Assembly (NCBI RefSeq): GCF_947501165.1
Contig: NZ_CANMUU010000002.1
Location: 806,001-870,000, forward strand
DNA length: 64,000 bases
Reading direction: 5' to 3'
From: an uncultured Allomuricauda sp.
Lineage (GTDB): Bacteria; Bacteroidota; Bacteroidia; Flavobacteriales; Flavobacteriaceae
Below, piece after piece: positions 1-64,000 of the stretch. The notes under the pieces were generated by a model. That model was not told the DNA's origin. It did not search any database and worked only from the letters and a program-made list of their open reading frames with translations. The number at the start of each line of letters is the position of its first letter. The first letter of the stretch is position 1. The position numbers were made by a program, and so were the translations under genes.

Positions 1-87
1 TTAATTAAACTAGTTGATTCGGCAGAAGATGTTGTAGAGGTTATTGATGACTTCTATAAAGGGCATACTTTAAGCCCTAATTTTTAA
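1..87 (+). CDS. C-terminal tail of a probable LOG-family (TIGR00730) protein, partial
   Basis: The first 87 bases are an open frame without a start inside the window. It encodes 28 residues that end in LSPNF and then TAA. The acidic stretch VDSAEDVVEVIDDFYKG resembles the C-terminal helix of TIGR00730/LOG-family Rossmann-fold proteins (cytokinin riboside phosphoribohydrolase-like) of flavobacteria. The next gene starts 13 bases downstream on the same strand, so the two are probably co-transcribed. The identification rests on a short tail recalled by pattern only. Confidence 0.45.
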   Translation, partial: LIKLVDSAEDVVEVIDDFYKGHTLSPNF

Positions 88-100
88 TTCCACTTCTGTA

Positions 101-2947
101 TTGCAATCAACTAAGGCCTCATATATTCAATTTTTAACCGTATTACTGTCCATAGGGTCTTGGTTTTCTGTTGTAGGCCAGCATACTAATGATATTAAAG
201 CAGAATTGGATTCTGAAACGAATGTAATTAAAATAAAACAAAGTTTTACCTATCTAAACCAATCAAACAAAGGACTGAACATACTATATTTTAACGATTG
301 GAACCACTCCTATTCGAATAAAAAAACTGCACTGGCCAAACGGTTTGGCGATGAGTTTAAAAGAAGCTTGCACCTAGCAAAAGACAAAAATCGAGGATTT
401 ACAAGAATTGGTAGCATTGTGGATGGCTCGTACTCTGGTCTGGATTGGGAACGCACAGACAACATTGACATCATAAAAATTGAGTTAAACAAAACCCTTC
501 ATCCTGGAGAATCCATAAACCTTTTTTTTACTTACGAAGTTGACCTGCCCAACAGTCGCTATACTGGATATGGTCATGGCTATAAAGGAGGGTATTATCT
601 AACGGACTGGTATCTAAGCCCAGCAATGTTCGATGGCGAATGGCACTTATATCCCAATAAAGACCTAAAGGATTTACAAACAGACGTTGCCAATACAAAA
701 GTTGTATTTACCTATCCCAAAGCATTATATCTCGCCACGAACTATAACGTTGATTCTGATATTGATTTTTCAATTGGAAAACAGGCTCTTTTAAGTGGTA
801 CTAATAGAAAGAACTGCGAAATAGTACTTACTCCCGTAAAAGACTTTACTACCCATAAAACTCCTTTTCTTTCGGTAACCACGGATATTGAGACTTCTAA
901 GTATGATGATATTTCTCAGGGTCTGTCCATTAACAAGATTGCTCAGTTCATCAATGAAAACTTAGGACAATATCCCCATAAAAACTTATTGGTTAGTGAA
1001 TTGGAATACAATCGCAACCCACTTTACGGAATAAACCAGTTACCAAGCTTTATTCGGCCATATCGAGAACAGTTTCAATTCGAGATGAAATTCTTGAAGA
1101 CTGCCCTAAACAGTATAGTACGGGAAACTTTGTTTTTAGATGAACGAAAAGAACGCTGGGTCAACGATGCCATTGTCAACTATTTGCTTATTAAATATGT
1201 AGATCAGTATTACCCAAACCAAAAATTCGCTGGTAAATTATCCCGTTTATGGGGATTTCGTTCTTACAATCTGGCCAAATTGGATTTTAACGACCAATAT
1301 TATCTACTACAAATGTTTTCGGTAAGGAGAAATGACCATCAATCACTATCCACTCCAAACGATTCATTGATAAAGTTCAATCAAAAAATCACCAATCGGT
1401 ACAAAGCTGGTTTGGGAATGGCATTTTTAGGAGAGTATATAGGATATGAGGTTATAGACACTGTTATATCCGATTTCTATAAAGATTTCAAACTGAAGCC
1501 GCACGTATATGCCAAAGATTTTGAAAAGCTATTGAAAAAAAGGTCGTCTAAAGAGATTAGTTGGTTTTTTGATGAATATGTTGCCTCAAGAAACAACATA
1601 GATTTTAAAATTAGAAAGGTAACCAAGACGGAGGATTCCATCACCTTTACAATAAAGAACAAAAGTGGAACCAACGTCCCTATTTCAATGTTCGGATTGC
1701 AAAAAGATTCTGTAGTCTCAAAATATTGGTTTTCTGATATTGATACATCCAAGACTTTTACCATTCCCAAAAGTGGAGAAGATAGGCTGGTTTTGAATTA
1801 TGACAAAAAAATTCCAGAAGAGAACCAACGCGACAACTGGAAAAGTTTAAAAGGGTTTTTCTCTAGCAACAAAAAACTTCAGTTCCGATTTCTTAGGGAT
1901 GTTGAAAACCCATATTATAATCAACTCTTTTATTTCCCAGAGTTTAAGTTCAACGTTAATGATGGTTTTAGGGTGGGCATCACATTGAACAATAGAACCT
2001 TTCCCTCTCGAGACTTCTTTTTTAGCCTAAAACCGCAATACTCCAGTAGGGAAAAATCTTTGGTCGGATCCGCTGCAATAACTAAACGACAATTTTTTAA
2101 TGAAGGAAATCTGAATTCCATAAGTTATTCGCTGGGTGTAGGAAGTTCCTTTTTTGATGTAGGTTCTAGATTTACTACCATAACTCCCTTAACAACATTC
2201 CTTTGGAGACCAGAGGGTTTTATTTCTAACAGAAGACAGTTCCTTCTACTAAGGTTGCGCAGTGTTTTTAGAAACATTGACCCAAGTTTGGTGGACCAAA
2301 TCGATACAGAACCCGATTTTTCTGTACTAAATGCCCGCTTTGGTGATATAGACAATAATATCCTTCGATTTAGGTCATGGGTAGTGGATGGTCAATTAGC
2401 TGGAAATTTTTCTAAGGTTTCATTTGAATGGGAATATCGAACCCTATTTGAAAATAACAGACAGTTAAACCTAAGATTGTATGCCGGAAAGTTTATTACC
2501 AATAATACAGATTCAGACTTCTTTAGCTTCGCCTTGGATAGGCCAACTGACTACCTTTTTGATTTAAATTATCTAAACCGCTCCCAAAATGCAACTGGAT
2601 TAACCAGTCAACAATTTGTTTTGGCCGAAGGTGGTTTTAAGTCCATTTTTGATGACCGTTTTGGAAATGATTGGATACTCACCGGAAATCTCAGTTTCAA
2701 TATTTGGCAATGGATTGAGGTATATGGCGATATCGGCGCTATTAGGAATCGTGGTGAAGATGCTCGGTTTGTGTACGATTCAGGAATACGGCTGAATCTG
2801 GTTACGGATTTCTTTGAATTATATTTTCCCGTGTATTCAAACAACGGGTATGAAATTGCACAGCCAAACTACAACGAAAAAATCCGATTTGTGGTTACAT
2901 TGAGCCCTAGAACGCTTACCGGACTCTTTACCAGAAAATGGTTTTAA
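101..2947 (+). CDS. M1-peptidase-like protein with C-terminal outer-membrane barrel, zinc motif absent
   Basis: This is a 948-residue protein with a probable signal peptide ending near VVGQ (residues 1-27). Residues ~30-210 look like the N-terminal beta domain of gluzincin M1 aminopeptidases, including a YLSPAMFDGEWHLYPN stretch. Residues ~270-500 look like the catalytic helical domain, but no HExxH motif is present anywhere. The place where the zinc helices should lie reads IVRETLFLD...ERWVNDAIVNYLL, so the fold appears kept and the metal site lost. Residues ~610-948 are rich in alternating aromatic/polar strands and end in Phe, as outer-membrane beta-barrels do. The start is TTG at 101, chosen because it gives a complete signal peptide. 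It lies 13 bases after the upstream stop. Likely an outer-membrane, surface- or periplasm-facing protein; the function is not known. Confidence 0.7.
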   Translation: MQSTKASYIQFLTVLLSIGSWFSVVGQHTNDIKAELDSETNVIKIKQSFTYLNQSNKGLNILYFNDWNHSYSNKKTALAKRFGDEFKRSLHLAKDKNRGFTRIGSIVDGSYSGLDWERTDNIDIIKIELNKTLHPGESINLFFTYEVDLPNSRYTGYGHGYKGGYYLTDWYLSPAMFDGEWHLYPNKDLKDLQTDVANTKVVFTYPKALYLATNYNVDSDIDFSIGKQALLSGTNRKNCEIVLTPVKDFTTHKTPFLSVTTDIETSKYDDISQGLSINKIAQFINENLGQYPHKNLLVSELEYNRNPLYGINQLPSFIRPYREQFQFEMKFLKTALNSIVRETLFLDERKERWVNDAIVNYLLIKYVDQYYPNQKFAGKLSRLWGFRSYNLAKLDFNDQYYLLQMFSVRRNDHQSLSTPNDSLIKFNQKITNRYKAGLGMAFLGEYIGYEVIDTVISDFYKDFKLKPHVYAKDFEKLLKKRSSKEISWFFDEYVASRNNIDFKIRKVTKTEDSITFTIKNKSGTNVPISMFGLQKDSVVSKYWFSDIDTSKTFTIPKSGEDRLVLNYDKKIPEENQRDNWKSLKGFFSSNKKLQFRFLRDVENPYYNQLFYFPEFKFNVNDGFRVGITLNNRTFPSRDFFFSLKPQYSSREKSLVGSAAITKRQFFNEGNLNSISYSLGVGSSFFDVGSRFTTITPLTTFLWRPEGFISNRRQFLLLRLRSVFRNIDPSLVDQIDTEPDFSVLNARFGDIDNNILRFRSWVVDGQLAGNFSKVSFEWEYRTLFENNRQLNLRLYAGKFITNNTDSDFFSFALDRPTDYLFDLNYLNRSQNATGLTSQQFVLAEGGFKSIFDDRFGNDWILTGNLSFNIWQWIEVYGDIGAIRNRGEDARFVYDSGIRLNLVTDFFELYFPVYSNNGYEIAQPNYNEKIRFVVTLSPRTLTGLFTRKWF

Positions 2948-2993
2948 TTTTTGAATATTTATCAATAAACAAGTTTCAAAAATTAGTTTTTTT
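2946..2993 (+). terminator. AT-rich hairpin with T-run after the M1-like gene
   Basis: A perfect 10-bp inverted repeat, AATTTTTGAA at 2946-2955 and TTCAAAAATT at 2975-2984, has a 19-base loop and is followed by a run of seven T. The stem is AT-rich and includes the stop codon of the preceding gene, so it is only a moderate candidate. Confidence 0.5.
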
Positions 2994-3057
2994 ATAGAAT
3001 TTATTTTTTTATCGCCTTTTTGTTGACTTTTTGTCAACTTATTAACAAGGTTGGCTC

Positions 3058-3088
3058 TTGCCTTTCTCTTCACTATTTCTTACTTTTG
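3058..3088 (+). promoter_or_regulatory. Bacteroidota-type promoter of the E1 fusion gene
   Basis: TTG at 3058-3060 is followed by exactly 20 bases and then TACTTTTG at 3081-3088. This matches the Bacteroidota consensus TTG-N19-21-TAnnTTTG. Transcription would start about 3093, giving a leader of about 15 bases before ATG 3108. That rules out the upstream in-frame TTG at 3051 as the translation start. Confidence 0.75.
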
Positions 3089-3107
3089 TGGAAATTTTCA
3101 AACCTTG

Positions 3108-5519
3108 ATGAAGCCCAATCCTAGCACCAGTAGTGACATTTCATTTGACGATTTTCAGTCTCAAATTCTCCACGATTACGAAGTTGCGGTAACCAGTAGG
3201 GAATGTAGCTTACTCGGTAGACGGGAAGTGTTGACCGGAAAAGCAAAATTTGGGATTTTCGGAGATGGAAAAGAGCTTCCACAGTTGGCAATGGCCCGAT
3301 CGTTTCAAGACGGAGATTTTAGAAGTGGATATTACCGAGACCAAACCTTTATGATGGCCCTAGGTCTTTTGAGTCCAAAACAATTTTTCCATGGGCTTTA
3401 TGCAACCACAGACATAGAGAAAGACCCCATGAGTGCCGGTAGACAAATGGGAGGGCATTTTACAACACATAGCTTAAATGAAGATGGTTCTTGGAAAGAT
3501 CTGACCAAGCAAAAAAACAGTAGTGCAGATATCTCTTGTACTGCAGGTCAAATGCCCAGATTACTAGGTTTGGCCCAGGCTTCCAAAATATATAGAAATG
3601 TAAATGGTATAGATTCCGCTTTGTTCTCCAAAAACGGGAATGAAGTAGCATGGGGAACTATAGGTAATGCAAGTACCAGTGAAGGTCATTTTTTCGAGGC
3701 TTTTAACTCAGCAGGTGTTCTTCAAGTTCCTATGGTAATTTGTGTTTGGGATGATGAATATGGCATTTCTGTTCCTGCAGAATTCCACACCACAAAAGGC
3801 GATATCTCTGAGGTGATGAGTGGCTTTCAAAGGGACGAGGAAAACAAGGGATATGAAATCTTAAAAGTAAATGGCTGGGATTACACTGCGTTAATACACA
3901 CTTTTGAGAACGCTTCAGACATAGCTAGGGAAAATCATGTTCCTGTTCTTATACATGTTAAAGAACTAACACAACCCCAAGGACATTCCACCTCCGGTTC
4001 CCATGAGCGCTATAAGTCCGCTGAGCGTTTGGAATGGGAGAAGGATAACGACTGTAATAAAAGATTCCGCGAATGGATTTTACAGAATAAGATTGCTACG
4101 GAAGAAGAACTGAAGAATCTTGAAAAGGGCATTAAACAAAACGTGCGCAATGCCAAAAAAGAGGCCTGGGCTGAATTTTTGAAACCACAGCTTGATGCCA
4201 AAAAGCAATTGGTGCAACATCTAGCTGCTATTGCCAACAAAAGCTCTAATAGAGCTTTTGTCAATAAACTAAAGAACGACTTGATAGCCATCGAAGAACC
4301 CCTTAAAAAGGATTTGGCTTCAATTTCCAGAAAAGGATTGCGATATGTAATCAATGAAGATTCTGCGGAGAAAGCTGGATTGGTTCAATGGATAAATGGT
4401 TACATGGATTCCGAGCAACCCAAATACAGCGCATACCTCTACAACGAACTACCAAATAAAGCCACTCTTGTTGAGAGCGTCTCTCCAAATTTTGATGAAA
4501 ATAAAGAGATGGTAGACGGGCGTGTGATTCTAAGAGATAACTTTGATGCAATTTTTGCCAAGTATCCAAACACTTTGATTTTTGGAGAAGATACCGGTAA
4601 CATTGGAGATGTAAACCAAGGGCTTGAAGGGCTTCAAAAGAAATATGGAGCGCTTCGTATAGCTGACACCGGAATTCGCGAAACTACTATTATAGGACAG
4701 GGTATCGGTATGGCCATGAGAGGTCTTCGTCCCATAGCCGAGATACAGTATTTGGACTATATTCTATATGGCCTTCAAACTTTAAGTGATGATTTGGCTT
4801 CTTTACTATATAGAACAGTTGGGAAACAAAAAGCACCTTTAATTGTAAGAACAAGAGGGCATCGGTTGGAAGGTATCTGGCATTCTGGTTCCCCAATGGG
4901 AGGGCTAATACATCTTTTACGGGGAATGCATATCCTTGTTCCGAGAAACATGACACAAGCTGCTGGTTTTTATAACACATTGCTGAAGAGCGATGAGCCT
5001 GCATTGGTAATTGAAAGTCTCAACGGATATAGGCTCAAAGAACCAAAACCAACCAATCTTGGTGAATTCTGTACTCCAATTGGAAAAGTAGAAACTGTTC
5101 GTGAAGGAACAGACATCACCCTATTATCCTATGGCTCCACATTACGTATTGTTCAAAAAGTAGCGGAAGAATTGCTCGAAGTCGGGATAGATGCAGAAGT
5201 GATTGATGCACAATCTTTACTACCTTTTGATTTGGAACACGATGTGGTAAGGAGTATTCGAAAAACCAACAGATTGTTGGTTATAGATGAAGATGTTCCT
5301 GGAGGATGTTCTGCATACTTAGTGCAAAAGATACTTGAAGAACAGGATGCTTATCGCTATTTGGACAGTGCTCCACAAACTTTGACCGCGAAAGCGCATA
5401 GACCGGCATATGCTTCGGACGGGGATTATTTTTCAAAGCCCAATGCTGAGGATATTTTTGAAAAGGTCTATGAAATTATGTATGAGGCAGACCCAAAATC
5501 ATATCCCAAACTGCGTTAA
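3108..5519 (+). CDS. Thiamine-pyrophosphate 2-oxoacid dehydrogenase E1, fused alpha and beta subunits
   Basis: 803 residues. The N-terminal half is the E1 alpha domain, with the TPP-binding pattern around GNASTSEG (residues ~186-193) and the DDEYGISVP stretch after it. The C-terminal half (from about residue 490, LIFGEDTG) is the E1 beta (transketolase-like) domain, with ADTGIRE, QYLDYI and RTRGHRLEG. A helical linker joins them. Such single-chain E1 enzymes of the branched-chain/2-oxoacid type are common in Bacteroidota. They decarboxylate a 2-oxo acid and pass the acyl group to the lipoyl domain of E2 in the cytoplasm. No E2 or E3 gene is nearby. The start ATG 3108 is preferred because a strong promoter lies just upstream. 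The exact substrate (branched-chain 2-oxo acids or pyruvate) cannot be read from the sequence. Confidence 0.88.
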   Translation: MKPNPSTSSDISFDDFQSQILHDYEVAVTSRECSLLGRREVLTGKAKFGIFGDGKELPQLAMARSFQDGDFRSGYYRDQTFMMALGLLSPKQFFHGLYATTDIEKDPMSAGRQMGGHFTTHSLNEDGSWKDLTKQKNSSADISCTAGQMPRLLGLAQASKIYRNVNGIDSALFSKNGNEVAWGTIGNASTSEGHFFEAFNSAGVLQVPMVICVWDDEYGISVPAEFHTTKGDISEVMSGFQRDEENKGYEILKVNGWDYTALIHTFENASDIARENHVPVLIHVKELTQPQGHSTSGSHERYKSAERLEWEKDNDCNKRFREWILQNKIATEEELKNLEKGIKQNVRNAKKEAWAEFLKPQLDAKKQLVQHLAAIANKSSNRAFVNKLKNDLIAIEEPLKKDLASISRKGLRYVINEDSAEKAGLVQWINGYMDSEQPKYSAYLYNELPNKATLVESVSPNFDENKEMVDGRVILRDNFDAIFAKYPNTLIFGEDTGNIGDVNQGLEGLQKKYGALRIADTGIRETTIIGQGIGMAMRGLRPIAEIQYLDYILYGLQTLSDDLASLLYRTVGKQKAPLIVRTRGHRLEGIWHSGSPMGGLIHLLRGMHILVPRNMTQAAGFYNTLLKSDEPALVIESLNGYRLKEPKPTNLGEFCTPIGKVETVREGTDITLLSYGSTLRIVQKVAEELLEVGIDAEVIDAQSLLPFDLEHDVVRSIRKTNRLLVIDEDVPGGCSAYLVQKILEEQDAYRYLDSAPQTLTAKAHRPAYASDGDYFSKPNAEDIFEKVYEIMYEADPKSYPKLR

Positions 5520-5623
5520 ACAATCTTTGGCTTTAGCTCTCATATTTGGTAAGTAGATTAAAACGCGTCAATTAGTTTTAATCACTTTTTGTATTTTGAG
5601 GACATAACCAGTATGCAAAGAAT

Positions 5624-6799
5624 ATGTTTCTCACCTTTCCCTCATTTGGAAAGTATAGCACCCCTCTTTTGTTTCTCTCCTTACAAGGCCTAATTTTTGC
5701 CTTTCTCCTATTGCATAGGTATCTAAAGGAAAAGAATATCTCGGATGCATTCCTATTTGGTATTCTCATTTTTGCCTGTTACGGCCAAACGTGCTATACC
5801 ATGGGTTTTATGGGATGGTATGATACGTATCGAAACACTAAGATAAATTACGCCTTATTTAGTGTTGGCATTGCAGTGGCACCACTTATATATTTATATA
5901 TAAAATCAATTACTACCTCTGAGTTTAGGTTAAGAGTAAAGGATTTTTTTCATTTCTTACCCTTAACTCTTTTTGCGCTCTATAGAGTCTTCATTTATGT
6001 GTTTGATGCCGTACAGCCCGGCTTTCATGAGGTTCAAAATGGTGTACTCAAACTCAGCTTAGATGAACCTTATGTACAACCATTGATGACCGCTTTTGGG
6101 TTTGCCCAGATGCTATTGTATTTGGCATTTACCCTTCAATTATTCTATCATTACAGACGAAAAATAAATGCATTCTTCTCCAACACTTATAAACTGGAAT
6201 TGAATTGGATACGTAATTTTCTTTTTGTCTACACGTTCCTATTCACATACGATGTTGTGCAAACCATTGTTTCATCCTTTTTCTTTGAATTATGGTATAC
6301 GCAACAATGGTGGCTTGTTTTTATCTCTGGAATTGCCATCATCTATATAGGAATAAAGGGGTTTTTTACGGATACTACCAAATTGAAAAAATTGAATTTT
6401 AGTTTCAGCCCTAACAAAATATCTGTCCCAGAATTACAAAATCATCAGAAGAAGGAGATTTCCGAAGAAGCAATCAACATGGTAAAAAGCCTTATGGAAG
6501 TTGAGAAACCCTATCTAAATCCTGAACTAAATCTTATTGATTTGGCAAAACTTGCCAATATGAGTCGCTCCCAACTTTCAGAAACCATCAACGCGGGATT
6601 CAACAAAAACTTTAATGATTTTGTAAATATGTATCGTATAGATGCTTTCAAGAAAATGATTGCAGCTGAAAAACACGAACAGCTTTCTCTGCTTGGAATA
6701 GCCTTCGAGTGCGGTTTTAATAGTAAGGCAACATTTAACCGAGTATTTAAAAAATTAACCCATACCTCCCCTACCGAGTTCTTGAGGGCCACTGTCTAA
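5624..6799 (+). CDS. AraC-family regulator with N-terminal multi-span membrane domain
   Basis: 391 residues. The first ~235 residues hold about seven hydrophobic segments (for example LLFLSLQGLIFAFLLLH and VAPLIYLYI). Residues ~290-391 are an AraC/XylS double helix-turn-helix: LNLIDLAKLANMSRSQLSETIN, then IAFECGFNSKATFNRVFKKLTHTSPTEF. The architecture predicts a membrane-bound transcription factor that senses a signal in or at the inner membrane. The ATG at 5624 begins just before the first membrane span. The next genes on the same strand are two DoxX proteins, and two dyads lie in the gap after this gene, so it may control them. The signal is unknown. Confidence 0.85.
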   Translation: MFLTFPSFGKYSTPLLFLSLQGLIFAFLLLHRYLKEKNISDAFLFGILIFACYGQTCYTMGFMGWYDTYRNTKINYALFSVGIAVAPLIYLYIKSITTSEFRLRVKDFFHFLPLTLFALYRVFIYVFDAVQPGFHEVQNGVLKLSLDEPYVQPLMTAFGFAQMLLYLAFTLQLFYHYRRKINAFFSNTYKLELNWIRNFLFVYTFLFTYDVVQTIVSSFFFELWYTQQWWLVFISGIAIIYIGIKGFFTDTTKLKKLNFSFSPNKISVPELQNHQKKEISEEAINMVKSLMEVEKPYLNPELNLIDLAKLANMSRSQLSETINAGFNKNFNDFVNMYRIDAFKKMIAAEKHEQLSLLGIAFECGFNSKATFNRVFKKLTHTSPTEFLRATV

Positions 6800-6816
6800 T
6801 TTTTCTTTTGATACGT

Positions 6817-6855
6817 CTCAAATCGTATTTTGAGCACTCTTCATACTATTTGAAG
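6817..6855. promoter_or_regulatory. Two adjacent dyads between the AraC-type gene and doxX
   Basis: CTCAAA (6817-6822) and TTTGAG (6829-6834) form a perfect 6-bp inverted repeat with a 6-bp spacer. CTTCA (6839-6843) and TGAAG (6851-6855) form a second, shorter one. They lie 60-100 bases upstream of the DoxX start and directly after a DNA-binding regulator gene, so they are candidate operator sites. The call rests on symmetry alone. Confidence 0.3.
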
Positions 6856-6913
6856 CGCAAGTAATTCCATGGTTTTTCAACTTTGACCTGTTCAATCTTT
6901 AAAAACATTCAAA

Positions 6914-7411
6914 ATGAAAAACTTGGTACAATTACTACTACAACCTGTATTACAAAAACATTGGATAGCTGATTTATTCTTTGCCTTGGCACGCTTCGTA
7001 TGTGGAATGCTATTGGCCATTGATTTTGGTGCGTCGAAATTTGGTATGCCATGGTCACCGGCAGAAAAAAACCTTGGCTTTTTTGAGGTGGTAGATTGGT
7101 TCCCTCAAGATGTTGCTGAATACGGAGGAATTTTTGCCGCATTTCCAGTATTTTTTGCGTGGATGGGTGCCTTTAGCGAAGCAGTCGGAGGCTTGTTTCT
7201 TGCTTTGGGCCTTAAAACTCGTGTGGCATCATTTCTTATTATGTGTACTATGTTGGTTGCCATCTTTTTACAAAAATGGGGACAAGGAACATGGGGCATG
7301 CTACCTGCAATGGGCTTCCTATGGATATCCATGTACAATCTATACTTAGGGTCTGGTCGCTTTGGATTGGATAACCTTTTGTTACATTTGATAAAACCCA
7401 AGGAAAAGTAG
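6914..7411 (+). CDS. DoxX-family membrane protein
   Basis: 165 residues with four hydrophobic segments: ADLFFALARFVCGMLLAI, FPVFFAWMGAFSEAVGGLFLALGL, VASFLIMCTMLVAIFLQ and WGMLPAMGFLWISMYNLYL. The second carries the usual DoxX pattern of a helix with GG before KTR. DoxX proteins are small inner-membrane proteins, some linked to quinone or thiol redox chemistry; the role here is unknown. The gene lies 114 bases after an AraC-type regulator and is closed by two terminators, so it is a single-gene unit. A second DoxX protein follows. Confidence 0.8.
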   Translation: MKNLVQLLLQPVLQKHWIADLFFALARFVCGMLLAIDFGASKFGMPWSPAEKNLGFFEVVDWFPQDVAEYGGIFAAFPVFFAWMGAFSEAVGGLFLALGLKTRVASFLIMCTMLVAIFLQKWGQGTWGMLPAMGFLWISMYNLYLGSGRFGLDNLLLHLIKPKEK

Positions 7412-7412
7412 A

Positions 7413-7436
7413 AAAAGATGCCTAAAGGCATCTTTT
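7413..7436 (+). terminator. Rho-independent terminator after doxX
   Basis: AAAAGATGCC (7413-7422) pairs perfectly with GGCATCTTTT (7427-7436) across a 4-base loop, two bases after the stop codon. The downstream T-run is part of the stem. Confidence 0.8.
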
Positions 7437-7441
7437 CTCTT

Positions 7442-7482
7442 AAATGAGTTGTAGGTGGAATCTTGTTTAACTCATTTTTTTT
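7442..7482 (+). terminator. Second, tandem terminator between the two doxX genes
   Basis: AAATGAGTT (7442-7450) and AACTCATTT (7469-7477) form a perfect 9-bp stem with an 18-base loop, ending in eight T (7475-7482). It lies six bases after the first terminator. Confidence 0.6.
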
Positions 7483-7547
7483 GGTAGGACAGCATCTCGG
7501 TAGAAGAAGAATTTATATTTTCACTAAAATTTAAAATTTCCCCTCCA

Positions 7548-7925
7548 ATGAAAAACAATCTTCTTGTCCACTTAGGTTTGGCCCTACTGCGAATTTTACC
7601 ATCCGCAATGATGCTCACACACGGCTTTCCTAAACTTCAAAAATTACTTAGCGGCAATATGGAATTTCCAAATCCCTTGGGAATAGGTTCCGCACCATCT
7701 CTTTTTCTATGTGTTGTAGGAGAATTTTTGTGTCCTGTTCTATTGATAATTGGATTCAAGACACGCTGGGCAGCCATACCCGCTGCAATCACAATGGCCG
7801 TGGCCGCATTTATTGTTCACGGTAGCGACCCATTTGGAAGGAAGGAATTGGCTTTACTGTACTTTACGATTTTTGTTGTTGTTTTTCTTTTGGGTCCAGG
7901 TAAATACAGTATCGATAAACGATAG
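7548..7925 (+). CDS. DoxX-family membrane protein, second copy
   Basis: 125 residues with four hydrophobic segments and the DoxX-type stretches LTHGFPKLQKLL, GEFLCPVLLIIGFKTRWAAIPAAITM and LALLYFTIFVVVFLLGPGKYSID. It is a typical short DoxX protein of the inner membrane, shorter than and only distantly like the DoxX protein upstream. It is insulated from that gene by two terminators and so probably has its own promoter in the 65 bases before ATG 7548, although I see no clean consensus there. It converges with holA, five bases away. Confidence 0.82.
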   Translation: MKNNLLVHLGLALLRILPSAMMLTHGFPKLQKLLSGNMEFPNPLGIGSAPSLFLCVVGEFLCPVLLIIGFKTRWAAIPAAITMAVAAFIVHGSDPFGRKELALLYFTIFVVVFLLGPGKYSIDKR

Positions 7926-7930
7926 GCTGA

Positions 7931-8932
7931 TTAAGTAAATTTTATCAGCAGCTCTTTGAGCAAATCTGCCTGTCCCATGTTTTGGGCACCAACACCTTTG
8001 CTTTTCAAATCCAATTCGCGTAAACCAGAGATTATAAGACTAACACGTTTCATAGGATAGTTTTTGGCGGCAATAGCGTATTCATTCACAAAGTAAGGGT
8101 TAACACCAAGAGTTTTGGATACAGTATTTGGTGAACGATCAGTCAATCCGTGATATTGGAGCAATTGAATGAAGAAATTGTTTAGGGTTGCAATCGTAAC
8201 TACAAAAGGATTCTCTTTTTGATTGTTTGAAAAGTAATCGATAATTCTGGAAGCTTTTTCAATATTCTTTTCTCCAACCGCCTTTTTCAGTTCAAAATTG
8301 TTGAAGTCCTTACTAAAGCCAATATGCTCCTCTATAATGTCTGGAGTAATCTCCATAGTTTTGGGAATTATGGTCATTAGTTTACTGAGTTCATTATTTA
8401 TTTTGCTTAAATCCGTGCCCAAAAACTCAACCAATAAAGCACTTGCCTTAGGCGAAATTGAATACATTTTACCACTCAATGTTCTACGAATCCATTCCCC
8501 AACTTGATTTTCATACAGCTTTTTGCTTTCATACAATTCCCCGTTCTTTTGTATTGCTTTATATAGTTTTTTACGCTTATCCAGCTTTTTATATTTATAG
8601 CAAAATACCAAAACGGTTGATGGCTGGGGGTTTTCAGCATATCTCACTAGGTTTTCTATTGTTCGTGAAAGATGTTGGGCTTCTTTTACAATTACTACTT
8701 GACGATCAGCCATCATCGGAAATCGCTTTGCATTAGCAACTATTTCCTCAATATTGGTCTCCTTTCCATAGAGCACCATCTGATTGAAACCTTTTTCATC
8801 TTCGGTAAGCGTATTATTTGAGATATATTGAGAGATCTTGTCAATGTAGTAGGGTTCGTCACCCATTAAAAAATACAGGGGTTTAGGTGTCTTATTGTCG
8901 ATCTCGGCGACGATTTCCTTTATTCTATCCAT
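7931..8932 (-). CDS. holA: DNA polymerase III subunit delta
   Basis: 333 residues. The N-terminal part, KPLYFLMGDEPYYIDKISQYI, is the usual HolA start. It is followed by VLYGKE..., FPMMADRQVVIVKEAQ and VRYAENPQPSTVLVFCYKYKKLDKRKK, and the C-terminal part ends in QADLLKELLIKF. Delta opens the beta sliding clamp in the clamp-loader complex. Start: a TTG at 8938 is possible, but the ATG at 8932 gives the usual MDRIKEIV start and is preferred. It is divergent from the HsdR_N-like gene with a gap of only about 26 bases, a neighbourhood common in Bacteroidota. Confidence 0.9.
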   Translation of the reverse strand: MDRIKEIVAEIDNKTPKPLYFLMGDEPYYIDKISQYISNNTLTEDEKGFNQMVLYGKETNIEEIVANAKRFPMMADRQVVIVKEAQHLSRTIENLVRYAENPQPSTVLVFCYKYKKLDKRKKLYKAIQKNGELYESKKLYENQVGEWIRRTLSGKMYSISPKASALLVEFLGTDLSKINNELSKLMTIIPKTMEITPDIIEEHIGFSKDFNNFELKKAVGEKNIEKASRIIDYFSNNQKENPFVVTIATLNNFFIQLLQYHGLTDRSPNTVSKTLGVNPYFVNEYAIAAKNYPMKRVSLIISGLRELDLKSKGVGAQNMGQADLLKELLIKFT

Positions 8933-8958
8933 ATTCAAAAAATTGTCACCTTTGCGAC

Positions 8959-9405
8959 ATGCAAGTTTTGAACTATCCTACCTATTCATTTCGTTTCAAA
9001 AGTAGCGAAAATACGGTCTCCATTTTTGATGTGATTCGTAAAAAATTTGTTCTTCTACAACCTGAAGAATGGGTTCGCCAGCATACCATCCACTATTTGA
9101 TTGAGACCAAGGGCTATCCCAAGATTCGCATCAACGTGGAAAAACAACTACAGGTGAATGAGCTAAAAAAAAGATACGATATTGTTGTTTTCAATCCACA
9201 AGGTGAAGTGGATATTCTGATAGAATGCAAGGCTCCGGATGTGCCAATAACCCAAAAAGTTTTTGACCAAATTGCCCGATATAATTATAAACTAAAAGCC
9301 AACTATCTTATAGTTACTAATGGGCTGAATCACTATTACTGCAAAACGGACCATCACAATGAAAAGTATTCTTTTTTGAAGGATATTCCTGATTTTCGCC
9401 GTTAA
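8959..9405 (+). CDS. Stand-alone HsdR_N-type (PD-(D/E)XK fold) protein
   Basis: 148 residues. The core RYDIVVFNPQGEVDILIECK shows the D...E-x-K signature of the restriction-endonuclease-like fold as found in the N-terminal domain of type I HsdR (HSDR_N_2). There is no helicase domain, and no hsdM or hsdS nearby. The ATG at 8959 is chosen over longer readings because it starts the conserved MQVLNYPTYSF segment and avoids overlap with holA. Twelve bases separate it from the glycosyltransferase downstream. This small protein is widespread in Bacteroidota next to holA; its role is unknown. A household role in DNA metabolism is more likely than restriction. Confidence 0.8.
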   Translation: MQVLNYPTYSFRFKSSENTVSIFDVIRKKFVLLQPEEWVRQHTIHYLIETKGYPKIRINVEKQLQVNELKKRYDIVVFNPQGEVDILIECKAPDVPITQKVFDQIARYNYKLKANYLIVTNGLNHYYCKTDHHNEKYSFLKDIPDFRR

Positions 9406-9417
9406 TTTGCTTCCGTT

Positions 9418-10419
9418 TTGAAAATCGCTGTTGTAATACTGAACTGGAATGGGGAAACACTTTTGGCAAAGTTCCTTCCCAAGGTACTGGAATACTCCAA
9501 AGGTGCCTCGGTTCATGTTGTCGATAACGCAAGTACGGATGGTTCAATCACCTTCCTAAAGAAAAATTTTCCTGACGTAGAGTTGGTTCAAAATACAACC
9601 AATGGTGGCTTTGCTAAAGGTTATAATGATGGCCTTAAACATATAAATGCTGACATTTATTGCCTATTAAATTCTGATGTGGAGGTTACACCAAATTGGT
9701 TGGAACCTATAAAAGAACTATTTCAAAAGGAACCAGAAGTATCCATTGTGCAACCCAAAATTTTGGATTTAAAGCGTAAAACACATTTTGAATATGCCGG
9801 TGCAGCTGGAGGTTTTATCGATAAATTAGGGTATCCCTTCTGTAGAGGCCGTATTTTTCAAGCTTTGGAAGAAGACCAAGGGCAATATGATGATGTAAAA
9901 GAAGTATTTTGGGCTACTGGAGCATGCATGTTTGTTAAAAGCCATGTATTTCAAACCCTTAAAGGGTTTGATGAAGATTATTTTGCCCACCAAGAAGAAA
10001 TTGATTTTTGTTGGAGGGCCAAAAACGCCGGTCATAAGGTTTTCTATACTGGGAAAAGTCATGTGTACCACCTAGGGGGATCTACCTTGAGCAATATGAA
10101 CCCAAAAAAAACCTTTCTCAATTTCCGAAACTCTTTATACTCTATTACCAAAAATCTACCCCCTGGAAAAGCGTTCCTTGTAATTTTTATGCGTTTGATA
10201 CTGGATGGTGTTGCAGCATTTCGATTCATTTTACAATTTAAACTCAATCATTTCATTGCGGTTTTAAGAGCACACCTAAGTTTTTATTGTAATTTTAGAA
10301 AGATATACCGAAAAAGGGAAAAAGCTAATTTTATATTAAATTACTATACTACAAAATCCATAGTTTGGTCTCATTTCGTACATCAAGTAAATAATTTTAA
10401 CATTTTAGTAAAAGATTAA
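9418..10419 (+). CDS. GT2-family glycosyltransferase
   Basis: 333 residues. The GT-A start IAVVILNWNG is followed by VHVVDNASTDGS (residues ~32-43), the nucleotide-binding DxD-like LLNSDVEV, GACMFVKS and DEDYFAHQEEIDFCWRAKNAG, all typical of rhamnosyl/dTDP-type GT2 enzymes. Hydrophobic residues near 245-275 may attach it to the membrane. The start is TTG at 9418, because the beta-strand that opens the fold begins at once and no ATG lies upstream. The spacing to the upstream gene is 12 bases. Donor and acceptor cannot be told; there is no polysaccharide cluster here. Confidence 0.87.
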   Translation: MKIAVVILNWNGETLLAKFLPKVLEYSKGASVHVVDNASTDGSITFLKKNFPDVELVQNTTNGGFAKGYNDGLKHINADIYCLLNSDVEVTPNWLEPIKELFQKEPEVSIVQPKILDLKRKTHFEYAGAAGGFIDKLGYPFCRGRIFQALEEDQGQYDDVKEVFWATGACMFVKSHVFQTLKGFDEDYFAHQEEIDFCWRAKNAGHKVFYTGKSHVYHLGGSTLSNMNPKKTFLNFRNSLYSITKNLPPGKAFLVIFMRLILDGVAAFRFILQFKLNHFIAVLRAHLSFYCNFRKIYRKREKANFILNYYTTKSIVWSHFVHQVNNFNILVKD

Positions 10420-10432
10420 CGATAGCGGAATA

Positions 10433-10460
10433 TTGAAACCTTGGTTTTTATATAATTTTG
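10433..10460 (+). promoter_or_regulatory. Probable promoter of the OmpA lipoprotein gene
   Basis: TTG at 10433-10435 and TAATTTTG at 10453-10460 match the Bacteroidota consensus with a 17-base spacer, slightly short. A start site near 10466 would give a leader of about 40 bases to ATG 10505. Confidence 0.5.
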
Positions 10461-10504
10461 GCTCTAAATCAAGGAAACAATATCGCTAATTTATACTCAG
10501 ATTT

Positions 10505-11377
10505 ATGAAAAAAGTACTTCTAGGAACATTGACAATGGCTGTTTTATTATCGTCTTGCGTCTCGCAAAAGAAATATGCAGACCTTGAGGCTAAACAAAAA
10601 GAAACTCAAGATTTATTGAATTCTGCTACGGTGAAATTGAATGACTGCCTTGAAGAAAAAGCTACTGCTTCTTCCAGGCTAAAGACACTTGAGGACCAAA
10701 ACGCTTTCTTAAAGGCAAACAATCAAGAATTAATAAACAACATGGGGAATTTGACCACCTTAACAACTAAAGGTGCCGAAAACCTTGAAAAGTCTCTTGA
10801 AAGCTTGAAAGAAAAGGACTTAACCATCCGTAGACTTCAAGATGCTGTGACTCGCCGGGATTCGGTAAACTTGTCATTGGTACAAAGCCTAAAAGGTGTA
10901 TTGGGTAACTTAGATGATGAAGACATTGAAATCAGTGTTGAAAAAGGTGTGGTATTCGTATCCATCTCGGATAAGTTATTGTTTAGAAGTGGAAGCTATA
11001 ACATCACTTCTGCCGCTAAAAGCGTATTGGGTAAAGTTGCCAAAGTGGTAAACAACAAACCTGATTTTGAATTCTTGGTTGAAGGGCACACGGATAATGT
11101 ACCATTCTCAAGTGGTGTATTAGTAGACAACTGGGATTTGAGTGCAAAACGTGCCACATCCATAGTTAGAACTCTGCAAAATGAGTTCAATGTGGACCCA
11201 AAACGTATGACCGCTGCCGGAAGAAGTTACTATGTGCCCTTAGCTTCTAATGATACGGCTGCTGAGAGAGCAAAAAATAGAAGAACCAGAATTGTAGTAT
11301 TACCTAAAATCGATCAGTTCTATAATATGATTGAAGAAGGAATGAAAGATCCAGCCATTGGAGGTACTGGAAAATAA
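10505..11377 (+). CDS. OmpA-family lipoprotein with coiled coil
   Basis: 290 residues. A lipoprotein signal peptide ends in the lipobox LLSSC (Cys18). Residues ~22-130 are a heptad-rich coiled coil. The C-terminal OmpA domain contains LLFRSGSYNIT, the peptidoglycan-binding signature VEGHTDNVPF, NWDLSAKRATSIVR, MTAAGRS and NRRTRIVVLP. The protein would anchor the outer membrane to the cell wall. It has its own promoter and a strong terminator, so it is probably a highly expressed single-gene unit. A degenerate paralogue lies at 21336-22112. Confidence 0.92.
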   Translation: MKKVLLGTLTMAVLLSSCVSQKKYADLEAKQKETQDLLNSATVKLNDCLEEKATASSRLKTLEDQNAFLKANNQELINNMGNLTTLTTKGAENLEKSLESLKEKDLTIRRLQDAVTRRDSVNLSLVQSLKGVLGNLDDEDIEISVEKGVVFVSISDKLLFRSGSYNITSAAKSVLGKVAKVVNNKPDFEFLVEGHTDNVPFSSGVLVDNWDLSAKRATSIVRTLQNEFNVDPKRMTAAGRSYYVPLASNDTAAERAKNRRTRIVVLPKIDQFYNMIEEGMKDPAIGGTGK

Positions 11378-11398
11378 CAATATTCCAAACTTAATTAT

Positions 11399-11429
11399 AG
11401 TAGGCCGCTTTTAGCGGCCTACTTTTTTT
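11399..11429 (+). terminator. Strong Rho-independent terminator after ompA
   Basis: GTAGGCCGC (11400-11408) pairs with GCGGCCTAC (11414-11422) across a 5-base loop and is followed by seven T. The flanking A/T extends the stem. It overlaps the last bases of the convergent sua5 gene. Confidence 0.88.
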
Positions 11430-12048
11430 AAAAGATATCTGTACTGCCCTTTCCCTCCCTAACCACTTCGGGAATACCTGTGGACAAATCAATTACAGTA
11501 GAAGCAACATTTCCTCCATATCCGCCATCTACTACAATATCAACCAAATTCTGCCACTTTTCAAAAATGAGTTCAGGGTCAGTAGTATACTCTAAAATAT
11601 CATCCTCATCGTAAATGGAAGTGGACACAATTGGATTGCCCAACTCAAGCACCAGTGCTCTTGCGATCTCATTATCCGGAACCCGGATTCCAACCGTTTT
11701 CCTTTTCTTGAAATCCTTAGGTAAGTTATTGTTCCCTGGGAGAATAAATGTATAAGGACCGGGAAGTGCCCTTTTTAGAATTTTGAAAGTGGCTGAGTCT
11801 ATCTGTCTTACAAAATCGGATAGATTGCTCAGATCTGCACAAACAAAAGACCAGTTGGCCTTAGCCAGTTTAATTCCCTTTATACGAGCAATTTTTTCCA
11901 GTGCTTTTGTATTGGTAATGTCACATCCTAAACCATAAACGGTATCTGTTGGATAGATAACCAATCCACCTTTGCGCAGAACATGGGCAACCTTCTCCAC
12001 TTGTCTTGGATTGGGGTTCTCTTCAAAAAGCTTTACTAGTTCTGCCAT
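11428..12048 (-). CDS. L-threonylcarbamoyladenylate synthase (Sua5/YciO/YrdC family)
   Basis: 206 residues. The motifs GGLVIYPTDTVYGLGCDI, LPGPYTFIL, KRKTVGIRVPDN, NPIVSTSIYDEDD and ASTVIDLS are those of the YrdC domain that makes threonylcarbamoyl-AMP for tRNA t6A37. The Sua5 C-terminal domain is absent. The form with SFVCADLSNLSDF is also found in YciO-type paralogues, so a paralogue of tsaC with another role cannot be excluded. It is convergent with ompA; the 3' end touches its terminator. Confidence 0.82.
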   Translation of the reverse strand: MAELVKLFEENPNPRQVEKVAHVLRKGGLVIYPTDTVYGLGCDITNTKALEKIARIKGIKLAKANWSFVCADLSNLSDFVRQIDSATFKILKRALPGPYTFILPGNNNLPKDFKKRKTVGIRVPDNEIARALVLELGNPIVSTSIYDEDDILEYTTDPELIFEKWQNLVDIVVDGGYGGNVASTVIDLSTGIPEVVREGKGSTDIF

Positions 12049-12217
12049 GAGTTACTTACAAAGTAACGAAGAATACCGTTTAAATCATGCCAACGAACCA
12101 ACCAAATGAATTATAATTTCTCCACAGAGAAGCACATCTATCAATTGAGAATGGAGTTACATAAATCTATTAAGTTTTATTAAAGGATATTTAAAGAAAT
12201 TGCTCGAAAAGCAATTT

Positions 12218-13516
12218 ATGCCCAAGTTTAATGCACCTTTTATCTTAATATTTACATTCTTTTCAATCCTTTGTTGTAAGGAAAACAAGAGGGATTTAGG
12301 TAAAGTAAAGTTCAATGATTCTGAAGAGTTTAAAACTCCGGATAGCATTTTAGCTTGGTCAAAAACATTGTTGGTATTGAATTCAAATTCGGAAGATTTT
12401 GAGAACCAAGCTACGCAATTGAACAAAAGAATAAAGAGCGCTTTCAGCGGCTTAAAAGACACTTCTCAATTAAACCAATTGACTAAAGTTCTTATTAATA
12501 ACAATGAAAAATACGGTGTAGTTCTGGCACAAACAACTGATGGGCGTTTACGTCTTTTCACTTGGGATACTCGGTTAGGAGGTTCCATGAAGATGTACGA
12601 GAACTGTGTTTTGACTGAAAACCGAGGGGAAGTTCAAGTAAACGAAATTGAAAACAAATCGGTTTTATATAACAAGATATATACCTTTGCAAATTCAACA
12701 AACCAATCAATATATCTCTTTTCAGGTTCAGGAAAATCATCTGGATATGAATTCTTTCATCATCTGCAGGCATTTAGCATTGAGAAAGGTAAACTCGAGG
12801 CCAAGTCCATTTTCCCAGATGGTAAAAATGATTGGAACAACCCATTCTCAATAGAAAACGGATACAGCAATACCAAGTTAGGTTTCATCATAAGCGAAAA
12901 TGGGATAGAAATATCCAAATCATCACCATTGCCCAATGGGACTATGTGGCATCAATACATTTTTGACGGTAAAGAATACATTCCAAAGAAGTACTCCCCT
13001 AAAAATCAGTTTAATGAAACTAGTTTTGATATAGAAAATGAGTATCAATTTATTAAAGGGTCGGAAGTTCCTTCTTATGTTGAATCTAATGAAGATAGAA
13101 AGGAGTATTCATTTGAAGATGACTATACTGTGGTAGAAACGGCATTTCAAGTAGGAAAAAAACCAAAAATACCCGTTTTGAACAACCCCGATGGCAAAAA
13201 AGAGATTCAGGTAAGTAAACAAGTACGCCTTATTGGCAAGTCTGAAAACTTCATTTTTCTTGATTCTGGAGGAGTTCCAGAAGACTGGCTGTTACATATC
13301 TACGACATAAATCAACAAAAAATCATACTTTCCAAATACGTGGCCAAGGCCATGTTACAAGATGAATTGCTAATTTTTTCCGAATTGTCAAACACAATAA
13401 ATTCCGGTTGTGAAAATGAATCATTTGGTCATTTTAAAATTAACGTGCTTCACTATCGCCAAGATTTCCCTACTCTGCAACCAACTGGGCAATCGTATTG
13501 CTCTTACATACAGTGA
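12218..13516 (+). CDS. Lipoprotein of unknown function
   Basis: 432 residues from ATG 12218 (an in-frame TTG lies six codons earlier). The N-terminus, a hydrophobic stretch ending in FFSILCC, is a lipoprotein signal peptide. The rest is polar, with no membrane span and no motif I recognise; it contains an internal stretch QTTDGRLRLFTWDTRLGGSM that looks like a beta-strand repeat. It stands alone, after the divergent sua5 gene and 108 bases before a sensor kinase. Probably periplasmic face of a membrane. I do not know the family. Confidence 0.75.
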   Translation: MPKFNAPFILIFTFFSILCCKENKRDLGKVKFNDSEEFKTPDSILAWSKTLLVLNSNSEDFENQATQLNKRIKSAFSGLKDTSQLNQLTKVLINNNEKYGVVLAQTTDGRLRLFTWDTRLGGSMKMYENCVLTENRGEVQVNEIENKSVLYNKIYTFANSTNQSIYLFSGSGKSSGYEFFHHLQAFSIEKGKLEAKSIFPDGKNDWNNPFSIENGYSNTKLGFIISENGIEISKSSPLPNGTMWHQYIFDGKEYIPKKYSPKNQFNETSFDIENEYQFIKGSEVPSYVESNEDRKEYSFEDDYTVVETAFQVGKKPKIPVLNNPDGKKEIQVSKQVRLIGKSENFIFLDSGGVPEDWLLHIYDINQQKIILSKYVAKAMLQDELLIFSELSNTINSGCENESFGHFKINVLHYRQDFPTLQPTGQSYCSYIQ

Positions 13517-13624
13517 AAGATTGGCAAAATCATCGATGTAGTGTTGCATTATATCGATTAATTGCAATATTGGCCATAAAATCACGTTTTATGGACTAGA
13601 AAATTTAAGTCCAAATCTTACGCT

Positions 13625-15463
13625 ATGAACACCATTAGAGGTCGGGTGCTAATTGCATTTCTCTTACTGTTCCTTCTTATAGGGCCCTTCCTTTTATTTG
13701 CATTCAACAGTCTTAAAAAGATTGACAACGCAAAGACATTGCGCGAAAGCGTTGCTGTTTTCGATGGAAATCGACTGAAAGCAGACAATAAATTTTTCCA
13801 AATCCTGGATTTTGATACAAAGCAGGACGAATTTTATCTGGAGAAGTCCTCCAAATACTTAAAAGAATACCAAACGTATATCAAAAACTCCAAGGAGGCA
13901 CTTAAAGATATTCGCGCAGCTAATTACAATACCAACAATACGGTTAATAAGCGGTTAAGACGTATCACAACAGATTTGGACGAACTTAACTACAAAATTG
14001 TACAAGTTCTTGACCTGATTCAAAAGAAAGGGTTCAAAAACTTCGGAACCATTGGCGAAATGCGAAGAAGCATCCATCAATTGGAAAGTGAGGCAATAGG
14101 CATAGAGCTCGTTGAAGTTTTACAGATAAGAAGACTGGAAAAAGATTTTTTTCTTAGAAAGGACCCGGCTTATGTAAAAGAGCTCAATAGTCTCTGCAAC
14201 AACATACTGGAACGTTTAAGAAATGCCCCCGAAGCGGATATGATAACCTTCGAGCTTCTTAGGGGGTATCAGAGAAACTTCAATGTAATCACCTCGCTTG
14301 ATAGTAAAATTGGAAATAGAAATTCTGGTTTGATCAAAGAAATTCAAGCCATACAGGCCAAGTTAAACACTAATACTGCGGCACTCTATACCTTGGTAGA
14401 TGCAGATTCAGAACTGATGACCGCCTCTATTAAATCCTATTTGGTGCTGTTCTTTACCATTACCATGCTTTTCGCAATTCTATCGGCTTTTGTTTTTTCC
14501 AGTCATATTGCAAAGCCCATCAAAACCTTAATTTCTGACATGGATTCCATTGTTCAGAATAATTTTGAGGGGCAGTTGAATAAATCAAAAAGTTTAAAAA
14601 TCACCGAAATAGATAAACTCACGGGTACCTATAATGGCTTGGTAACCAAAATAAGAAAGCAGATTACCACATTAAGTGAGAAAAATAAAATTCTGCATTC
14701 CTTAAATGGAAAGTTGGTCGAATCTGAAAATGAATTAAAGGAAGCCTCCAGAATTAAGGATAAGTTCTTCTCCATCATTTCACACGATTTAAGAGGCCAT
14801 ACTGGAAATGTGCTTTCGCTTGCAAATATCTTGAAAGAGGATAAAGATGAATTAGGCGAGGAAGAAAAGAAAATGTTTGTAAAATATTTGTCTGATGCCT
14901 CGCAAAACCTGCAGTTGTTATTGGACAATCTATTGAATTGGGCCAAATCTCAAATGAACGACCATGAGGTCTCGAAAAAATCGTTCGACATATTCAATGT
15001 TATTGAAAAGAATGTAGAACTCTTTAAGGAAAATGCATTTCGAAAAGGCATCCTCATCAGTCATGAAGCAAAAGAAGTTTCCAAAGTCTATGCGGATAAG
15101 GATATGATTGATTTTGTGATTCGGAATTTGTTGTCCAATGCCCTAAAGTTCACAAAAAGCGGCGACTCAATTAGTGTTGATGTTTTGGAAGAAGAAGGAC
15201 ATTTAAAAGTCAAGGTAAAGGACACTGGTATTGGCATGAGCAAAGCTCAACGTGAGGCCCTTCTCAATTCTACAAAGGAAAACCCTTCAACCAAAGGAAC
15301 GGATAATGAAGAGGGAACGGGTCTTGGTTTTGCCATATGCAAAGATTTCATCCAACGCAACAATGGCATGATTTATATTGAATCCAAAGAAGGAAAGGGC
15401 AGTACATTTTCTTTTACCGTGCCCACAAATTTAACCCGAGAAAGTATTCTTAAAGTTTCTTAG
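13625..15463 (+). CDS. Membrane sensor histidine kinase
   Basis: 612 residues: a membrane span at ~9-29, an extracytoplasmic helical sensor region (~30-265), a second span at ~270-292, a HAMP-like linker (SSHIAKPIKTL...), a short coiled coil, the HisKA box FSIISHDLRG with the phospho-accepting His387, and a HATPase domain with the N box (FVIRNLLSNALKF), G1 (KDTGIGMS) and G2 (GTGLGFAI). No response regulator gene is adjacent, so it is an orphan kinase. Its last 4 bases overlap the end of the convergent helicase gene. The long helical sensor region resembles four-helix sensor domains; the ligand is unknown. Confidence 0.9.
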   Translation: MNTIRGRVLIAFLLLFLLIGPFLLFAFNSLKKIDNAKTLRESVAVFDGNRLKADNKFFQILDFDTKQDEFYLEKSSKYLKEYQTYIKNSKEALKDIRAANYNTNNTVNKRLRRITTDLDELNYKIVQVLDLIQKKGFKNFGTIGEMRRSIHQLESEAIGIELVEVLQIRRLEKDFFLRKDPAYVKELNSLCNNILERLRNAPEADMITFELLRGYQRNFNVITSLDSKIGNRNSGLIKEIQAIQAKLNTNTAALYTLVDADSELMTASIKSYLVLFFTITMLFAILSAFVFSSHIAKPIKTLISDMDSIVQNNFEGQLNKSKSLKITEIDKLTGTYNGLVTKIRKQITTLSEKNKILHSLNGKLVESENELKEASRIKDKFFSIISHDLRGHTGNVLSLANILKEDKDELGEEEKKMFVKYLSDASQNLQLLLDNLLNWAKSQMNDHEVSKKSFDIFNVIEKNVELFKENAFRKGILISHEAKEVSKVYADKDMIDFVIRNLLSNALKFTKSGDSISVDVLEEEGHLKVKVKDTGIGMSKAQREALLNSTKENPSTKGTDNEEGTGLGFAICKDFIQRNNGMIYIESKEGKGSTFSFTVPTNLTRESILKVS

Positions 15464-17790
15464 TCATTCAATATTTCCAACTTGGCAAAGCGAAGCAGTA
15501 GTTTTTTTATATCCCCTTTTTCAAATTGAATTTCGGCCTTCTTATCGTTTCCTACCCCTTCTATTTTCAAGACCTTTCCTTTTCCAAATCTTGTATGATT
15601 AACTCGCATCCCAGCTGAAAGGTTGGCATCCACAACGTTAGTGTTTGATGAAGGAGAGCTCAATTCAGGTTTCAGTTTACGAAGTTTTCTAAGCTGATTT
15701 TCATTGGGTCTTTGACTTGTTGGCGGGGTTCCTTTGACGGGTTTGGTAGACCGAAGTTTGCTCTTATCAACTTCTCCAAAAATATTGGCATCAATCATGG
15801 ATTTATAACGGTATCCATCATTTACGGGAGTTAAATTCTCTACATACTTTTCGTCGATTTCCTCCAAAAACCGACTGGGCTCTGCATCTATCAATTTACC
15901 CCATCTGTATCGATTTTGAGTGTAGGTCAAATAGGCCTGTTTCTCAGCCCTTGTAAGTGCCACATAAAAAAGGCGTCTTTCTTCTTCCAGTTCACTTCGC
16001 GTATTCATGCTCATAGCTGAAGGAAAGAGATCCTCTTCCATTCCAACAATGTACACATAGGGAAACTCCAGTCCTTTGGCCAAGTGAATGGTCATAAGTG
16101 CCACCCTGTCATCATCCCCGGTTTCCTTATCCATATCGGTTGCCAAAGCCACGTCTTCCAAAAACTCGGTTAAGCTTCCAGTTGCATCTGCCAATTCTTT
16201 CTGCCCTTCCACAAAGTCCTTGATACCGTTTAATAACTCTTCAATGTTTTCCATCCGGGCAATCCCCTCAGGAGTACCATCTTTTTTGAACTCAAGAAGC
16301 AATCCTGTTTTTTTGGACACATGCTCAGCTAGAGTAAAGGCATCACTTCCCGCGTTCATGATTTGGAAACTTTTGATCATGGTAACAAAGTCCTCCAATT
16401 TACGCTGGGTTCCAGCATTTATCTTTAATTGGAGTTTGTACAGATTTTCCATGACTTCAAAAATGGAACGGCCATAGTGATTTGCAGCTACTACAAGCTT
16501 GTCAATGGTTGTTTGCCCAATTCCCCTAGCCGGAAAATTGATGATACGTTTTAACGCTTCTTCGTCCTTAGGATTGATAACCATACGCAGATAGGCCAAA
16601 ACATCCTTGATTTCCTTTCGCTGATAAAAGGAAAGGCCACCATAAATTCGATACGGAATATCTCTTTTGCGCAGTGCATCTTCAATGGCCCTGGATTGTG
16701 AATTGGTTCGATACAATACGGCAAACTCTCCATTCTGCAATTGATGTTGCATCCGGCTTTCGAAAATGGATGAAGCAACATACCTGCCCTCTTCCGCATC
16801 AGTGACACTTCTGTGGATTTTGATGGGACTTCCCTCATCATTGGAAGTCCAAACCACTTTTTCCAGTTGGTTCTTGTTTTTGGCGATGATGGAATTGGCC
16901 GCATTTACTATGTTTTTCGTAGAACGGTAGTTTTGCTCCAACCGATATACCGCAACATCATCGTAATCTCTCTGGAAATTGAGAATGTTACTTATGTTTG
17001 CCCCCCGAAACGAATAGATACTTTGAGCATCATCCCCAACTACGCAAATATTCTGGTAGCGGTCAGACAGGGCTTTTACAATAAGATATTGAGAGTGGTT
17101 GGTATCTTGATACTCATCCACTAAAATATATTTAAAACGCTCCTGGTATTTCATCAATACTTCAGGAAATCGGGTCAAAAGTTCATTGGTGCGCAGTAGT
17201 AAATCATCAAAATCCATGGCACCCGCCTTAAAACAACGGTCCACATAATTTTGATAAATCTCTCCCAACCTTGGCCGTTTGGCCATGGCATCTGCCTCGA
17301 CCAATTCGGGATTCTGAAAATAGGCCTTAACCGTAATTAGACTGTTTTTGTAGGATGAAATTCGGTTTTGAATCTGCTTGTATTTATAGATGTCCTTATC
17401 CAACCCCATTTCTTTGATGATGGAAGCAATCAAACGCTGCGAATCCTGAGTGTCGTAAATAGTAAAGTTGCCCGGATAGCCTAATTTATCACTTTCAAAC
17501 CGCAGTAACTTGGCAAAAACCGAGTGAAATGTGCCCATCCAAAGGTTTTTAGCCTCTGAATTTCCTACAATGGTAGCAATACGCTTTTTCATTTCTTTAG
17601 CAGCCTTATTGGTAAAGGTCAATGCCAAAATATTGAATGAATCTACCCCCTGCTCCATCAAATGGGCAATACGAAAGGTAAGAACCCGTGTCTTTCCCGA
17701 TCCTGCTCCCGCAATAACCATCAAAGGACCATCCTTATGCAAAACCGGTGCACGCTGCGCATCATTTAATTCATCCAAAAACGTACTCAA
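15460..17790 (-). CDS. pcrA: UvrD/PcrA-type ATP-dependent DNA helicase
   Basis: 776 residues of superfamily 1A. The Q-motif region LNDAQRAPV is followed by Walker A AGAGSGKTRVL (~residues 26-36), motif Ia LALTFTNKAAKEMKKR, motif II ILVDEYQDTN, motif III VGDDAQSIYSFRGA, motif IV YRLEQNYRST, motif V LMTIHLAKGLEFPYV and motif VI RRLFYVALTRAE. The C-terminal ~70 residues contain a small domain (GMRVNHTRFGKGKVLKIEG) that is typical of PcrA. The start is TTG at 17790, because the family's first conserved residues follow directly. Acts in repair and in clearing proteins from DNA. Confidence 0.92.
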   Translation of the reverse strand: MSTFLDELNDAQRAPVLHKDGPLMVIAGAGSGKTRVLTFRIAHLMEQGVDSFNILALTFTNKAAKEMKKRIATIVGNSEAKNLWMGTFHSVFAKLLRFESDKLGYPGNFTIYDTQDSQRLIASIIKEMGLDKDIYKYKQIQNRISSYKNSLITVKAYFQNPELVEADAMAKRPRLGEIYQNYVDRCFKAGAMDFDDLLLRTNELLTRFPEVLMKYQERFKYILVDEYQDTNHSQYLIVKALSDRYQNICVVGDDAQSIYSFRGANISNILNFQRDYDDVAVYRLEQNYRSTKNIVNAANSIIAKNKNQLEKVVWTSNDEGSPIKIHRSVTDAEEGRYVASSIFESRMQHQLQNGEFAVLYRTNSQSRAIEDALRKRDIPYRIYGGLSFYQRKEIKDVLAYLRMVINPKDEEALKRIINFPARGIGQTTIDKLVVAANHYGRSIFEVMENLYKLQLKINAGTQRKLEDFVTMIKSFQIMNAGSDAFTLAEHVSKKTGLLLEFKKDGTPEGIARMENIEELLNGIKDFVEGQKELADATGSLTEFLEDVALATDMDKETGDDDRVALMTIHLAKGLEFPYVYIVGMEEDLFPSAMSMNTRSELEEERRLFYVALTRAEKQAYLTYTQNRYRWGKLIDAEPSRFLEEIDEKYVENLTPVNDGYRYKSMIDANIFGEVDKSKLRSTKPVKGTPPTSQRPNENQLRKLRKLKPELSSPSSNTNVVDANLSAGMRVNHTRFGKGKVLKIEGVGNDKKAEIQFEKGDIKKLLLRFAKLEILND

Positions 17791-17923
17791 AAGCTATTCT
17801 ATTTTAAAAGCAAGGGTGAAATTAGCCAATTATGAACTCATGATAAAATCATCCTTTTAATAGTTATAAACAGGGCCGCATTCCCCTGAATTTGAATATA
17901 TTTAAGCGTTTAAACCTATTTTC

Positions 17924-18463
17924 ATGAAGCCATCCAACCTTTTGCTTGCTCTTCTTTTAATTTTTCCGATACTGATAATGAGCCAAGAAAAAAAGGCTGG
18001 GCCCGTCTTGGATGAATATGGTAAGGTATGGAAGATAGAGAATCCTGACTTTGCGACTGATACTACCATGGAGTATAGGGTGGTTTTTGATATTATGCAC
18101 AGTCCTGAATCTTATACAGAACTCAATCGGAGTATTGAAACTGCTGCGCGTTTTTTGAACATGCATGCGCAAAATGGGGTTCCTGAATCCCAACTAAAAG
18201 TGGCTCTGGTTGTGCATAGCAAAGCATCCAAAGATGTAATCACAAATGAAGCATACCAAACCCGATTTAGCACCCAAAACCCTAATCAAGATATGATTAA
18301 GCAACTCATGGATTCTGATGTGGAGTTTATTTTATGTGGCCAATCTTCAAAATCTAGGGATTACCCCAAAGAAGACCTGATTCCTGGTGTGAAAATGTCA
18401 CTTTCGGCCATGACAGCACTGATTCAACTACAAAATAAAGGCTATCAACTCATTAAATTTTAA
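17924..18463 (+). CDS. Secreted DsrE-family protein
   Basis: 179 residues with a signal peptide (hydrophobic residues 5-19, ending near IMSQ). The DsrE/DsrF-like core follows: EYRVVFDIMHSPE, LKVALVVHSKAS and VEFILCGQSS, with one Cys in the usual active-site position. Secreted DsrE proteins are thought to handle sulfur or thiols, but no function is shown. It heads a tight same-strand run: an M20 amidohydrolase starts four bases later. A weak promoter (TTA-N20-TGAATTTG, 17864-17894) lies upstream. Confidence 0.78.
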   Translation: MKPSNLLLALLLIFPILIMSQEKKAGPVLDEYGKVWKIENPDFATDTTMEYRVVFDIMHSPESYTELNRSIETAARFLNMHAQNGVPESQLKVALVVHSKASKDVITNEAYQTRFSTQNPNQDMIKQLMDSDVEFILCGQSSKSRDYPKEDLIPGVKMSLSAMTALIQLQNKGYQLIKF

Positions 18464-18467
18464 CACA

Positions 18468-19742
18468 ATGAAGAAGATTTTAACCCTAGCATGTTTTTGT
18501 TCGTGCTTTGCCATTTTAGCTCAAGGACCCGATTTGGAAAAAGACTATGCAGCCATTGAATCCAAGGTTATCGAATGGCGGCATGACATTCACCAAAACC
18601 CTGAATTAAGTAATCGGGAGTTTAAAACTGCCGAAAAAATAGCTTCCCATTTAAAATCATTAGGAATTGATGTAACCACTGGGGTGGCTCACACAGGTGT
18701 TGTAGGCATTTTAAAAGGTGACAATCCTGGTAAAGTTGTGGCACTTCGGGCAGATATTGATGCGTTACCTGTTACCGAACGAAACGACCTTCCTTTTAAA
18801 TCTAACGTAACTTCAGAGTTTTTGGGGGAAAAGGTTGGGGTAATGCATGCCTGTGGTCATGATACCCATACGGCCATTCTAATGGGTGTAGCTGAAGTTT
18901 TGTCGAAGAACAAAGACAAAATAAACGGCACGGTGAAGTTCATTTTTCAACCTGCCGAAGAAGGAGCGCCTCCTGGAGAAGAAGGCGGGGCTTTGCTTAT
19001 GGTAAAAGAAGGGGTTTTGAAGAACCCAGATGTAGATGCCATTTTTGGGTTGCATATTAACTCACAAACTCCTGTAGGCACCATTCGTTTTAAAATAGGT
19101 GGTGCCTTGGCAGCAGCACAAAGTTTTACCATAAAGGTAAAGGGAAAACAAAGTCACGGTTCCCAACCTTGGAGTGGTGTGGACCCTATTTTAATCAGTG
19201 CAAAAATAATTGATGGGCTACAGACCATAATCAGCCGAGAGGCTAATCTAACCAATGAAGCAGCAGTTATCACTGTGGGTAAAATCAAAAGTGGGGTTCG
19301 ATTTAATATCATTCCTGAATCTGCCGAAATGCTGGGCACCATTAGAACTCTGGACTATGATATGAAAGATTATATCAACAAGCGAATGAAAGAAATGGTG
19401 GCCGACATTGCCAAAGCTTATGGTGGAGAAGCTACCTGCGAAATAAAGGATGCCACTGACATTACCTATAACGTGCCTGAATTGGCCCGACAAATGTTAC
19501 CAACACTTCAACGTGTTGCGGGTGACGAAAATGTTATTGCACAAAAGGCCATCACAGGAGCAGAGGATTTCTCTTATTTTCAAAGAGAAGTTCCCGGGTT
19601 TTTCTTTTTTCTCGGTGGTATGACCCCTGGTAATACAGAATCCTATCCTCACCATACCCCGGATTTTCTAATCGATGATGCGGGCATGCAGTTGGGCGTA
19701 AAGGCTATGACAGAATTGGCGTTGGATTATTTGAATAAGTAG
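18468..19742 (+). CDS. Secreted M20-family amidohydrolase
   Basis: 424 residues with a signal peptide (to about LAQG). The family motifs IDALPVTE, GVMHACGHDTHTAILMG (metal-binding Cys/His), FQPAEEG (Glu ligand), FGLHIN and ITGAEDFSYF identify a peptidase M20D amidohydrolase of the IAA-amino acid/hippurate hydrolase type. It hydrolyses N-acyl amino acids or related amides using two metal ions, here presumably in the periplasm. It lies four bases after the DsrE gene and two bases before a GltB-like gene, so the three genes are very likely one operon. Confidence 0.9.
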   Translation: MKKILTLACFCSCFAILAQGPDLEKDYAAIESKVIEWRHDIHQNPELSNREFKTAEKIASHLKSLGIDVTTGVAHTGVVGILKGDNPGKVVALRADIDALPVTERNDLPFKSNVTSEFLGEKVGVMHACGHDTHTAILMGVAEVLSKNKDKINGTVKFIFQPAEEGAPPGEEGGALLMVKEGVLKNPDVDAIFGLHINSQTPVGTIRFKIGGALAAAQSFTIKVKGKQSHGSQPWSGVDPILISAKIIDGLQTIISREANLTNEAAVITVGKIKSGVRFNIIPESAEMLGTIRTLDYDMKDYINKRMKEMVADIAKAYGGEATCEIKDATDITYNVPELARQMLPTLQRVAGDENVIAQKAITGAEDFSYFQREVPGFFFFLGGMTPGNTESYPHHTPDFLIDDAGMQLGVKAMTELALDYLNK

Positions 19743-19744
19743 GT

Positions 19745-21319
19745 ATGGACACCTTTATGGATTTTCTTATAAATATTCCTTGGTGGGGTTGGATACTCTT
19801 CTTTTTGCTTCTTGTGGCTATCTGGGATATCTTTTTTCAGAAAACTCATACCATTAAGCATAATTTTCCTGTTGTAGGGCACTTGCGATATTGGTTGGAA
19901 AGCATCGGACCCGAAATGCGCCAGTATTTTGTAGCCAACAATCGGGAAGAGCTTCCCTTTAATCGAATTGAGAGGAGTTGGATATATGCTTCGGCCAAAA
20001 AGGAAAATAACTATGAAGGTTTTGGGACGGACCGAGACATTTATGCACACCAACACATGTTTGTGAAAAATGCGATGATAGGGTATCAAATTCCTGAAAA
20101 GCATCCCAACACCGAAAATCCCTACTTTTTGCCCTGTGCGAAAGTGATGGGTGCCCACCACAAGCGTAAAAAACCGTATCGCCCTGCTTCTGTAATCAAT
20201 ATTTCTGCAATGAGTTTTGGTTCTTTGTCGGCTACTGCAGTGCAATCCATGAACCAAGGAGCTGCAAAATCACATGCCTTCCACAATACAGGCGAAGGAG
20301 GGCTTTCCCCCTATCACAAACAAGGCGCAGACGTGGTCTTTCACTTCGGAACTGGATACTTTGGAGTTCGAAACAGCGAAGGCAGCTTGTCCATTGAAAA
20401 ACTGAAGATTCTGGTTGATGAGAATCCATGCATCAAAGCAATAGAAATAAAGCTATCCCAAGGTGCCAAACCAGGAAAAGGAGGTGTACTACCAGGAGCA
20501 AAGATTACTCCAGAAATTGCTAAAATTCGAGGTGTGGAAGTAGGAAAGGACGTCCTCTCCCCTTCTACACACAAAGCATTCAAGTCAATTCCAGAATTGG
20601 TTGACCTTATTGAGCAGATTGCAGAAGAAACGGGCTTACCCGTAGGCATAAAAGGTGCCATTGGAAAATTAGACCAATGGCAGGAACTTGCCAGTTTGAT
20701 GAAGAAAACAGGAAAAGGTCCTGATTTTATTACGGTAGATGGCGGTGAAGGAGGAACCGGTGCTGCACCTCCCAGCTTTGCCGACCATGTTTCCTTGCCC
20801 TGGGTATATGGTTTTTCCTGCATCTATAAAATCTTTCAGGACGAAGGACTCTCCGAAAAGATTGTTTTTATTGGAAGTGGAAAATTAGGTTTTCCTGCAA
20901 AGGCTGCCATGGCCTTTGCCATGGGAGTCGATTGCATTAATGTAGCACGCGAAGCCATGATGAGTATTGGCTGTATTCAAGCTCAAGTGTGCCACACCAA
21001 TCGGTGCCCTGCCGGAGTGGCCACACAAAACAAATGGCTCCAAAATGGAATCAATGTACCCTTAAAATCAGACCGCTTGGCGCAATACTTTAAGACCTTT
21101 AGAAAAGAGTTTTTGGAGATTACCCATGCTGCAGGATATGAGCATCCTTGTCAATTTACAATGAATGATATCCAAGTAAATGTGGATGATGATTATCTTA
21201 GCAGCGATTTATCCAAAGTATATGGCTACAAAAAAAATGAAGTGCCATTTGATGGAATGCAAAAATTGTATGACTGCCCCCATTTGGGAGGAAAGTCACC
21301 TGAATATTTAAATAATTGA
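19745..21319 (+). CDS. Membrane-anchored FMN-binding glutamate synthase-like protein
   Basis: 524 residues. One membrane span (WGWILFFLLLVAIWDIFF) precedes a GltB central/FMN-type TIM barrel: ISAMSFGSLSATAVQSMNQGA, GEGGLSPYH, IEIKLSQGAKPGKGG, TVDGGEGGTGAAP and GSGKLGFPAKA. The cluster CIQAQVCHTNRCPAGVA has the C-x5-C-x4-C pattern of the 3Fe-4S site. The N-terminal glutaminase domain and a GltD partner are missing, as in the stand-alone 'FMN-binding glutamate synthase family'. The reaction is not established. It sits two bases after the M20 gene. Confidence 0.87.
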   Translation: MDTFMDFLINIPWWGWILFFLLLVAIWDIFFQKTHTIKHNFPVVGHLRYWLESIGPEMRQYFVANNREELPFNRIERSWIYASAKKENNYEGFGTDRDIYAHQHMFVKNAMIGYQIPEKHPNTENPYFLPCAKVMGAHHKRKKPYRPASVINISAMSFGSLSATAVQSMNQGAAKSHAFHNTGEGGLSPYHKQGADVVFHFGTGYFGVRNSEGSLSIEKLKILVDENPCIKAIEIKLSQGAKPGKGGVLPGAKITPEIAKIRGVEVGKDVLSPSTHKAFKSIPELVDLIEQIAEETGLPVGIKGAIGKLDQWQELASLMKKTGKGPDFITVDGGEGGTGAAPPSFADHVSLPWVYGFSCIYKIFQDEGLSEKIVFIGSGKLGFPAKAAMAFAMGVDCINVAREAMMSIGCIQAQVCHTNRCPAGVATQNKWLQNGINVPLKSDRLAQYFKTFRKEFLEITHAAGYEHPCQFTMNDIQVNVDDDYLSSDLSKVYGYKKNEVPFDGMQKLYDCPHLGGKSPEYLNN

Positions 21320-21335
21320 CCTAAATCTATATTGT

Positions 21336-22112
21336 ATGCGAACAAAATTACCTATCCTTCTGTTATTTGTTTTATGCTCCGGAATTGCATTTGGGCAAAA
21401 AAAGAGTGAACTCTTTGCCCAAATTGAAGAATTGAAATCTGAAAAACAAAATCTGGAGCAAGAACTTGCATCCGTCAAAAGGGAAGTCTCTTCCAGCAAA
21501 GCAAAAGCCGAAACATTGAAGACAGAAAATGTAAGCCTACGGGAAGCCAATGCCACTCTTTTGAAAAACTTGACAAGCTTTTCGGAGCTTTCCAAAAAGA
21601 GTAGTGAAAATGTGAACAAGACACTTGCCGCACTACAACAAAAGGAAAAGCAGCTTGGTGGCATCAATAAAATGATAACATCCAATGACTCTACTGCCAT
21701 TGTTGCATTGACCCAAGTGAAAAAGACCCTGGGCGAAAATGCAAATGCCAATTTTTCGGAAGGGGATATCATTCTATCAGGAAGCTTGAACACTTTATTT
21801 GGCTCAGATAGCTCCACGGAACTAACAGATGAGGGCAATGAATGGCTCTCTAGGGTTGCAAAAATTATAAAAGCAAATCCAAATCGAAAAACGGAAGTAG
21901 TAGGGCTCAACATTACAGGAGAATTTGCTACAACCTATGATCAGGCCATAATGGTAACCAAGAGATTAACAGACTCTTTGGGTGTAACTACAGAAAAACT
22001 ATCGACTTCCGTTCAAGACGGTAACTTTAAAGAAGGTATAGCCATTAAACTACGTCCAGACTATGAAGGTTTCTATGGTAAAGTCAAAGAAAGTGTAAAA
22101 GTGGCGCAATAA
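21336..22112 (+). CDS. OmpA-like coiled-coil protein, degenerate C-terminal domain
   Basis: 258 residues with a signal peptide (to about AFGQ). Residues ~25-115 form a coiled coil. The order and spacing of segments follow the OmpA lipoprotein at 10505-11377: a coiled coil, then an LF/SDS strand (SGSLNTLFGSDSSTELTDEG), LSRVAKIIKANPNRKTEVVGLN, then a C-terminal YEGFYGKVKE like DQFYNMIEE. However, the peptidoglycan signature GHTDN and the RR near the end are absent, as is the lipobox. It begins 16 bases after the GltB-like gene and is probably the last gene of that operon. It looks like a diverged paralogue that no longer binds peptidoglycan in the usual way. Confidence 0.7.
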   Translation: MRTKLPILLLFVLCSGIAFGQKKSELFAQIEELKSEKQNLEQELASVKREVSSSKAKAETLKTENVSLREANATLLKNLTSFSELSKKSSENVNKTLAALQQKEKQLGGINKMITSNDSTAIVALTQVKKTLGENANANFSEGDIILSGSLNTLFGSDSSTELTDEGNEWLSRVAKIIKANPNRKTEVVGLNITGEFATTYDQAIMVTKRLTDSLGVTTEKLSTSVQDGNFKEGIAIKLRPDYEGFYGKVKESVKVAQ

Positions 22113-22215
22113 GTTGTAAAGGATTGTTGGTAGAAAGATACTTGAGGCTACGCTCATACTTTTTCTAAATTTAGTTCGTTCTACTTTCTAGTAAAATCAA
22201 AAAAACCAACTACCC

Positions 22216-22734
22216 ATGAACGGAGATGAAATTTTGCAACTGTTTGCCTTTTTATTACCAGCAGTTGTAACCGGCGCAGTAGCGTTTTATTTTTTCAGAT
22301 TGCATACCAGAAATGAAGATGGAAGAAGGCGCTATTTGCTTCAAAAGGATGCCCAAAAAGATGCTTTGCCCATTCGTTTGCAGGCCTATGAGCGAATGGT
22401 TCTTTTTTTGGAAAGAATTTCTCTTAACAGTCTTGTGGTACGGGTTGCGCCAGTTGGTAATAGCAAAAGTGACTACGAGAATTTGTTGATTAAGCAAATC
22501 GAAACCGAATTCGAGCATAATCTTTCGCAACAGATTTACATGTCAGATGAGTGCTGGAATATTATAAAAACGGCCAAAAATGCTACCATTCAAGCGATTC
22601 GTTCTGCTGGTATGAGCCAAACCGAGTCTCCTGATAAACTTCGTGAAGATATTCTTAACCAAACCATGGAGAAACAATCTCCGTCCTCTACCGCTCTTTC
22701 TTTTATAAAGAAAGAGGTAAGCGAGCTTTGGTAG
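22216..22734 (+). CDS. Small membrane-anchored protein of unknown function (DUF7935-like)
   Basis: 172 residues. One N-terminal span (LFAFLLPAVVTGAVAFYFF) is followed by a cytoplasmic helical domain with LLQKDAQKDALPIRLQAYERMVLFLERI and a C-terminal helix. It resembles short proteins conserved in Bacteroidota that I associate with DUF7935; no function is known. A weak promoter candidate (TTG-N21-TAAATTTA, 22142-22173) lies upstream. It ends one base before the end of the convergent patatin gene. Confidence 0.72.
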   Translation: MNGDEILQLFAFLLPAVVTGAVAFYFFRLHTRNEDGRRRYLLQKDAQKDALPIRLQAYERMVLFLERISLNSLVVRVAPVGNSKSDYENLLIKQIETEFEHNLSQQIYMSDECWNIIKTAKNATIQAIRSAGMSQTESPDKLREDILNQTMEKQSPSSTALSFIKKEVSELW

Positions 22735-22735
22735 T

Positions 22736-23650
22736 TTATTCAGAATGTTCAGGGTCTATAGGACTGGTCTCTTCGTTTTTGTTTTTTGCGTAGAGATAGC
22801 CACGTTTCCACCATAAAGTCATTCTTTCCTTGTTGAAAATGAGTGAATTTGTGGTTAAAACAGTGGGTGTGTAGTAAAAATTGATAATGGCATCCTTTTG
22901 ATTGGCCACCAGCTTTCCAACACGTACATTTTGGTTTTCGATTCTGTCCAGCATAAACTCGAAACTAGTGGTTATCAATTCAAATGGGCTGCGAACAGGC
23001 ATTCTGTTTAAATAATTCACCTCGGTACGAAGAACCACAACATCCAATTCTGTAGCACCTCGTTTCAAAGCTTCTTCAATGGGCACCAAACTTCCCAATC
23101 CCCCATCGGCATACTCGCATCCATTTCGCTTCACTAAGCTCATAAAGGGCACGTAGTTGGAAGAAATCCATATCCAATCGCAAAATTCATCATACGTACA
23201 ATCATTTATGGATTTGTATTCTACCTGATTTAAAGAGAGATTAGATACCGTCACTATTACATCGGTGTGTCCGTTCCTTAATACATTAAACTCTTTTTCC
23301 GTAATGGACTCGCGAATAAGTTCTCTCAAATTTTCGCTTTCACCGAAAGTCTTTTTACCGTTCATGAAGTTTTTGAGCACGTTCCAGTGATTAATTGCAA
23401 TGCGTTCAACCCCATGTTTCTTCTTAATGATAAATGGACAATTATTGAAAATGCTATGCTGGTTTACCGATGAGTAAATATCCTTGATCTTGTCCAACTT
23501 GTTTAGCGCCAAATGGGTAATTAAAAGACTACCCGTAGAGGTACCTACAAATAGGTCATATTCGTGTTTGGCTTCTTGAATAAGAAATTGGGCCACCCCT
23601 CCTGCAAAAGCGCCCTTGCTTCCTCCCCCAGATATGACCAAAGCTCTCAT
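22736..23650 (-). CDS. Patatin-like phospholipase
   Basis: 304 residues. The oxyanion-hole motif SGGGSKGAF (residues ~7-15), the nucleophile elbow GTSTG (GxSxG) near residue 38 and the catalytic Asp in ADGGLGS define a patatin Ser-Asp dyad lipid acyl hydrolase. There is no signal peptide, so it is cytoplasmic or membrane-associated. Its ATG overlaps the stop of the upstream M1 peptidase gene by four bases (ATGA), which implies translational coupling. The substrate is unknown. Confidence 0.88.
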   Translation of the reverse strand: MRALVISGGGSKGAFAGGVAQFLIQEAKHEYDLFVGTSTGSLLITHLALNKLDKIKDIYSSVNQHSIFNNCPFIIKKKHGVERIAINHWNVLKNFMNGKKTFGESENLRELIRESITEKEFNVLRNGHTDVIVTVSNLSLNQVEYKSINDCTYDEFCDWIWISSNYVPFMSLVKRNGCEYADGGLGSLVPIEEALKRGATELDVVVLRTEVNYLNRMPVRSPFELITTSFEFMLDRIENQNVRVGKLVANQKDAIINFYYTPTVLTTNSLIFNKERMTLWWKRGYLYAKNKNEETSPIDPEHSE

Positions 23651-25740
23651 TTACCTAAAGTTTTATCCAAATACTCCTTTTCTTGTTGATTCAAGGAAAC
23701 ATATATGGCTTTTAGTCGGTCCTTATTTCCTTCTCCTTTCAAAAACTTCTTCAAAAATGTTCGACTCGACTTTTTGAAATACCATACATGATGGTTGCAG
23801 GCATTGACCAAGTTTTTAATTACTTCATCAGAAAAAGCACCAAGGTTATTTAAGTACTGGAACGCTAATAAACGTACTTCAAAGTGATACTTGGGATGGG
23901 TATACCCGCTCAATTCAGTATAGAACGAGCGTTTTTGTTCGTTTTTATACTCTGGAGTGGCCAAGGCCAAAGCGAGCCACAACAGTCTAACATTCTTATT
24001 AGGCAAACCACTTGTCATTGAAGTTCTTTCTAAATAATCAAAACGATTTGCTGGAAAATCACTCCACAGTTTGAACAAGGCAGCTTCTTGGGTCACGTAA
24101 CTTTCATCGTTCAGCATGGACTCAAAAATGGGTTTTAAAGTCTGTGATACCTTCGGAACGCTTAAAGCTAGGGCTTGGTGTACCCTAATTCCTTCTCCTT
24201 CCATCAGTTTAACTAATCTTTCATCTGAAATATCCTTTGCAAAATCAAAAACCAGCTGTCTCTTAAAATGAGAGGATTCCGTAGCATTCCAATATTTTTC
24301 CAACCTGGAATTTACCAAGCTATCTAAGGATTTCTGTTTGGTTTGCTTAATACCCAAATAAGCTTCAAGAGACTTGTTTTTTGTCAAAAGATAGTTTTCC
24401 GCTAAATCCATAGGAAATTCTGAATTCTGAAGCCATATCTGTTCGAAATCCATCAATTTCATACCCGAAGCCTTTCTCATCTCCCACATGAAATCGGAAA
24501 TTGTCACATTTTGATAAGCAAATTTTTGCAAATAATTCTGGATACCTTCTTTAAAAGCCTCATCTCCTACCCTTTCCCTTAGCATGACCAAAGCCCAGGC
24601 CCCCTTTTCATAAAACGTAAGACTCCCTGCATTTGGATTGGTCAACGCCTCTCCGTTTCCATCCTTTGAAAAGGTATATAAGGAAGTAGCCGTTTCATAC
24701 AACTTCCAATAGTAGTAATCATCTCCGAACAGTTCCTTTTCAGCCAAATATGCATAATACGTGGCAAAGCCCTCATGTAGCCAATGGTGTTCCCCACTTT
24801 GTTCGGTCACCATGTTACCAAACCATTGATGCGCCAATTCATGGGCATTTACGTTGACGTAGTTTTTATCAATAAAGGCTATGGAATCTACTACAAAAGT
24901 ATTTGAAAAAATAGTCGCCCCTGTATTTTCCATCCCAGCATACAAAAAATCCTGAGCGGGTATCTGTTTGTAATTCTGCCAAGGGTAAGGGACCCCAATT
25001 TCGTCCTCTAAAAAATCAAAAATCTCTTTTGTGTAGCGATATGTTGGTTCAAGTTTTGAGCTGTCCTTTGGCTCATAGTACAACTCTATAGGAATTCCGG
25101 AAGAGGATTGAATGGTTTCCTTATCAAAATTACCAATCGCAAAGGCGACCAAATAGCTGCTCATAGGCTTCCACATATCAAAACTCCAAGCTGTTTTGGT
25201 ATCAATTTTTGTTTGGCTTTGCAATTCACCATTTGCAATTACTTTGTAAAATGAATCAAAAACAATCCCCAAATCAAAGACCACTTTCTCGTTCATATCA
25301 TCAAAGCTTGGCAACCAATAGCTTGTATATTTTCCCTGTCCTTGGGTCCATATTTGCTCGTTCCCTAAAACATCATCTTCCCACCCAAAAAAGTAAACTG
25401 TCTGCTTCGGTTGAGCTGTGTAGACCAGCTCAAAACTATATGTGGTATTCGCCTTGAATCGCTCAAACAGTGTTATCGTTTTTTGGTTATAGCTATATTT
25501 TGCTTGCTTCTCACTATCAAAACGCACCGATGAAAACTTCATGTTCTTGGCATCCAAAAAAACCGAATCTACATCTTTTAGGGCTTTAAAACGATAAACA
25601 ACAGTACCGTGTATTTCTTTTGAAACGGGTTTTGGACTAATCACCACGGAAGCATCTAGGACGTCAATTTTTTCTTGTGTCTGCGCAAAGCATGAAGAAA
25701 GGCTTAAAAGAGTAATAGATATGGATAAAGGTAGCTTCAT
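23647..25740 (-). CDS. Secreted M1-family zinc aminopeptidase
   Basis: 697 residues with a signal peptide ending near CFAQ. The N-terminal beta domain is followed by the substrate motif YAGMENTGA (GxMEN), the zinc site HELAHQWFG (HExxH) and the third ligand Glu in WLHEGFATYYAYLAEKELFG. The C-terminal half is helical, HEAT-like. It cleaves N-terminal residues from peptides in the periplasm. It is the first gene of a two-gene operon with the patatin. It is divergent from recG with 47 bases between, so both promoters must fit in a short interval. It also gives a direct contrast to the M1-like gene at 101, which lacks these motifs. Confidence 0.92.
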   Translation of the reverse strand: MKLPLSISITLLSLSSCFAQTQEKIDVLDASVVISPKPVSKEIHGTVVYRFKALKDVDSVFLDAKNMKFSSVRFDSEKQAKYSYNQKTITLFERFKANTTYSFELVYTAQPKQTVYFFGWEDDVLGNEQIWTQGQGKYTSYWLPSFDDMNEKVVFDLGIVFDSFYKVIANGELQSQTKIDTKTAWSFDMWKPMSSYLVAFAIGNFDKETIQSSSGIPIELYYEPKDSSKLEPTYRYTKEIFDFLEDEIGVPYPWQNYKQIPAQDFLYAGMENTGATIFSNTFVVDSIAFIDKNYVNVNAHELAHQWFGNMVTEQSGEHHWLHEGFATYYAYLAEKELFGDDYYYWKLYETATSLYTFSKDGNGEALTNPNAGSLTFYEKGAWALVMLRERVGDEAFKEGIQNYLQKFAYQNVTISDFMWEMRKASGMKLMDFEQIWLQNSEFPMDLAENYLLTKNKSLEAYLGIKQTKQKSLDSLVNSRLEKYWNATESSHFKRQLVFDFAKDISDERLVKLMEGEGIRVHQALALSVPKVSQTLKPIFESMLNDESYVTQEAALFKLWSDFPANRFDYLERTSMTSGLPNKNVRLLWLALALATPEYKNEQKRSFYTELSGYTHPKYHFEVRLLAFQYLNNLGAFSDEVIKNLVNACNHHVWYFKKSSRTFLKKFLKGEGNKDRLKAIYVSLNQQEKEYLDKTLGK

Positions 25741-25787
25741 ATAATTTGGGGTAGCAAAAGTCTTTCCAAATTACATATTTTAGTTTG

Positions 25788-27893
25788 ATGAATGCCAATT
25801 TTCTACAAACTCCAATTACCTATCTTAAAAGTGTGGGTCCCAACCGTGCGGAAACACTACAAAAAGAATTGGGCATTTATACGTATCGGGACTTGCTTCA
25901 GCTTTTTCCGAACCGATATTTGGACAAGACACAATACTATAAAATAAACCAACTACACCCTAGTGGGGCCGATGTACAAATAGTAGGTAAAATTATCCAC
26001 CTAAAAACCGTTGAGCAAAAAAGGGGGAAACGATTGGTAGCCAATTTTGTAGACGACACTGGGCAAATGGAACTGGTTTGGTTCCGAAGCCATAAATGGA
26101 TTAGGGAAAATCTGAAATTGAATGAACCTTATGTGGTTTTTGGTCGCATATCAAGATATGGTAGTACGTTTTCAATGGCGCATCCTGAGATGGAGCTCTT
26201 TTCTGCACATCAGAAAGGATTAAAAATTGCCATGCAACCTATTTACCCATCAACGGAAAAGCTAAGTGCGCGAGGTATTACCAATCGGGTCATAAGCCAA
26301 ATGGTTCAACAGCTTTTTTTGGACTGCAAAGGGCAATTCAATGAGTCTTTATCCCAGCAAATTTTAGAGGAGTTAAAGCTTATTTCCAAAAGTGAAGCAT
26401 TATTGAACATTCATTTTCCCAAAAATCAAGAGCTCTTGGCTAAAGCACAGTTTCGTCTAAAATTTGAGGAATTGTTTTTTGTGCAATTGCAGCTCATTTC
26501 AAAAAAAATCCTACGGAAACAGAAAATAAAAGGAATGCCTTTTAGCGAAGTGGGTTCATTTTTCAATACTTTCTTTGAAGAACATTTACCTTTTGATTTG
26601 ACCAATGCCCAAAAAAGAGTAATAAAGCAAATTAGAAATGATTTGGGGAGCAATGCCCAAATGAACCGTTTATTGCAGGGGGATGTAGGTTCTGGTAAGA
26701 CCATTGTAGCTCTTTTATGTATGCTTCTTGCCTTGGACAATGGATTTCAGGCTTGCTTAATGGCACCTACCGAAATCCTGGCGCAGCAGCACTTTAATGG
26801 TTTGAAAGATTTGTTGGGCGAAATGAATGTTACAATTAATTTATTGACAGGTTCCACAAAAAAATCAGCACGAAAAGAAATACACACAAACCTACAAAGT
26901 GGTGAACTCCACATTTTAGTGGGAACCCATGCCGTTTTAGAAGATACCGTTCAGTTCAAAAATTTAGGTTTGGCTGTAATTGACGAACAACATCGCTTCG
27001 GAGTGGCACAACGTTCCAAACTTTGGCATAAAAATGAGATTCCTCCACACATTTTGGTCATGACCGCTACACCCATTCCAAGAACGCTGGCCATGAGCCT
27101 ATACGGAGACTTGGATATTTCCGTTATCGACGAATTGCCTCCCGGCCGTCGCCCCATAAAGACAGTACACCGTTTCGATTCCAATCGTTTAAAGGTTTTC
27201 CAGTTTATAAAAGATGAAATCAAAAAGGGAAGACAGATCTATGTGGTTTATCCGTTAATAGCGGAATCTGAGGCTTTGGATTATAAGGACCTAATGGATG
27301 GCTATGAAAGCATTTCCCGAGATTTTCCTTTACCGGAATATCAGATTTCCATAGTCCATGGAAAAATGAAACCGGCGGACAAGGAGTATGAAATGGAACG
27401 TTTTGTAAAAGGCGAAACCCAAATCATGGTAGCCACAACGGTGATTGAAGTTGGTGTGAATGTTCCCAATGCTTCCGTAATGATTATTGAAAGTGCAGAA
27501 CGATTTGGGTTGTCACAGCTCCATCAGCTTAGAGGAAGGGTGGGTCGAGGAGCCGAACAAAGCTTTTGTATTCTAATGACAAGCCACAAACTATCTGAAG
27601 ATTCCAAAACGCGTTTGGAAACCATGGTTCGCACCAATGATGGTTTTGAAATAGCTGAAGTAGACCTAAAATTGAGAGGACCGGGTGATCTTATGGGAAC
27701 CCAACAGAGCGGTATGTTGAACCTCAAAATTGCAGATATTGTAAAAGACAATCAAATTCTACAAACGGCACGTTTCTATGCAATGAATTTACTTAAAAAT
27801 GACCCAGCTCTTCAAAAAGAGGAAAACAGAGGTATTCTGCAAGCTTACCAAAATCTATCTCAAGATAAGACCATTTGGAACTATATAAGCTAA
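25788..27893 (+). CDS. recG: ATP-dependent DNA helicase RecG
   Basis: 701 residues. The N-terminal wedge/OB domain (ADVQIVGKIIHLKTVEQKRGKRLVANF split around GQMELVWF) precedes the helicase core: Walker A QGDVGSGKT, motif Ia APTEILAQQH, DEQHRFGV (DExH), TATPIPRTLAMSLYGDLD, motif V MVATTVIEVGVNVPNAS and the RecG signature QLRGRVGRG. It reverses stalled forks and processes recombination intermediates. The start is ATG at 25788; the TTG one codon earlier is less likely. It is divergent from the M1 peptidase gene. Confidence 0.95.
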   Translation: MNANFLQTPITYLKSVGPNRAETLQKELGIYTYRDLLQLFPNRYLDKTQYYKINQLHPSGADVQIVGKIIHLKTVEQKRGKRLVANFVDDTGQMELVWFRSHKWIRENLKLNEPYVVFGRISRYGSTFSMAHPEMELFSAHQKGLKIAMQPIYPSTEKLSARGITNRVISQMVQQLFLDCKGQFNESLSQQILEELKLISKSEALLNIHFPKNQELLAKAQFRLKFEELFFVQLQLISKKILRKQKIKGMPFSEVGSFFNTFFEEHLPFDLTNAQKRVIKQIRNDLGSNAQMNRLLQGDVGSGKTIVALLCMLLALDNGFQACLMAPTEILAQQHFNGLKDLLGEMNVTINLLTGSTKKSARKEIHTNLQSGELHILVGTHAVLEDTVQFKNLGLAVIDEQHRFGVAQRSKLWHKNEIPPHILVMTATPIPRTLAMSLYGDLDISVIDELPPGRRPIKTVHRFDSNRLKVFQFIKDEIKKGRQIYVVYPLIAESEALDYKDLMDGYESISRDFPLPEYQISIVHGKMKPADKEYEMERFVKGETQIMVATTVIEVGVNVPNASVMIIESAERFGLSQLHQLRGRVGRGAEQSFCILMTSHKLSEDSKTRLETMVRTNDGFEIAEVDLKLRGPGDLMGTQQSGMLNLKIADIVKDNQILQTARFYAMNLLKNDPALQKEENRGILQAYQNLSQDKTIWNYIS

Positions 27894-28006
27894 TCAAATA
27901 TAACTAGATCAATAGCTCTCGGTCTTCCCGTTAAAATGAGTTAATTCCCTGTTAATCAATTCCCTTTTTAAAACAAAAGAATTTACCTTACGGAAAACTA
28001 ACTATC

Positions 28007-29128
28007 ATGAAAAAATTTGTAGTGCCAACCTTGTTGTTGGTTTTTGCCTTTTACGGTCTATCTTCATGGACTACCAATGAAACCTCCGAAGACCTTACCG
28101 CCAATTTTATTTATGGGAATCCTGAAATTGGTTCCATCAATGCTTTAAGTTTTGGTCCTGAAGGATTACTATTCGTTGGAGATTCTGAAAATGCCATGGT
28201 TTATGCGCTGGATACTAAAGATATCAGTGAAAAAGGGAATGCAGATGAAATCAATATCAGAAAGTTTGACCAAATGATAGCTGCATCATTGGGCACCACT
28301 GAAGACAAAATCAGAATTAGTGATATGGCCGTAAATCCAAAGTCAAAAACCCCATATTTTGCAGTAAGTATGGAAGATGGCACAACAGTGCTTCTTCGAT
28401 TGAAAGGTGAAACCCTGGAAAATGTATCCCTAAAAGAGATTAGCTATTCCAAAATTTCGCTAAATGATGCCATTGATTCAGATGCCAAGGATAGAAGAGG
28501 AAGACCGCGAAGGGTCTGGGCCATCGCTGATTTAAAATTTCATGGAGACCGTATTTTGGTATCAGGACTCTCCAACAAAGAATTTGCTTCTACTTTAAGA
28601 AGTATCCCTTTTCCATTTACAGATTCGCAGGACCAAACTTCCCTTGAAATCTGGCATGCGGCCCATGGTCAATACGAAACTCATGCCCCGATTAAGACCT
28701 TCGACGTAGTTTCTTTAAATAATCAAGACTATTTGATGGCAAGCTATACCTGTACTCCTTTGGTTCTGTTTCCAATGAGCGAACTCGAAAATGGGAAACA
28801 CATTAAGGGTCGTACTGTTGCCGAACTGGGAGCAGGCAACTCTCCTTTAGATATGATATCCTACAAAAAAGAGGGCAAGCAATACTTTTTAATGTCCAAT
28901 ACCAACCGTCCTGTAATGCGATTGGATTACGAGGACATTGCCGGCTTCAAAGAGACCTTGACCGAGCCGGTAAACGAATTTGCCGTGGCCACTGGTGTTC
29001 CTTATGACAATCTTCCTTTTCCCTACGTTCAGCAAATGGATAATTTGGATGATTCCAATGTGCTTTATATACAAAGAACAGGAAGCGGTGAATTGGTATT
29101 GCGCAGCAGATCTACCAAATGGATGTGA
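28007..29128 (+). CDS. Secreted propeller-like protein of unknown function
   Basis: 373 residues with a signal peptide (residues ~4-20). The body has repeated beta-strand segments that look like a propeller: INALSFGPEGLLFVGDSENAMVYALD, ISDMAVNPKSKTPYFAVS, VWAIADLKFHGDRILVSGLSN and the C-terminal VLYIQRTGSGELVLRSR. I recognise no catalytic motif. Its 3' end overlaps the start of the next gene by ten bases, so the two are translationally coupled and probably act together outside the cytoplasm. Confidence 0.75.
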   Translation: MKKFVVPTLLLVFAFYGLSSWTTNETSEDLTANFIYGNPEIGSINALSFGPEGLLFVGDSENAMVYALDTKDISEKGNADEINIRKFDQMIAASLGTTEDKIRISDMAVNPKSKTPYFAVSMEDGTTVLLRLKGETLENVSLKEISYSKISLNDAIDSDAKDRRGRPRRVWAIADLKFHGDRILVSGLSNKEFASTLRSIPFPFTDSQDQTSLEIWHAAHGQYETHAPIKTFDVVSLNNQDYLMASYTCTPLVLFPMSELENGKHIKGRTVAELGAGNSPLDMISYKKEGKQYFLMSNTNRPVMRLDYEDIAGFKETLTEPVNEFAVATGVPYDNLPFPYVQQMDNLDDSNVLYIQRTGSGELVLRSRSTKWM

Positions 29129-30213
29129 TTTACCCTTACTCAATCATAAACAAAAAGATCAAGTTATCCTTGGTCTTTTTTTGTGTTGCCCTTTTCTTTA
29201 ATTGTGCAAAAAACAAGTCTTCGGAAAACATCCATGTTAACTACAGTAATGGAAAGGCAGTAAGTGTAGCATTTGAAACAGAGGAATCTCCTGGGTATGC
29301 CTTGTATTTGAAAAAAAATAATCTAAGCCCAATTTTGGGCGATCTTACCTGTGAAAAGGAAACCTGTACCTTTATTCCTATTGTTCCATTTACCGCAGGT
29401 CAAACCTATGAGATACGAAAAAATAAAAAACTCATTGGATCTTTTACAATAGACCGTTTTCGCAAACAAAAGAATCCAGAACTTATTGCAATTTATCCTT
29501 CGGTGGACACCGTACCTCAAAATCTTTTAAAAATGTATTTTGTGTTCTCTCAACCCATGCAGCATTCCAAAAGTGCCTTGGATTTCATTTCGGTTTTTGA
29601 TAACACATTACAAAAGGAATCTGATATTTTTCTGGAAATGCAGACTGAACTTTGGAATAAAGAGCATACTAGACTAACTCTTTGGTTGGACCCTGGTAGA
29701 ATTAAGACGGATTTGATACCAAATCGGGAAAAAGGACCTCCCCTTCTGCAAAAGCACCGTTATACCATTTCGATAGATAGTCTATGGACTTCTGAGCAGG
29801 GCTATCCCTTGGCCAGAAAGTACATTAAAACGCTAAATGTTGTTGGAAAGGATTCACAAAGGCCCAATCCAAAGCTATGGGATGTTAATATTCCCAGAGC
29901 AAATACCAAAAATCCATTGGAAATTCGTTTTAACGAGCCTATGGACGCTGTTTTAATATTAGAAACTATTCAGGTCAAAAACCGTGAGGGCGAATTAATG
30001 GAAGGTACTTTTTCTCTTTTGGAGAATGAATTGAAGCTAGAGTTTAAACCAAAAGAAAAATGGGTTCCAGGAAAATACTCTGTTCACGTCAACCCAGTTC
30101 TTGAGGATTTAGCTGGAAACAATCTAGAACGTCTTTTTGATACAGATCTTTCCGATAATAGTGTGGATACAAAATCAACCGAAAACACATTGAACTTCAG
30201 TATTGAGCGTTAA
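29119..30213 (+). CDS. Lipoprotein with two Ig-like (SbsA/Big_5-type) domains
   Basis: 364 residues from ATG 29119. A hydrophobic segment ends in LFFNC, a lipobox at about residue 29. Two Big_5-like domains follow: one begins near PELIAIYPSVDTVPQNLLKMYFVFSQPM, the second near NPLEIRFNEPMDAVLILETIQV and ends in LEDLAGNNLERLF, the usual closing strand of this fold. It would sit on a membrane facing the periplasm or outside. It overlaps the propeller-like gene by ten bases and is closed by a terminator, making a two-gene unit whose task I cannot name. Confidence 0.78.
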   Translation: MDVIYPYSIINKKIKLSLVFFCVALFFNCAKNKSSENIHVNYSNGKAVSVAFETEESPGYALYLKKNNLSPILGDLTCEKETCTFIPIVPFTAGQTYEIRKNKKLIGSFTIDRFRKQKNPELIAIYPSVDTVPQNLLKMYFVFSQPMQHSKSALDFISVFDNTLQKESDIFLEMQTELWNKEHTRLTLWLDPGRIKTDLIPNREKGPPLLQKHRYTISIDSLWTSEQGYPLARKYIKTLNVVGKDSQRPNPKLWDVNIPRANTKNPLEIRFNEPMDAVLILETIQVKNREGELMEGTFSLLENELKLEFKPKEKWVPGKYSVHVNPVLEDLAGNNLERLFDTDLSDNSVDTKSTENTLNFSIER

Positions 30214-30216
30214 AAA

Positions 30217-30251
30217 AGAAAGTGCCTAGGAAAACACCCGGGCACTTTTTT
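30217..30251. terminator. Bidirectional terminator between convergent genes
   Basis: AAAGTGCC (30219-30226) pairs with GGCACTTT (30241-30248), with a loop of 14 bases. It has T-runs on the + strand after the stem and A-runs before it, so it can serve both the Ig-like lipoprotein gene and the DUF2911 gene. Confidence 0.75.
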
Positions 30252-30269
30252 AGGTATAAAAGAATATGC

Positions 30270-31382
30270 TTAGTTGATTGCTTCTCCTTTTTCTGCTTTG
30301 GCAATATTTGCAGCAACTCGGTCTTTGTTGGCTTGCGCCGGCGCATTATCCATTGCAATTTTTAGATGTTTTAGAGTGGATTTGTTATCCCCCAAAGCCG
30401 AATATCCTCTTGCCAATCCATAATGAACAGGCCAGGTTCCTTTATGCGCTTTTGCATTCCATTTAAAGATTTCCAAGGCTTCGTCGTTTTTTCCTTGAGC
30501 AATCAATTGTCTACCATAGCCATGAACTTGGAAAACGGTCCCTAATGGCAAGGCTTCTTCCATTAGAGCCTTGGCCTCTGTAGTTTTACCTTGTTTTGCC
30601 AAAATTTGGGATTTTATATTCAAGTTATTGAACGTCTTTTGGCTGAAGAATTGACCTGCAATAGCAGCATCCGCCCATGAGAGCGCCTCATCCAAGTCGC
30701 CATCATTATTCAATGCAAAGTTTGCAGCTTGTTCCCAACTCTGTCTGGCAAAACCTGGTGTGGTTTGCAATTGTTTACGTACTTCCGTCAAAACGTTGTT
30801 GGTCACATCAGTTTCAATCTTGAATGGAATCTGTTTCTTTTCCCAGCTTAGTGCAACAACCGCTGAATTAGCATCAACAGTATTGAAACCATAGGTTAAC
30901 TGTTCAACATGAGAAATTTCCTCTGTTTTAGTATCAACCCGGAGTACATCTTCTTCGGGTTTGTAAAAATAACTTCCCCAGGCATTATAATTTTTGGAAA
31001 AAATCACTGTCGCCGTATTGTCTTCGTTGACTATCATATGTAGTCCATACTTTCCTGCAGGCAAAGTTTTTCCGTTAATGCTAAGGTCATGGGATGTTTT
31101 GAAAATGGTGTTTTCGTTGGCGCCTGCTCTCCATGGAGATTCAGAGGCGGTGCCAAATCCTAAGTTGTTCATACCATAGGGCACCAAAGCCCCCCATATT
31201 TCGCGGTCATTTACACTAGGACGGGAGTAAACAATGGTAACGTCGGTGTTTCCAATACGCTGCATCACTTTAGCCATTTGACTGCCGCGTGGTAAAAAGT
31301 TCAATTGAGCGGTGGAAGATGTTGATGAGAATAAAATTGCTAGAAAAAAAATGGCAGAAATAGCCGAGTAACATTTTTTCAT
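30270..31382 (-). CDS. DUF2911 protein with C-terminal TPR-like region
   Basis: 370 residues with a signal peptide (to about STAQ). The DUF2911 domain spans ~30-190: VYSRPSVNDREIWGALVPYG, WRAGANENTIFKTSHDLSINGKTLPAG split around these residues, and KNYNAWGSYFY. Residues ~215-365 are helical TPR-like repeats (ALSWADAAIAG, AKALMEEALPLG, ALEIFKWNAKAHKG). The family is common in Bacteroidota, secreted, and of unknown function. It is convergent with the propeller/Ig pair and shares the terminator. Its 5' region is the long leader shared with leuC. Confidence 0.88.
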   Translation of the reverse strand: MKKCYSAISAIFFLAILFSSTSSTAQLNFLPRGSQMAKVMQRIGNTDVTIVYSRPSVNDREIWGALVPYGMNNLGFGTASESPWRAGANENTIFKTSHDLSINGKTLPAGKYGLHMIVNEDNTATVIFSKNYNAWGSYFYKPEEDVLRVDTKTEEISHVEQLTYGFNTVDANSAVVALSWEKKQIPFKIETDVTNNVLTEVRKQLQTTPGFARQSWEQAANFALNNDGDLDEALSWADAAIAGQFFSQKTFNNLNIKSQILAKQGKTTEAKALMEEALPLGTVFQVHGYGRQLIAQGKNDEALEIFKWNAKAHKGTWPVHYGLARGYSALGDNKSTLKHLKIAMDNAPAQANKDRVAANIAKAEKGEAIN

Positions 31383-31470
31383 TGGTTCGTTTTTGATTTT
31401 GTTAATGAATAAACTGTAAAGGTTGTGGCTCTAAAGTAGAAACGTGATTGTTTATTTGACGTTACAGCAA

Positions 31471-31500
31471 TGTTAAAATAAAGGCCAACCTGTTAAAATA
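31471..31500. repeat. Two 10-bp direct repeats TGTTAAAATA, 20 bases apart
   Basis: TGTTAAAATA occurs at 31471-31480 and again at 31491-31500, exactly two helical turns apart. It contains the half-site TGTTAA of the dyad at 31539-31559. Confidence 0.6.
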
Positions 31501-31538
31501 CAGAGTTTTAAGAGGGTATTATATTAATAGGTAGACAC

Positions 31539-31559
31539 TGTGTTAAATACGTTAACACA
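31539..31559. promoter_or_regulatory. Perfect dyad TGTGTTAA-N5-TTAACACA upstream of leuC
   Basis: TGTGTTAA (31539-31546) and TTAACACA (31552-31559) are exact reverse complements with a 5-bp spacer. Together with the two upstream half-sites this looks like a binding region for a dimeric regulator. Whether it controls leuC (+) or the DUF2911 gene (-) cannot be told. Confidence 0.5.
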
Positions 31560-31795
31560 AATGAAGGTAAGTTCTTATCGGTGTTTACTTTGGAATTTGA
31601 TGAGAGACAAAAAAGTCATCAAAACGAAGAAGTAGAAAATCATTTTAGGTAGGAAATATCATAAATCATAAGTCTTCTTGAGCTCGAAATATTTGAATCG
31701 AAATCGTTGGACATCGTAATTTCAATTCCTTTGTATTGGCTTCTTTTTACCTTAAAATTACTTTTATCCGTTATTAAAAGTTTATTATTTAGGTG

Positions 31796-33205
31796 ATGAG
31801 CAAAACTCTTTTTGACAAAGTTTGGGACTCCCATGTGGTACACCATATCGAAAATGGACCTGATGTCCTTTTTATTGACAGGCACTTGGTTCATGAGGTA
31901 ACAAGTCCGGTAGCATTTCTTGGGCTCAAAAACCGGGGAATAAAAGTACTCTATCCAGAACGCACGTTTGCAACCGCAGATCATAATACCCCAACCCGCA
32001 ATCAACATTTGCCCGTTAAGGACAAGCTATCGGCCAACCAGTTGAAAGCGCTTGAGGAAAATGCAAAAGCACATGATATTCCATATTGGGGACTTGGGCA
32101 TGAAAAGAATGGAATTGTTCACGTAATTGGTCCTGAAAACGGCATTACCGTGCCGGGAGCGACTATTGTATGTGGCGACTCGCATACTTCAACTCACGGG
32201 GCTTTTGGTGCTATAGCCTTTGGTATCGGGACCAGTGAGGTGGAAATGGTCCTCTCTACGCAGTGCATTATGCAGCCTAAACCTAAAAGTATGCGGATTA
32301 CAATCAATGGGGAACTGAATAATGCAGTCACTCCAAAAGATGTTGCCCTCTACATCATATCTCAACTAACTACTTCAGGAGCCACAGGATATTTTGTGGA
32401 ATACGCTGGCGAAGTATTTAGAAACATGTCCATGGAAGGAAGAATGACGGTGTGCAACCTAAGTATAGAGATGGGTGCCCGTGGAGGAATGATAGCACCT
32501 GATAGTGCCACGTACGAATACATAAAAGGAAGAGAATACACTCCCAAAGACAAGGACTGGGATAAAGCCATGGAATATTGGAATACCTTGTATTCTGATA
32601 ATGATGCAGCATTCCACAAAGAGATATCTTTTAATGCTTCTGATATCGAGCCCATGATTACCTATGGCACAAATCCAGGAATGGGCATCGGAATCCAGAG
32701 CGGTATTCCTACAGCAAAAGCTATGGATGCAGGAGCTGCAACCTATCAAAAATCTTTAGCCTACATGGACTTTAACGAAGGTGAGGCGATGATTGGTAAG
32801 CCCATAGATTTTGTGTTCTTAGGAAGTTGTACCAATGGCCGGATTGAAGATTTTAGAGCCTTTGCATCCATCATAAAAGGTAGAAAAAAAGCCGAAAATG
32901 TAACAGCATGGTTGGTACCTGGTTCTCACAAAGTGGAAGAAGCGATTAAAGCAGAAGGTATTTTGGATATTCTCAATGAATCTGGATTCGAATTGCGCGA
33001 ACCCGGTTGTTCCGCATGTTTGGCCATGAATGATGATAAGATTCCAGCAGGAAAATATGCGGTAAGTACTTCAAATCGGAATTTTGAAGGCAGACAAGGC
33101 CCAGGTGCAAGAACATTGTTGGCTAGTCCTTTAGTGGCAGCGGCGGCGGCGGTAACTGGAAAGGTAACAGACCCCAGAGAACTAATGGAGCTTCAAGAAG
33201 CATAA
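31796..33205 (+). CDS. leuC: 3-isopropylmalate dehydratase, large subunit
   Basis: 469 residues. The start [48 protein letters not shown], and the 4Fe-4S ligands in [11 protein letters not shown] and GCSACLAMN are those of the aconitase-family LeuC. With LeuD it converts 2-isopropylmalate to 3-isopropylmalate in leucine synthesis. ATG 31796 is preferred to the GTG one codon upstream. It is first in leuC-leuD-leuA-leuB; gap to leuD about 104 bases. Confidence 0.96.
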
Positions 33206-33272
33206 TATTTGCAATGACCAATATACAAAGGTCAATGAACAAAGGCTACACAATAGGGTTGCAAAGAAATTA

Positions 33273-33300
33273 TTGATAATTGGAAATTGATATTTGATAA
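33273..33300. repeat. Short TTGATA repeats between leuC and leuD
   Basis: TTGATA occurs at 33273, 33287 and 33294 in an AT-rich gap. Similar degenerate strings are common in flavobacterial intergenic DNA; no function is implied. Confidence 0.35.
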
Positions 33301-33309
33301 CTGAAAAAA

Positions 33310-33906
33310 ATGGCATACGATAAATTCAGCATATTAACCAGTAGTGCAGTTCCATTGCCCATAGAAAATGTGGATACGGACCAAATCATACCTGCACGTT
33401 TTCTGAAGGCGACAGAACGTAAAGGTTTTGGCGACAACTTATTTAGGGATTGGAGATACAATTCCGACAATACACCTAAAGAGCATTTTGTTCTAAACAA
33501 CCCTATCTACTCTGGTAAAATTCTTGTTGGAGGAAAGAACTTTGGCTCTGGCTCATCTAGGGAACATGCGGCTTGGGCTGTATATGATTATGGTTTCCGT
33601 TGTGTGGTTTCCAGCTTCTTTGCGGATATTTTCCGAAATAATTGCCTTAACATAGGAGTGCTTCCAGTTCAAGTAAGCGCTGAGTACTTGGATAAGATAT
33701 TCAAGGCTATTGAGGCCAATCCCAAAACCGAAATTGAAGTAAATCTTCCCGAACAACGCATTAGCATACTAGAAACGGGAGAAAGTGAAAGCTTTGCCAT
33801 CAACGATTATAAAAAGCAAAATATGCTCAACGGTTTCGATGATATCGATTATCTCTTGAACATTAAAAACGATATTCAGCAATTTGCGCAGAACACTCCG
33901 CTATAA
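33310..33906 (+). CDS. leuD: 3-isopropylmalate dehydratase, small subunit
   Basis: 198 residues of the swivel domain: PIENVDTDQIIPARFLK, LVGGKNFGSGSSREHAAWA, and the C-terminal NDYKKQNMLNGFDDIDYLL. It forms the active isomerase with LeuC. The gene lies 104 bases after leuC and 33 bases before leuA on the same strand. Confidence 0.96.
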   Translation: MAYDKFSILTSSAVPLPIENVDTDQIIPARFLKATERKGFGDNLFRDWRYNSDNTPKEHFVLNNPIYSGKILVGGKNFGSGSSREHAAWAVYDYGFRCVVSSFFADIFRNNCLNIGVLPVQVSAEYLDKIFKAIEANPKTEIEVNLPEQRISILETGESESFAINDYKKQNMLNGFDDIDYLLNIKNDIQQFAQNTPL

Positions 33907-33939
33907 CTTCTGATACACAATTGGGTTAGAACCGCGAAA

Positions 33940-35457
33940 ATGGAAAGAAGAACGGTTGAAATCATGGATACCACCTTAAGGGATGGTGAGCAAACTTCTG
34001 GGGTTTCCTTTTCCTCTTCGGAAAAGCTGACTTTGGCCAAACTGCTACTGGAAGAGCTTAAGGTAGATCGTATTGAAGTAGCTTCTGCTCGCGTTTCCGA
34101 TGGAGAATTCAATGCCGTAAAAAACATAACCGATTGGGCAAAGACCGAAGGGTATATTTCCAAGGTGGAGGTACTCACTTTTGTAGACGGAGGGGTTTCC
34201 TTGGAATGGATGGAAAAAGCAGGTGCCAAAGTCCAGAATTTATTGACCAAAGGATCACTAAATCATCTTACTCATCAACTTAAAAAAACACCTGAACAGC
34301 ATTTTAGCGCTATTAAGGATGTTATTGAAAAAGCCCAACACATAGGCATTGAGACAAACGTGTATCTTGAGGATTGGAGTAATGGTATGCGAAATTCCAA
34401 GGAATATGTTTTCCAATTCCTGGATTTTCTCACCAACCAACACATCAAACGGGTTCTTTTACCGGATACCCTCGGAATACTCACCCATTTTGAAGCAAGT
34501 GAGTTTTTAACTGAAATTGTTCAGCGCTATCCTAACACACATTTTGATTTTCATGGGCATAATGATTATGATTTGAGCGTAGCGAATGTCATGGAAGCTC
34601 TTAAGGCTGGTTGCCATGGCTTGCACTTAACTGTAAACGGTATGGGTGAACGTGCAGGAAATGCACCATTGGCCAGTGTAGTTGCGGTCGTAAATGATTT
34701 CATGCCAGAAATAAGCATAGGTGTAAAAGAATCGTCCCTTTTTAAAGTTAGCAAATTAGTATCTGCCTTCACCGGTTTTGGAATACCTGACAATAAACCC
34801 ATTGTTGGAGATAATGTTTTTACTCAAACAGCTGGAATACATGCAGATGGAGATAATAAAAAGAATCTTTACTTTAATGATTTGTTGCCTGAAAGATTTG
34901 GAAGAAAACGCAAATATGCTTTAGGAAAAACCTCTGGAAAAGCCAATATCCAAAAGAACCTTCAGGAATTGGGACTAACCTTAAATGATGAAGAACTAAA
35001 AAAGGTTACAGAAAGAATTATTGAATTGGGCGATAAGAAAGAAAGAGTGACCAAAGACGATTTGCCCTATATCATTTCAGACGTCCTAGATTCAGATTTG
35101 TACCAACAACGCGTTTTTGTGAAGTCTTATGTGTTGACCCATTCAAAAGGGTTAAAACCATCCACTACCCTATCCATAGAAATTGATGGAAAATCCTATG
35201 AGGAAAATGCCCAAGGAGATGGACAGTTTGATGCATTTATTAATGCTTTGCAAAAGGTGTACAAAAAAGAAGGGGTGGAATTACCCAAATTAGTGGACTA
35301 CGCAGTACGTATACCACCAGGAAGCACCTCGGATGCTCTTTGTGAGACCATCATTACCTGGAAAACCAAGGAAAAAGACTTTACAACGCGTGGATTGGAT
35401 TCTGACCAAACGGTATCTGCTATAAAAGCCACGGAAAAAATGCTCAACCTCTTTTGA
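33940..35457 (+). CDS. leuA: 2-isopropylmalate synthase
   Basis: 505 residues. The N-terminal DRE-TIM barrel carries IMDTTLRDGEQTSGVSFS (catalytic Arg and metal Asp), FHGHNDYDLSVANVMEALKAG (metal His-x-His) and VNGMGERAGNA. The C-terminal ~120 residues form the LeuA allosteric domain (PSTTLSIEIDGKSYEENAQGDGQFDAFINAL split around these residues, then KEKDFTTRGLDSDQT). It condenses acetyl-CoA with 2-oxoisovalerate. A related enzyme, citramalate synthase, has the same architecture, but the position between leuD and leuB argues for LeuA. The regulatory domain suggests feedback by the end product. Confidence 0.9.
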   Translation: MERRTVEIMDTTLRDGEQTSGVSFSSSEKLTLAKLLLEELKVDRIEVASARVSDGEFNAVKNITDWAKTEGYISKVEVLTFVDGGVSLEWMEKAGAKVQNLLTKGSLNHLTHQLKKTPEQHFSAIKDVIEKAQHIGIETNVYLEDWSNGMRNSKEYVFQFLDFLTNQHIKRVLLPDTLGILTHFEASEFLTEIVQRYPNTHFDFHGHNDYDLSVANVMEALKAGCHGLHLTVNGMGERAGNAPLASVVAVVNDFMPEISIGVKESSLFKVSKLVSAFTGFGIPDNKPIVGDNVFTQTAGIHADGDNKKNLYFNDLLPERFGRKRKYALGKTSGKANIQKNLQELGLTLNDEELKKVTERIIELGDKKERVTKDDLPYIISDVLDSDLYQQRVFVKSYVLTHSKGLKPSTTLSIEIDGKSYEENAQGDGQFDAFINALQKVYKKEGVELPKLVDYAVRIPPGSTSDALCETIITWKTKEKDFTTRGLDSDQTVSAIKATEKMLNLF

Positions 35458-35537
35458 TTCATTGGAGTATAAATTTATATGTGCATTAACCATTGAGAAA
35501 AACCATATTGAAAACTGTATACTAATAACTCAACCAA

Positions 35538-36596
35538 ATGAAATTCAACATAGCCCTTTTAGCTGGAGACGGAATAGGTCCAGAAGTAATAGACCAAGCT
35601 GTAAAAGTATCCAATGCCATTGCAGAGAAATTTGGACATGAAATCAATTGGACACCAGCGCTAACTGGGGCTGCTGCAATAGATGCCGTAGGAAATCCCT
35701 ATCCGGATGAAACCCATGAAATTTGTGAGGCTGCGGATGCCGTTTTATTTGGAGCCATAGGTCATCCCCGTTTTGATAATGATCCTTCCGCCAAAGTAAG
35801 ACCCGAACAAGGTTTGTTGAAAATGCGTCAAAAGTTGGGATTGTTTGCCAATGTAAGACCGACGTTTACATTTCCTTCACTTATTGATAAATCACCCTTG
35901 AAAAAGGATCGTATTGAAGGAACAGATTTAGTGTTTTTACGTGAATTGACAGGTGGAATCTACTTTGGGAAACGAGGTCGTGAAGACGATGGAAACACAG
36001 CATATGATACCTGCACCTATACCCGAGCAGAAGTTCAGCGTTTGGCCAAAAAAGGATTTGAAATGGCCATGCAACGTTCTAAAAAGCTATGTTGTGTAGA
36101 CAAAGCCAATGTTTTGGAAACGTCCCGATTATGGCGAGAAACCGTTCAAGCCTTAGAAAAAGACTATCCAGAAGTAGAGGTTTCCTATGAGTTTGTGGAT
36201 GCTGTGGCCATGCGTCTCATTCAATGGCCAAATTCATATGATGTGCTTATCACAGAGAATCTTTTTGGAGATGTGCTTACAGACGAAGCCTCGGTAATCT
36301 CAGGTTCCATGGGTTTGATGCCATCAGCTTCTTTGGGCGAAAAAACATCTCTTTTTGAACCTATACATGGTTCTTATCCTCAGGCTGCAGGAAAGGACAT
36401 CGCTAACCCTCTGGCCACAGTACTATCAGCAGCCATGATGTTTGAAACTGCATTTGGATTGCAAAAGGAAGCGGAAGCCATTCGAGATGTTGTCAACAAA
36501 TCACTTTCTGAGGGAATTGTTACCGAAGATTTGGCAGAAGGTGGCAAAGCCTTTAAAACCTCAGAGATTGGAGATTGGTTAGCGAAAAACATTTAA
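35538..36596 (+). CDS. leuB: 3-isopropylmalate dehydrogenase
   Basis: 352 residues. LLAGDGIGPEVI, FGAIGHPRFD (a variation of the usual LGAVGGP), RPEQGLLKMRQKLGLFANVRP, FLRELTGGIYFGKRGR, CVDKANVLETSRLWRE and the substrate/metal loop NLFGDVLTDEASVISGSMGL are diagnostic. It oxidises and decarboxylates 3-isopropylmalate with NAD. It is last in the leuCDAB operon, 80 bases after leuA. Confidence 0.96.
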   Translation: MKFNIALLAGDGIGPEVIDQAVKVSNAIAEKFGHEINWTPALTGAAAIDAVGNPYPDETHEICEAADAVLFGAIGHPRFDNDPSAKVRPEQGLLKMRQKLGLFANVRPTFTFPSLIDKSPLKKDRIEGTDLVFLRELTGGIYFGKRGREDDGNTAYDTCTYTRAEVQRLAKKGFEMAMQRSKKLCCVDKANVLETSRLWRETVQALEKDYPEVEVSYEFVDAVAMRLIQWPNSYDVLITENLFGDVLTDEASVISGSMGLMPSASLGEKTSLFEPIHGSYPQAAGKDIANPLATVLSAAMMFETAFGLQKEAEAIRDVVNKSLSEGIVTEDLAEGGKAFKTSEIGDWLAKNI

Positions 36597-36724
36597 ACAA
36601 GTCCCCTTCATAAATTAAAAATAAGTATCTATCAATTCATAGACCTGACACATCAATCGAGGGTATAATAGGGTATTTCTCTGTATTAGATTTGACTTCA
36701 TATTAATTGTGAACAAGTCTAATC

Positions 36725-37882
36725 ATGTATACCAAAATCAGCCTATCTTCTTTCTGGATTGTAAAACTATGTGCGGTTATATTGTTTTTCCCTTTTGGGA
36801 TAATGGCTCAAAAAAAGATAAAACCTATTAAAAATCCAGTAGCTTGGTCCTATACGATTACACCAAAAAACCCCCTTGAACAGGACATTGCATCATACAA
36901 TATTCTTATAGATTCCCATCTAAGTCCAATGGACTGGTGGGATGAAGTCTCTTGGAGCGCTCAAGTTTCCACAAAGGATTCTTTTGAAAAAGAAAGACTG
37001 TACAAAGAGGCCATATCAGATACGTTGAATGTATGGGCAGATAGATACATGGCCTTTAACAAATACCCCTATCGCAAAAATTCAAGTGACCCAGATGTAA
37101 ATATCACTTTAAAAACAGAGGAATATAAGATTGAAAATGTCCAAATGGATGTTGATTTTTCAGATATGGAAAGTGCAATTTGTGAAGTGATTGCTTCTGC
37201 TAGACTTACTGTATCCAATAGAAATGGGGATATTCTACTCGACATACCCATTGTATTTTATGTGAATCAAGAGAACAAATCCACTCTTCTCTCAATTCGC
37301 CATTTTATGTTAAACCCTGTTTTTAATATGAAATACAACTTGAAAAAAAAGCCTGAAAAAAAGCGAAAATTACTAAACAAGAAGTTAGCAAAGTATGAGT
37401 CAGATGTTCTAAGGTATTTCTATGTAAAGAGTGGTGAAATACTTCGTGAGCATTTTATGGAACAAAAAAAATCCGTTTATGCTGCTACATTTGGTATAAA
37501 AAACAAAGGGCATGAGGCTTTGAATGATGCCAGTGAGTCAACAAAAAAAGCCATTAACGCTCTTTCTGCGTTGAGTAAAAAGAAGAGAAAAACCATAAAA
37601 GACATAAGGCCTGAAATTGAGACTGCTATTGACTATTGGCTGGATAAATTAGAAAGAACGACTGACCCAGAAATTAGAAAATTGCTACATGCAAATTTAT
37701 CCTTGGGTAATCTTTTTTTAGGCAATATTGAGGACGCAAAAAAATGTATACATCAAATTCCTGAATTTGAAACATTGGAAAAGAAAACATTATTTCAAGG
37801 CGGATTCAATTATTACCTTTTTGGCTTATCTGAAGCTATTTCAACAAAAGAGCGCCATGGAGATCTTGCTCAAATACAATAA
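36725..37882 (+). CDS. Secreted protein of unknown function
   Basis: 385 residues with a signal peptide ending about IMAQ. The first ~200 residues look beta-rich (TYWSYTITP-like strands, NVQMDVDFSDMESAICEVIASARL), then come a basic helical part (KKKPEKKRKLLNKKLAKYES) and helical repeats at the C-terminus (EIRKLLHANLSLGNLFLGNIEDAKKC), TPR-like. I do not recognise the family. It lies between leuB and the convergent gapN gene (three bases apart) and probably is not part of leucine synthesis. Confidence 0.7.
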   Translation: MYTKISLSSFWIVKLCAVILFFPFGIMAQKKIKPIKNPVAWSYTITPKNPLEQDIASYNILIDSHLSPMDWWDEVSWSAQVSTKDSFEKERLYKEAISDTLNVWADRYMAFNKYPYRKNSSDPDVNITLKTEEYKIENVQMDVDFSDMESAICEVIASARLTVSNRNGDILLDIPIVFYVNQENKSTLLSIRHFMLNPVFNMKYNLKKKPEKKRKLLNKKLAKYESDVLRYFYVKSGEILREHFMEQKKSVYAATFGIKNKGHEALNDASESTKKAINALSALSKKKRKTIKDIRPEIETAIDYWLDKLERTTDPEIRKLLHANLSLGNLFLGNIEDAKKCIHQIPEFETLEKKTLFQGGFNYYLFGLSEAISTKERHGDLAQIQ

Positions 37883-37885
37883 TGG

Positions 37886-39460
37886 CTATAAGATATAATC
37901 CGTACTCAAAAAATTACTAACCTTAGCCTCCAAAAGCTGCTCAATAGTTTCGTTGTTAAGCTCATTATCCTTAAAGGCAACAAATGTTCGTATAGAAAAC
38001 GAACGAAGCGCGTCATGTACGCTTAACGTAGCCTGAGCAGAATCTTTGCGTCCAGTGAACGGATAGACATCAGGACCGCGCTGACATGAGCTGTTCAGGT
38101 TCACACGACACACTAAATTGGCCAAAGTATCAATTAATGGAGACAGAGTATACACATCTTTCCCAAAAAGGCTTACTTGTTGTCCATAATTGGATTCTGC
38201 CATATCGTCCAAGGGCTCCTCAATATCTTTAAAAGATAGGACTGGAATAATAGGGCCAAATTGTTCTTCTTCATAAACCCGCATATCTTTACTCACGGGA
38301 TATAATACTGCAGGCCAGATATAGTTGTCCTTATGCTTTCCACCTTTTTTGTTTTGGATTTTGGCTCCTTTTGCCTTAGCATCGTCTAAAAGCTCTTGAA
38401 TATAAGCTGGTTTGCCTGGTTCGGGTAATGGGGTTAATTTTACATCCTTATCCCACGGATTGCCAAATTTCAAAGCATCTACTTTTTCCGAGAACCGTTT
38501 TAAAAACTCTTCCTTGATATCTTCATGCACATAAACTACCTTTAGAGCTGTACAGCGCTGCCCATTAAAGGAAAGTGTCCCAGCTATACATTCGTTGATA
38601 GTTAGATCTAAATCAGCATCAGGCAATACTATAGCTGGATTTTTGGCTTCGAGTCCCAAAACCAAACGAAGCCGATTGCTTTTTGGATGCTGCTCTTGTA
38701 AAGCGTTAGCAGATTTGCTATTGCCTATCAATGCCAGAACATCCACTTTACCGGTTTGCATGATAGGCGCAGCAACAGCCCTTCCCCTACCAAAAAGAAT
38801 ATTCACCACTCCTTTAGGAAAACTCGTTTGAAAAGCTTCTAGTAATGGGGTTATGAGCAATACGCCATGCTTGGCCGGTTTAAAAACCGTGGTGTTACCC
38901 ATAATGATTGCCGGAATAAGCAAGGCGAAAGTTTCATTCAAGGGATAGTTATATGGCCCCAGACAAAGGACAACACCTAAGGGACCCCTACGGATGTGCG
39001 CATAAACACCATCATGTTTGGAAAACTTGGCAGAATTTCTATCAAGTTGCTTGTACTCTTCAATAGTGTCATAAATATACTCAACGGTACGGTCAAACTC
39101 TTTATAGGAATCGGGTTGGTTCTTGCCAATTTCCCACATCAACAACTTCACAACCTCCTCGCGCTTTTCTTCCATCTTCTTGACAAAAGTTTCCATGCAT
39201 TCAATGCGGTCCTTTACCTTCATGGTTGGCCAAACACCTTGACCTTTATTATAAGCGGCCAACGCAGCTTCCAAAGCTTCCAAAGCCTCAGCTTCTCCCA
39301 TATCAGGGATACTACCTAGAGGTGTTGGGGCATACTCCTTGGTTGATGAGATAGTAGATACGACTGGTGAAGTCTTTCCCTTCCAATCTTTTAGTTCCCC
39401 ATTTACCAAATATTTGGTCTGGTGGATTTCCTCAGTAATTTGAAACTGCTCTGGTATCAT
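37886..39460 (-). CDS. gapN: NADP-type non-phosphorylating glyceraldehyde-3-phosphate dehydrogenase
   Basis: 524 residues of the aldehyde dehydrogenase fold. [20 protein letters not shown], the catalytic Glu in [14 protein letters not shown], the catalytic Cys in [16 protein letters not shown] and [19 protein letters not shown] match GapN-like enzymes of plants and Bacteroidota. The enzyme oxidises glyceraldehyde 3-phosphate to 3-phosphoglycerate and makes NADPH. It follows ilvC on the same strand (50 bases) but is likely its own unit. Another aldehyde substrate is possible. Confidence 0.83.
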
Positions 39461-39509
39461 AAGTTCGTAGTTAGTTGAGTGAAGATACGTATCAAATGTA
39501 AAAAAGTGA

Positions 39510-40985
39510 TTACCCGATAGGTTTCATGGCGGTCATAGAAGCACGGAGCTGTGCCCCAATTACTTCAACCGGATGCTCTCGGATAGCCTTGTTTACGGCA
39601 ATCAATTTCATGTTATCCACACCATTATCTGTGTCTTCGCCATAAGCCTTACCAATAATATCGGTTTCAACATTTTTCATAAAGTCTTCCAACAATGGTT
39701 TGCAAGCGTGATCAAACAAATAACATCCATACTCAGCTGTGTCAGAAATTACCCGATTCATTTCAAACAATTTCTTTCTGGCAATGGTATTCGCAATCAA
39801 CGGAGTTTCATGCAAGGATTCGTAATAGGCAGATTCATCAATTATACCAGATTCAGTCATGGTTTCAAAGGCCAATTCCACTCCAGATTTTACAAAAGCC
39901 ACCATTAATACGCCATGGTCATAATATTCCTGTTCCGAAATATCATAACTCCCTGCAGGAGTCTTTTCAAAAGCAGTTTCTCCGGTAGCTGCTCGCCAGT
40001 CCAGAAGATTCTTGTCCCCATTGTCCCAATCTTCCATCATGGTTTTAGAAAAATGACCGCTCATTATATCATCCATGTGCTTTTGAAACAAGGGTCGCAT
40101 AATTACTTTGAGCTCTTCGGCCAAATCAAAGGCCTTAATCTTCGCCGGGTTGGATAAACGGTCCATCATATTCGTGATACCTCCCTGTTTGAGGCCTTCA
40201 GTGATGGTCTCCCAACCATATTGAATAAGTTTGGAGGCGTAACCGGCATCAATTCCCTTTTCAATCATTTTATTGAAAGAAAGTATGGAACCTGTCTGCA
40301 ATAGTCCACATAAAATGGTCTGTTCCCCCATTAAATCTGATTTTACTTCTGCCACAAATGAAGATTCAAGTACTCCAGCCCTATGGCCGCCAGTCGCGGC
40401 AGCATAAGCTTTGGCTTGTTCCAATCCCTTTCCTTCCGGGTCGTTTTCAGGGTGCACCGCTATCAATGTAGGTACTCCAAATCCACGTTTATACTCCTCC
40501 CTCACCTCAGAACCGGGACTTTTAGGGGCCACCATGATCACGGTAAGGTCCTTTCTCACTTGCATTCCTTCTTCAACTATGTTAAACCCGTGTGAGTAGG
40601 ACAATGTAGCTCCTTGCTTCATTAAAGGCATTACCGTACCCACAACATTGGTATGTTGTTTGTCCGGAGTCAAATTAATCACCATATCAGCCGAAGGAAT
40701 CAATTCTTCATAAGTGCCCGCCGTGAAATTATTTTCTGTAGCATTCTTATAAGACTGCCTTTGTTCTTTTATTGCGGCTTCGCGAAGTGCATAGGAGATA
40801 TCCAAACCTGAATCCCTCATATTCAATCCTTGATTCAAGCCTTGGGCCCCACATCCTATAATTACTATCTTTTTACCTTTTAAAGCTGTTACACCATCAC
40901 CAAATTCATGAGATTCCATAAACCTACATTTACCCAATTGAGTTAATTGGTCTCGTAATGATAGGGTATTAAAGTAATTTGCCAT
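39510..40985 (-). CDS. ilvC: Ketol-acid reductoisomerase, long class II form
   Basis: 491 residues. [32 protein letters not shown] is the Rossmann segment; [43 protein letters not shown], and a duplicated knotted helical domain with [13 protein letters not shown] follow. The length fits class II (E. coli-like) KARI. It uses NADPH in valine and isoleucine synthesis. It is the last ilv gene of the - strand operon, 20 bases after ilvN. Confidence 0.96.
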
Positions 40986-41005
40986 TTTCAGTTTTTATTT
41001 AGTGC

Positions 41006-41533
41006 TTATTTATTTTGAAATTCTGCAAGTATTTCGGTAATCGGCATACTTGCCTTGGTTACAGTTATACGCCCAGAACGTACAAATTGCATAATACCAT
41101 AAGGCTCCAAGGCATCATGCATTTCGTCTATTTCATGCCTTCTACCTGTTTTGGCGAGTACAAAGAAATCCCTTGAAACCGTAACAATCTGGGAATTGCT
41201 TTCTTTGATTATGTTTTGGATTTGCCTTTCATCGAACAATAGATGGGATGCTATCTTGAACAAAGCGGATTCCTGATAAATCGTCTCGTCATCTGTATGA
41301 TAATAGGCTTTTATCACCTCAATCTGCTTTTCTATTTGGCCCACGATTTTACGGGTCCAATCTTCTGTGGTGAAGACAACTATTGTAAACTTTGAAACAT
41401 TTTCTATCTCTGATTTTGAAACATTTAAGCTCTCTATATTAATGTGACGCTTTAAGAATATTCCTGATATTCTATTAAGTAAGCCCACATTGTTTTCGGA
41501 GTACACAGATATGGTATACCACTTACTTTCCAT
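41006..41533 (-). CDS. ilvN: Acetolactate synthase, small regulatory subunit
   Basis: 175 residues. The ACT domain KWYTISVYSENNVGLLNRISGIFLKRHINIESLNVS (read in parts) and the C-terminal half with RDFFVLAKTGRRHEIDEMHDALEPYGIMQFVRSGRI are typical of IlvN/IlvH. It binds valine and controls the catalytic subunit. Its start overlaps the 3' end of an upstream methyltransferase gene by 11 bases, so it is translationally coupled to that gene rather than directly to ilvB. Confidence 0.93.
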   Translation of the reverse strand: MESKWYTISVYSENNVGLLNRISGIFLKRHINIESLNVSKSEIENVSKFTIVVFTTEDWTRKIVGQIEKQIEVIKAYYHTDDETIYQESALFKIASHLLFDERQIQNIIKESNSQIVTVSRDFFVLAKTGRRHEIDEMHDALEPYGIMQFVRSGRITVTKASMPITEILAEFQNK

Positions 41534-42116
41534 AATTGCTCTTTTTTACTGCAATGATTATTCCTGTTGACCAATCCAACTTTGTGATTGTAAAATCCTC
41601 TCTCTTTTCTAGAGTTTCGACTAGCTGTTTTGCCTTCTCTTCATGACCGTCTGGCCAGTTGGGTTGCGGATTCATATCGTCAATCACATAATACCCCCCA
41701 CTTTTGACCATGCTTAGCGTTTTTTCCAAATACGTATATTTCCCCGCCCAAGTATCCGCAAAAATCAAATCGAATCCTTCGCCCTTGTACTCAGAAATCC
41801 ACTCACCACCATCTACACATAAAAGCTTAAGCTTGGATTCATTTTCAAAAGCATTTTCTACAAGTTGAATCAAGCGTTCGTCATTGTCCAAACTTGTCAC
41901 TTTAGATTCCAGTTGCATCCCTTCAAGCATCCAAGCCAAAGAAAGCCCTGTGCCCGTGCCTAGTTCTAAAAAAATACCATTTGGTTTAGAAGTTATTAAG
42001 GTTTGAAGTAAGTTTCCTATGGAAACATCTGAAGGCATAGTAAAACCAACCTCTTCAGTCATTTTAAGCAGCTCCGGATAAACCACAGGTCTTCTTGTCA
42101 TTTCCGATATACTCAT
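41523..42116 (-). CDS. Class I SAM-dependent methyltransferase inside the ilv operon
   Basis: 197 residues. Motif I is GIFLELGTGTGLSLAWML (residues ~47-64), then VTSLDNDERLI (acidic residue for the SAM ribose), FDLIFADTWAGKY and GGYYVIDDMNPQP. The layout resembles O-methyltransferase family 3. One base separates its ATG from the ilvB stop, and it overlaps ilvN by 11 bases, so it is firmly part of the operon. The substrate is unknown, and its place between the two acetolactate synthase subunits is unusual. Confidence 0.85.
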   Translation of the reverse strand: MSISEMTRRPVVYPELLKMTEEVGFTMPSDVSIGNLLQTLITSKPNGIFLELGTGTGLSLAWMLEGMQLESKVTSLDNDERLIQLVENAFENESKLKLLCVDGGEWISEYKGEGFDLIFADTWAGKYTYLEKTLSMVKSGGYYVIDDMNPQPNWPDGHEEKAKQLVETLEKREDFTITKLDWSTGIIIAVKKSNYGK

Positions 42117-42117
42117 A

Positions 42118-43851
42118 CTATTTCAATCTAATATCGGAAACTGATGCTCCTGAAGGAATCATGGGAAACACATTGTCCTCTTTCTCTACCCTAACCTCCA
42201 AGAAATAAGGATCTTTGGAAGTAATCATTTCATTGACTGCCGATTCCAGGTCCGCTCTTTCCGTTACTCTTCTTGCTTTAATGTGATATCCTTCTGCAAT
42301 TTTGACAAAATCCGGATTGGTCATAACGGTTGAAGCATATCGGCTTTCAAAGAATAACTCTTGCCATTGGCGCACCATGCCTAAGTGGTCATTGTTGAGG
42401 ACAACGATTTTAACTGGTATATTATGCTGGAAAATCACCCCAAGTTCTTGAATGGTCATTTGATAGCCTCCATCACCAATGATAGCTACCACTTCACGTT
42501 CGGGAGCACCTTGTTTTGCTCCAATAGCAGCAGGAAGCGCAAAGCCCATTGTCCCCAAACCGCCAGAAGTAATATTACTCTTGCTTTGAGAAAACTTCGC
42601 ATAACGGCAAGCAATCATTTGATGCTGGCCTACATCAGTAACTATAACCGCATCGTTATTTGAAGCTTTGTTTATCTGTTCAATTACCTCGCCCATAGTT
42701 AGGCCGGGTTTAGTAGGTTCCAAATCTTTTTGAATGACCGCTTTATATTCCTCTTCGTACTTTTTATCGAACTCAGATCGCCATTCTTTATGTTCATTTT
42801 CATTGATGAGCGGTAGCAACAAATTCAAAGTCTGCTTTGCATCGCCCAGCACAGCAACATCTACCTTTACATTTTTGTTGATTTCTGCAGGATCAATCTC
42901 AAAATGAATAACCTTCGCCTGCTTGGCATAGGTTTCAAGATTTCCTGTTACCCTATCGTCAAAACGCATACCTATGGCAATCAATACATCGCACGCATTG
43001 GTAAGCACATTTGGGCCATAATTTCCATGCATACCTACCATTCCCACATTCAGTGGGTGGTCAGTGGGAATTGCCGATTCCCCCATTATAGTCCACGCAG
43101 CAGGGATTCCTGATTTTTCAACAAAAGCCTTTAGCTCTTCTTCAGCCTCGCCTAAAATGATTCCCTGACCCCAAATGATGTAGGGTTTTTTGGCATTGTT
43201 TATGAGTTCCGCTGCTGATCGTATTGCCTCCAAATTTGGTTCTGCTACGGCCTGATAACTTCTTACTCCAGTGCATTTTTCATAAACGAAATCCAACTCA
43301 TCAAATTGAGCATTCTTAGTGATATCTATTAGAACCGGTCCCGGTCTTCCAGATTTTGCAATATAAAATGCCTTGGCAAAGATTTCAGGAATCTCAGAAG
43401 CTTTAGTAATTTGATAGTTCCATTTGGTCACTGGAGTAGAAATACCTACAATATCTGTTTCCTGAAAAGCATCAGAACCCAATAAATGACGAGGTACCTG
43501 TCCTGTAATACAGACCATTGGAGTTGAATCTATTTGAGCATCCGCCAGTCCTGTAACCAAATTTGTGGCACCAGGTCCCGAGGTTGCCATGGCCACTCCC
43601 ACTTTTCCACTTACTCTTGCATATCCTTGGGCAGCATGTGTTGCACCTTGCTCATGTCTTGTAAGTATATGGGTCAATTTATCTTGAAACTTGTATAATT
43701 CATCATAGACAGGCATTATTGCGCCTCCAGGATATCCGTAGATTAAATCTACTCCTTCTTCAAGTAAACAATGAATAATGGCCTCAGCGCCAGTTATACG
43801 TATAGCCTTTTTCGTTTTGGAATCCTTTTTTTGTATGTTCAATGTTTCCAT
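42118..43851 (-). CDS. ilvB: Acetolactate synthase, large catalytic subunit
   Basis: 577 residues of the TPP-dependent family. GAEAIIHCLLEEGVDLIYGYPGGAIMPVYDEL (read in parts), the catalytic Glu in RHEQGATHAAQGYARVSG, GPGATNLVTGLADA, IDPAEINKNV, and the TPP motif VVAIIGDGGYQMTIQELG...NNDHLGMVRQWQ identify IlvB. It makes acetolactate or acetohydroxybutyrate from pyruvate. It is 46 bases after ilvD, same strand. Confidence 0.95.
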   Translation of the reverse strand: METLNIQKKDSKTKKAIRITGAEAIIHCLLEEGVDLIYGYPGGAIMPVYDELYKFQDKLTHILTRHEQGATHAAQGYARVSGKVGVAMATSGPGATNLVTGLADAQIDSTPMVCITGQVPRHLLGSDAFQETDIVGISTPVTKWNYQITKASEIPEIFAKAFYIAKSGRPGPVLIDITKNAQFDELDFVYEKCTGVRSYQAVAEPNLEAIRSAAELINNAKKPYIIWGQGIILGEAEEELKAFVEKSGIPAAWTIMGESAIPTDHPLNVGMVGMHGNYGPNVLTNACDVLIAIGMRFDDRVTGNLETYAKQAKVIHFEIDPAEINKNVKVDVAVLGDAKQTLNLLLPLINENEHKEWRSEFDKKYEEEYKAVIQKDLEPTKPGLTMGEVIEQINKASNNDAVIVTDVGQHQMIACRYAKFSQSKSNITSGGLGTMGFALPAAIGAKQGAPEREVVAIIGDGGYQMTIQELGVIFQHNIPVKIVVLNNDHLGMVRQWQELFFESRYASTVMTNPDFVKIAEGYHIKARRVTERADLESAVNEMITSKDPYFLEVRVEKEDNVFPMIPSGASVSDIRLK

Positions 43852-43897
43852 AATCCTTTCCTTTTAGATTCTGGTGTACTTTCCTTTCACAGAATAC

Positions 43898-45574
43898 TTA
43901 AATCATATCCGTAACGCAACCTTCAGAGGCTGATGATACAATTTTTGTGTATTTATATAAACTTCCTTTATTCACCTTTAATGGAGGTTGCGTCCATTTT
44001 TTGCGTCTTTTTTCCAATTCTTCATCAGAAATTGAAACTGACATGCTATTCTGTTCTGCATCAATGGTAATTACATCTCCTTCTTCAACAAGGGCAATAA
44101 CACCCCCATCTTGTGCTTCTGGAGCTATATGTCCAACCACAAATCCATGGGTTCCCCCAGAAAACCGTCCATCGGTAATCAATGCAACATCCTTACCTAA
44201 ACCTGCTCCCATAATAGCAGCGGTTGGTTTTAACATTTCAGGCATTCCAGGCCCTCCTTTTGGACCCTCATATCTAATTACAACAACATCTCCTTTTTTG
44301 ACCTTTCCATTGCGTATCCCATCATTTGCCTCAAACTCGCCATCGAATACCTTGGCCGGTCCTGAAAAATGCAATCCTTCTTTACCTGTTATTTTTGCTA
44401 CGGCACCATCTTTCGCGAGATTTCCATAAAGAATTCTTAGGTGTCCCGTTTCTTTTATCGGCTTGTCAATATCTTTTACAACCTCCTGCCCTTCAAACAA
44501 GTCGGGTAAGTCTTTCAAGTTTTCGGCGATGGTCTTACCTGTAACGGTCAAACAGTCACCATGCAGCATTTTATGCTTCAACATAAACTTCATAACAGCT
44601 GGTATACCTCCCACATTATGAAGGTCTTCCATTAGGAATCTACCACTAGGTTTTAAATCTGCTAAAAAGGGGGTAGTATCACTTATACGTTGAAAATCAT
44701 CAAGCCCAAATTCAATATCCGCGGCATTGGCAATAGCTAAAAAGTGTAGTACAGCATTTGTAGAACCTCCTAAAACTACAATCAATCTAACGGCATTTTC
44801 CAAAGATTTTTTTGTGATGATATCGCTGGGCTTTATATCCTTTTCCAGTAGATGCTTTAATGCTTTTCCAGCAGCTATTGCATCTCCTGTCTTCTTATCT
44901 CCAACAGCGGGATTGGATGAGCTATATGGCAAAGACATTCCAAGCGCTTCAATTGCCGAGGCCATGGTATTCGCCGTGTACATTCCACCGCAAGCGCCAG
45001 CTCCAGGGCACGCATTTTGAATTACGCTCTTGTATTCTTGCTCGTTCATAGTACCAGCAACCTTTTCACCCCATGCTTCAAAAGCGGATACCACATCCAA
45101 TTTTTTATTATTTAGGCAGCCGGGAGCTATGGTACCTCCATATACCATTACCGATGGTCTATCCAATCGAATCATTGCCATAAGGGCACCTGGCATGTTC
45201 TTGTCGCATCCTACAACGGTTACTAAACCATCATAGTTCATGGCTTGAACCACCGTTTCCATGGAATCTGCAATAATATCTCGAGAAGGAAGGGAATAGC
45301 GCATACCGTATGTACCCATGGAAATACCATCACTGACCCCAATGGTATTAAATATTAGCCCTACCAAATCCACTTCTTGGGTTCCCTTTTTTACATAGGT
45401 AGACAAATCGTTAAGGTGCATGTTACAGGGATTGCCTTCATACCCCGTACTTCCTATTCCCACCAAAGGCTTTTTCAAATCATCCTCAGTCAACCCAATA
45501 GCATGCAACATAGCCTGCGCCGCAGGTTGTGTAGGGTCTTGGGTAACATTTTTACTATACTTATTCAATTCCAT
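43898..45574 (-). CDS. ilvD: Dihydroxy-acid dehydratase
   Basis: 558 residues. [67 protein letters not shown] and [23 protein letters not shown] are diagnostic of the IlvD/Edd family; the Fe-S cysteines are present. It dehydrates dihydroxy acids to the 2-oxo acids of valine and isoleucine. First gene of ilvD-ilvB-MT-ilvN-ilvC on the - strand. Confidence 0.96.
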
Positions 45575-45623
45575 TAACAGATTTCTTTGAAATATGTATT
45601 TTATCTGAAATTATTCTAAGATT

Positions 45624-45660
45624 CAAAGATATACCTTTCGCATACCCCAGTTTTTTAACA
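45624..45660 (-). promoter_or_regulatory. ilvD: Candidate promoter region of the ilv operon
   Basis: On the - strand, TATCTTTG (45631-45624) matches the TAnnTTTG element and would start transcription about 45 bases before ilvD. No TTG lies at the right distance; instead a TGTTAA half-site (45660-45655), as seen upstream of leuC, sits at about -34 to -40. Confidence 0.45.
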
Positions 45661-45818
45661 TAATTCACACCTTCAAAGCCATTTGATAGAGAAAGCTTTT
45701 ATTTTATTGATAATCAAAATTTTAAGTTGAAATAAAATATCATATTCAACTCTATTTGTAAGTTTTTTTTGCCTTTAAAAAAGACTTTTAGGTTCTCTCA
45801 TTTTGGTTATTTTTAAAC

Positions 45819-46547
45819 ATGGAAAAAACCGTAAGTGAAGCTATTGCCCACAGGAGGTCTGTTCGCGTTTTTAGGGATGATGTAGAATTAGACACCGAGA
45901 AAGTTCAAAAATGTATTGAAAATGCCGTACTGGCACCAACAAGCAGTAATCTCCAGCTCTGGGAATTTTATCATGTTATTGAGAAAGACAAACTGAAAAA
46001 ACTAACTGAAGCCTGCCTGGATCAAAATGCTGCCAAAACTGCACAGCAAATGGTTGTGGTGGTCAGTAGAAAAGACTTATGGAGAAAACGGGCCAAGTCC
46101 AATGTTGCTTTTTTAGAGAACACTTACGGACACAAACCTGAAAAGGAATACAGCCGAAGGGAGAAATTTGCGCTTAATTATTATAAGAAACTCATACCTA
46201 CGGTGTATTTTGATGTTTTAGGCATTCTAGGCTGGATAAAATATCTCATATTTAGTGTAATCGGGTTGTTCAAACCAGTTTATCGTCAAGTAAGACGGTC
46301 CGATATGCGCATAGTAGCTCATAAGAGTGCCGGTTTAGCTGCTCAAAATTTTATGATAAGCATGGCAGCAATAGGATATGATACCTGTCCTATGGAAGGA
46401 AGTGACACCCTAAGGGTAAAGCGTATTTTGAATCTTCCGCCAGTTGCTGAAATCAATATGGTTATTGGATGTGGAATCAGAGCGGAAAATGGTGTTTATG
46501 GCAAACGTTTTCGCATACCTTTTAAGGAAATATACCAAAAGGTTTAA
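45819..46547 (+). CDS. Nitroreductase-family flavoprotein
   Basis: 242 residues. The N-terminal HRRSVRVFRDD and APTSSNLQLWEFYHV bind FMN, and the C-terminal AAQNFMISMAAIGYDTCPMEGSD and the final KRFRIPFKEIY are family features. An extra middle segment with a hydrophobic stretch (FDVLGILGWIKYLIFSVIGLF) is longer than in common nitroreductases and may attach it to the membrane. It likely reduces a quinone, nitro or related compound with NAD(P)H. It is divergent from ilvD by 244 bases and convergent with pxpC. Confidence 0.83.
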   Translation: MEKTVSEAIAHRRSVRVFRDDVELDTEKVQKCIENAVLAPTSSNLQLWEFYHVIEKDKLKKLTEACLDQNAAKTAQQMVVVVSRKDLWRKRAKSNVAFLENTYGHKPEKEYSRREKFALNYYKKLIPTVYFDVLGILGWIKYLIFSVIGLFKPVYRQVRRSDMRIVAHKSAGLAAQNFMISMAAIGYDTCPMEGSDTLRVKRILNLPPVAEINMVIGCGIRAENGVYGKRFRIPFKEIYQKV

Positions 46548-46552
46548 AAACT

Positions 46553-47392
46553 TTACAGAAGTTTAAATGAAATAATATCTCCGAATTTTTTTTGCGCCAA
46601 TACACTTATAGATTTATCAGATAATTGTAGCACCCTTGGGTAACCTCCCGTAGTTTGTCCATCTTTCATTAAGATGATCAATCTTCCTGTAGGAGTCAAC
46701 TGTACAGTGCCTGGTAATGTTCCCGATGTTAAAATAGAATGGGAATGTGTTCCTATTTCTTCTGTAAGTTGATATGCCATTCTATTATTCTCTTTTGAAA
46801 CAGTAAAGTCTTTTGAAAAAAGTGGTTCCAAATGAGCATCTGTCAATATTGAGAACTCTGGTCCTTTGAAAACTTCAATATACTGCTGTTCTAAATGATT
46901 TTCGAGTTTCAACTCCGAAATTGCCGGCTCATACTGCTTTACAGGTTCGTATGGAATTTCATCAGAATCTTTGAAGCATTTTGTTGATGTTACTGGATAG
47001 TATTGAGAGTAGCTACCTAGCACCTTATCCCCATGAAATCCGTTTTTTATGGCCAAATACGTTCTAAAACCGTTTTCCAACTTTCCATAAGAAAGAATGT
47101 CGCCTGCCTCTACCTTGATCACTCGGTAATTATCAATGGGTTTATTGTTCAGTGTAGGTGACATGCGAGCCCCTGAAAGACATATATAAGTGGGCGATTC
47201 AAACAATAAGGTTGGCCCGGTCATGGTAATTTCCAAAACAGCATCTTCTTGCTGGTTTTCCAATAATACATTCGCCTTTTTTACAGAAACCTCATCCATA
47301 ACCCCAGAAACGGGAACTCCTATATTGCGATACCCAAACCTACCAAAATCCTGTAGCGTTGTATAAAATCCAGATTTTAAGAATTTAAGCAT
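46553..47392 (-). CDS. pxpC: 5-oxoprolinase subunit C
   Basis: 279 residues of the biotin-dependent carboxyltransferase/KipA-AHS2 family: LKSGFYTTLQDFGRFGYRNIGVPVSG (read in parts), MDEVSVKKANVLL, EITMTGPTLLF and the C-terminal SGTLPGTVQLTPTGRLIILMKDGQTTGGYPRV (in parts). ATG 47392, which overlaps the pxpB stop by eight bases, is preferred to an in-frame start six codons upstream. With PxpA and PxpB it would cleave 5-oxoproline to glutamate using ATP. Confidence 0.93.
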   Translation of the reverse strand: MLKFLKSGFYTTLQDFGRFGYRNIGVPVSGVMDEVSVKKANVLLENQQEDAVLEITMTGPTLLFESPTYICLSGARMSPTLNNKPIDNYRVIKVEAGDILSYGKLENGFRTYLAIKNGFHGDKVLGSYSQYYPVTSTKCFKDSDEIPYEPVKQYEPAISELKLENHLEQQYIEVFKGPEFSILTDAHLEPLFSKDFTVSKENNRMAYQLTEEIGTHSHSILTSGTLPGTVQLTPTGRLIILMKDGQTTGGYPRVLQLSDKSISVLAQKKFGDIISFKLL

Positions 47393-48119
47393 CCAAAGGT
47401 ATCTTTTCAAGATTATAAATTCCTATTTCGCCTTCAATTTTACGCAAATCATACTCTGCTTTGGAAATGGATTGAAATTGAATTTTATCGCCTGCTTTTA
47501 CAAAGCAAGGCTTCTCATGGGAAGCATCAAAAACCGGTACCGGACAATTCCCTATTATGTTCCATCCTCCTGGAGAGTCTTGTGGATATATTCCTGTCTG
47601 TTTTCCTGCAAGGCCCACCGAACCCTTTTCTACATGAAGTCTAGGTGTTTTGCGTCTGGGCAATTGCAAAGATTTTGGCAACCCTCCCAGATACATAAAT
47701 CCAGGTAAGAATCCTATTCCGAAAACAATATATTCGTATGAAGTATGCTGTTTTATCAGTTCTTCCTTAGTTAAATCTAGAGATTTAGCAGTTTTCTGAA
47801 TATCAATCCCGAAATCAGATTCATAGCATACGGGCAGTTTCCATAGAAAACGTTCATTTTGAACAGACCTGGTATTTTTCTCATAAACCTCCAAAACTCG
47901 AGCTTTTGCAGTATCAAAATCAAGTTTTGCGCCCGACAACGAAATCATGGTTACGGAATTATACGCCGGAACCAACTCCCATTCGCGCTGATATTTATTG
48001 GTAAAAGCGCTAACAAACGCAAGAATATCATTCAAAATGGATTCCTTTACTTCAATGGGCCATTCAATCAAAAGAGCTTTCTCTCCAAAGGGTCTTATGG
48101 TTAGGGGGACTTCTTTCAC
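47385..48119 (-). CDS. pxpB: 5-oxoprolinase subunit B
   Basis: 244 residues of the KipI/AHS1 family: IRPFGEKALLIEWP, ELVPAYNSVTMIS, YEYIVFGIGFLPGFMYLGGLPKSLQLPRRKTPR (read in parts) and GSVGLAGKQTGIYPQDSPGGWNIIG. It starts with GTG at 48119 within a GTGA overlap with the pxpA stop, so the two are translationally coupled. It is the ATPase-side partner of PxpC. Confidence 0.93.
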   Translation of the reverse strand: MKEVPLTIRPFGEKALLIEWPIEVKESILNDILAFVSAFTNKYQREWELVPAYNSVTMISLSGAKLDFDTAKARVLEVYEKNTRSVQNERFLWKLPVCYESDFGIDIQKTAKSLDLTKEELIKQHTSYEYIVFGIGFLPGFMYLGGLPKSLQLPRRKTPRLHVEKGSVGLAGKQTGIYPQDSPGGWNIIGNCPVPVFDASHEKPCFVKAGDKIQFQSISKAEYDLRKIEGEIGIYNLEKIPLDA

Positions 48120-48859
48120 TTGCTTAAAACTATATTATGCTTTGGCAATTCTTTTGAAAGATACTGTAATATTTGTAATGCTGAGGGAGTATCGCCATGA
48201 ATACAAATGGTATCCATCCGGATTCTCAAGGTTTCACCTGACAAAGTCCTTATTTCTCTCTTTTGTACCATTGGCAAAACATGCTGAAGCACCTTTTCTG
48301 GTTTTGAAATAAGCGCCTCTTTGTGGGTTCTTGAAACCAAAGTCCCATCTGAACTGTAATTTCTATCGGCAAAAGCTTCGTAACATACCTCTATTCCATA
48401 TGTTTTTGCTAAAAGAGCGACTTGGGAGCCAGGCAATGCATAAATTCTCTTTGTTAAACCCGATTCAAGAACCACTTCTAAAAACAATCTGGCTAGTTCT
48501 GCATCTTTAGCAATTTGGTTGTACAATGCTCCGTGTGGTTTTATATGATTCACAAGGATTTCTTGCTGTTTTGCGACTTTACCGAACATGGATAGTTGCT
48601 CTGAAAGGCTATTTCTTAATGCATCCTTTGAGATATCCATTACTTTCCTGCCAAAATTAAGCTTATCAGGATATGATGGGTGAGCACCGATTTTAACGGT
48701 GTGTCTTTTTGCTAATCCAATGATTTCAAATATAGATGAGCTTTCACCCGCATGACCCCCACATGCAATATTACACGAACTGATATGCGGAAAAAGTTGA
48801 GCTTCGTTTCCTACCCCTTCGCCAACATCACAATTTAAATCTACATACCACTTTTTCAT
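48116..48859 (-). CDS. pxpA: 5-oxoprolinase subunit A
   Basis: 247 residues of the LamB/YcsF family: VDLNCDVGEGVGNEAQLFPHISSCNIACGGHAGES (in parts), IGAHPSYPD, NHIKPHGALYNQIAKDA and YEAFADRNYSSDGTLVSR. It is the third component of bacterial 5-oxoprolinase. Its ATG lies immediately after the stop of the Nramp-like gene, with no base between, so transporter and enzyme share one operon. Confidence 0.95.
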   Translation of the reverse strand: MKKWYVDLNCDVGEGVGNEAQLFPHISSCNIACGGHAGESSSIFEIIGLAKRHTVKIGAHPSYPDKLNFGRKVMDISKDALRNSLSEQLSMFGKVAKQQEILVNHIKPHGALYNQIAKDAELARLFLEVVLESGLTKRIYALPGSQVALLAKTYGIEVCYEAFADRNYSSDGTLVSRTHKEALISKPEKVLQHVLPMVQKREIRTLSGETLRIRMDTICIHGDTPSALQILQYLSKELPKHNIVLSK

Positions 48860-50056
48860 CTAAAAAAACTCCAACACCTTAAAAATGCTCTTTACCCCTA
48901 AAAATATCGCGAATAGTACAATCAATACGCCAACAACATTTTGAATGGGTTTATTCACATGGCTGCCCATCACTTTCTTCTGGTTAACCATCCATAAAAG
49001 AAGTACTGCCATTATAGGCAACAATACTCCATTGGCCACTTGAGCAAATTGAATGACTTGTATTGGTTTAATGTCAAAAGAAAGAAAAAATACTCCCAAG
49101 AAAAGAATTGAAATCCAAATTAATCGAAACTTAGGATCTTTCATCCCATCCTTCCAACCAAAACAACTACTTGCCACGTAGGCAGCTGCCAGAGGGGCGG
49201 TAATCGCAGAAGTAATTCCAGCTAACAAGAGTCCCAGTCCCATGAAATAAAGCGCCATTTTTCCAAAGAGGGGTTCCATAGCCTTTGCCATATCCACTGC
49301 ATTCGTAACATTATCCAAATCTGCGGCCGCCGCAGTAATAATAATCGCTATGGAAACCAACCCACCTACTCCAACAGAGACCAAGGTATCCCAACGCATC
49401 AAGGACAAATCTTTTTCAGAACCCCACTTTTCTCTTACCAAAGAAGCGTGCAAAAAAAGATTATAGGGAACAACAGTTGTTCCCACCAGAGCCACTATAG
49501 TCAATACGCTCTGTTCTGGTAAAGTAGGGACAAACGCTCCTTTTACAATTTCAATAAGTGAAGGCTTAGTTAGTATGGCAGCGATTACAAAACAAAGTCC
49601 CATCATGCCCACCAAGCCCATGAATATTTTTTCAAGCGATTTATAGCTTCCAAACCATAGAATACCAAATGCCAAAAAGCCGACTAAAAGTGGATAAATG
49701 GGAAAAACTAGAGGCATTTCAAAAATAGCATTCAAACCTAAAGTAGCACCTCCAATATTCCCGGCTTCATATGCCGCATTCCCTATTAGAATTGCGGCTA
49801 GTACAATCCCCAACACCAGATTCTTTGTCCATTTTTTTGTCAATTGACTTCCAATAACATCTACAAGGCCTTTTTGGGTTAGAACCCCTATTCTACCAGC
49901 CATCTCCTGTAGAATTATGGTACAAACTATAGATACCAATAAAGCCCAGATAAGGGCAAATCCAAACTTCACTCCTGCAATTGTACAAATAGTGATGGTG
50001 CCTGGGCCCACAAAGGCAGCAGCAACTAAAATGCCGGGGCCAATTTTTTTTAGCAT
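48860..50056 (-). CDS. Nramp-family transporter with altered metal site, in the 5-oxoprolinase operon
   Basis: 398 residues with about eleven hydrophobic segments in the Nramp (SLC11/LeuT) order. In known Nramp proteins the first helix carries DPGN and the sixth MPH; their Asp, Asn and Met bind Mn or Fe. Here the first helix reads VGPGTITI, with Gly17 for Asp and Thr20 for Asn, and the sixth reads VVPYNLFLHA, with Val196 for Met and Tyr198 for His. The main metal ligands are thus gone. It is the first gene of the operon with pxpA, B and C, ending where pxpA starts. It may move another cation or even 5-oxoproline; the substrate is an inference. Confidence 0.85.
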   Translation of the reverse strand: MLKKIGPGILVAAAFVGPGTITICTIAGVKFGFALIWALLVSIVCTIILQEMAGRIGVLTQKGLVDVIGSQLTKKWTKNLVLGIVLAAILIGNAAYEAGNIGGATLGLNAIFEMPLVFPIYPLLVGFLAFGILWFGSYKSLEKIFMGLVGMMGLCFVIAAILTKPSLIEIVKGAFVPTLPEQSVLTIVALVGTTVVPYNLFLHASLVREKWGSEKDLSLMRWDTLVSVGVGGLVSIAIIITAAAADLDNVTNAVDMAKAMEPLFGKMALYFMGLGLLLAGITSAITAPLAAAYVASSCFGWKDGMKDPKFRLIWISILFLGVFFLSFDIKPIQVIQFAQVANGVLLPIMAVLLLWMVNQKKVMGSHVNKPIQNVVGVLIVLFAIFLGVKSIFKVLEFF

Positions 50057-50104
50057 TCAGATTAAATTATAGTCACTGAAATTAAGCTCTTTTGTGTTAA
50101 AAGT

Positions 50105-50140
50105 TGCATTTCATCCAAAAAAATGCATTTCATCTAAAAA
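50105..50140. repeat. Two 17-bp near-identical direct repeats upstream of the Nramp-pxp operon
   Basis: TGCATTTCATCCAAAAA (50105-50121) and TGCATTTCATCTAAAAA (50124-50140) differ at one base and repeat with a 19-bp period, about 50-85 bases upstream of the transporter start. They are candidate operator copies for a regulator of 5-oxoproline use. A related TTCATCCGAAAA occurs at about 50739. Confidence 0.55.
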
Positions 50141-50233
50141 TTGCCCCCCGTAGTACTTGTTTTATACGAATATGGAAATGGTAGAGTTATAATAATCCCA
50201 AATCTAATTATTAAACTTAACCGACCAATACTT

Positions 50234-50677
50234 ATGACCTGTAAGGAATGTGGTACTAAGATTACCCGTGAAGAAAATGAAGCTTCGTATGATGTTATTG
50301 GTGTTTCTCTTTGTGAAAAACACCTTAAACTTATTAAGAGAATCATTTTGAACAATAACACGCCACTTGAGGCCATTCAATTGTTTTATGCCCTAAAGGA
50401 AAAAGGAGCACAACCTATGTTGGAATGGTGGGACGGCAAAAAATCCGTCGACATCGCCTTCTCTAGGGTAAAACTTAATATTGAGATTGACACTCAATAT
50501 GACCTTATAACCCATGAGCAAGCCTTAAAGGACCTTGAGGAATCCATGCATTCTTTTAAAAATGGGTTCACTACCATACGAATTCCGCATTTGACCGTCA
50601 AATATTACCTTGAAGATACGGTAGAGAACATTCTGGGCATTATTTCTAGTCTAAAGTCCAATATTAAGGTTATATAA
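50234..50677 (+). CDS. Zinc-ribbon protein with probable DUF559-type nuclease fold
   Basis: 147 residues from ATG 50234, chosen because the zinc ribbon begins there (a longer TTG reading adds 31 residues without family character). Cys3, Cys6, Cys27 and His30 form CxxC-x20-CxxH. A helical stretch follows, then VDIAFSRVKLNIEID (Asp73, Glu84, Asp86) and a helix-strand end GFTTIRIPHLTV. This order (D, strand with E-x-D, helix, final strand) resembles the DUF559/Vsr-like restriction-endonuclease fold. No methylase or partner is adjacent. The nuclease call is an inference from pattern. Confidence 0.55.
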   Translation: MTCKECGTKITREENEASYDVIGVSLCEKHLKLIKRIILNNNTPLEAIQLFYALKEKGAQPMLEWWDGKKSVDIAFSRVKLNIEIDTQYDLITHEQALKDLEESMHSFKNGFTTIRIPHLTVKYYLEDTVENILGIISSLKSNIKVI

Positions 50678-50841
50678 AAATCTTTATTCAAGAAGGGGAG
50701 AATTCCTTTGTTGTCAAATTGTAACTTTCAAAATACAGTTCATCCGAAAAACAGTGAGTTGGTCTAAGACTAAAACTTGTCATAGGGTTTTGTGCTTAAT
50801 TTGAGAGCCGATATTAAAGTCAAACTAGATTACAAAAAGCA

Positions 50842-51711
50842 ATGTCAGAAAAACTTATCATAAATTTCACGCCAACAGGGATGATACCCACCAAAGATTT
50901 GACTCCACACGTTCCCATTACGGTTTCAGAAATTGTGGATGATGTTCTTAAGGCCGCCGATATAGGTATCACAATGGTTCATCTCCATGGAAGAGATGAA
51001 AAAAATGGTAGGCCGACCTATAAAAAGGAGTTGTATGGAAAAATAATAGAAGGCATAAGGACTTACTATCCAGATTTGGTCATTTGTGTTTCCCTAAGTG
51101 GAAGGGATTTTTCCGAGTTTGAAAAACGATCAGATCCACTATTATTGAAGGGGAGATTAAAACCTGACATGGGAAGTCTTACCCTTAGCTCATTGAACTT
51201 TAACAGCTCAGCAAGTGTAAACTCGCCAGAAATGATTCAGAAACTGGCCAAAGCTATGCTAGATAATGGTATTGTTCCTGAGTTAGAGGTCTTTGATGTA
51301 GGCATGATTAACTATTCAAAATATCTGCTTAAAAAAGGATTGATAAATCCACCCTTTTATTTCAATTTGATTTTGGGAAACATAGCTTGTGCCCAAGCTA
51401 CCTTATTGAACACAGGTATTATGATCAATGAATTACCTGAAAATTCAATTTGGAGTATAGGTGGGATTGGCAACACCCAACTGAAAATGAATTCAATAGC
51501 AATTGCCATGGATGGAGGGGTTCGAATAGGTATCGAAGATAATATCTGGTATGACAATGGAAGAACAAGACTTGCCTCAAACGCTGATTTTATAAAAAGG
51601 ATACATACTCTTGCGAATGCAAATGAACGCGAAGTAATGACAGCCGCCGAATTTAGAAGTATCATGAAGTTAGAAAACGGTAAAGATTCTTATGGGCGCT
51701 TCAATCAATGA
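50842..51711 (+). CDS. BKACE-family beta-keto acid cleavage enzyme
   Basis: 289 residues of a TIM barrel. MVHLHGRDEKNGRPTYKKELYGKII (in parts) with the metal His-x-His, TLSSLNFNSS, PELEVFDVGMI and the late metal Glu in VRIGIEDNIWYDNGR are those of 3-keto-5-aminohexanoate cleavage proteins. BKACE enzymes condense a beta-keto acid with acetyl-CoA to give acetoacetate and a new acyl-CoA. The gene overlaps a GNAT gene by up to 20 bases. No lysine fermentation or carnitine genes are nearby, so the substrate is open. Confidence 0.86.
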   Translation: MSEKLIINFTPTGMIPTKDLTPHVPITVSEIVDDVLKAADIGITMVHLHGRDEKNGRPTYKKELYGKIIEGIRTYYPDLVICVSLSGRDFSEFEKRSDPLLLKGRLKPDMGSLTLSSLNFNSSASVNSPEMIQKLAKAMLDNGIVPELEVFDVGMINYSKYLLKKGLINPPFYFNLILGNIACAQATLLNTGIMINELPENSIWSIGGIGNTQLKMNSIAIAMDGGVRIGIEDNIWYDNGRTRLASNADFIKRIHTLANANEREVMTAAEFRSIMKLENGKDSYGRFNQ

Positions 51712-52357
51712 AAACATGAAATTAAGGGAGGAAAAAAAGTTTTATAGGTTCCAACATTTGTTCCTAAGAATTAGGCATGGGTTGCTTTTCTTAACCTTAA
51801 GAAACATTTTGGTGAAGTTTGGATTAGACATTGGGATATACTTCTGGGTGTTAGAAGGAACAGGAACTATTCTTCCTCCAACAATAAAAGGTAATACTGA
51901 AGATTATGATTTCATTTTTTTGTCTCACAATGACATCAAAAGTCTTGGAAATTTACATTTTTTAAACCCTGATAGTCTGATTAAAAGAAATGGTAATGGA
52001 ATGAAGGTGGTGGGATTAAAGAACAGGAACGGTCAAGTAGCTGCTTTCATGTTTATTGAATACGAGAATTTTGGATATGAAAAAAGAAATTTTCGACTAG
52101 AGGAGGGAGAAGTATATCTCTCAAATATGTACACTTATCAGGATTTTAGAGGGCAAAATCTCGCTCCATACTTAAGACATAAGAGCTATGAAATACTAAA
52201 AAAGGAAGGGGTTACAAGAATCTACAGTATCACTGATTATTTTAACAAATCTTCTCAAAAATTTAAACAAAAGTTAAAATCGAAAAACTTGTATCTCTTC
52301 TTCAATATGATTCTTTTCAAAAAATATCATAAAACTTTTAAAATTAAAGAGTACTAA
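51692..52357 (+). CDS. GNAT-like N-acetyltransferase coupled to the BKACE gene
   Basis: 221 residues if read from ATG 51692 (20 bases of overlap); ATG 51716, four bases after the BKACE stop, is also possible. The C-terminal half has GNAT features: VAAFMFIEYENFGY, EVYLSNMYTYQDFRGQNLAPYLRHKSYEILKKEG (in parts), the acetyl-CoA loop with RGQNLAP, and IYSITDYFNKSSQKF. The N-terminal ~100 residues are specific to this group and not recognised. Arrangement implies it acts with the BKACE product or pathway. The acyl acceptor is unknown. The coding part is more AT-rich than its neighbours by eye. Confidence 0.68.
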   Translation: MGASINENMKLREEKKFYRFQHLFLRIRHGLLFLTLRNILVKFGLDIGIYFWVLEGTGTILPPTIKGNTEDYDFIFLSHNDIKSLGNLHFLNPDSLIKRNGNGMKVVGLKNRNGQVAAFMFIEYENFGYEKRNFRLEEGEVYLSNMYTYQDFRGQNLAPYLRHKSYEILKKEGVTRIYSITDYFNKSSQKFKQKLKSKNLYLFFNMILFKKYHKTFKIKEY

Positions 52358-52365
52358 GTTTAATA

Positions 52366-53901
52366 TTATCCTAACCATCCCTCTCTATCCAAGCTGCGAT
52401 ATTGGATAGCTTCAGAAATATGCTCTTGTTGTATATCTGCTGTACCTTGCAAATCAGCAATTGTTCTTGCTACCTTTAGGATACGGTCATACGCTCTTGC
52501 TGATAGGTTAAGGCGCTCCATTGCATGTTTTAACAAACTCAAGGAGTCTTCATTGAGAATACAGAATCTACGAATCAGTTTTGTGTTCATCTGAGCATTA
52601 TAATGAACATGTTCTATTTGGGAAAAGCGTTGCGTTTGGACTTTTCGGGCTTTTATAACACGATTCCTTATTTTACAACTGTTCTCACCCTTCCTCGCTT
52701 CAGAAAGCTTATCAAAAGGCACGGGGCTTACTTCAATATGGATATCTATGCGATCCAATAAGGGTCCAGATATTTTATTCAGATAACGCTTCATTTCCGC
52801 ATGTGAAGAAGTCATTGGAGCGCTGGGGTCATTAAAGTATCCGCTTGGACTTGGATTCATACTTGCAATCAACATAAAACTACATGGATAAGTTACAGCG
52901 AACCGAGTGCGGGCTATGGTGGCCTCCCTATCTTCCATGGGTTGACGCATTACTTCCAACACTCTACGCTCAAATTCCGGAAGTTCATCTAAAAAGAGAA
53001 CCCCATTATGGGAAAGGGAAATCTCGCCGGGTTGCGGATAACTTCCTCCACCCACCAAGGCTGCACTGCTTATGGTATGATGTGGATTGCGAAAAGGTCG
53101 TTGTCTCATCAATCCGTGGTCTTTGGTCTTACCTACTACACTATGGATTTTGGTGGTTTCCAAGGCCTCATCCAATGTCATTGGAGGAAGAATGGAGGGC
53201 AAACGTTTGGCTAACATGGTTTTCCCAGCTCCAGGTGGGCCTATTAGAATAAGATTATGTCCCCCCGCAGCGGCAATCTCCATACATCTCTTTACGGTTT
53301 CCTGTCCTTTAACATCCGAAAAGTCAAAATCTGTCAATGCTGATTTTTCATCTTGAATTGAGAAGCTTTTCACTTCGGTAGGTTCAATTTTATTCTCCTC
53401 GTTAAAAAAGTCAATCACCTGAGCGATATTTTCCATAGCATATACTTTTAGACCATGAACAATAGCAGCTTCCTCTGCATTGGCTTTTGGCAGAATAAAA
53501 CCTTTAAATCCTTCTTCTTTTGCTTTTAAAGCTATTGGCAATGCTCCCTTTATTGGTTGCAGACTTCCGTCCAAAGAGAGTTCTCCCATTACGATGAAGT
53601 CTTCTAAACTGGGGCCGTCAATTTGTTTGGAAGCGGCAAGTATTCCTATACTAAGAGTTAAATCGTAAGCCGAACCCTCCTTTCTTAGGTTTGCTGGGGC
53701 CATATTGATTGTGATACGTTTTCCAGGAATCTTATAGCCATTATTGTTGAGTGCTGCTGCAATTCGATATTGACTTTCTTTAATAGCATTATCAGGAAGA
53801 CCCACTAAATGATATCCAATACCCTTATCTACGTTAACTTCCACAACCACCGTAGTTGCCTCAATACCAAAGACGGCACTTCCATATATTTTTGTCAGCA
53901 T
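52366..53901 (-). CDS. comM: YifB/ComM-family Mg-chelatase-like AAA+ ATPase
   Basis: 511 residues. The N-terminal YifB domain (SAVFGIEATTVVVEVNVDKG, GLPDNAIKESQYRI) precedes Walker A LIGPPGAGKTMLAKRLP, Walker B VLFLDELPEFERRVLEVMRQPMED (in parts), LIASMNPSP, and the C-terminal SARAYDRILKVARTIADL. The family acts in branch migration during natural transformation (ComM) and has a wider distribution than competence. It is convergent with the GNAT gene, eight bases apart. Confidence 0.92.
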   Translation of the reverse strand: MLTKIYGSAVFGIEATTVVVEVNVDKGIGYHLVGLPDNAIKESQYRIAAALNNNGYKIPGKRITINMAPANLRKEGSAYDLTLSIGILAASKQIDGPSLEDFIVMGELSLDGSLQPIKGALPIALKAKEEGFKGFILPKANAEEAAIVHGLKVYAMENIAQVIDFFNEENKIEPTEVKSFSIQDEKSALTDFDFSDVKGQETVKRCMEIAAAGGHNLILIGPPGAGKTMLAKRLPSILPPMTLDEALETTKIHSVVGKTKDHGLMRQRPFRNPHHTISSAALVGGGSYPQPGEISLSHNGVLFLDELPEFERRVLEVMRQPMEDREATIARTRFAVTYPCSFMLIASMNPSPSGYFNDPSAPMTSSHAEMKRYLNKISGPLLDRIDIHIEVSPVPFDKLSEARKGENSCKIRNRVIKARKVQTQRFSQIEHVHYNAQMNTKLIRRFCILNEDSLSLLKHAMERLNLSARAYDRILKVARTIADLQGTADIQQEHISEAIQYRSLDREGWLG

Positions 53902-53912
53902 GATTTAGCTTT

Positions 53913-54050
53913 TTAATTCACACGCTGCTGAATATACTCGTTGAGATAAAGAATTTTTGTTGTGCTTTGATGAATGGGAGTTCTGAGTTGACGTAACTCT
54001 TTCCCGATTGGTTCTTTAAAATTATTATTCCTATTGATTGGATGGAACAA
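53913..54050 (-). CDS. Possible 45-codon gene between penicillin acylase and comM
   Basis: On the - strand an open frame from TTG 54050 overlaps the 3' end of the penicillin acylase gene by 20 bases in another frame and ends with TAA at 53915-53913, eleven bases before the comM start. The predicted peptide has FKEPIGKELRQLRTP and IHQSTTKILYLNEYIQQRVN, a polar helical sequence unlike a chance translation of AT-rich DNA. I know no family. Length, weak start and lack of comparison keep this uncertain. Confidence 0.3.
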   Translation of the reverse strand: MFHPINRNNNFKEPIGKELRQLRTPIHQSTTKILYLNEYIQQRVN

Positions 54051-56430
54051 AAACCAGTTTGGATTTAGCAGTTTCTTCTATTTCATCTTTGTTCATCATC
54101 ATTTTTCTAAACTCTCCATTGACATACATTTCTGCTTGGTCATCGTAGTGTTCACTCAATGGATTTCCAGATTGACCTGTTGGGAGTATACTTAAGCTAT
54201 TCTCAATATCCGAAAAATCGATAATCCGGCGCGTAGAGGGACCAGAACTAACTTTGTAATATCCTGTACTATCATAAGGAAAGGCTAAATTGTTAATCAC
54301 CTCTCGCGTTCCAACAATGGGGAATGGCCCTACGTTGAAGTATTTACGTAAACTTTCTACTTCTCCAATGGGGTGTTTATGCTCTATGGTATGTACTTTT
54401 TCCCAGGTCCAATCATCCGTATTAGGCCCCAAATCCGTTTGTAAGGAAACCCAAGCGTCAGCAAAAGATTTCAATACCACATCATTTCGGGTCTCTTGGG
54501 TATTGGGTGTAAGTACGTTGTCCCACCATTTTCCCACTTTCATTATTGCCCCCCATGCTATTTGCCTTTTCATCAAATGTGTGGAAATAAACTGCTCAAA
54601 TCTTTCCTTCCCTAGCTCGTCTTCAAAAGTGTTCTTCAACACGAAGTACTCACAGCGGTGATACAAAACAGCGCTTTTACTATCCAGTGAATAGGTGCCA
54701 TCCCAATTTCTTAGCTCATCTATCAATACCAATTGCTCTTGTTGGAGGTGGGAAACATCCAGAAGTTTTATCAACTCCCTTACCAATTCTGGATTAACCG
54801 AAGAAGTTACATCTAAAATCATTTCGGAAGCTGATTCTTTGTCCCAGTCGTCCTTTGGGTCCAATAACTCCACTATTCTTCTAGCGCGATTTTCAGGTAG
54901 ATAATAACCAGGATACAACATCCCAGAAATAGAATCAGGCTGATTGTTTGCGGAATACACATAATTCCAAGGTGGATTGATTGCACTTGGATTTTCAGAA
55001 AAGTCAAGATAGCGAACAGGTTCTTGAGTTCCCGAAGCCCCGTCCAAAAATAACTTGGTCGATGTGCTGTCGGGCATTTGATATAATTGAGCAGAAGCCC
55101 ACCAAGCTACGTTTCCCTCTGCGTCACCATACATTACATTTAGGCCTGGAGCATGAATTTTTGGGAGCGCATCTTCAAATTCTTCTATATTGCTTGCATG
55201 TGAAATCCCATACAACGCATCCAAAACACGATTTTCCCATTTAGTGTACATCCAGGACATGGCAATTGGACGTTCATCTTTTACTTGTTTGGCAATTCCG
55301 TTTAAGATAGGTCCATGTCTTGTTTTTTTATAGTTGAAAGAAATTGTATCTTCACCTTTAACCGGAATGGTTTTTTCGATAATCTCGTATTTTTCCCATC
55401 CTGTTTCTGTCTTATACAACGTAGTATCAGAAGCATTTGTTTCCTCAACATAAAAATCAAGGTCATCGTTTTGAAACATAGTTAGTCCATAAGCTAGGTT
55501 TCTATCATGTCCTAAAAGTGGAAAGGGAACTCCTGCTAAATGATACCCATATTTTTCGTAGGTGGGCGTGCTAACATGAGCTTCATACCAAACTGAAGGT
55601 TGGGCAAAGCCAATGTGGGGGTCATTTGCCAAAATGACTTTCCCCGATTTTGTTTTATTCGGGCCCAAAACCCAACTGTTGCTGCCCTCAAACTGAGGAA
55701 TAGGCAATTTTTTAAGCGCTCTTGATACGGTGGACATTAAATCCTCAGAAATGGTATCAACTGGCTTTTCTTTGAAGTTTTTTATCCAAACTGTAGAAGT
55801 GTCTGAATAAATGGCCAAATCATCCAAATATTCTTGGCCCAAGTCATGTAACATGTCCGTGAGTAGTGGGTCTGTCTTATGGGCTTGTGCAAAACTAAAG
55901 GCCATATATCCTACAGCATCATAAATATCCTCTATGGTAAATGGTTCAACATCCAGACCCGTTAGATAAAACTCCACTGGTTGAGGACCTTCATCGATAA
56001 ATGCATTTATTCCATCCAAATAGGCATTGCAAAGCAGAACAGTACGACTGTTCTTATCCAGTGCCTGAACTGTCTTTTTTGTATTCTCATCAATCCCAAG
56101 GGAGAGGAAAAATTTATCGGTTTCAACAAGGTCGGGCCCGAACACCTCGGATAATCTTCCCTTGGCAACTCTTCTTAGCAGTTCCATTTGCCATAATCGG
56201 TCTTGGGCGTGAACATAGCCTAAAGCCCGAAATGCATCTTCTTCCTTTTCAGAATATATATGGGGAATGCCATAGGCATCGTAAAATACTGTAACCTCAC
56301 CATTTAAGCCTTCTAAAGACTGCTGGCCACCATAGTCAGGTTTTAATGAATTGATGAAAAAGGTAGCTCCCAAAACTATGAGAACTATCAGAATAGCAAG
56401 TACCCAAAGTACCTTCTTAAAAGTTTTCAC
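54031..56430 (-). CDS. Penicillin-acylase-family N-terminal-nucleophile hydrolase
   Basis: 799 residues. A membrane-spanning signal/anchor (VLWVLAILIVLIVLGATFFI) leads to the alpha part with VFYDAYGIPHIYSEKEEDAFRALGYVHAQDRLWQME (read in parts). The beta chain should begin at the Ser in EGSNSWVLGPNKTKSG (about residue 250), the autocatalytic nucleophile, followed by ANDPHIGF and LVGHDRNLAYG-like LLGHDRNLAYGLTM. The protein is periplasmic or anchored there. Members cleave amides such as N-acyl amino acids or acyl-homoserine lactones. Start is GTG 56430, with a hairpin just upstream. Substrate unknown. Confidence 0.88.
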   Translation of the reverse strand: MKTFKKVLWVLAILIVLIVLGATFFINSLKPDYGGQQSLEGLNGEVTVFYDAYGIPHIYSEKEEDAFRALGYVHAQDRLWQMELLRRVAKGRLSEVFGPDLVETDKFFLSLGIDENTKKTVQALDKNSRTVLLCNAYLDGINAFIDEGPQPVEFYLTGLDVEPFTIEDIYDAVGYMAFSFAQAHKTDPLLTDMLHDLGQEYLDDLAIYSDTSTVWIKNFKEKPVDTISEDLMSTVSRALKKLPIPQFEGSNSWVLGPNKTKSGKVILANDPHIGFAQPSVWYEAHVSTPTYEKYGYHLAGVPFPLLGHDRNLAYGLTMFQNDDLDFYVEETNASDTTLYKTETGWEKYEIIEKTIPVKGEDTISFNYKKTRHGPILNGIAKQVKDERPIAMSWMYTKWENRVLDALYGISHASNIEEFEDALPKIHAPGLNVMYGDAEGNVAWWASAQLYQMPDSTSTKLFLDGASGTQEPVRYLDFSENPSAINPPWNYVYSANNQPDSISGMLYPGYYLPENRARRIVELLDPKDDWDKESASEMILDVTSSVNPELVRELIKLLDVSHLQQEQLVLIDELRNWDGTYSLDSKSAVLYHRCEYFVLKNTFEDELGKERFEQFISTHLMKRQIAWGAIMKVGKWWDNVLTPNTQETRNDVVLKSFADAWVSLQTDLGPNTDDWTWEKVHTIEHKHPIGEVESLRKYFNVGPFPIVGTREVINNLAFPYDSTGYYKVSSGPSTRRIIDFSDIENSLSILPTGQSGNPLSEHYDDQAEMYVNGEFRKMMMNKDEIEETAKSKLVFVPSNQ

Positions 56431-56435
56431 TATGC

Positions 56436-56464
56436 CTTCGGTTAAGTTAGTTAGTTGACCGAAG
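56436..56464 (-). promoter_or_regulatory. Hairpin in the leader of the penicillin acylase gene
   Basis: CTTCGGT (56436-56442) and ACCGAAG (56458-56464) are exact reverse complements; two further pairs and a G-T pair inside make a 10-bp stem with a 9-base loop. On the - strand it ends six bases before the GTG start and has no T-run after it, so it looks like a leader RNA structure or protein site rather than a terminator for dsbD. Confidence 0.4.
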
Positions 56465-56502
56465 TTACATTTTTTTAAAAGAATTTAAAATGAATATCCC
56501 TT

Positions 56503-58485
56503 TTATTGGTTCATTGACAATTCGTAATTGACCAAACCGGATTTGAGCCATTTTTCATAGGTTTCAGTATCAACGTATTGTACAGCCTCATTGAGCACTT
56601 CTAGATTGGGAGACAACAAAACATAATAGGGTTGTGAAGCTGCATTAAAGTTTATGGTTTGAAATGTACCCCATTTTTGACCTATGGTCTCGATAGTTTT
56701 CACTCTCCCTGAATCGTATTTGAAATCAAATTGTTGGTCGCTTGGTAGTTCTTTTCTATCATCCACATAAAGAGAAATTAAGACATACTCTTCTTTGAGC
56801 ATTTGGTAGATACTAGGCTGACTCCAAACATTTTCTTCCATTTTTCTACAATTCTGGCAAGCCCATCCGGTAAAATCCAATAGAATGGGTTTGTTTTCGG
56901 CTTGTGCATGGGCCACGCCCGCATCAAAATCTTTAAAGCAGTTCAATCCTAAAGGACAATCACTTTCTGTTTGCTGAACGCTGTAAAAGTCTGGAGGCAA
57001 GAGCCCACTTAACAACTTCAAATTGATCACACCCGAAAGCCCCAAAATCAAGTAAAGAGAAAAAGCGGTCGATAAAACCCCAACCAAACTACGGGTAGAA
57101 GATAGCTTTTGTTTTGGACCATCATGAGGAAATCTAAAAATACCAAAAAGGTACAAGGCAAGCAGGACAAATAATACAATCCAAATCCCTATAAACACCT
57201 CCCTTTTTAAAATCTCCCAATGCCCAACCAAATCTGCATTGGACAAGAATTTGAAAGCTAAGGCCAGTTCCAAAAAACCTAGCACAACTTTTACAGTGGT
57301 CATCCATCCCCCAGACTTGGGTAGTGAATTCAACCAAGCAGGGAATAGAGCAAACAAGGTAAAAGGAAGAGCCAGTGCCAATCCGAATCCTACCATTCCT
57401 GCAGAAAGATTGGTAGCCACATTACCCTCTGCCAAGGTTGTGCTTCCCAAAAGACCTCCCAAAATGGGACCTGTACATGAAAAGGAAACAATGGCCAAGG
57501 TCAACGCCATAAAAAAGATGCCTAATCCACCACCAACTTTAAAAGATGCTTCATCCATTTTATTGGCCCAAGAACTAGGTAGCGTCAATTCGTAATATCC
57601 AAAAAAGGAAAACGCGAAAAAGACAAATATGATAAAGAAAAAAACATTGAGCCATATGTTGGTGGCTATAGTGTTCAGAATTTGTGAGTCTACTGAATCG
57701 AAAAGGTGGAAAGGAAGACTCAACAGAAAATAAATCAACACAATAAAAAAGCCATAAAGCACTGCGTCAATAATCCCTTTTGACCTCTTTTTAGATTTTT
57801 TTGTAAAAAACGAAACAGTAAGGGGAATCATTGGAAAAACACAAGGTGTCAACAAAGCAATCAATCCTCCCAAAAATCCCAGCCCAAAAATCATCCAGAG
57901 ATTGGAATTTTTACTTGAACTCCCCAGCTCATTTTGGGCAAGTAATTCTGTGTTCTTTAAATCCAACTTAAGCGAGGAACCCAAGGCCAGACTATTTTCA
58001 TCAATTTCTTTTTCAATTGCTACGAAGGCACTCCCATCCAAGGATATTCGGAAAAGTTCGTCCATAGGAATACAGACTTCCTGGCATATTTGATAGAATA
58101 AGTTGACAGTTATTTGGTTTACATCTGGTTTGAGGAGCTTAATTTTTTGTGTGAAGATGGCTTCCTTCTTAAAGAAAGTCTCCTCAACTTCAAATATGTC
58201 ACTATACTCCTTGATGGTTTCGCTTTCTGCTGTTTTTCCAACCAACACGTAGTCTTCATCCACCTGCTCAAAAGTAAATTCGCTTGGTAAAGAACCGCCT
58301 TCGGCTGTATACTGCGAGTACACATGCCACCCTTCTGCTATTTTACCCTTGAAAACCAGCTCATATTCCAAATCTGAAAGCCTATTCACTTCATGCGTCC
58401 ATGTTGCTGGATTTTCATCCAATTGACCAAAGGTTGAAAACAGATTTCCAATCAATAAAAACAATATGCTAACCAAAATCCTCAT
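56503..58485 (-). CDS. dsbD: DsbD-type thiol:disulfide interchange protein
   Basis: 660 residues. A signal peptide (to about TFGQ) precedes an N-terminal sensor domain (~20-185). The membrane part (~195-490) has about eight spans with the redox cysteines in LIALLTPCVFPMIPL and VSFSCTGPILGGLLG. The C-terminal thioredoxin-like domain carries DFTGWACQNCRKMEE (CxxC). It passes electrons from cytoplasmic thioredoxin to the periplasm. Its ATG overlaps the tilS stop by four bases. Confidence 0.92.
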   Translation of the reverse strand: MRILVSILFLLIGNLFSTFGQLDENPATWTHEVNRLSDLEYELVFKGKIAEGWHVYSQYTAEGGSLPSEFTFEQVDEDYVLVGKTAESETIKEYSDIFEVEETFFKKEAIFTQKIKLLKPDVNQITVNLFYQICQEVCIPMDELFRISLDGSAFVAIEKEIDENSLALGSSLKLDLKNTELLAQNELGSSSKNSNLWMIFGLGFLGGLIALLTPCVFPMIPLTVSFFTKKSKKRSKGIIDAVLYGFFIVLIYFLLSLPFHLFDSVDSQILNTIATNIWLNVFFFIIFVFFAFSFFGYYELTLPSSWANKMDEASFKVGGGLGIFFMALTLAIVSFSCTGPILGGLLGSTTLAEGNVATNLSAGMVGFGLALALPFTLFALFPAWLNSLPKSGGWMTTVKVVLGFLELALAFKFLSNADLVGHWEILKREVFIGIWIVLFVLLALYLFGIFRFPHDGPKQKLSSTRSLVGVLSTAFSLYLILGLSGVINLKLLSGLLPPDFYSVQQTESDCPLGLNCFKDFDAGVAHAQAENKPILLDFTGWACQNCRKMEENVWSQPSIYQMLKEEYVLISLYVDDRKELPSDQQFDFKYDSGRVKTIETIGQKWGTFQTINFNAASQPYYVLLSPNLEVLNEAVQYVDTETYEKWLKSGLVNYELSMNQ

Positions 58486-59789
58486 GTTGAATATGTGATT
58501 TTTACAATTTGAGTAGTGTTCCCATCTATTTTATAACGTTCGTCTGCCCTTTTTCCTATAACCCAAACAATGTCTTCGCCCGAACAGAGCAGCCATTGGG
58601 CTTCCTTAGAAAAAACATCCATTCTCTCATCTTTGAAAAATTTGGACAGTTTCTTTTTTCCTTGCATCCCCAGTGGGTAAAAATAGTCGCCCTTTTCCCA
58701 TTTTCTTAACGTTAGTGGATAGTTTAACTTTTCCTTATCCAAAAATACGATGTGTCTTTCCAGTTTTTCAAACTCTGCTGTGGTCTCGAAATGAAGGCTA
58801 ATGGGATGTTCTACCCTGTTTTTATCTTCTTCAATAAAAAAAACTGATTTGGATTTTTCTTTTCTGGGTTGAAGCAAAAGGGAATCCCGGTCTTTTAGCA
58901 ATCTGTGTGTTTGCGAATGGATTTCTTTGCCACTCATGGTATCAAGCAAGGATTTTACATCACCCCATTCTGTGAATCCATAGCTCTTTAATAAACCATA
59001 TAAATGGATTTCCAAAGGTTGCAAAGCATGTAAATCCGCCAATTGGATTCTAATAAGACTACCCTCGTCTTTAAAGATTTTCTCTTTTACTTCTTTAAAT
59101 CTATTCTGTAAAACGGCTTTTGATTGTGACAAAAAAGATTGGGTAGTTAAAAAATTGTCTAAAAAAGTTGGGTGCAACTCTTTTAACCTAGGTACTATAT
59201 CCTTTCTGATTTTGTTCCGTAGATATTTTGACTCGGAATTACTACTGTCCTCTCTCCATTTGAAATTTTCGCTTTTAGCATATTCTAAAATCTCTTGTCG
59301 AGAAAATGGAAGAAGGGGCCGTAAAATCTTTCCGTTGAATTCAGGTATTCCTGAAAGTCCATCAATGCCCGTTCCCCTTGATAGGTTTATGATGAATGTT
59401 TCCAGAGCATCATCCGCATGATGGGCAGTAAGTACATAGTCCAGTTTTCGTTCGTCCAAAACGCTTTCGAACCATTCATACCGCAATTTTCTGGCCACCA
59501 TTTGAACAGAACCTCCCATTTTGGACATCGAATTAAGTGTATCAAAAACAACGGAGACATATTCCACCCTTAATTGCCCTGCCAACTGTTTTACAAAAAC
59601 CTCATCCTCGTTACTTTCACCTCCTCTTAACCTAAAATTGCAATGTGCCAAGGTTATATTGAGGTTGGATTGTACGCATAAATGTGTCAAGACCACACTA
59701 TCCAGTCCCCCACTACAAGCCAATAAAAGCTTCTTTTCTTTTAGAAAGGAAAAAGTGTCATGAATATGTCGCTGAAATTTCTGAAGCAC
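58482..59789 (-). CDS. tilS: tRNA(Ile)-lysidine synthetase
   Basis: 435 residues. The PP-loop LLLACSGGLDSVVLTHLCV (~residues 21-39), AHCNFRLRGGESNEDEVFV, LTAHHADDALETFIINLSRGTG, GIPEFNGKILRPLL and the C-terminal tRNA-binding part (LRKWEKGDYFYPLGMQGKKKLSKFFKDERMD, in parts) are typical of TilS. It converts C34 of the AUA-reading tRNA to lysidine. It starts with GTG at 59789, 16 bases after pabB. Confidence 0.95.
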   Translation of the reverse strand: MLQKFQRHIHDTFSFLKEKKLLLACSGGLDSVVLTHLCVQSNLNITLAHCNFRLRGGESNEDEVFVKQLAGQLRVEYVSVVFDTLNSMSKMGGSVQMVARKLRYEWFESVLDERKLDYVLTAHHADDALETFIINLSRGTGIDGLSGIPEFNGKILRPLLPFSRQEILEYAKSENFKWREDSSNSESKYLRNKIRKDIVPRLKELHPTFLDNFLTTQSFLSQSKAVLQNRFKEVKEKIFKDEGSLIRIQLADLHALQPLEIHLYGLLKSYGFTEWGDVKSLLDTMSGKEIHSQTHRLLKDRDSLLLQPRKEKSKSVFFIEEDKNRVEHPISLHFETTAEFEKLERHIVFLDKEKLNYPLTLRKWEKGDYFYPLGMQGKKKLSKFFKDERMDVFSKEAQWLLCSGEDIVWVIGKRADERYKIDGNTTQIVKITYST

Positions 59790-59805
59790 GCCTTAAAAGT
59801 AAGCA

Positions 59806-61110
59806 TTAACTAGTTGCACCTTCCAAAACACTTCGCATAGCCTTAGCTTTTAAAAGACATTCTTCATATTCCTTTTCTGGGACGGATTGGGCAGTTATGG
59901 CGCTTCCTACAGAATATGAAACGTATTTTTTAGTGGCGTTGTACAAAATACTTCGAATTACCACATTAAAATCAAAATCACCATTAGGGTCAAAATACCC
60001 AACTGTCCCACTATACAATCCCCGCTTGCTTTCTTCCAAATCTTCAATCAATTTCATGGCAGAAACCTTGGGAGCCCCCGTCATACTTCCCATAGGGAAG
60101 GTTTGTTTTATTATTTCCATCGATGGAGTTGTCTCAGATATTTCTGCGGTAACTGTTGACACCATTTGATGCACTTGTTTATAGGTGTAGACCTTGCAGA
60201 GCTCATCCACAGTGACGCTTCCTTTTAAAGCACTTTTGGATAAATCATTGCGAACTAAGTCAGTAATCATAATGTTTTCGGCTCGTTCCTTTGGGTTTTT
60301 GGCTAATTCCATCTTCAATATTTCATCCTTTTCCCTATTAGTGTCCCGTTTGGCTGTACCCTTTATGGGTTGGGAAACTATTCTCCCCTTTTTTCGTTTA
60401 AGATATCTTTCTGGAGAAGCGCAAAGGAGGTATTTGTCCTGCAGACGTAAAAAAGTGGCAAATGGCGGTTGGGAAATCTTGTTCAAATTCCGATAGGTGG
60501 ACCAAGGGTCAATAACACTTTCAGAAGAATAAAATTCCTGGCAAAAGTTGGCTTCGTAAATATCCCCACGATGAATGTGAGCCAACATACTGTTCACCTT
60601 TTCAAAATAGGAATCCTTATGTATCCGCATTTGGATGCGAATACCTTCCGAAGGAAAATCCAGTTTAGCTTTTGTTTCTTGAACAAGACTCAAAAAATCA
60701 TCTTCCATTTCATTTTTACAACTTTCTAGATAATGAAATTCGGCCACAGCCTCTTTTAGAAAAATGATTTTTTCAGGACAAAAGAAATATAGTTCTGGAA
60801 AATCAAGATGGTCGGGGTTGTTGGATTTCAAAGATTCAAGTTTGTTTTTAAAATCATAGGTTATGAACCCAAACAACCAATCCCTCTCTTTATCGATGAA
60901 TTCTTGAGTTTTATCGATGTTATTGACCTCAAAAACAGACCCATTGGTCTGTCTTGAAATCGCAACAATTGCATTAACAGAACTGAACTTATCTACATGT
61001 CCATTGCTGTCAAGCCATACCACTTTTTCATAGCCTCGGGTCCACTCTAAAACAGCATCCTTAAATTTTTGATTATCAGCAATCGGGAATGAACGTAATG
61101 TTCTTGGCAA
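59806..61110 (-). CDS. pabB: Aminodeoxychorismate synthase component I
   Basis: 434 residues of the chorismate-binding family. IHRGDIYEANFCQEF, FLRLQDKYLLCASPERYLK, SQPIKGTAKRD, IMITDLVRNDLSK, FPMGSMTGAPKVSAMKLIEDLE and GLYSGTVGYFDPNGD identify it. The PIKGT lysine marks PabB rather than TrpE. It makes 4-amino-4-deoxychorismate on the way to folate. Start is TTG 61110, five bases after the upstream reductase gene. No pabA or pabC is in the window. Confidence 0.9.
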   Translation of the reverse strand: MPRTLRSFPIADNQKFKDAVLEWTRGYEKVVWLDSNGHVDKFSSVNAIVAISRQTNGSVFEVNNIDKTQEFIDKERDWLFGFITYDFKNKLESLKSNNPDHLDFPELYFFCPEKIIFLKEAVAEFHYLESCKNEMEDDFLSLVQETKAKLDFPSEGIRIQMRIHKDSYFEKVNSMLAHIHRGDIYEANFCQEFYSSESVIDPWSTYRNLNKISQPPFATFLRLQDKYLLCASPERYLKRKKGRIVSQPIKGTAKRDTNREKDEILKMELAKNPKERAENIMITDLVRNDLSKSALKGSVTVDELCKVYTYKQVHQMVSTVTAEISETTPSMEIIKQTFPMGSMTGAPKVSAMKLIEDLEESKRGLYSGTVGYFDPNGDFDFNVVIRSILYNATKKYVSYSVGSAITAQSVPEKEYEECLLKAKAMRSVLEGATS

Positions 61111-61115
61111 GTCTT

Positions 61116-61649
61116 TTAGTTTAGTTTTTGAAGAAAAACCTGAAGAGCAGCAGCATGCTGCTCCTTCAATGCTACATCGGTTATTTCACCTGTCGCAAAG
61201 GTTTCGTTAAAAGAAGGTAATGAGAATGTAGAGGCAACTTCTGCCCCAAAACTAGGTAAAATTTTGTCTGTAATTCCCAGCGATCCTTTTCCGCCTCCCT
61301 TACCTGTGGATGCCGCCATTAAAAAAACCACAGTGTCCTCCAAAAACTTTCGTTCCAACCTAGAAAGCCAGTCAATCAAGTTTTTAAAATAGCTAGATGG
61401 ATTACCGTTGTGCTCATTAACGGAAAGAACAAGACCTTGAGATTGTTGGATGTACCCTTTAAACTCTATCAAAGAGTTGGAGAATCCTTTTTTCTTTTCC
61501 TCATCGGCGGAGTACATGGGAAAAGGGTATCTAGACATATCCAAGGTCTGCACCTTATGATTATCCATTAATGAAACAGTATATTTAACCAGTTCATAAT
61601 TGATAGATGTGGAGGAATTACTTCCCGCAAATGCCAAAACCTCAGCCAT
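61116..61649 (-). CDS. NAD(P)H-dependent FMN reductase
   Basis: 177 residues of the flavodoxin-like NADPH-dependent FMN reductase family: VLAFAGSNSSTSINYELVKYT (in parts), VLSVNEHNGNPSSYFKNLIDWLSR (in parts) and FLMAASTGKGGGKGS. It would reduce flavin or quinone with NAD(P)H in the cytoplasm. It is the first gene of a run with pabB, tilS and dsbD on the - strand, with small gaps. Confidence 0.88.
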   Translation of the reverse strand: MAEVLAFAGSNSSTSINYELVKYTVSLMDNHKVQTLDMSRYPFPMYSADEEKKKGFSNSLIEFKGYIQQSQGLVLSVNEHNGNPSSYFKNLIDWLSRLERKFLEDTVVFLMAASTGKGGGKGSLGITDKILPSFGAEVASTFSLPSFNETFATGEITDVALKEQHAAALQVFLQKLN

Positions 61650-61691
61650 AACAATAAATCTTTGATTCTTTCGCTAAAATACCGTAAAGCG

Positions 61692-61732
61692 TTAAAAGAT
61701 GAGTGTATTTTATCTAATTTTGGCGTGCCAAA
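61692..61732 (+). promoter_or_regulatory. Promoter with overlapping palindrome before the DUF1624-type gene
   Basis: TTA (61692-61694), 20 bases, TAATTTTG (61715-61722) follows the Bacteroidota consensus except one base. A perfect 14-bp palindrome TTTGGC-GT-GCCAAA (61719-61732) covers the -7 element and the probable start site, as a repressor site would. Confidence 0.5.
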
Positions 61733-61777
61733 CATCCAAACCTGCTGTAAAGCAAGTATATAGGGTAGCCTTTTAAC

Positions 61778-62974
61778 ATGAAAACCGGAACTAACAGATT
61801 ATTCTTTATTGATGCCATGCGCGCTTGGGCCATCTTAATGATGCTCCAAGGACATTTTATTGATGGTCTGCTAAATCCCGTATTCAGGGATGGAAACAAT
61901 CTTGTTTTTAATACTTGGCAATACTTTAGGGGAATAACTGCCCCTGTCTTTTTTACCGTTTCCGGCTTCATATTTACCTTTTTGCTTATTCGTGTTCCTG
62001 AAACTGGATTGGCAAACCCTAGGGTAAAAAAAGGGATTAGAAGAGGCCTGCAGCTTTTACTAATTGGCTACTTGCTGCGTATGAATTTGTTTGGGCTGTT
62101 CACTGGTACTATTTATGATTCCTTTTATTTGGTTGATGTACTGCATTGCATAGGGCTATCTATATTGGCAGTTATTGGTCTGTATCTATTCAGCGCGAAT
62201 AAATCTAAAATAGTGTTCCCCATACTTTTACTTGGGATAACCCTATTGCTTTTTGTATTTGAACCAATATACAAACAATGGTCTTTTTCGTTTTTGCCGT
62301 ACGCTATTGCTAATTATTTTACCAAAGCAAATGGTTCCGTATTTACTATAATACCCTGGTTGGGTTATGCAACTATAGGCGGATTCCTTTCAGTTCTTTT
62401 TACCAGATACAAGAATTTCAAACATTTATATCCTACTGCCATTACTTTGGCAGCATCTTTGGGTTTCTTGCTGATTTTTTATTCTTCCAAGGGTTTTATT
62501 TGGTTATATGAAACAACCTCAATCGGACTTTTTGCATTAATTGAACAGAACAACTACCTGTTCATTAGGTTGGGTGATGTATTTGTCATTTTTGCGATTT
62601 TCATGATCTTGCGAAAATTCATGAGCAATGTAACTGTATTGAAAATTGGCGCTAGCACATTGACCATCTATGTTGTCCATTTTATCATTCTTTACGGCAG
62701 TTTCACAGGATTGGGACTATATCGCTTTTTTAATCATTCCCTTACCCCGGCAATAGTTGTTCCGGGAGCTTTGACCTTTATGTTTGCCTGCACTTTTCTA
62801 TCCTTGAGATACAAAACGCATGAGCAACAAATAAAAGATAACATCAATGCTATAGTGCAGACCGGTAAAAACCAAACTTTGGAATTATACAAGATTTCCA
62901 CACCCATTCTAAAGGAAATTGCAATTAAAATTCGTGTTTTTATCATTCGTGTTTTGGGCCTTGCTAAGAATTAA
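61778..62974 (+). CDS. DUF1624/HGSNAT-type membrane acyltransferase
   Basis: 398 residues with about ten hydrophobic segments. The N-terminal RLFFIDAMRAWAILMMLQGHFIDGLL (in parts) and TAPVFFTVSGFIFTFLL are typical of heparan-alpha-glucosaminide N-acetyltransferase-like proteins (DUF1624), which carry an acyl group across the membrane. The substrate is unknown. The gene stands alone with its own promoter. Confidence 0.82.
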   Translation: MKTGTNRLFFIDAMRAWAILMMLQGHFIDGLLNPVFRDGNNLVFNTWQYFRGITAPVFFTVSGFIFTFLLIRVPETGLANPRVKKGIRRGLQLLLIGYLLRMNLFGLFTGTIYDSFYLVDVLHCIGLSILAVIGLYLFSANKSKIVFPILLLGITLLLFVFEPIYKQWSFSFLPYAIANYFTKANGSVFTIIPWLGYATIGGFLSVLFTRYKNFKHLYPTAITLAASLGFLLIFYSSKGFIWLYETTSIGLFALIEQNNYLFIRLGDVFVIFAIFMILRKFMSNVTVLKIGASTLTIYVVHFIILYGSFTGLGLYRFFNHSLTPAIVVPGALTFMFACTFLSLRYKTHEQQIKDNINAIVQTGKNQTLELYKISTPILKEIAIKIRVFIIRVLGLAKN

Positions 62975-63053
62975 CGTTCCCTCAGCTCATCACAAAAAAT
63001 AGTTAAAAGCTTCAGCGATTTCAGTTTCTGGCGACACATTATAAAAAATTATA

Positions 63054-64000
63054 ATGCTCGCTCTACCCAAGACAAAAAAGAAACTCCTTTTTTTTACTTC
63101 CCTTGTATTTACATTTTCCTCGATTCTGGCCATAAATTTTCCAACAAATTTTACGGAAAACACGATTGTTGAAGAAGATCGTACGGCACAATTCTTTTTA
63201 GACCTTCTACGCGAAGATGATCTTTATTTAACTACACGAGCGTTAAAGCATATTCAAGAGAACTGGAAAGAAGGCTTCGAAATCATGCTTTTGGAGGCCA
63301 CATACTTTGCACGCTCAAAGGGACATTCCAAAAAACTGTTGCAAATACTTCAACAAAAAACCGGTAAGAAATTCGGATTGGATTATGACCAATGGTTTCA
63401 GTGGATTTGGAAGAAGGGTGCCAAATATCCAGATTCTTATTTTGAGTACAAATCCAAACTTCATCAATTAATCGACCCTAGATTTGGCAAATATTTCTTG
63501 AATCGAAGTCATCAATCATCAATACGCTTGGATGAAGTACGTTGGGGTGGGGTTTTGCAAGATGGTATTCCACCGCTTCGCAATCCTAAAATGATCCGTC
63601 CCTTGGAAGCCACCTATCTAAAGGATAGCGCTATCGTATTTGGTATTGAAGTAAATGGAGATGCCAGAGCTTACCCAAAACAGATTTTGGCTTGGCACGA
63701 AATGTTTGTTGATGAGGTTGGAGGAACACCTGTAGCTGGAGTGTATTGTACTTTATGTGGTACTGTGATATTATATAAAACAGAACATGACGGTGTAAAT
63801 CACCAGATGGGGACCAGTGGTTTTCTGTATCGTTCCAACAAATTGATGTATGATAAGGCCACCCAATCGCTATGGAGCACCTTAGAAGGGGAACCTGTAA
63901 TTGGACCTTTGGTTGGCAAAGGAATTCAGTTAGAGTATTTAAGTGTAGTGACCACAACCTGGGGCGAGTGGAAAAAAAGACATACAGATACCAAAGTACT
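63054..64000 (+). CDS. DUF3179 protein, cut by the window end
   Basis: 315 codons are visible from ATG 63054 to the right edge with no stop. A signal peptide (about residues 10-26) is followed by a helical region, then the DUF3179 core: RLDEVRWGGVLQDGIPPLRNP (in parts), VFGIEVNGDARAYPKQILAWHE, and the CTLCGT pair of cysteines with LYKTEHDG and SGFLYRSNKLMYD. The family is secreted and uncharacterised. The stop lies outside the window. Confidence 0.85.
   Translation, partial: MLALPKTKKKLLFFTSLVFTFSSILAINFPTNFTENTIVEEDRTAQFFLDLLREDDLYLTTRALKHIQENWKEGFEIMLLEATYFARSKGHSKKLLQILQQKTGKKFGLDYDQWFQWIWKKGAKYPDSYFEYKSKLHQLIDPRFGKYFLNRSHQSSIRLDEVRWGGVLQDGIPPLRNPKMIRPLEATYLKDSAIVFGIEVNGDARAYPKQILAWHEMFVDEVGGTPVAGVYCTLCGTVILYKTEHDGVNHQMGTSGFLYRSNKLMYDKATQSLWSTLEGEPVIGPLVGKGIQLEYLSVVTTTWGEWKKRHTDTKV

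Follow-up and report, generated by a model that had tools for sequence, protein, structure and literature searches.

A Nramp-fold transporter lacking the canonical metal ligands, encoded with PxpABC in Allomuricauda, as a probable importer of 5-oxoproline

Nramps are textbook metal importers. The canonical Nramp/MntH proteins (clades A and C) and clade B proteins such as BfraNramp carry a DPGN motif in TM1 and an MPH motif in TM6. Other branches are marked by their TM1 motif, which is described in PMC8806188 as DxxG for the NRMT magnesium transporters and DxxN for the NRAT aluminium transporters. A further group has been given two different functions. In C. glutamicum, growth on 5-oxoproline depends on pxpT, whose product shares 50% identity with YcsG of B. 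subtilis (PMC13274462). YcsG itself was reported as a Mn importer and named MntG (PMC10448178), and MumT, from the mumTLUHC operon of A. baumannii, was likewise reported as a Mn importer (PMC5050338). The group holding MntG corresponds to 'G-motif 3' in PMC12873925. The Figure 1 legend of that paper terms the Nramp-related groups besides the NRMT-like and G-motif 3 proteins entirely uncharacterized.

We analysed a stretch of 64,000 nucleotides (the window) from an uncultured Allomuricauda sp., in which a Nramp-like gene precedes the three genes of a 5-oxoprolinase. The features of the locus are collected in Table 1.

Table 1. Features of the transporter and pxp locus in the window
Feature	Position	Strand	Basis
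Proposed 5-oxoproline importer (398 aa), Nramp fold, GPGT clade	48860..50056	-	ORF, PF01566, AlphaFold2 model
TM1 break, residues 17-20, GPGT replacing DPGN	49997..50008	-	Alignments; model helix break at 16-17
TM6 break, residues 196-198, VPY replacing MPH	49463..49471	-	Alignments; model helix break at 195-196
pxpA, 5-oxoprolinase subunit A (LamB/YcsF)	48116..48859	-	PF03746 274.5 bits; NF003814 255.3, cut-off 226
pxpB, 5-oxoprolinase subunit B	47385..48119	-	PF02682 222.6 bits; TIGR00370 166.5, cut-off 145.55
pxpC, 5-oxoprolinase subunit C	46553..47410	-	PF02626 240.4 bits
Divergent gene beside the pxp operon, function not assigned	50141..50677	+	Listed start TTG; without Pfam or NCBIfam match

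The window protein matched the Pfam Nramp family PF01566 with 305 bits over residues 25-369. Residues 17-20 read GPGT and residues 196-199 read VPYN, and HMMER alignments to BfraNramp (10ky) and DraNramp (8e5s) paired G17 and T20 with the Asp and Asn of DPGN, and V196 and Y198 with the Met and His of MPH. The original prediction of a Nramp-like protein with these four residues in place of the metal ligands was borne out by a 107-row alignment, in which D, N, M and H occupied the four positions in 12/12 DPGN-labelled rows, these rows having been labelled canonical or clade B beforehand from the DPGN motif. Among the 65 rows of the clade that holds the window protein (the GPGT clade), G17, V196 and Y198 were kept throughout, and position 20 was Thr in 63 and Ser in two. 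None of these 65 sampled rows retained any of the four metal ligands, and neither did the GPGT proteins of the 63 same-phylum genomes. In TM3, E97 and N100 aligned with D131 and E134 of DraNramp (numbered as in PMC12873925) when the printed alignment was read by eye.

An AlphaFold2 model built from 43 sequences (mean pLDDT 90.9, pTM 0.90) predicted a LeuT-type fold with both TM1 and TM6 broken (Table 1). The closest folds to this model were Nramps, namely DraNramp (Z 49.9), EleNRMT (44.8) and BfraNramp (43.6). The amino-acid carriers AgcS (32.1), AdiC (30.2) and ApcT (29.9) ranked lower, as did KimA and others, and no family membership is claimed for any of them. These APC/LeuT-fold carriers resemble the window protein in fold and in a G-x-G at the TM1 break (for AdiC, PMC5877779), but they form a separate family, and AdiC, ApcT and AgcS share 10-15% sequence identity with it. 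EleNRMT and the window protein both lack the TM6 Met, whereas EleNRMT (7qia) has Asp at position 17 and Gly at position 20; these two residues were present in 7/7 rows labelled NRMT from that motif. The DxxN of NRAT is not matched by G17 and T20 either. From the Pfam match and the predicted breaks in TM1 and TM6, we assign the window protein to the Nramp superfamily (SLC11 fold). In the window genome, a profile search found no second Nramp above the Pfam cut-off. The nearest named homologues, two Maribacter proteins (L153 and L170), are 59% identical to the window protein.

A careful tree was computed from 60 rows, 47 of the 107 having been dropped by our own choice as near relatives or surplus, with row labels assigned from motif and score beforehand. 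The DPGN rows (canonical and clade B-like) formed one clade with support of 100/100, the NRMT rows with one relative another (100/98), and YcsG/PxpT/MumT-like proteins a third, the Y clade (100/100), on a branch of 3.3 changes per column. The GPGT clade (99/97) comprised 33 rows including the window protein, and other Nramp-related rows were scattered over the tree. The AU test rejected a grouping of the window protein and the DPGN rows (p 0.0036). The same test gave p 0.147 on the larger 107-row quick tree; that tree was poorly searched, an AU-test run having found a better one, and our conclusions therefore rest on the careful tree. GPGT and Y as one clade were not rejected (p 0.159 on the careful tree, 0.83 on the quick tree). 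Placement in the metal clade is thus rejected by the 60-row tree and its AU test, and in that tree the window protein lies outside both the metal (DPGN) and the NRMT clades, in agreement with the original view that it is not a Mn/Fe Nramp. Several other Nramp-related groups likewise had G-x-G at TM1 but differed in their TM6 segments (L083, L084 and L093; L089-L091; L247, L251 and L253; L249 and L252).

The TAG stop codon of the transporter gene directly abuts the ATG of pxpA, the adjacency noted in the original prediction, and pxpB and pxpC follow, pxpA and pxpB overlapping by 4 nt, so that all three subunit genes are adjacent. PxpA and PxpB exceed their NCBIfam cut-offs (Table 1). PxpC falls under its own (TIGR00724, 213.2 against 230.2; NF045499, 179.4 against 500) and is assigned from the Pfam CT_A_B match and gene order; its start is listed as TTG, with an in-frame ATG six codons downstream. 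This layout suggests that the transporter is co-expressed with PxpABC. A pattern scan of the 144 nt upstream of the transporter, using a Bacteroidota-type promoter pattern, gave no match.

Beside the operon, the divergent gene has homologues in other pxp loci (L034, L035, L036, L153, L159, L170 and L299) and appears as a conserved neighbour of such loci. A gene for a beta-keto acid cleavage enzyme (BKACE, PF05853; 50842-51711, plus strand) also adjoins the operon, and no homologue of it was found in the examined stretches of the other loci. L299, from a genome of the same family (G182), shows what by eye appears to be the same order of acylase, YifB-like gene, homologue of the divergent gene, pxpABC and ilvD with the transporter missing, and offers a natural comparison strain.

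We examined the neighbourhood of the transporter in a sample of 296 genomes of the window's phylum, the window genome included. A close homologue (at least 339 bits, the next score being 239) was found in 36 of them. PxpA was present in 35 of these 36 core genomes, and in 31 of the 36, again counting the window genome, pxpA lay within 2 kb of the transporter. PxpA stood away from the transporter in four genomes (G053, G076, G111 and G194), and the 36th, G282, carried a hydantoinase/oxoprolinase-family gene 619 nt off on the other strand. Gamma-glutamyltranspeptidase is an enzyme of gamma-glutamyl compound breakdown, and at L045 (5384-7126) a gene for it (PF01019) was observed near the GPGT transporter of G053, which is distant from pxpA.

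A further 27 genomes carried GPGT proteins of subgroup b (VPYN, 18 genomes) or subgroup c (VTYN or VAYN, nine genomes), and the GPGT residues were read in all 63. A hydantoinase-family gene was found in the stretch at 13/19 subgroup b loci (the 18 genomes plus the Qipengyuania plasmid L096); the stretches of the other six contained no enzyme gene, nor did those examined at the nine subgroup c loci. This partner carries Hydantoinase_A and Hydantoinase_B domains, which have no relation to the CT and LamB_YcsF domains found in PxpABC. Hydantoinase A and B also lie directly downstream of the transporter at all five haloarchaeal GPGT loci examined (L094, L097, L098, L149 and L151), one of which additionally has an Asp/Glu racemase family gene, and a hydantoinase A/B-family neighbour occurs at the Bacteroidota loci L116, L118 and L272. 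Outside subgroup b, supported branches of the 60-row tree force three changes of the hydantoinase label. An Alkalihalobacillus protein encoded beside pxpBAC is 60% identical to a Haloferax protein encoded beside hyuAB. The best solved matches of the hydantoinase-family partner were an N-methylhydantoinase, 6yra (deposited as a 5-oxoprolinase) and acetone/acetophenone carboxylases; its probable specificity is given at the level of the family, which includes 5-oxoprolinases.

Loci of other Nramp kinds served as comparison. pxpABC was found in none of 19 such wide loci, one of which (L074) had, on the opposite strand, a weak hydantoinase-like match scoring 49 bits. Nine further control loci (L247-L254 and L264) held neither pxpABC nor a hydantoinase gene, and no hydantoinase gene was found near L099, a haloarchaeal Nramp of a different type with 29% identity, or near an Alicyclobacillus Nramp (L100).

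Linkage to pxp genes is common but not universal. Among 80 named loci, 33 had pxpA with pxpB or pxpC, one had pxpA at a contig end and four were of the hydantoinase type, while the examined flanks of 42 contained no pxp or hydantoinase gene. The expectation that homologues with the GPGT/VPYN residues always neighbour pxpABC is thereby ruled out. The outcome named at the outset as speaking against a link to the pathway, homologues lying mostly away from pxp genes, was found in part. These unlinked loci carry less refuting weight than intended, because all 25 of the 42 unlinked genomes that were searched carry a candidate enzyme elsewhere, PxpA in 24 and Hydantoinase_B in the 25th (Endozoicomonas, L172). 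Neighbours conserved around the unlinked gammaproteobacterial genes looked like lineage synteny.

Genome-wide counts extended this association beyond gene adjacency. PxpA or Hydantoinase_B was present in 63/63 GPGT-bearing genomes of the phylum sample and in 38/233 others (Fisher 4.5e-38). Genomes with other Nramps only showed no such association (20/129, against 18/104 without a Nramp match, p 0.71); about 19 loci of these 129 genomes were read for residues and the remainder were classed by score. Similarly, in the gammaproteobacterial order of G317 (L156, Microbulbifer; 244 genomes, homologue cut-off at least 291 bits), PxpA was found in 21/21 homologue-bearing genomes and in 110/223 others (p 9.5e-7), and by coordinates it adjoins the transporter in G317 and G968 only, the transporter of G752 ending at a contig edge. 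These p-values overstate the association because the genomes are not independent and the counts ignore shared ancestry.

We then asked what occupies the position of the transporter in other pxp loci. Of the sample, 22 genomes had PxpA without a close homologue, and 20 of their loci were read. A Y-type (YcsG-type) Nramp stood beside or near pxpA at nine, and a MFS permease lay between pxpC and pxpA at two (L296 and L297). The stretches of the remaining nine held no Nramp, L304 among them having a MFS gene nearby. None of the nine Y-type genomes was among the 63 GPGT genomes. That permeases of unrelated types occupy the same slot is consistent with import of the pathway substrate.

YcsG, PxpT and MumT resemble the window protein in belonging to the Nramp family, in their place in a pxpABC operon, in having Gly for the TM1 Asp and in lacking the TM6 Met and His. 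However, the Y clade has GPGF at the TM1 break and GGY at the TM6 break, against GPGT and VPY in the window protein, which over aligned columns shares 26-29% identity with five Y members and in a separate comparison shares 22% with the deposited YcsG model chain 9a52_A (one printed string among the Y rows, L285, is an off-frame extension). Orthology is ruled out by the tree, in which the fully supported Y clade excludes the window protein, and by these identities; the separate clade and low identity thus distinguish it from YcsG/PxpT/MumT although it holds the same operon place. At Bacillus badius L305, pxpA, a Y-type Nramp and a putative hydro-lyase stand in a row, with pxpB and pxpC adjoining on the other strand, while at A. 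baumannii L308 pxpA and then a PxpB/C fusion come after the Y transporter, an arrangement consistent with the mum operon. Gene order suggests that these and the other Y loci hold YcsG/MumT orthologues. The mumTLUHC-like locus L308 reads as a 5-oxoprolinase-type operon; it was published as urea carboxylase and Mn import (PMC5050338). The surroundings searched in Alkalihalobacillus and Streptomyces genomes contained no recognisable B. subtilis or C. glutamicum gene.

Taken together, we consider it probable that the window protein imports 5-oxo-L-proline (pyroglutamate), or else a lactam acid very like it, both the substrate and the direction of transport being inferred. That a different Nramp-related protein, PxpT of C. 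glutamicum, is needed for 5-oxoproline growth (PMC13274462) counts in favour. A secondary transporter of the Nramp (LeuT-type) fold would bring 5-oxoproline into the cell, where PxpABC would use ATP to open the ring, giving glutamate. The TM1 break, with Gly where metal Nramps have Asp, would then be G-P-G, like the helix-breaking GSG or GAG of APC amino-acid carriers. In AdiC, the carboxylate of the substrate is bound by the amide that follows the GSG serine; models of LAT1 are in accord, and two related carriers have GAG (PMC5877779). A backbone amide of GPG may hold the carboxylate of the substrate as in these carriers, and the rest of the pocket may be lined by T193, T194, Y198 and N199 of TM6 and E97 and N100 of TM3. 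Points against the 5-oxoproline reading include the Mn claims for YcsG and MumT, the tolerance of EcoDMT to changes in its site, the position of the window protein as the one Nramp above the Pfam cut-off in its genome, the uncertain specificity of the hydantoinase-family partner and the many unlinked members.

The original prediction had offered two substrates, another cation needed by the pathway or 5-oxoproline itself, and it is the second that we favour. Import of a divalent cation (Mn2+, Mg2+ or another) for oxoprolinase or glutamate metabolism through a rebuilt site appears unlikely. It would accord with the Mn phenotypes of YcsG (PMC10448178) and MumT (PMC5050338) and with the model lying nearest to metal Nramps in fold, and since the window genome has no other Nramp above the Pfam cut-off, a metal role can be argued. 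Missing ligands do not by themselves exclude a metal, as binding-site mutants of EcoDMT retained Mn transport according to PMC8806188. However, all four ligands are replaced in 65/65 rows, and the window protein lacks even the TM1 Asp that EleNRMT keeps (motif in PMC8806188). Moreover, MFS permeases occupy the same slot at two loci, and members of the clade occur with two enzyme families, unrelated to each other but both including 5-oxoprolinases, a pairing that a shared substrate explains well and a cofactor metal poorly.

A second alternative, to which we give somewhat less credence still, is that the protein carries a related organic or amino acid (L- or D-glutamate, proline, a hydantoin-type compound or another lactam acid), with 5-oxoproline one of several substrates or a minor one. 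Drift is possible in subgroups b and c and among the unlinked gammaproteobacterial members, the substrates of the hydantoinase-family neighbours are uncertain, and the racemase gene at the one haloarchaeal locus points the same way. The core clade, in contrast, is tied through its PxpA to a pathway from 5-oxoproline to glutamate in all but one of its genomes. That gene order merely records lineage history, with the transporter unrelated to 5-oxoproline, is very improbable: the contexts in Alteromonadales and Cellvibrionales do look lineage-specific and lack a pxp gene, but co-occurrence holds without linkage (21/21 in the order of G317, two of them linked, and 25/25 unlinked named genomes searched), and the enzyme swaps are separate on the tree.

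Returning to import of 5-oxoproline, the original wording that the substrate 'has changed' presumes a metal-transporting ancestor. When the superfamily is rooted with NSS carriers, as in PMC12873925, Nramp-related proteins are paraphyletic around the canonical ones, so the absence of metal ligands may be ancestral rather than the remnant of a lost metal site. It is conceivable, at slightly less than even chances in our estimate, that the Gly-motif Nramp-related proteins of the GPGT and YcsG/PxpT/MumT clades are carriers of 5-oxoproline-like organic acids with an amino-acid-type site, that a side branch later acquired metal binding through Asp and Met, and that the Mn phenotypes of MntG and MumT are indirect.

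What is new here is that the slot for 5-oxoproline uptake can hold a second Nramp-related family, distant from the first, whose partner enzyme has been swapped. The parts of the open-licence literature covered by our search held no description of the GPGT-clade transporter or of the enzyme swaps, and a search there for 5-oxoproline uptake in marine flavobacteria gave nothing on this gene. A scan counted at least 589 relatives of the query among at least 598 matching stretches, and plasmid records annotate GPGT-clade members as 'Nramp family divalent metal transporter'. If 5-oxoproline is carried, many genes would be misnamed and the Nramp fold would carry organic acids. The conflict over YcsG, 5-oxoproline or Mn, would then become directly testable, as a second distant family together with an unrelated enzyme would separate the substrate from a cofactor metal. 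The same result would bear on the order in which amino-acid-type and metal-type sites arose in the superfamily.
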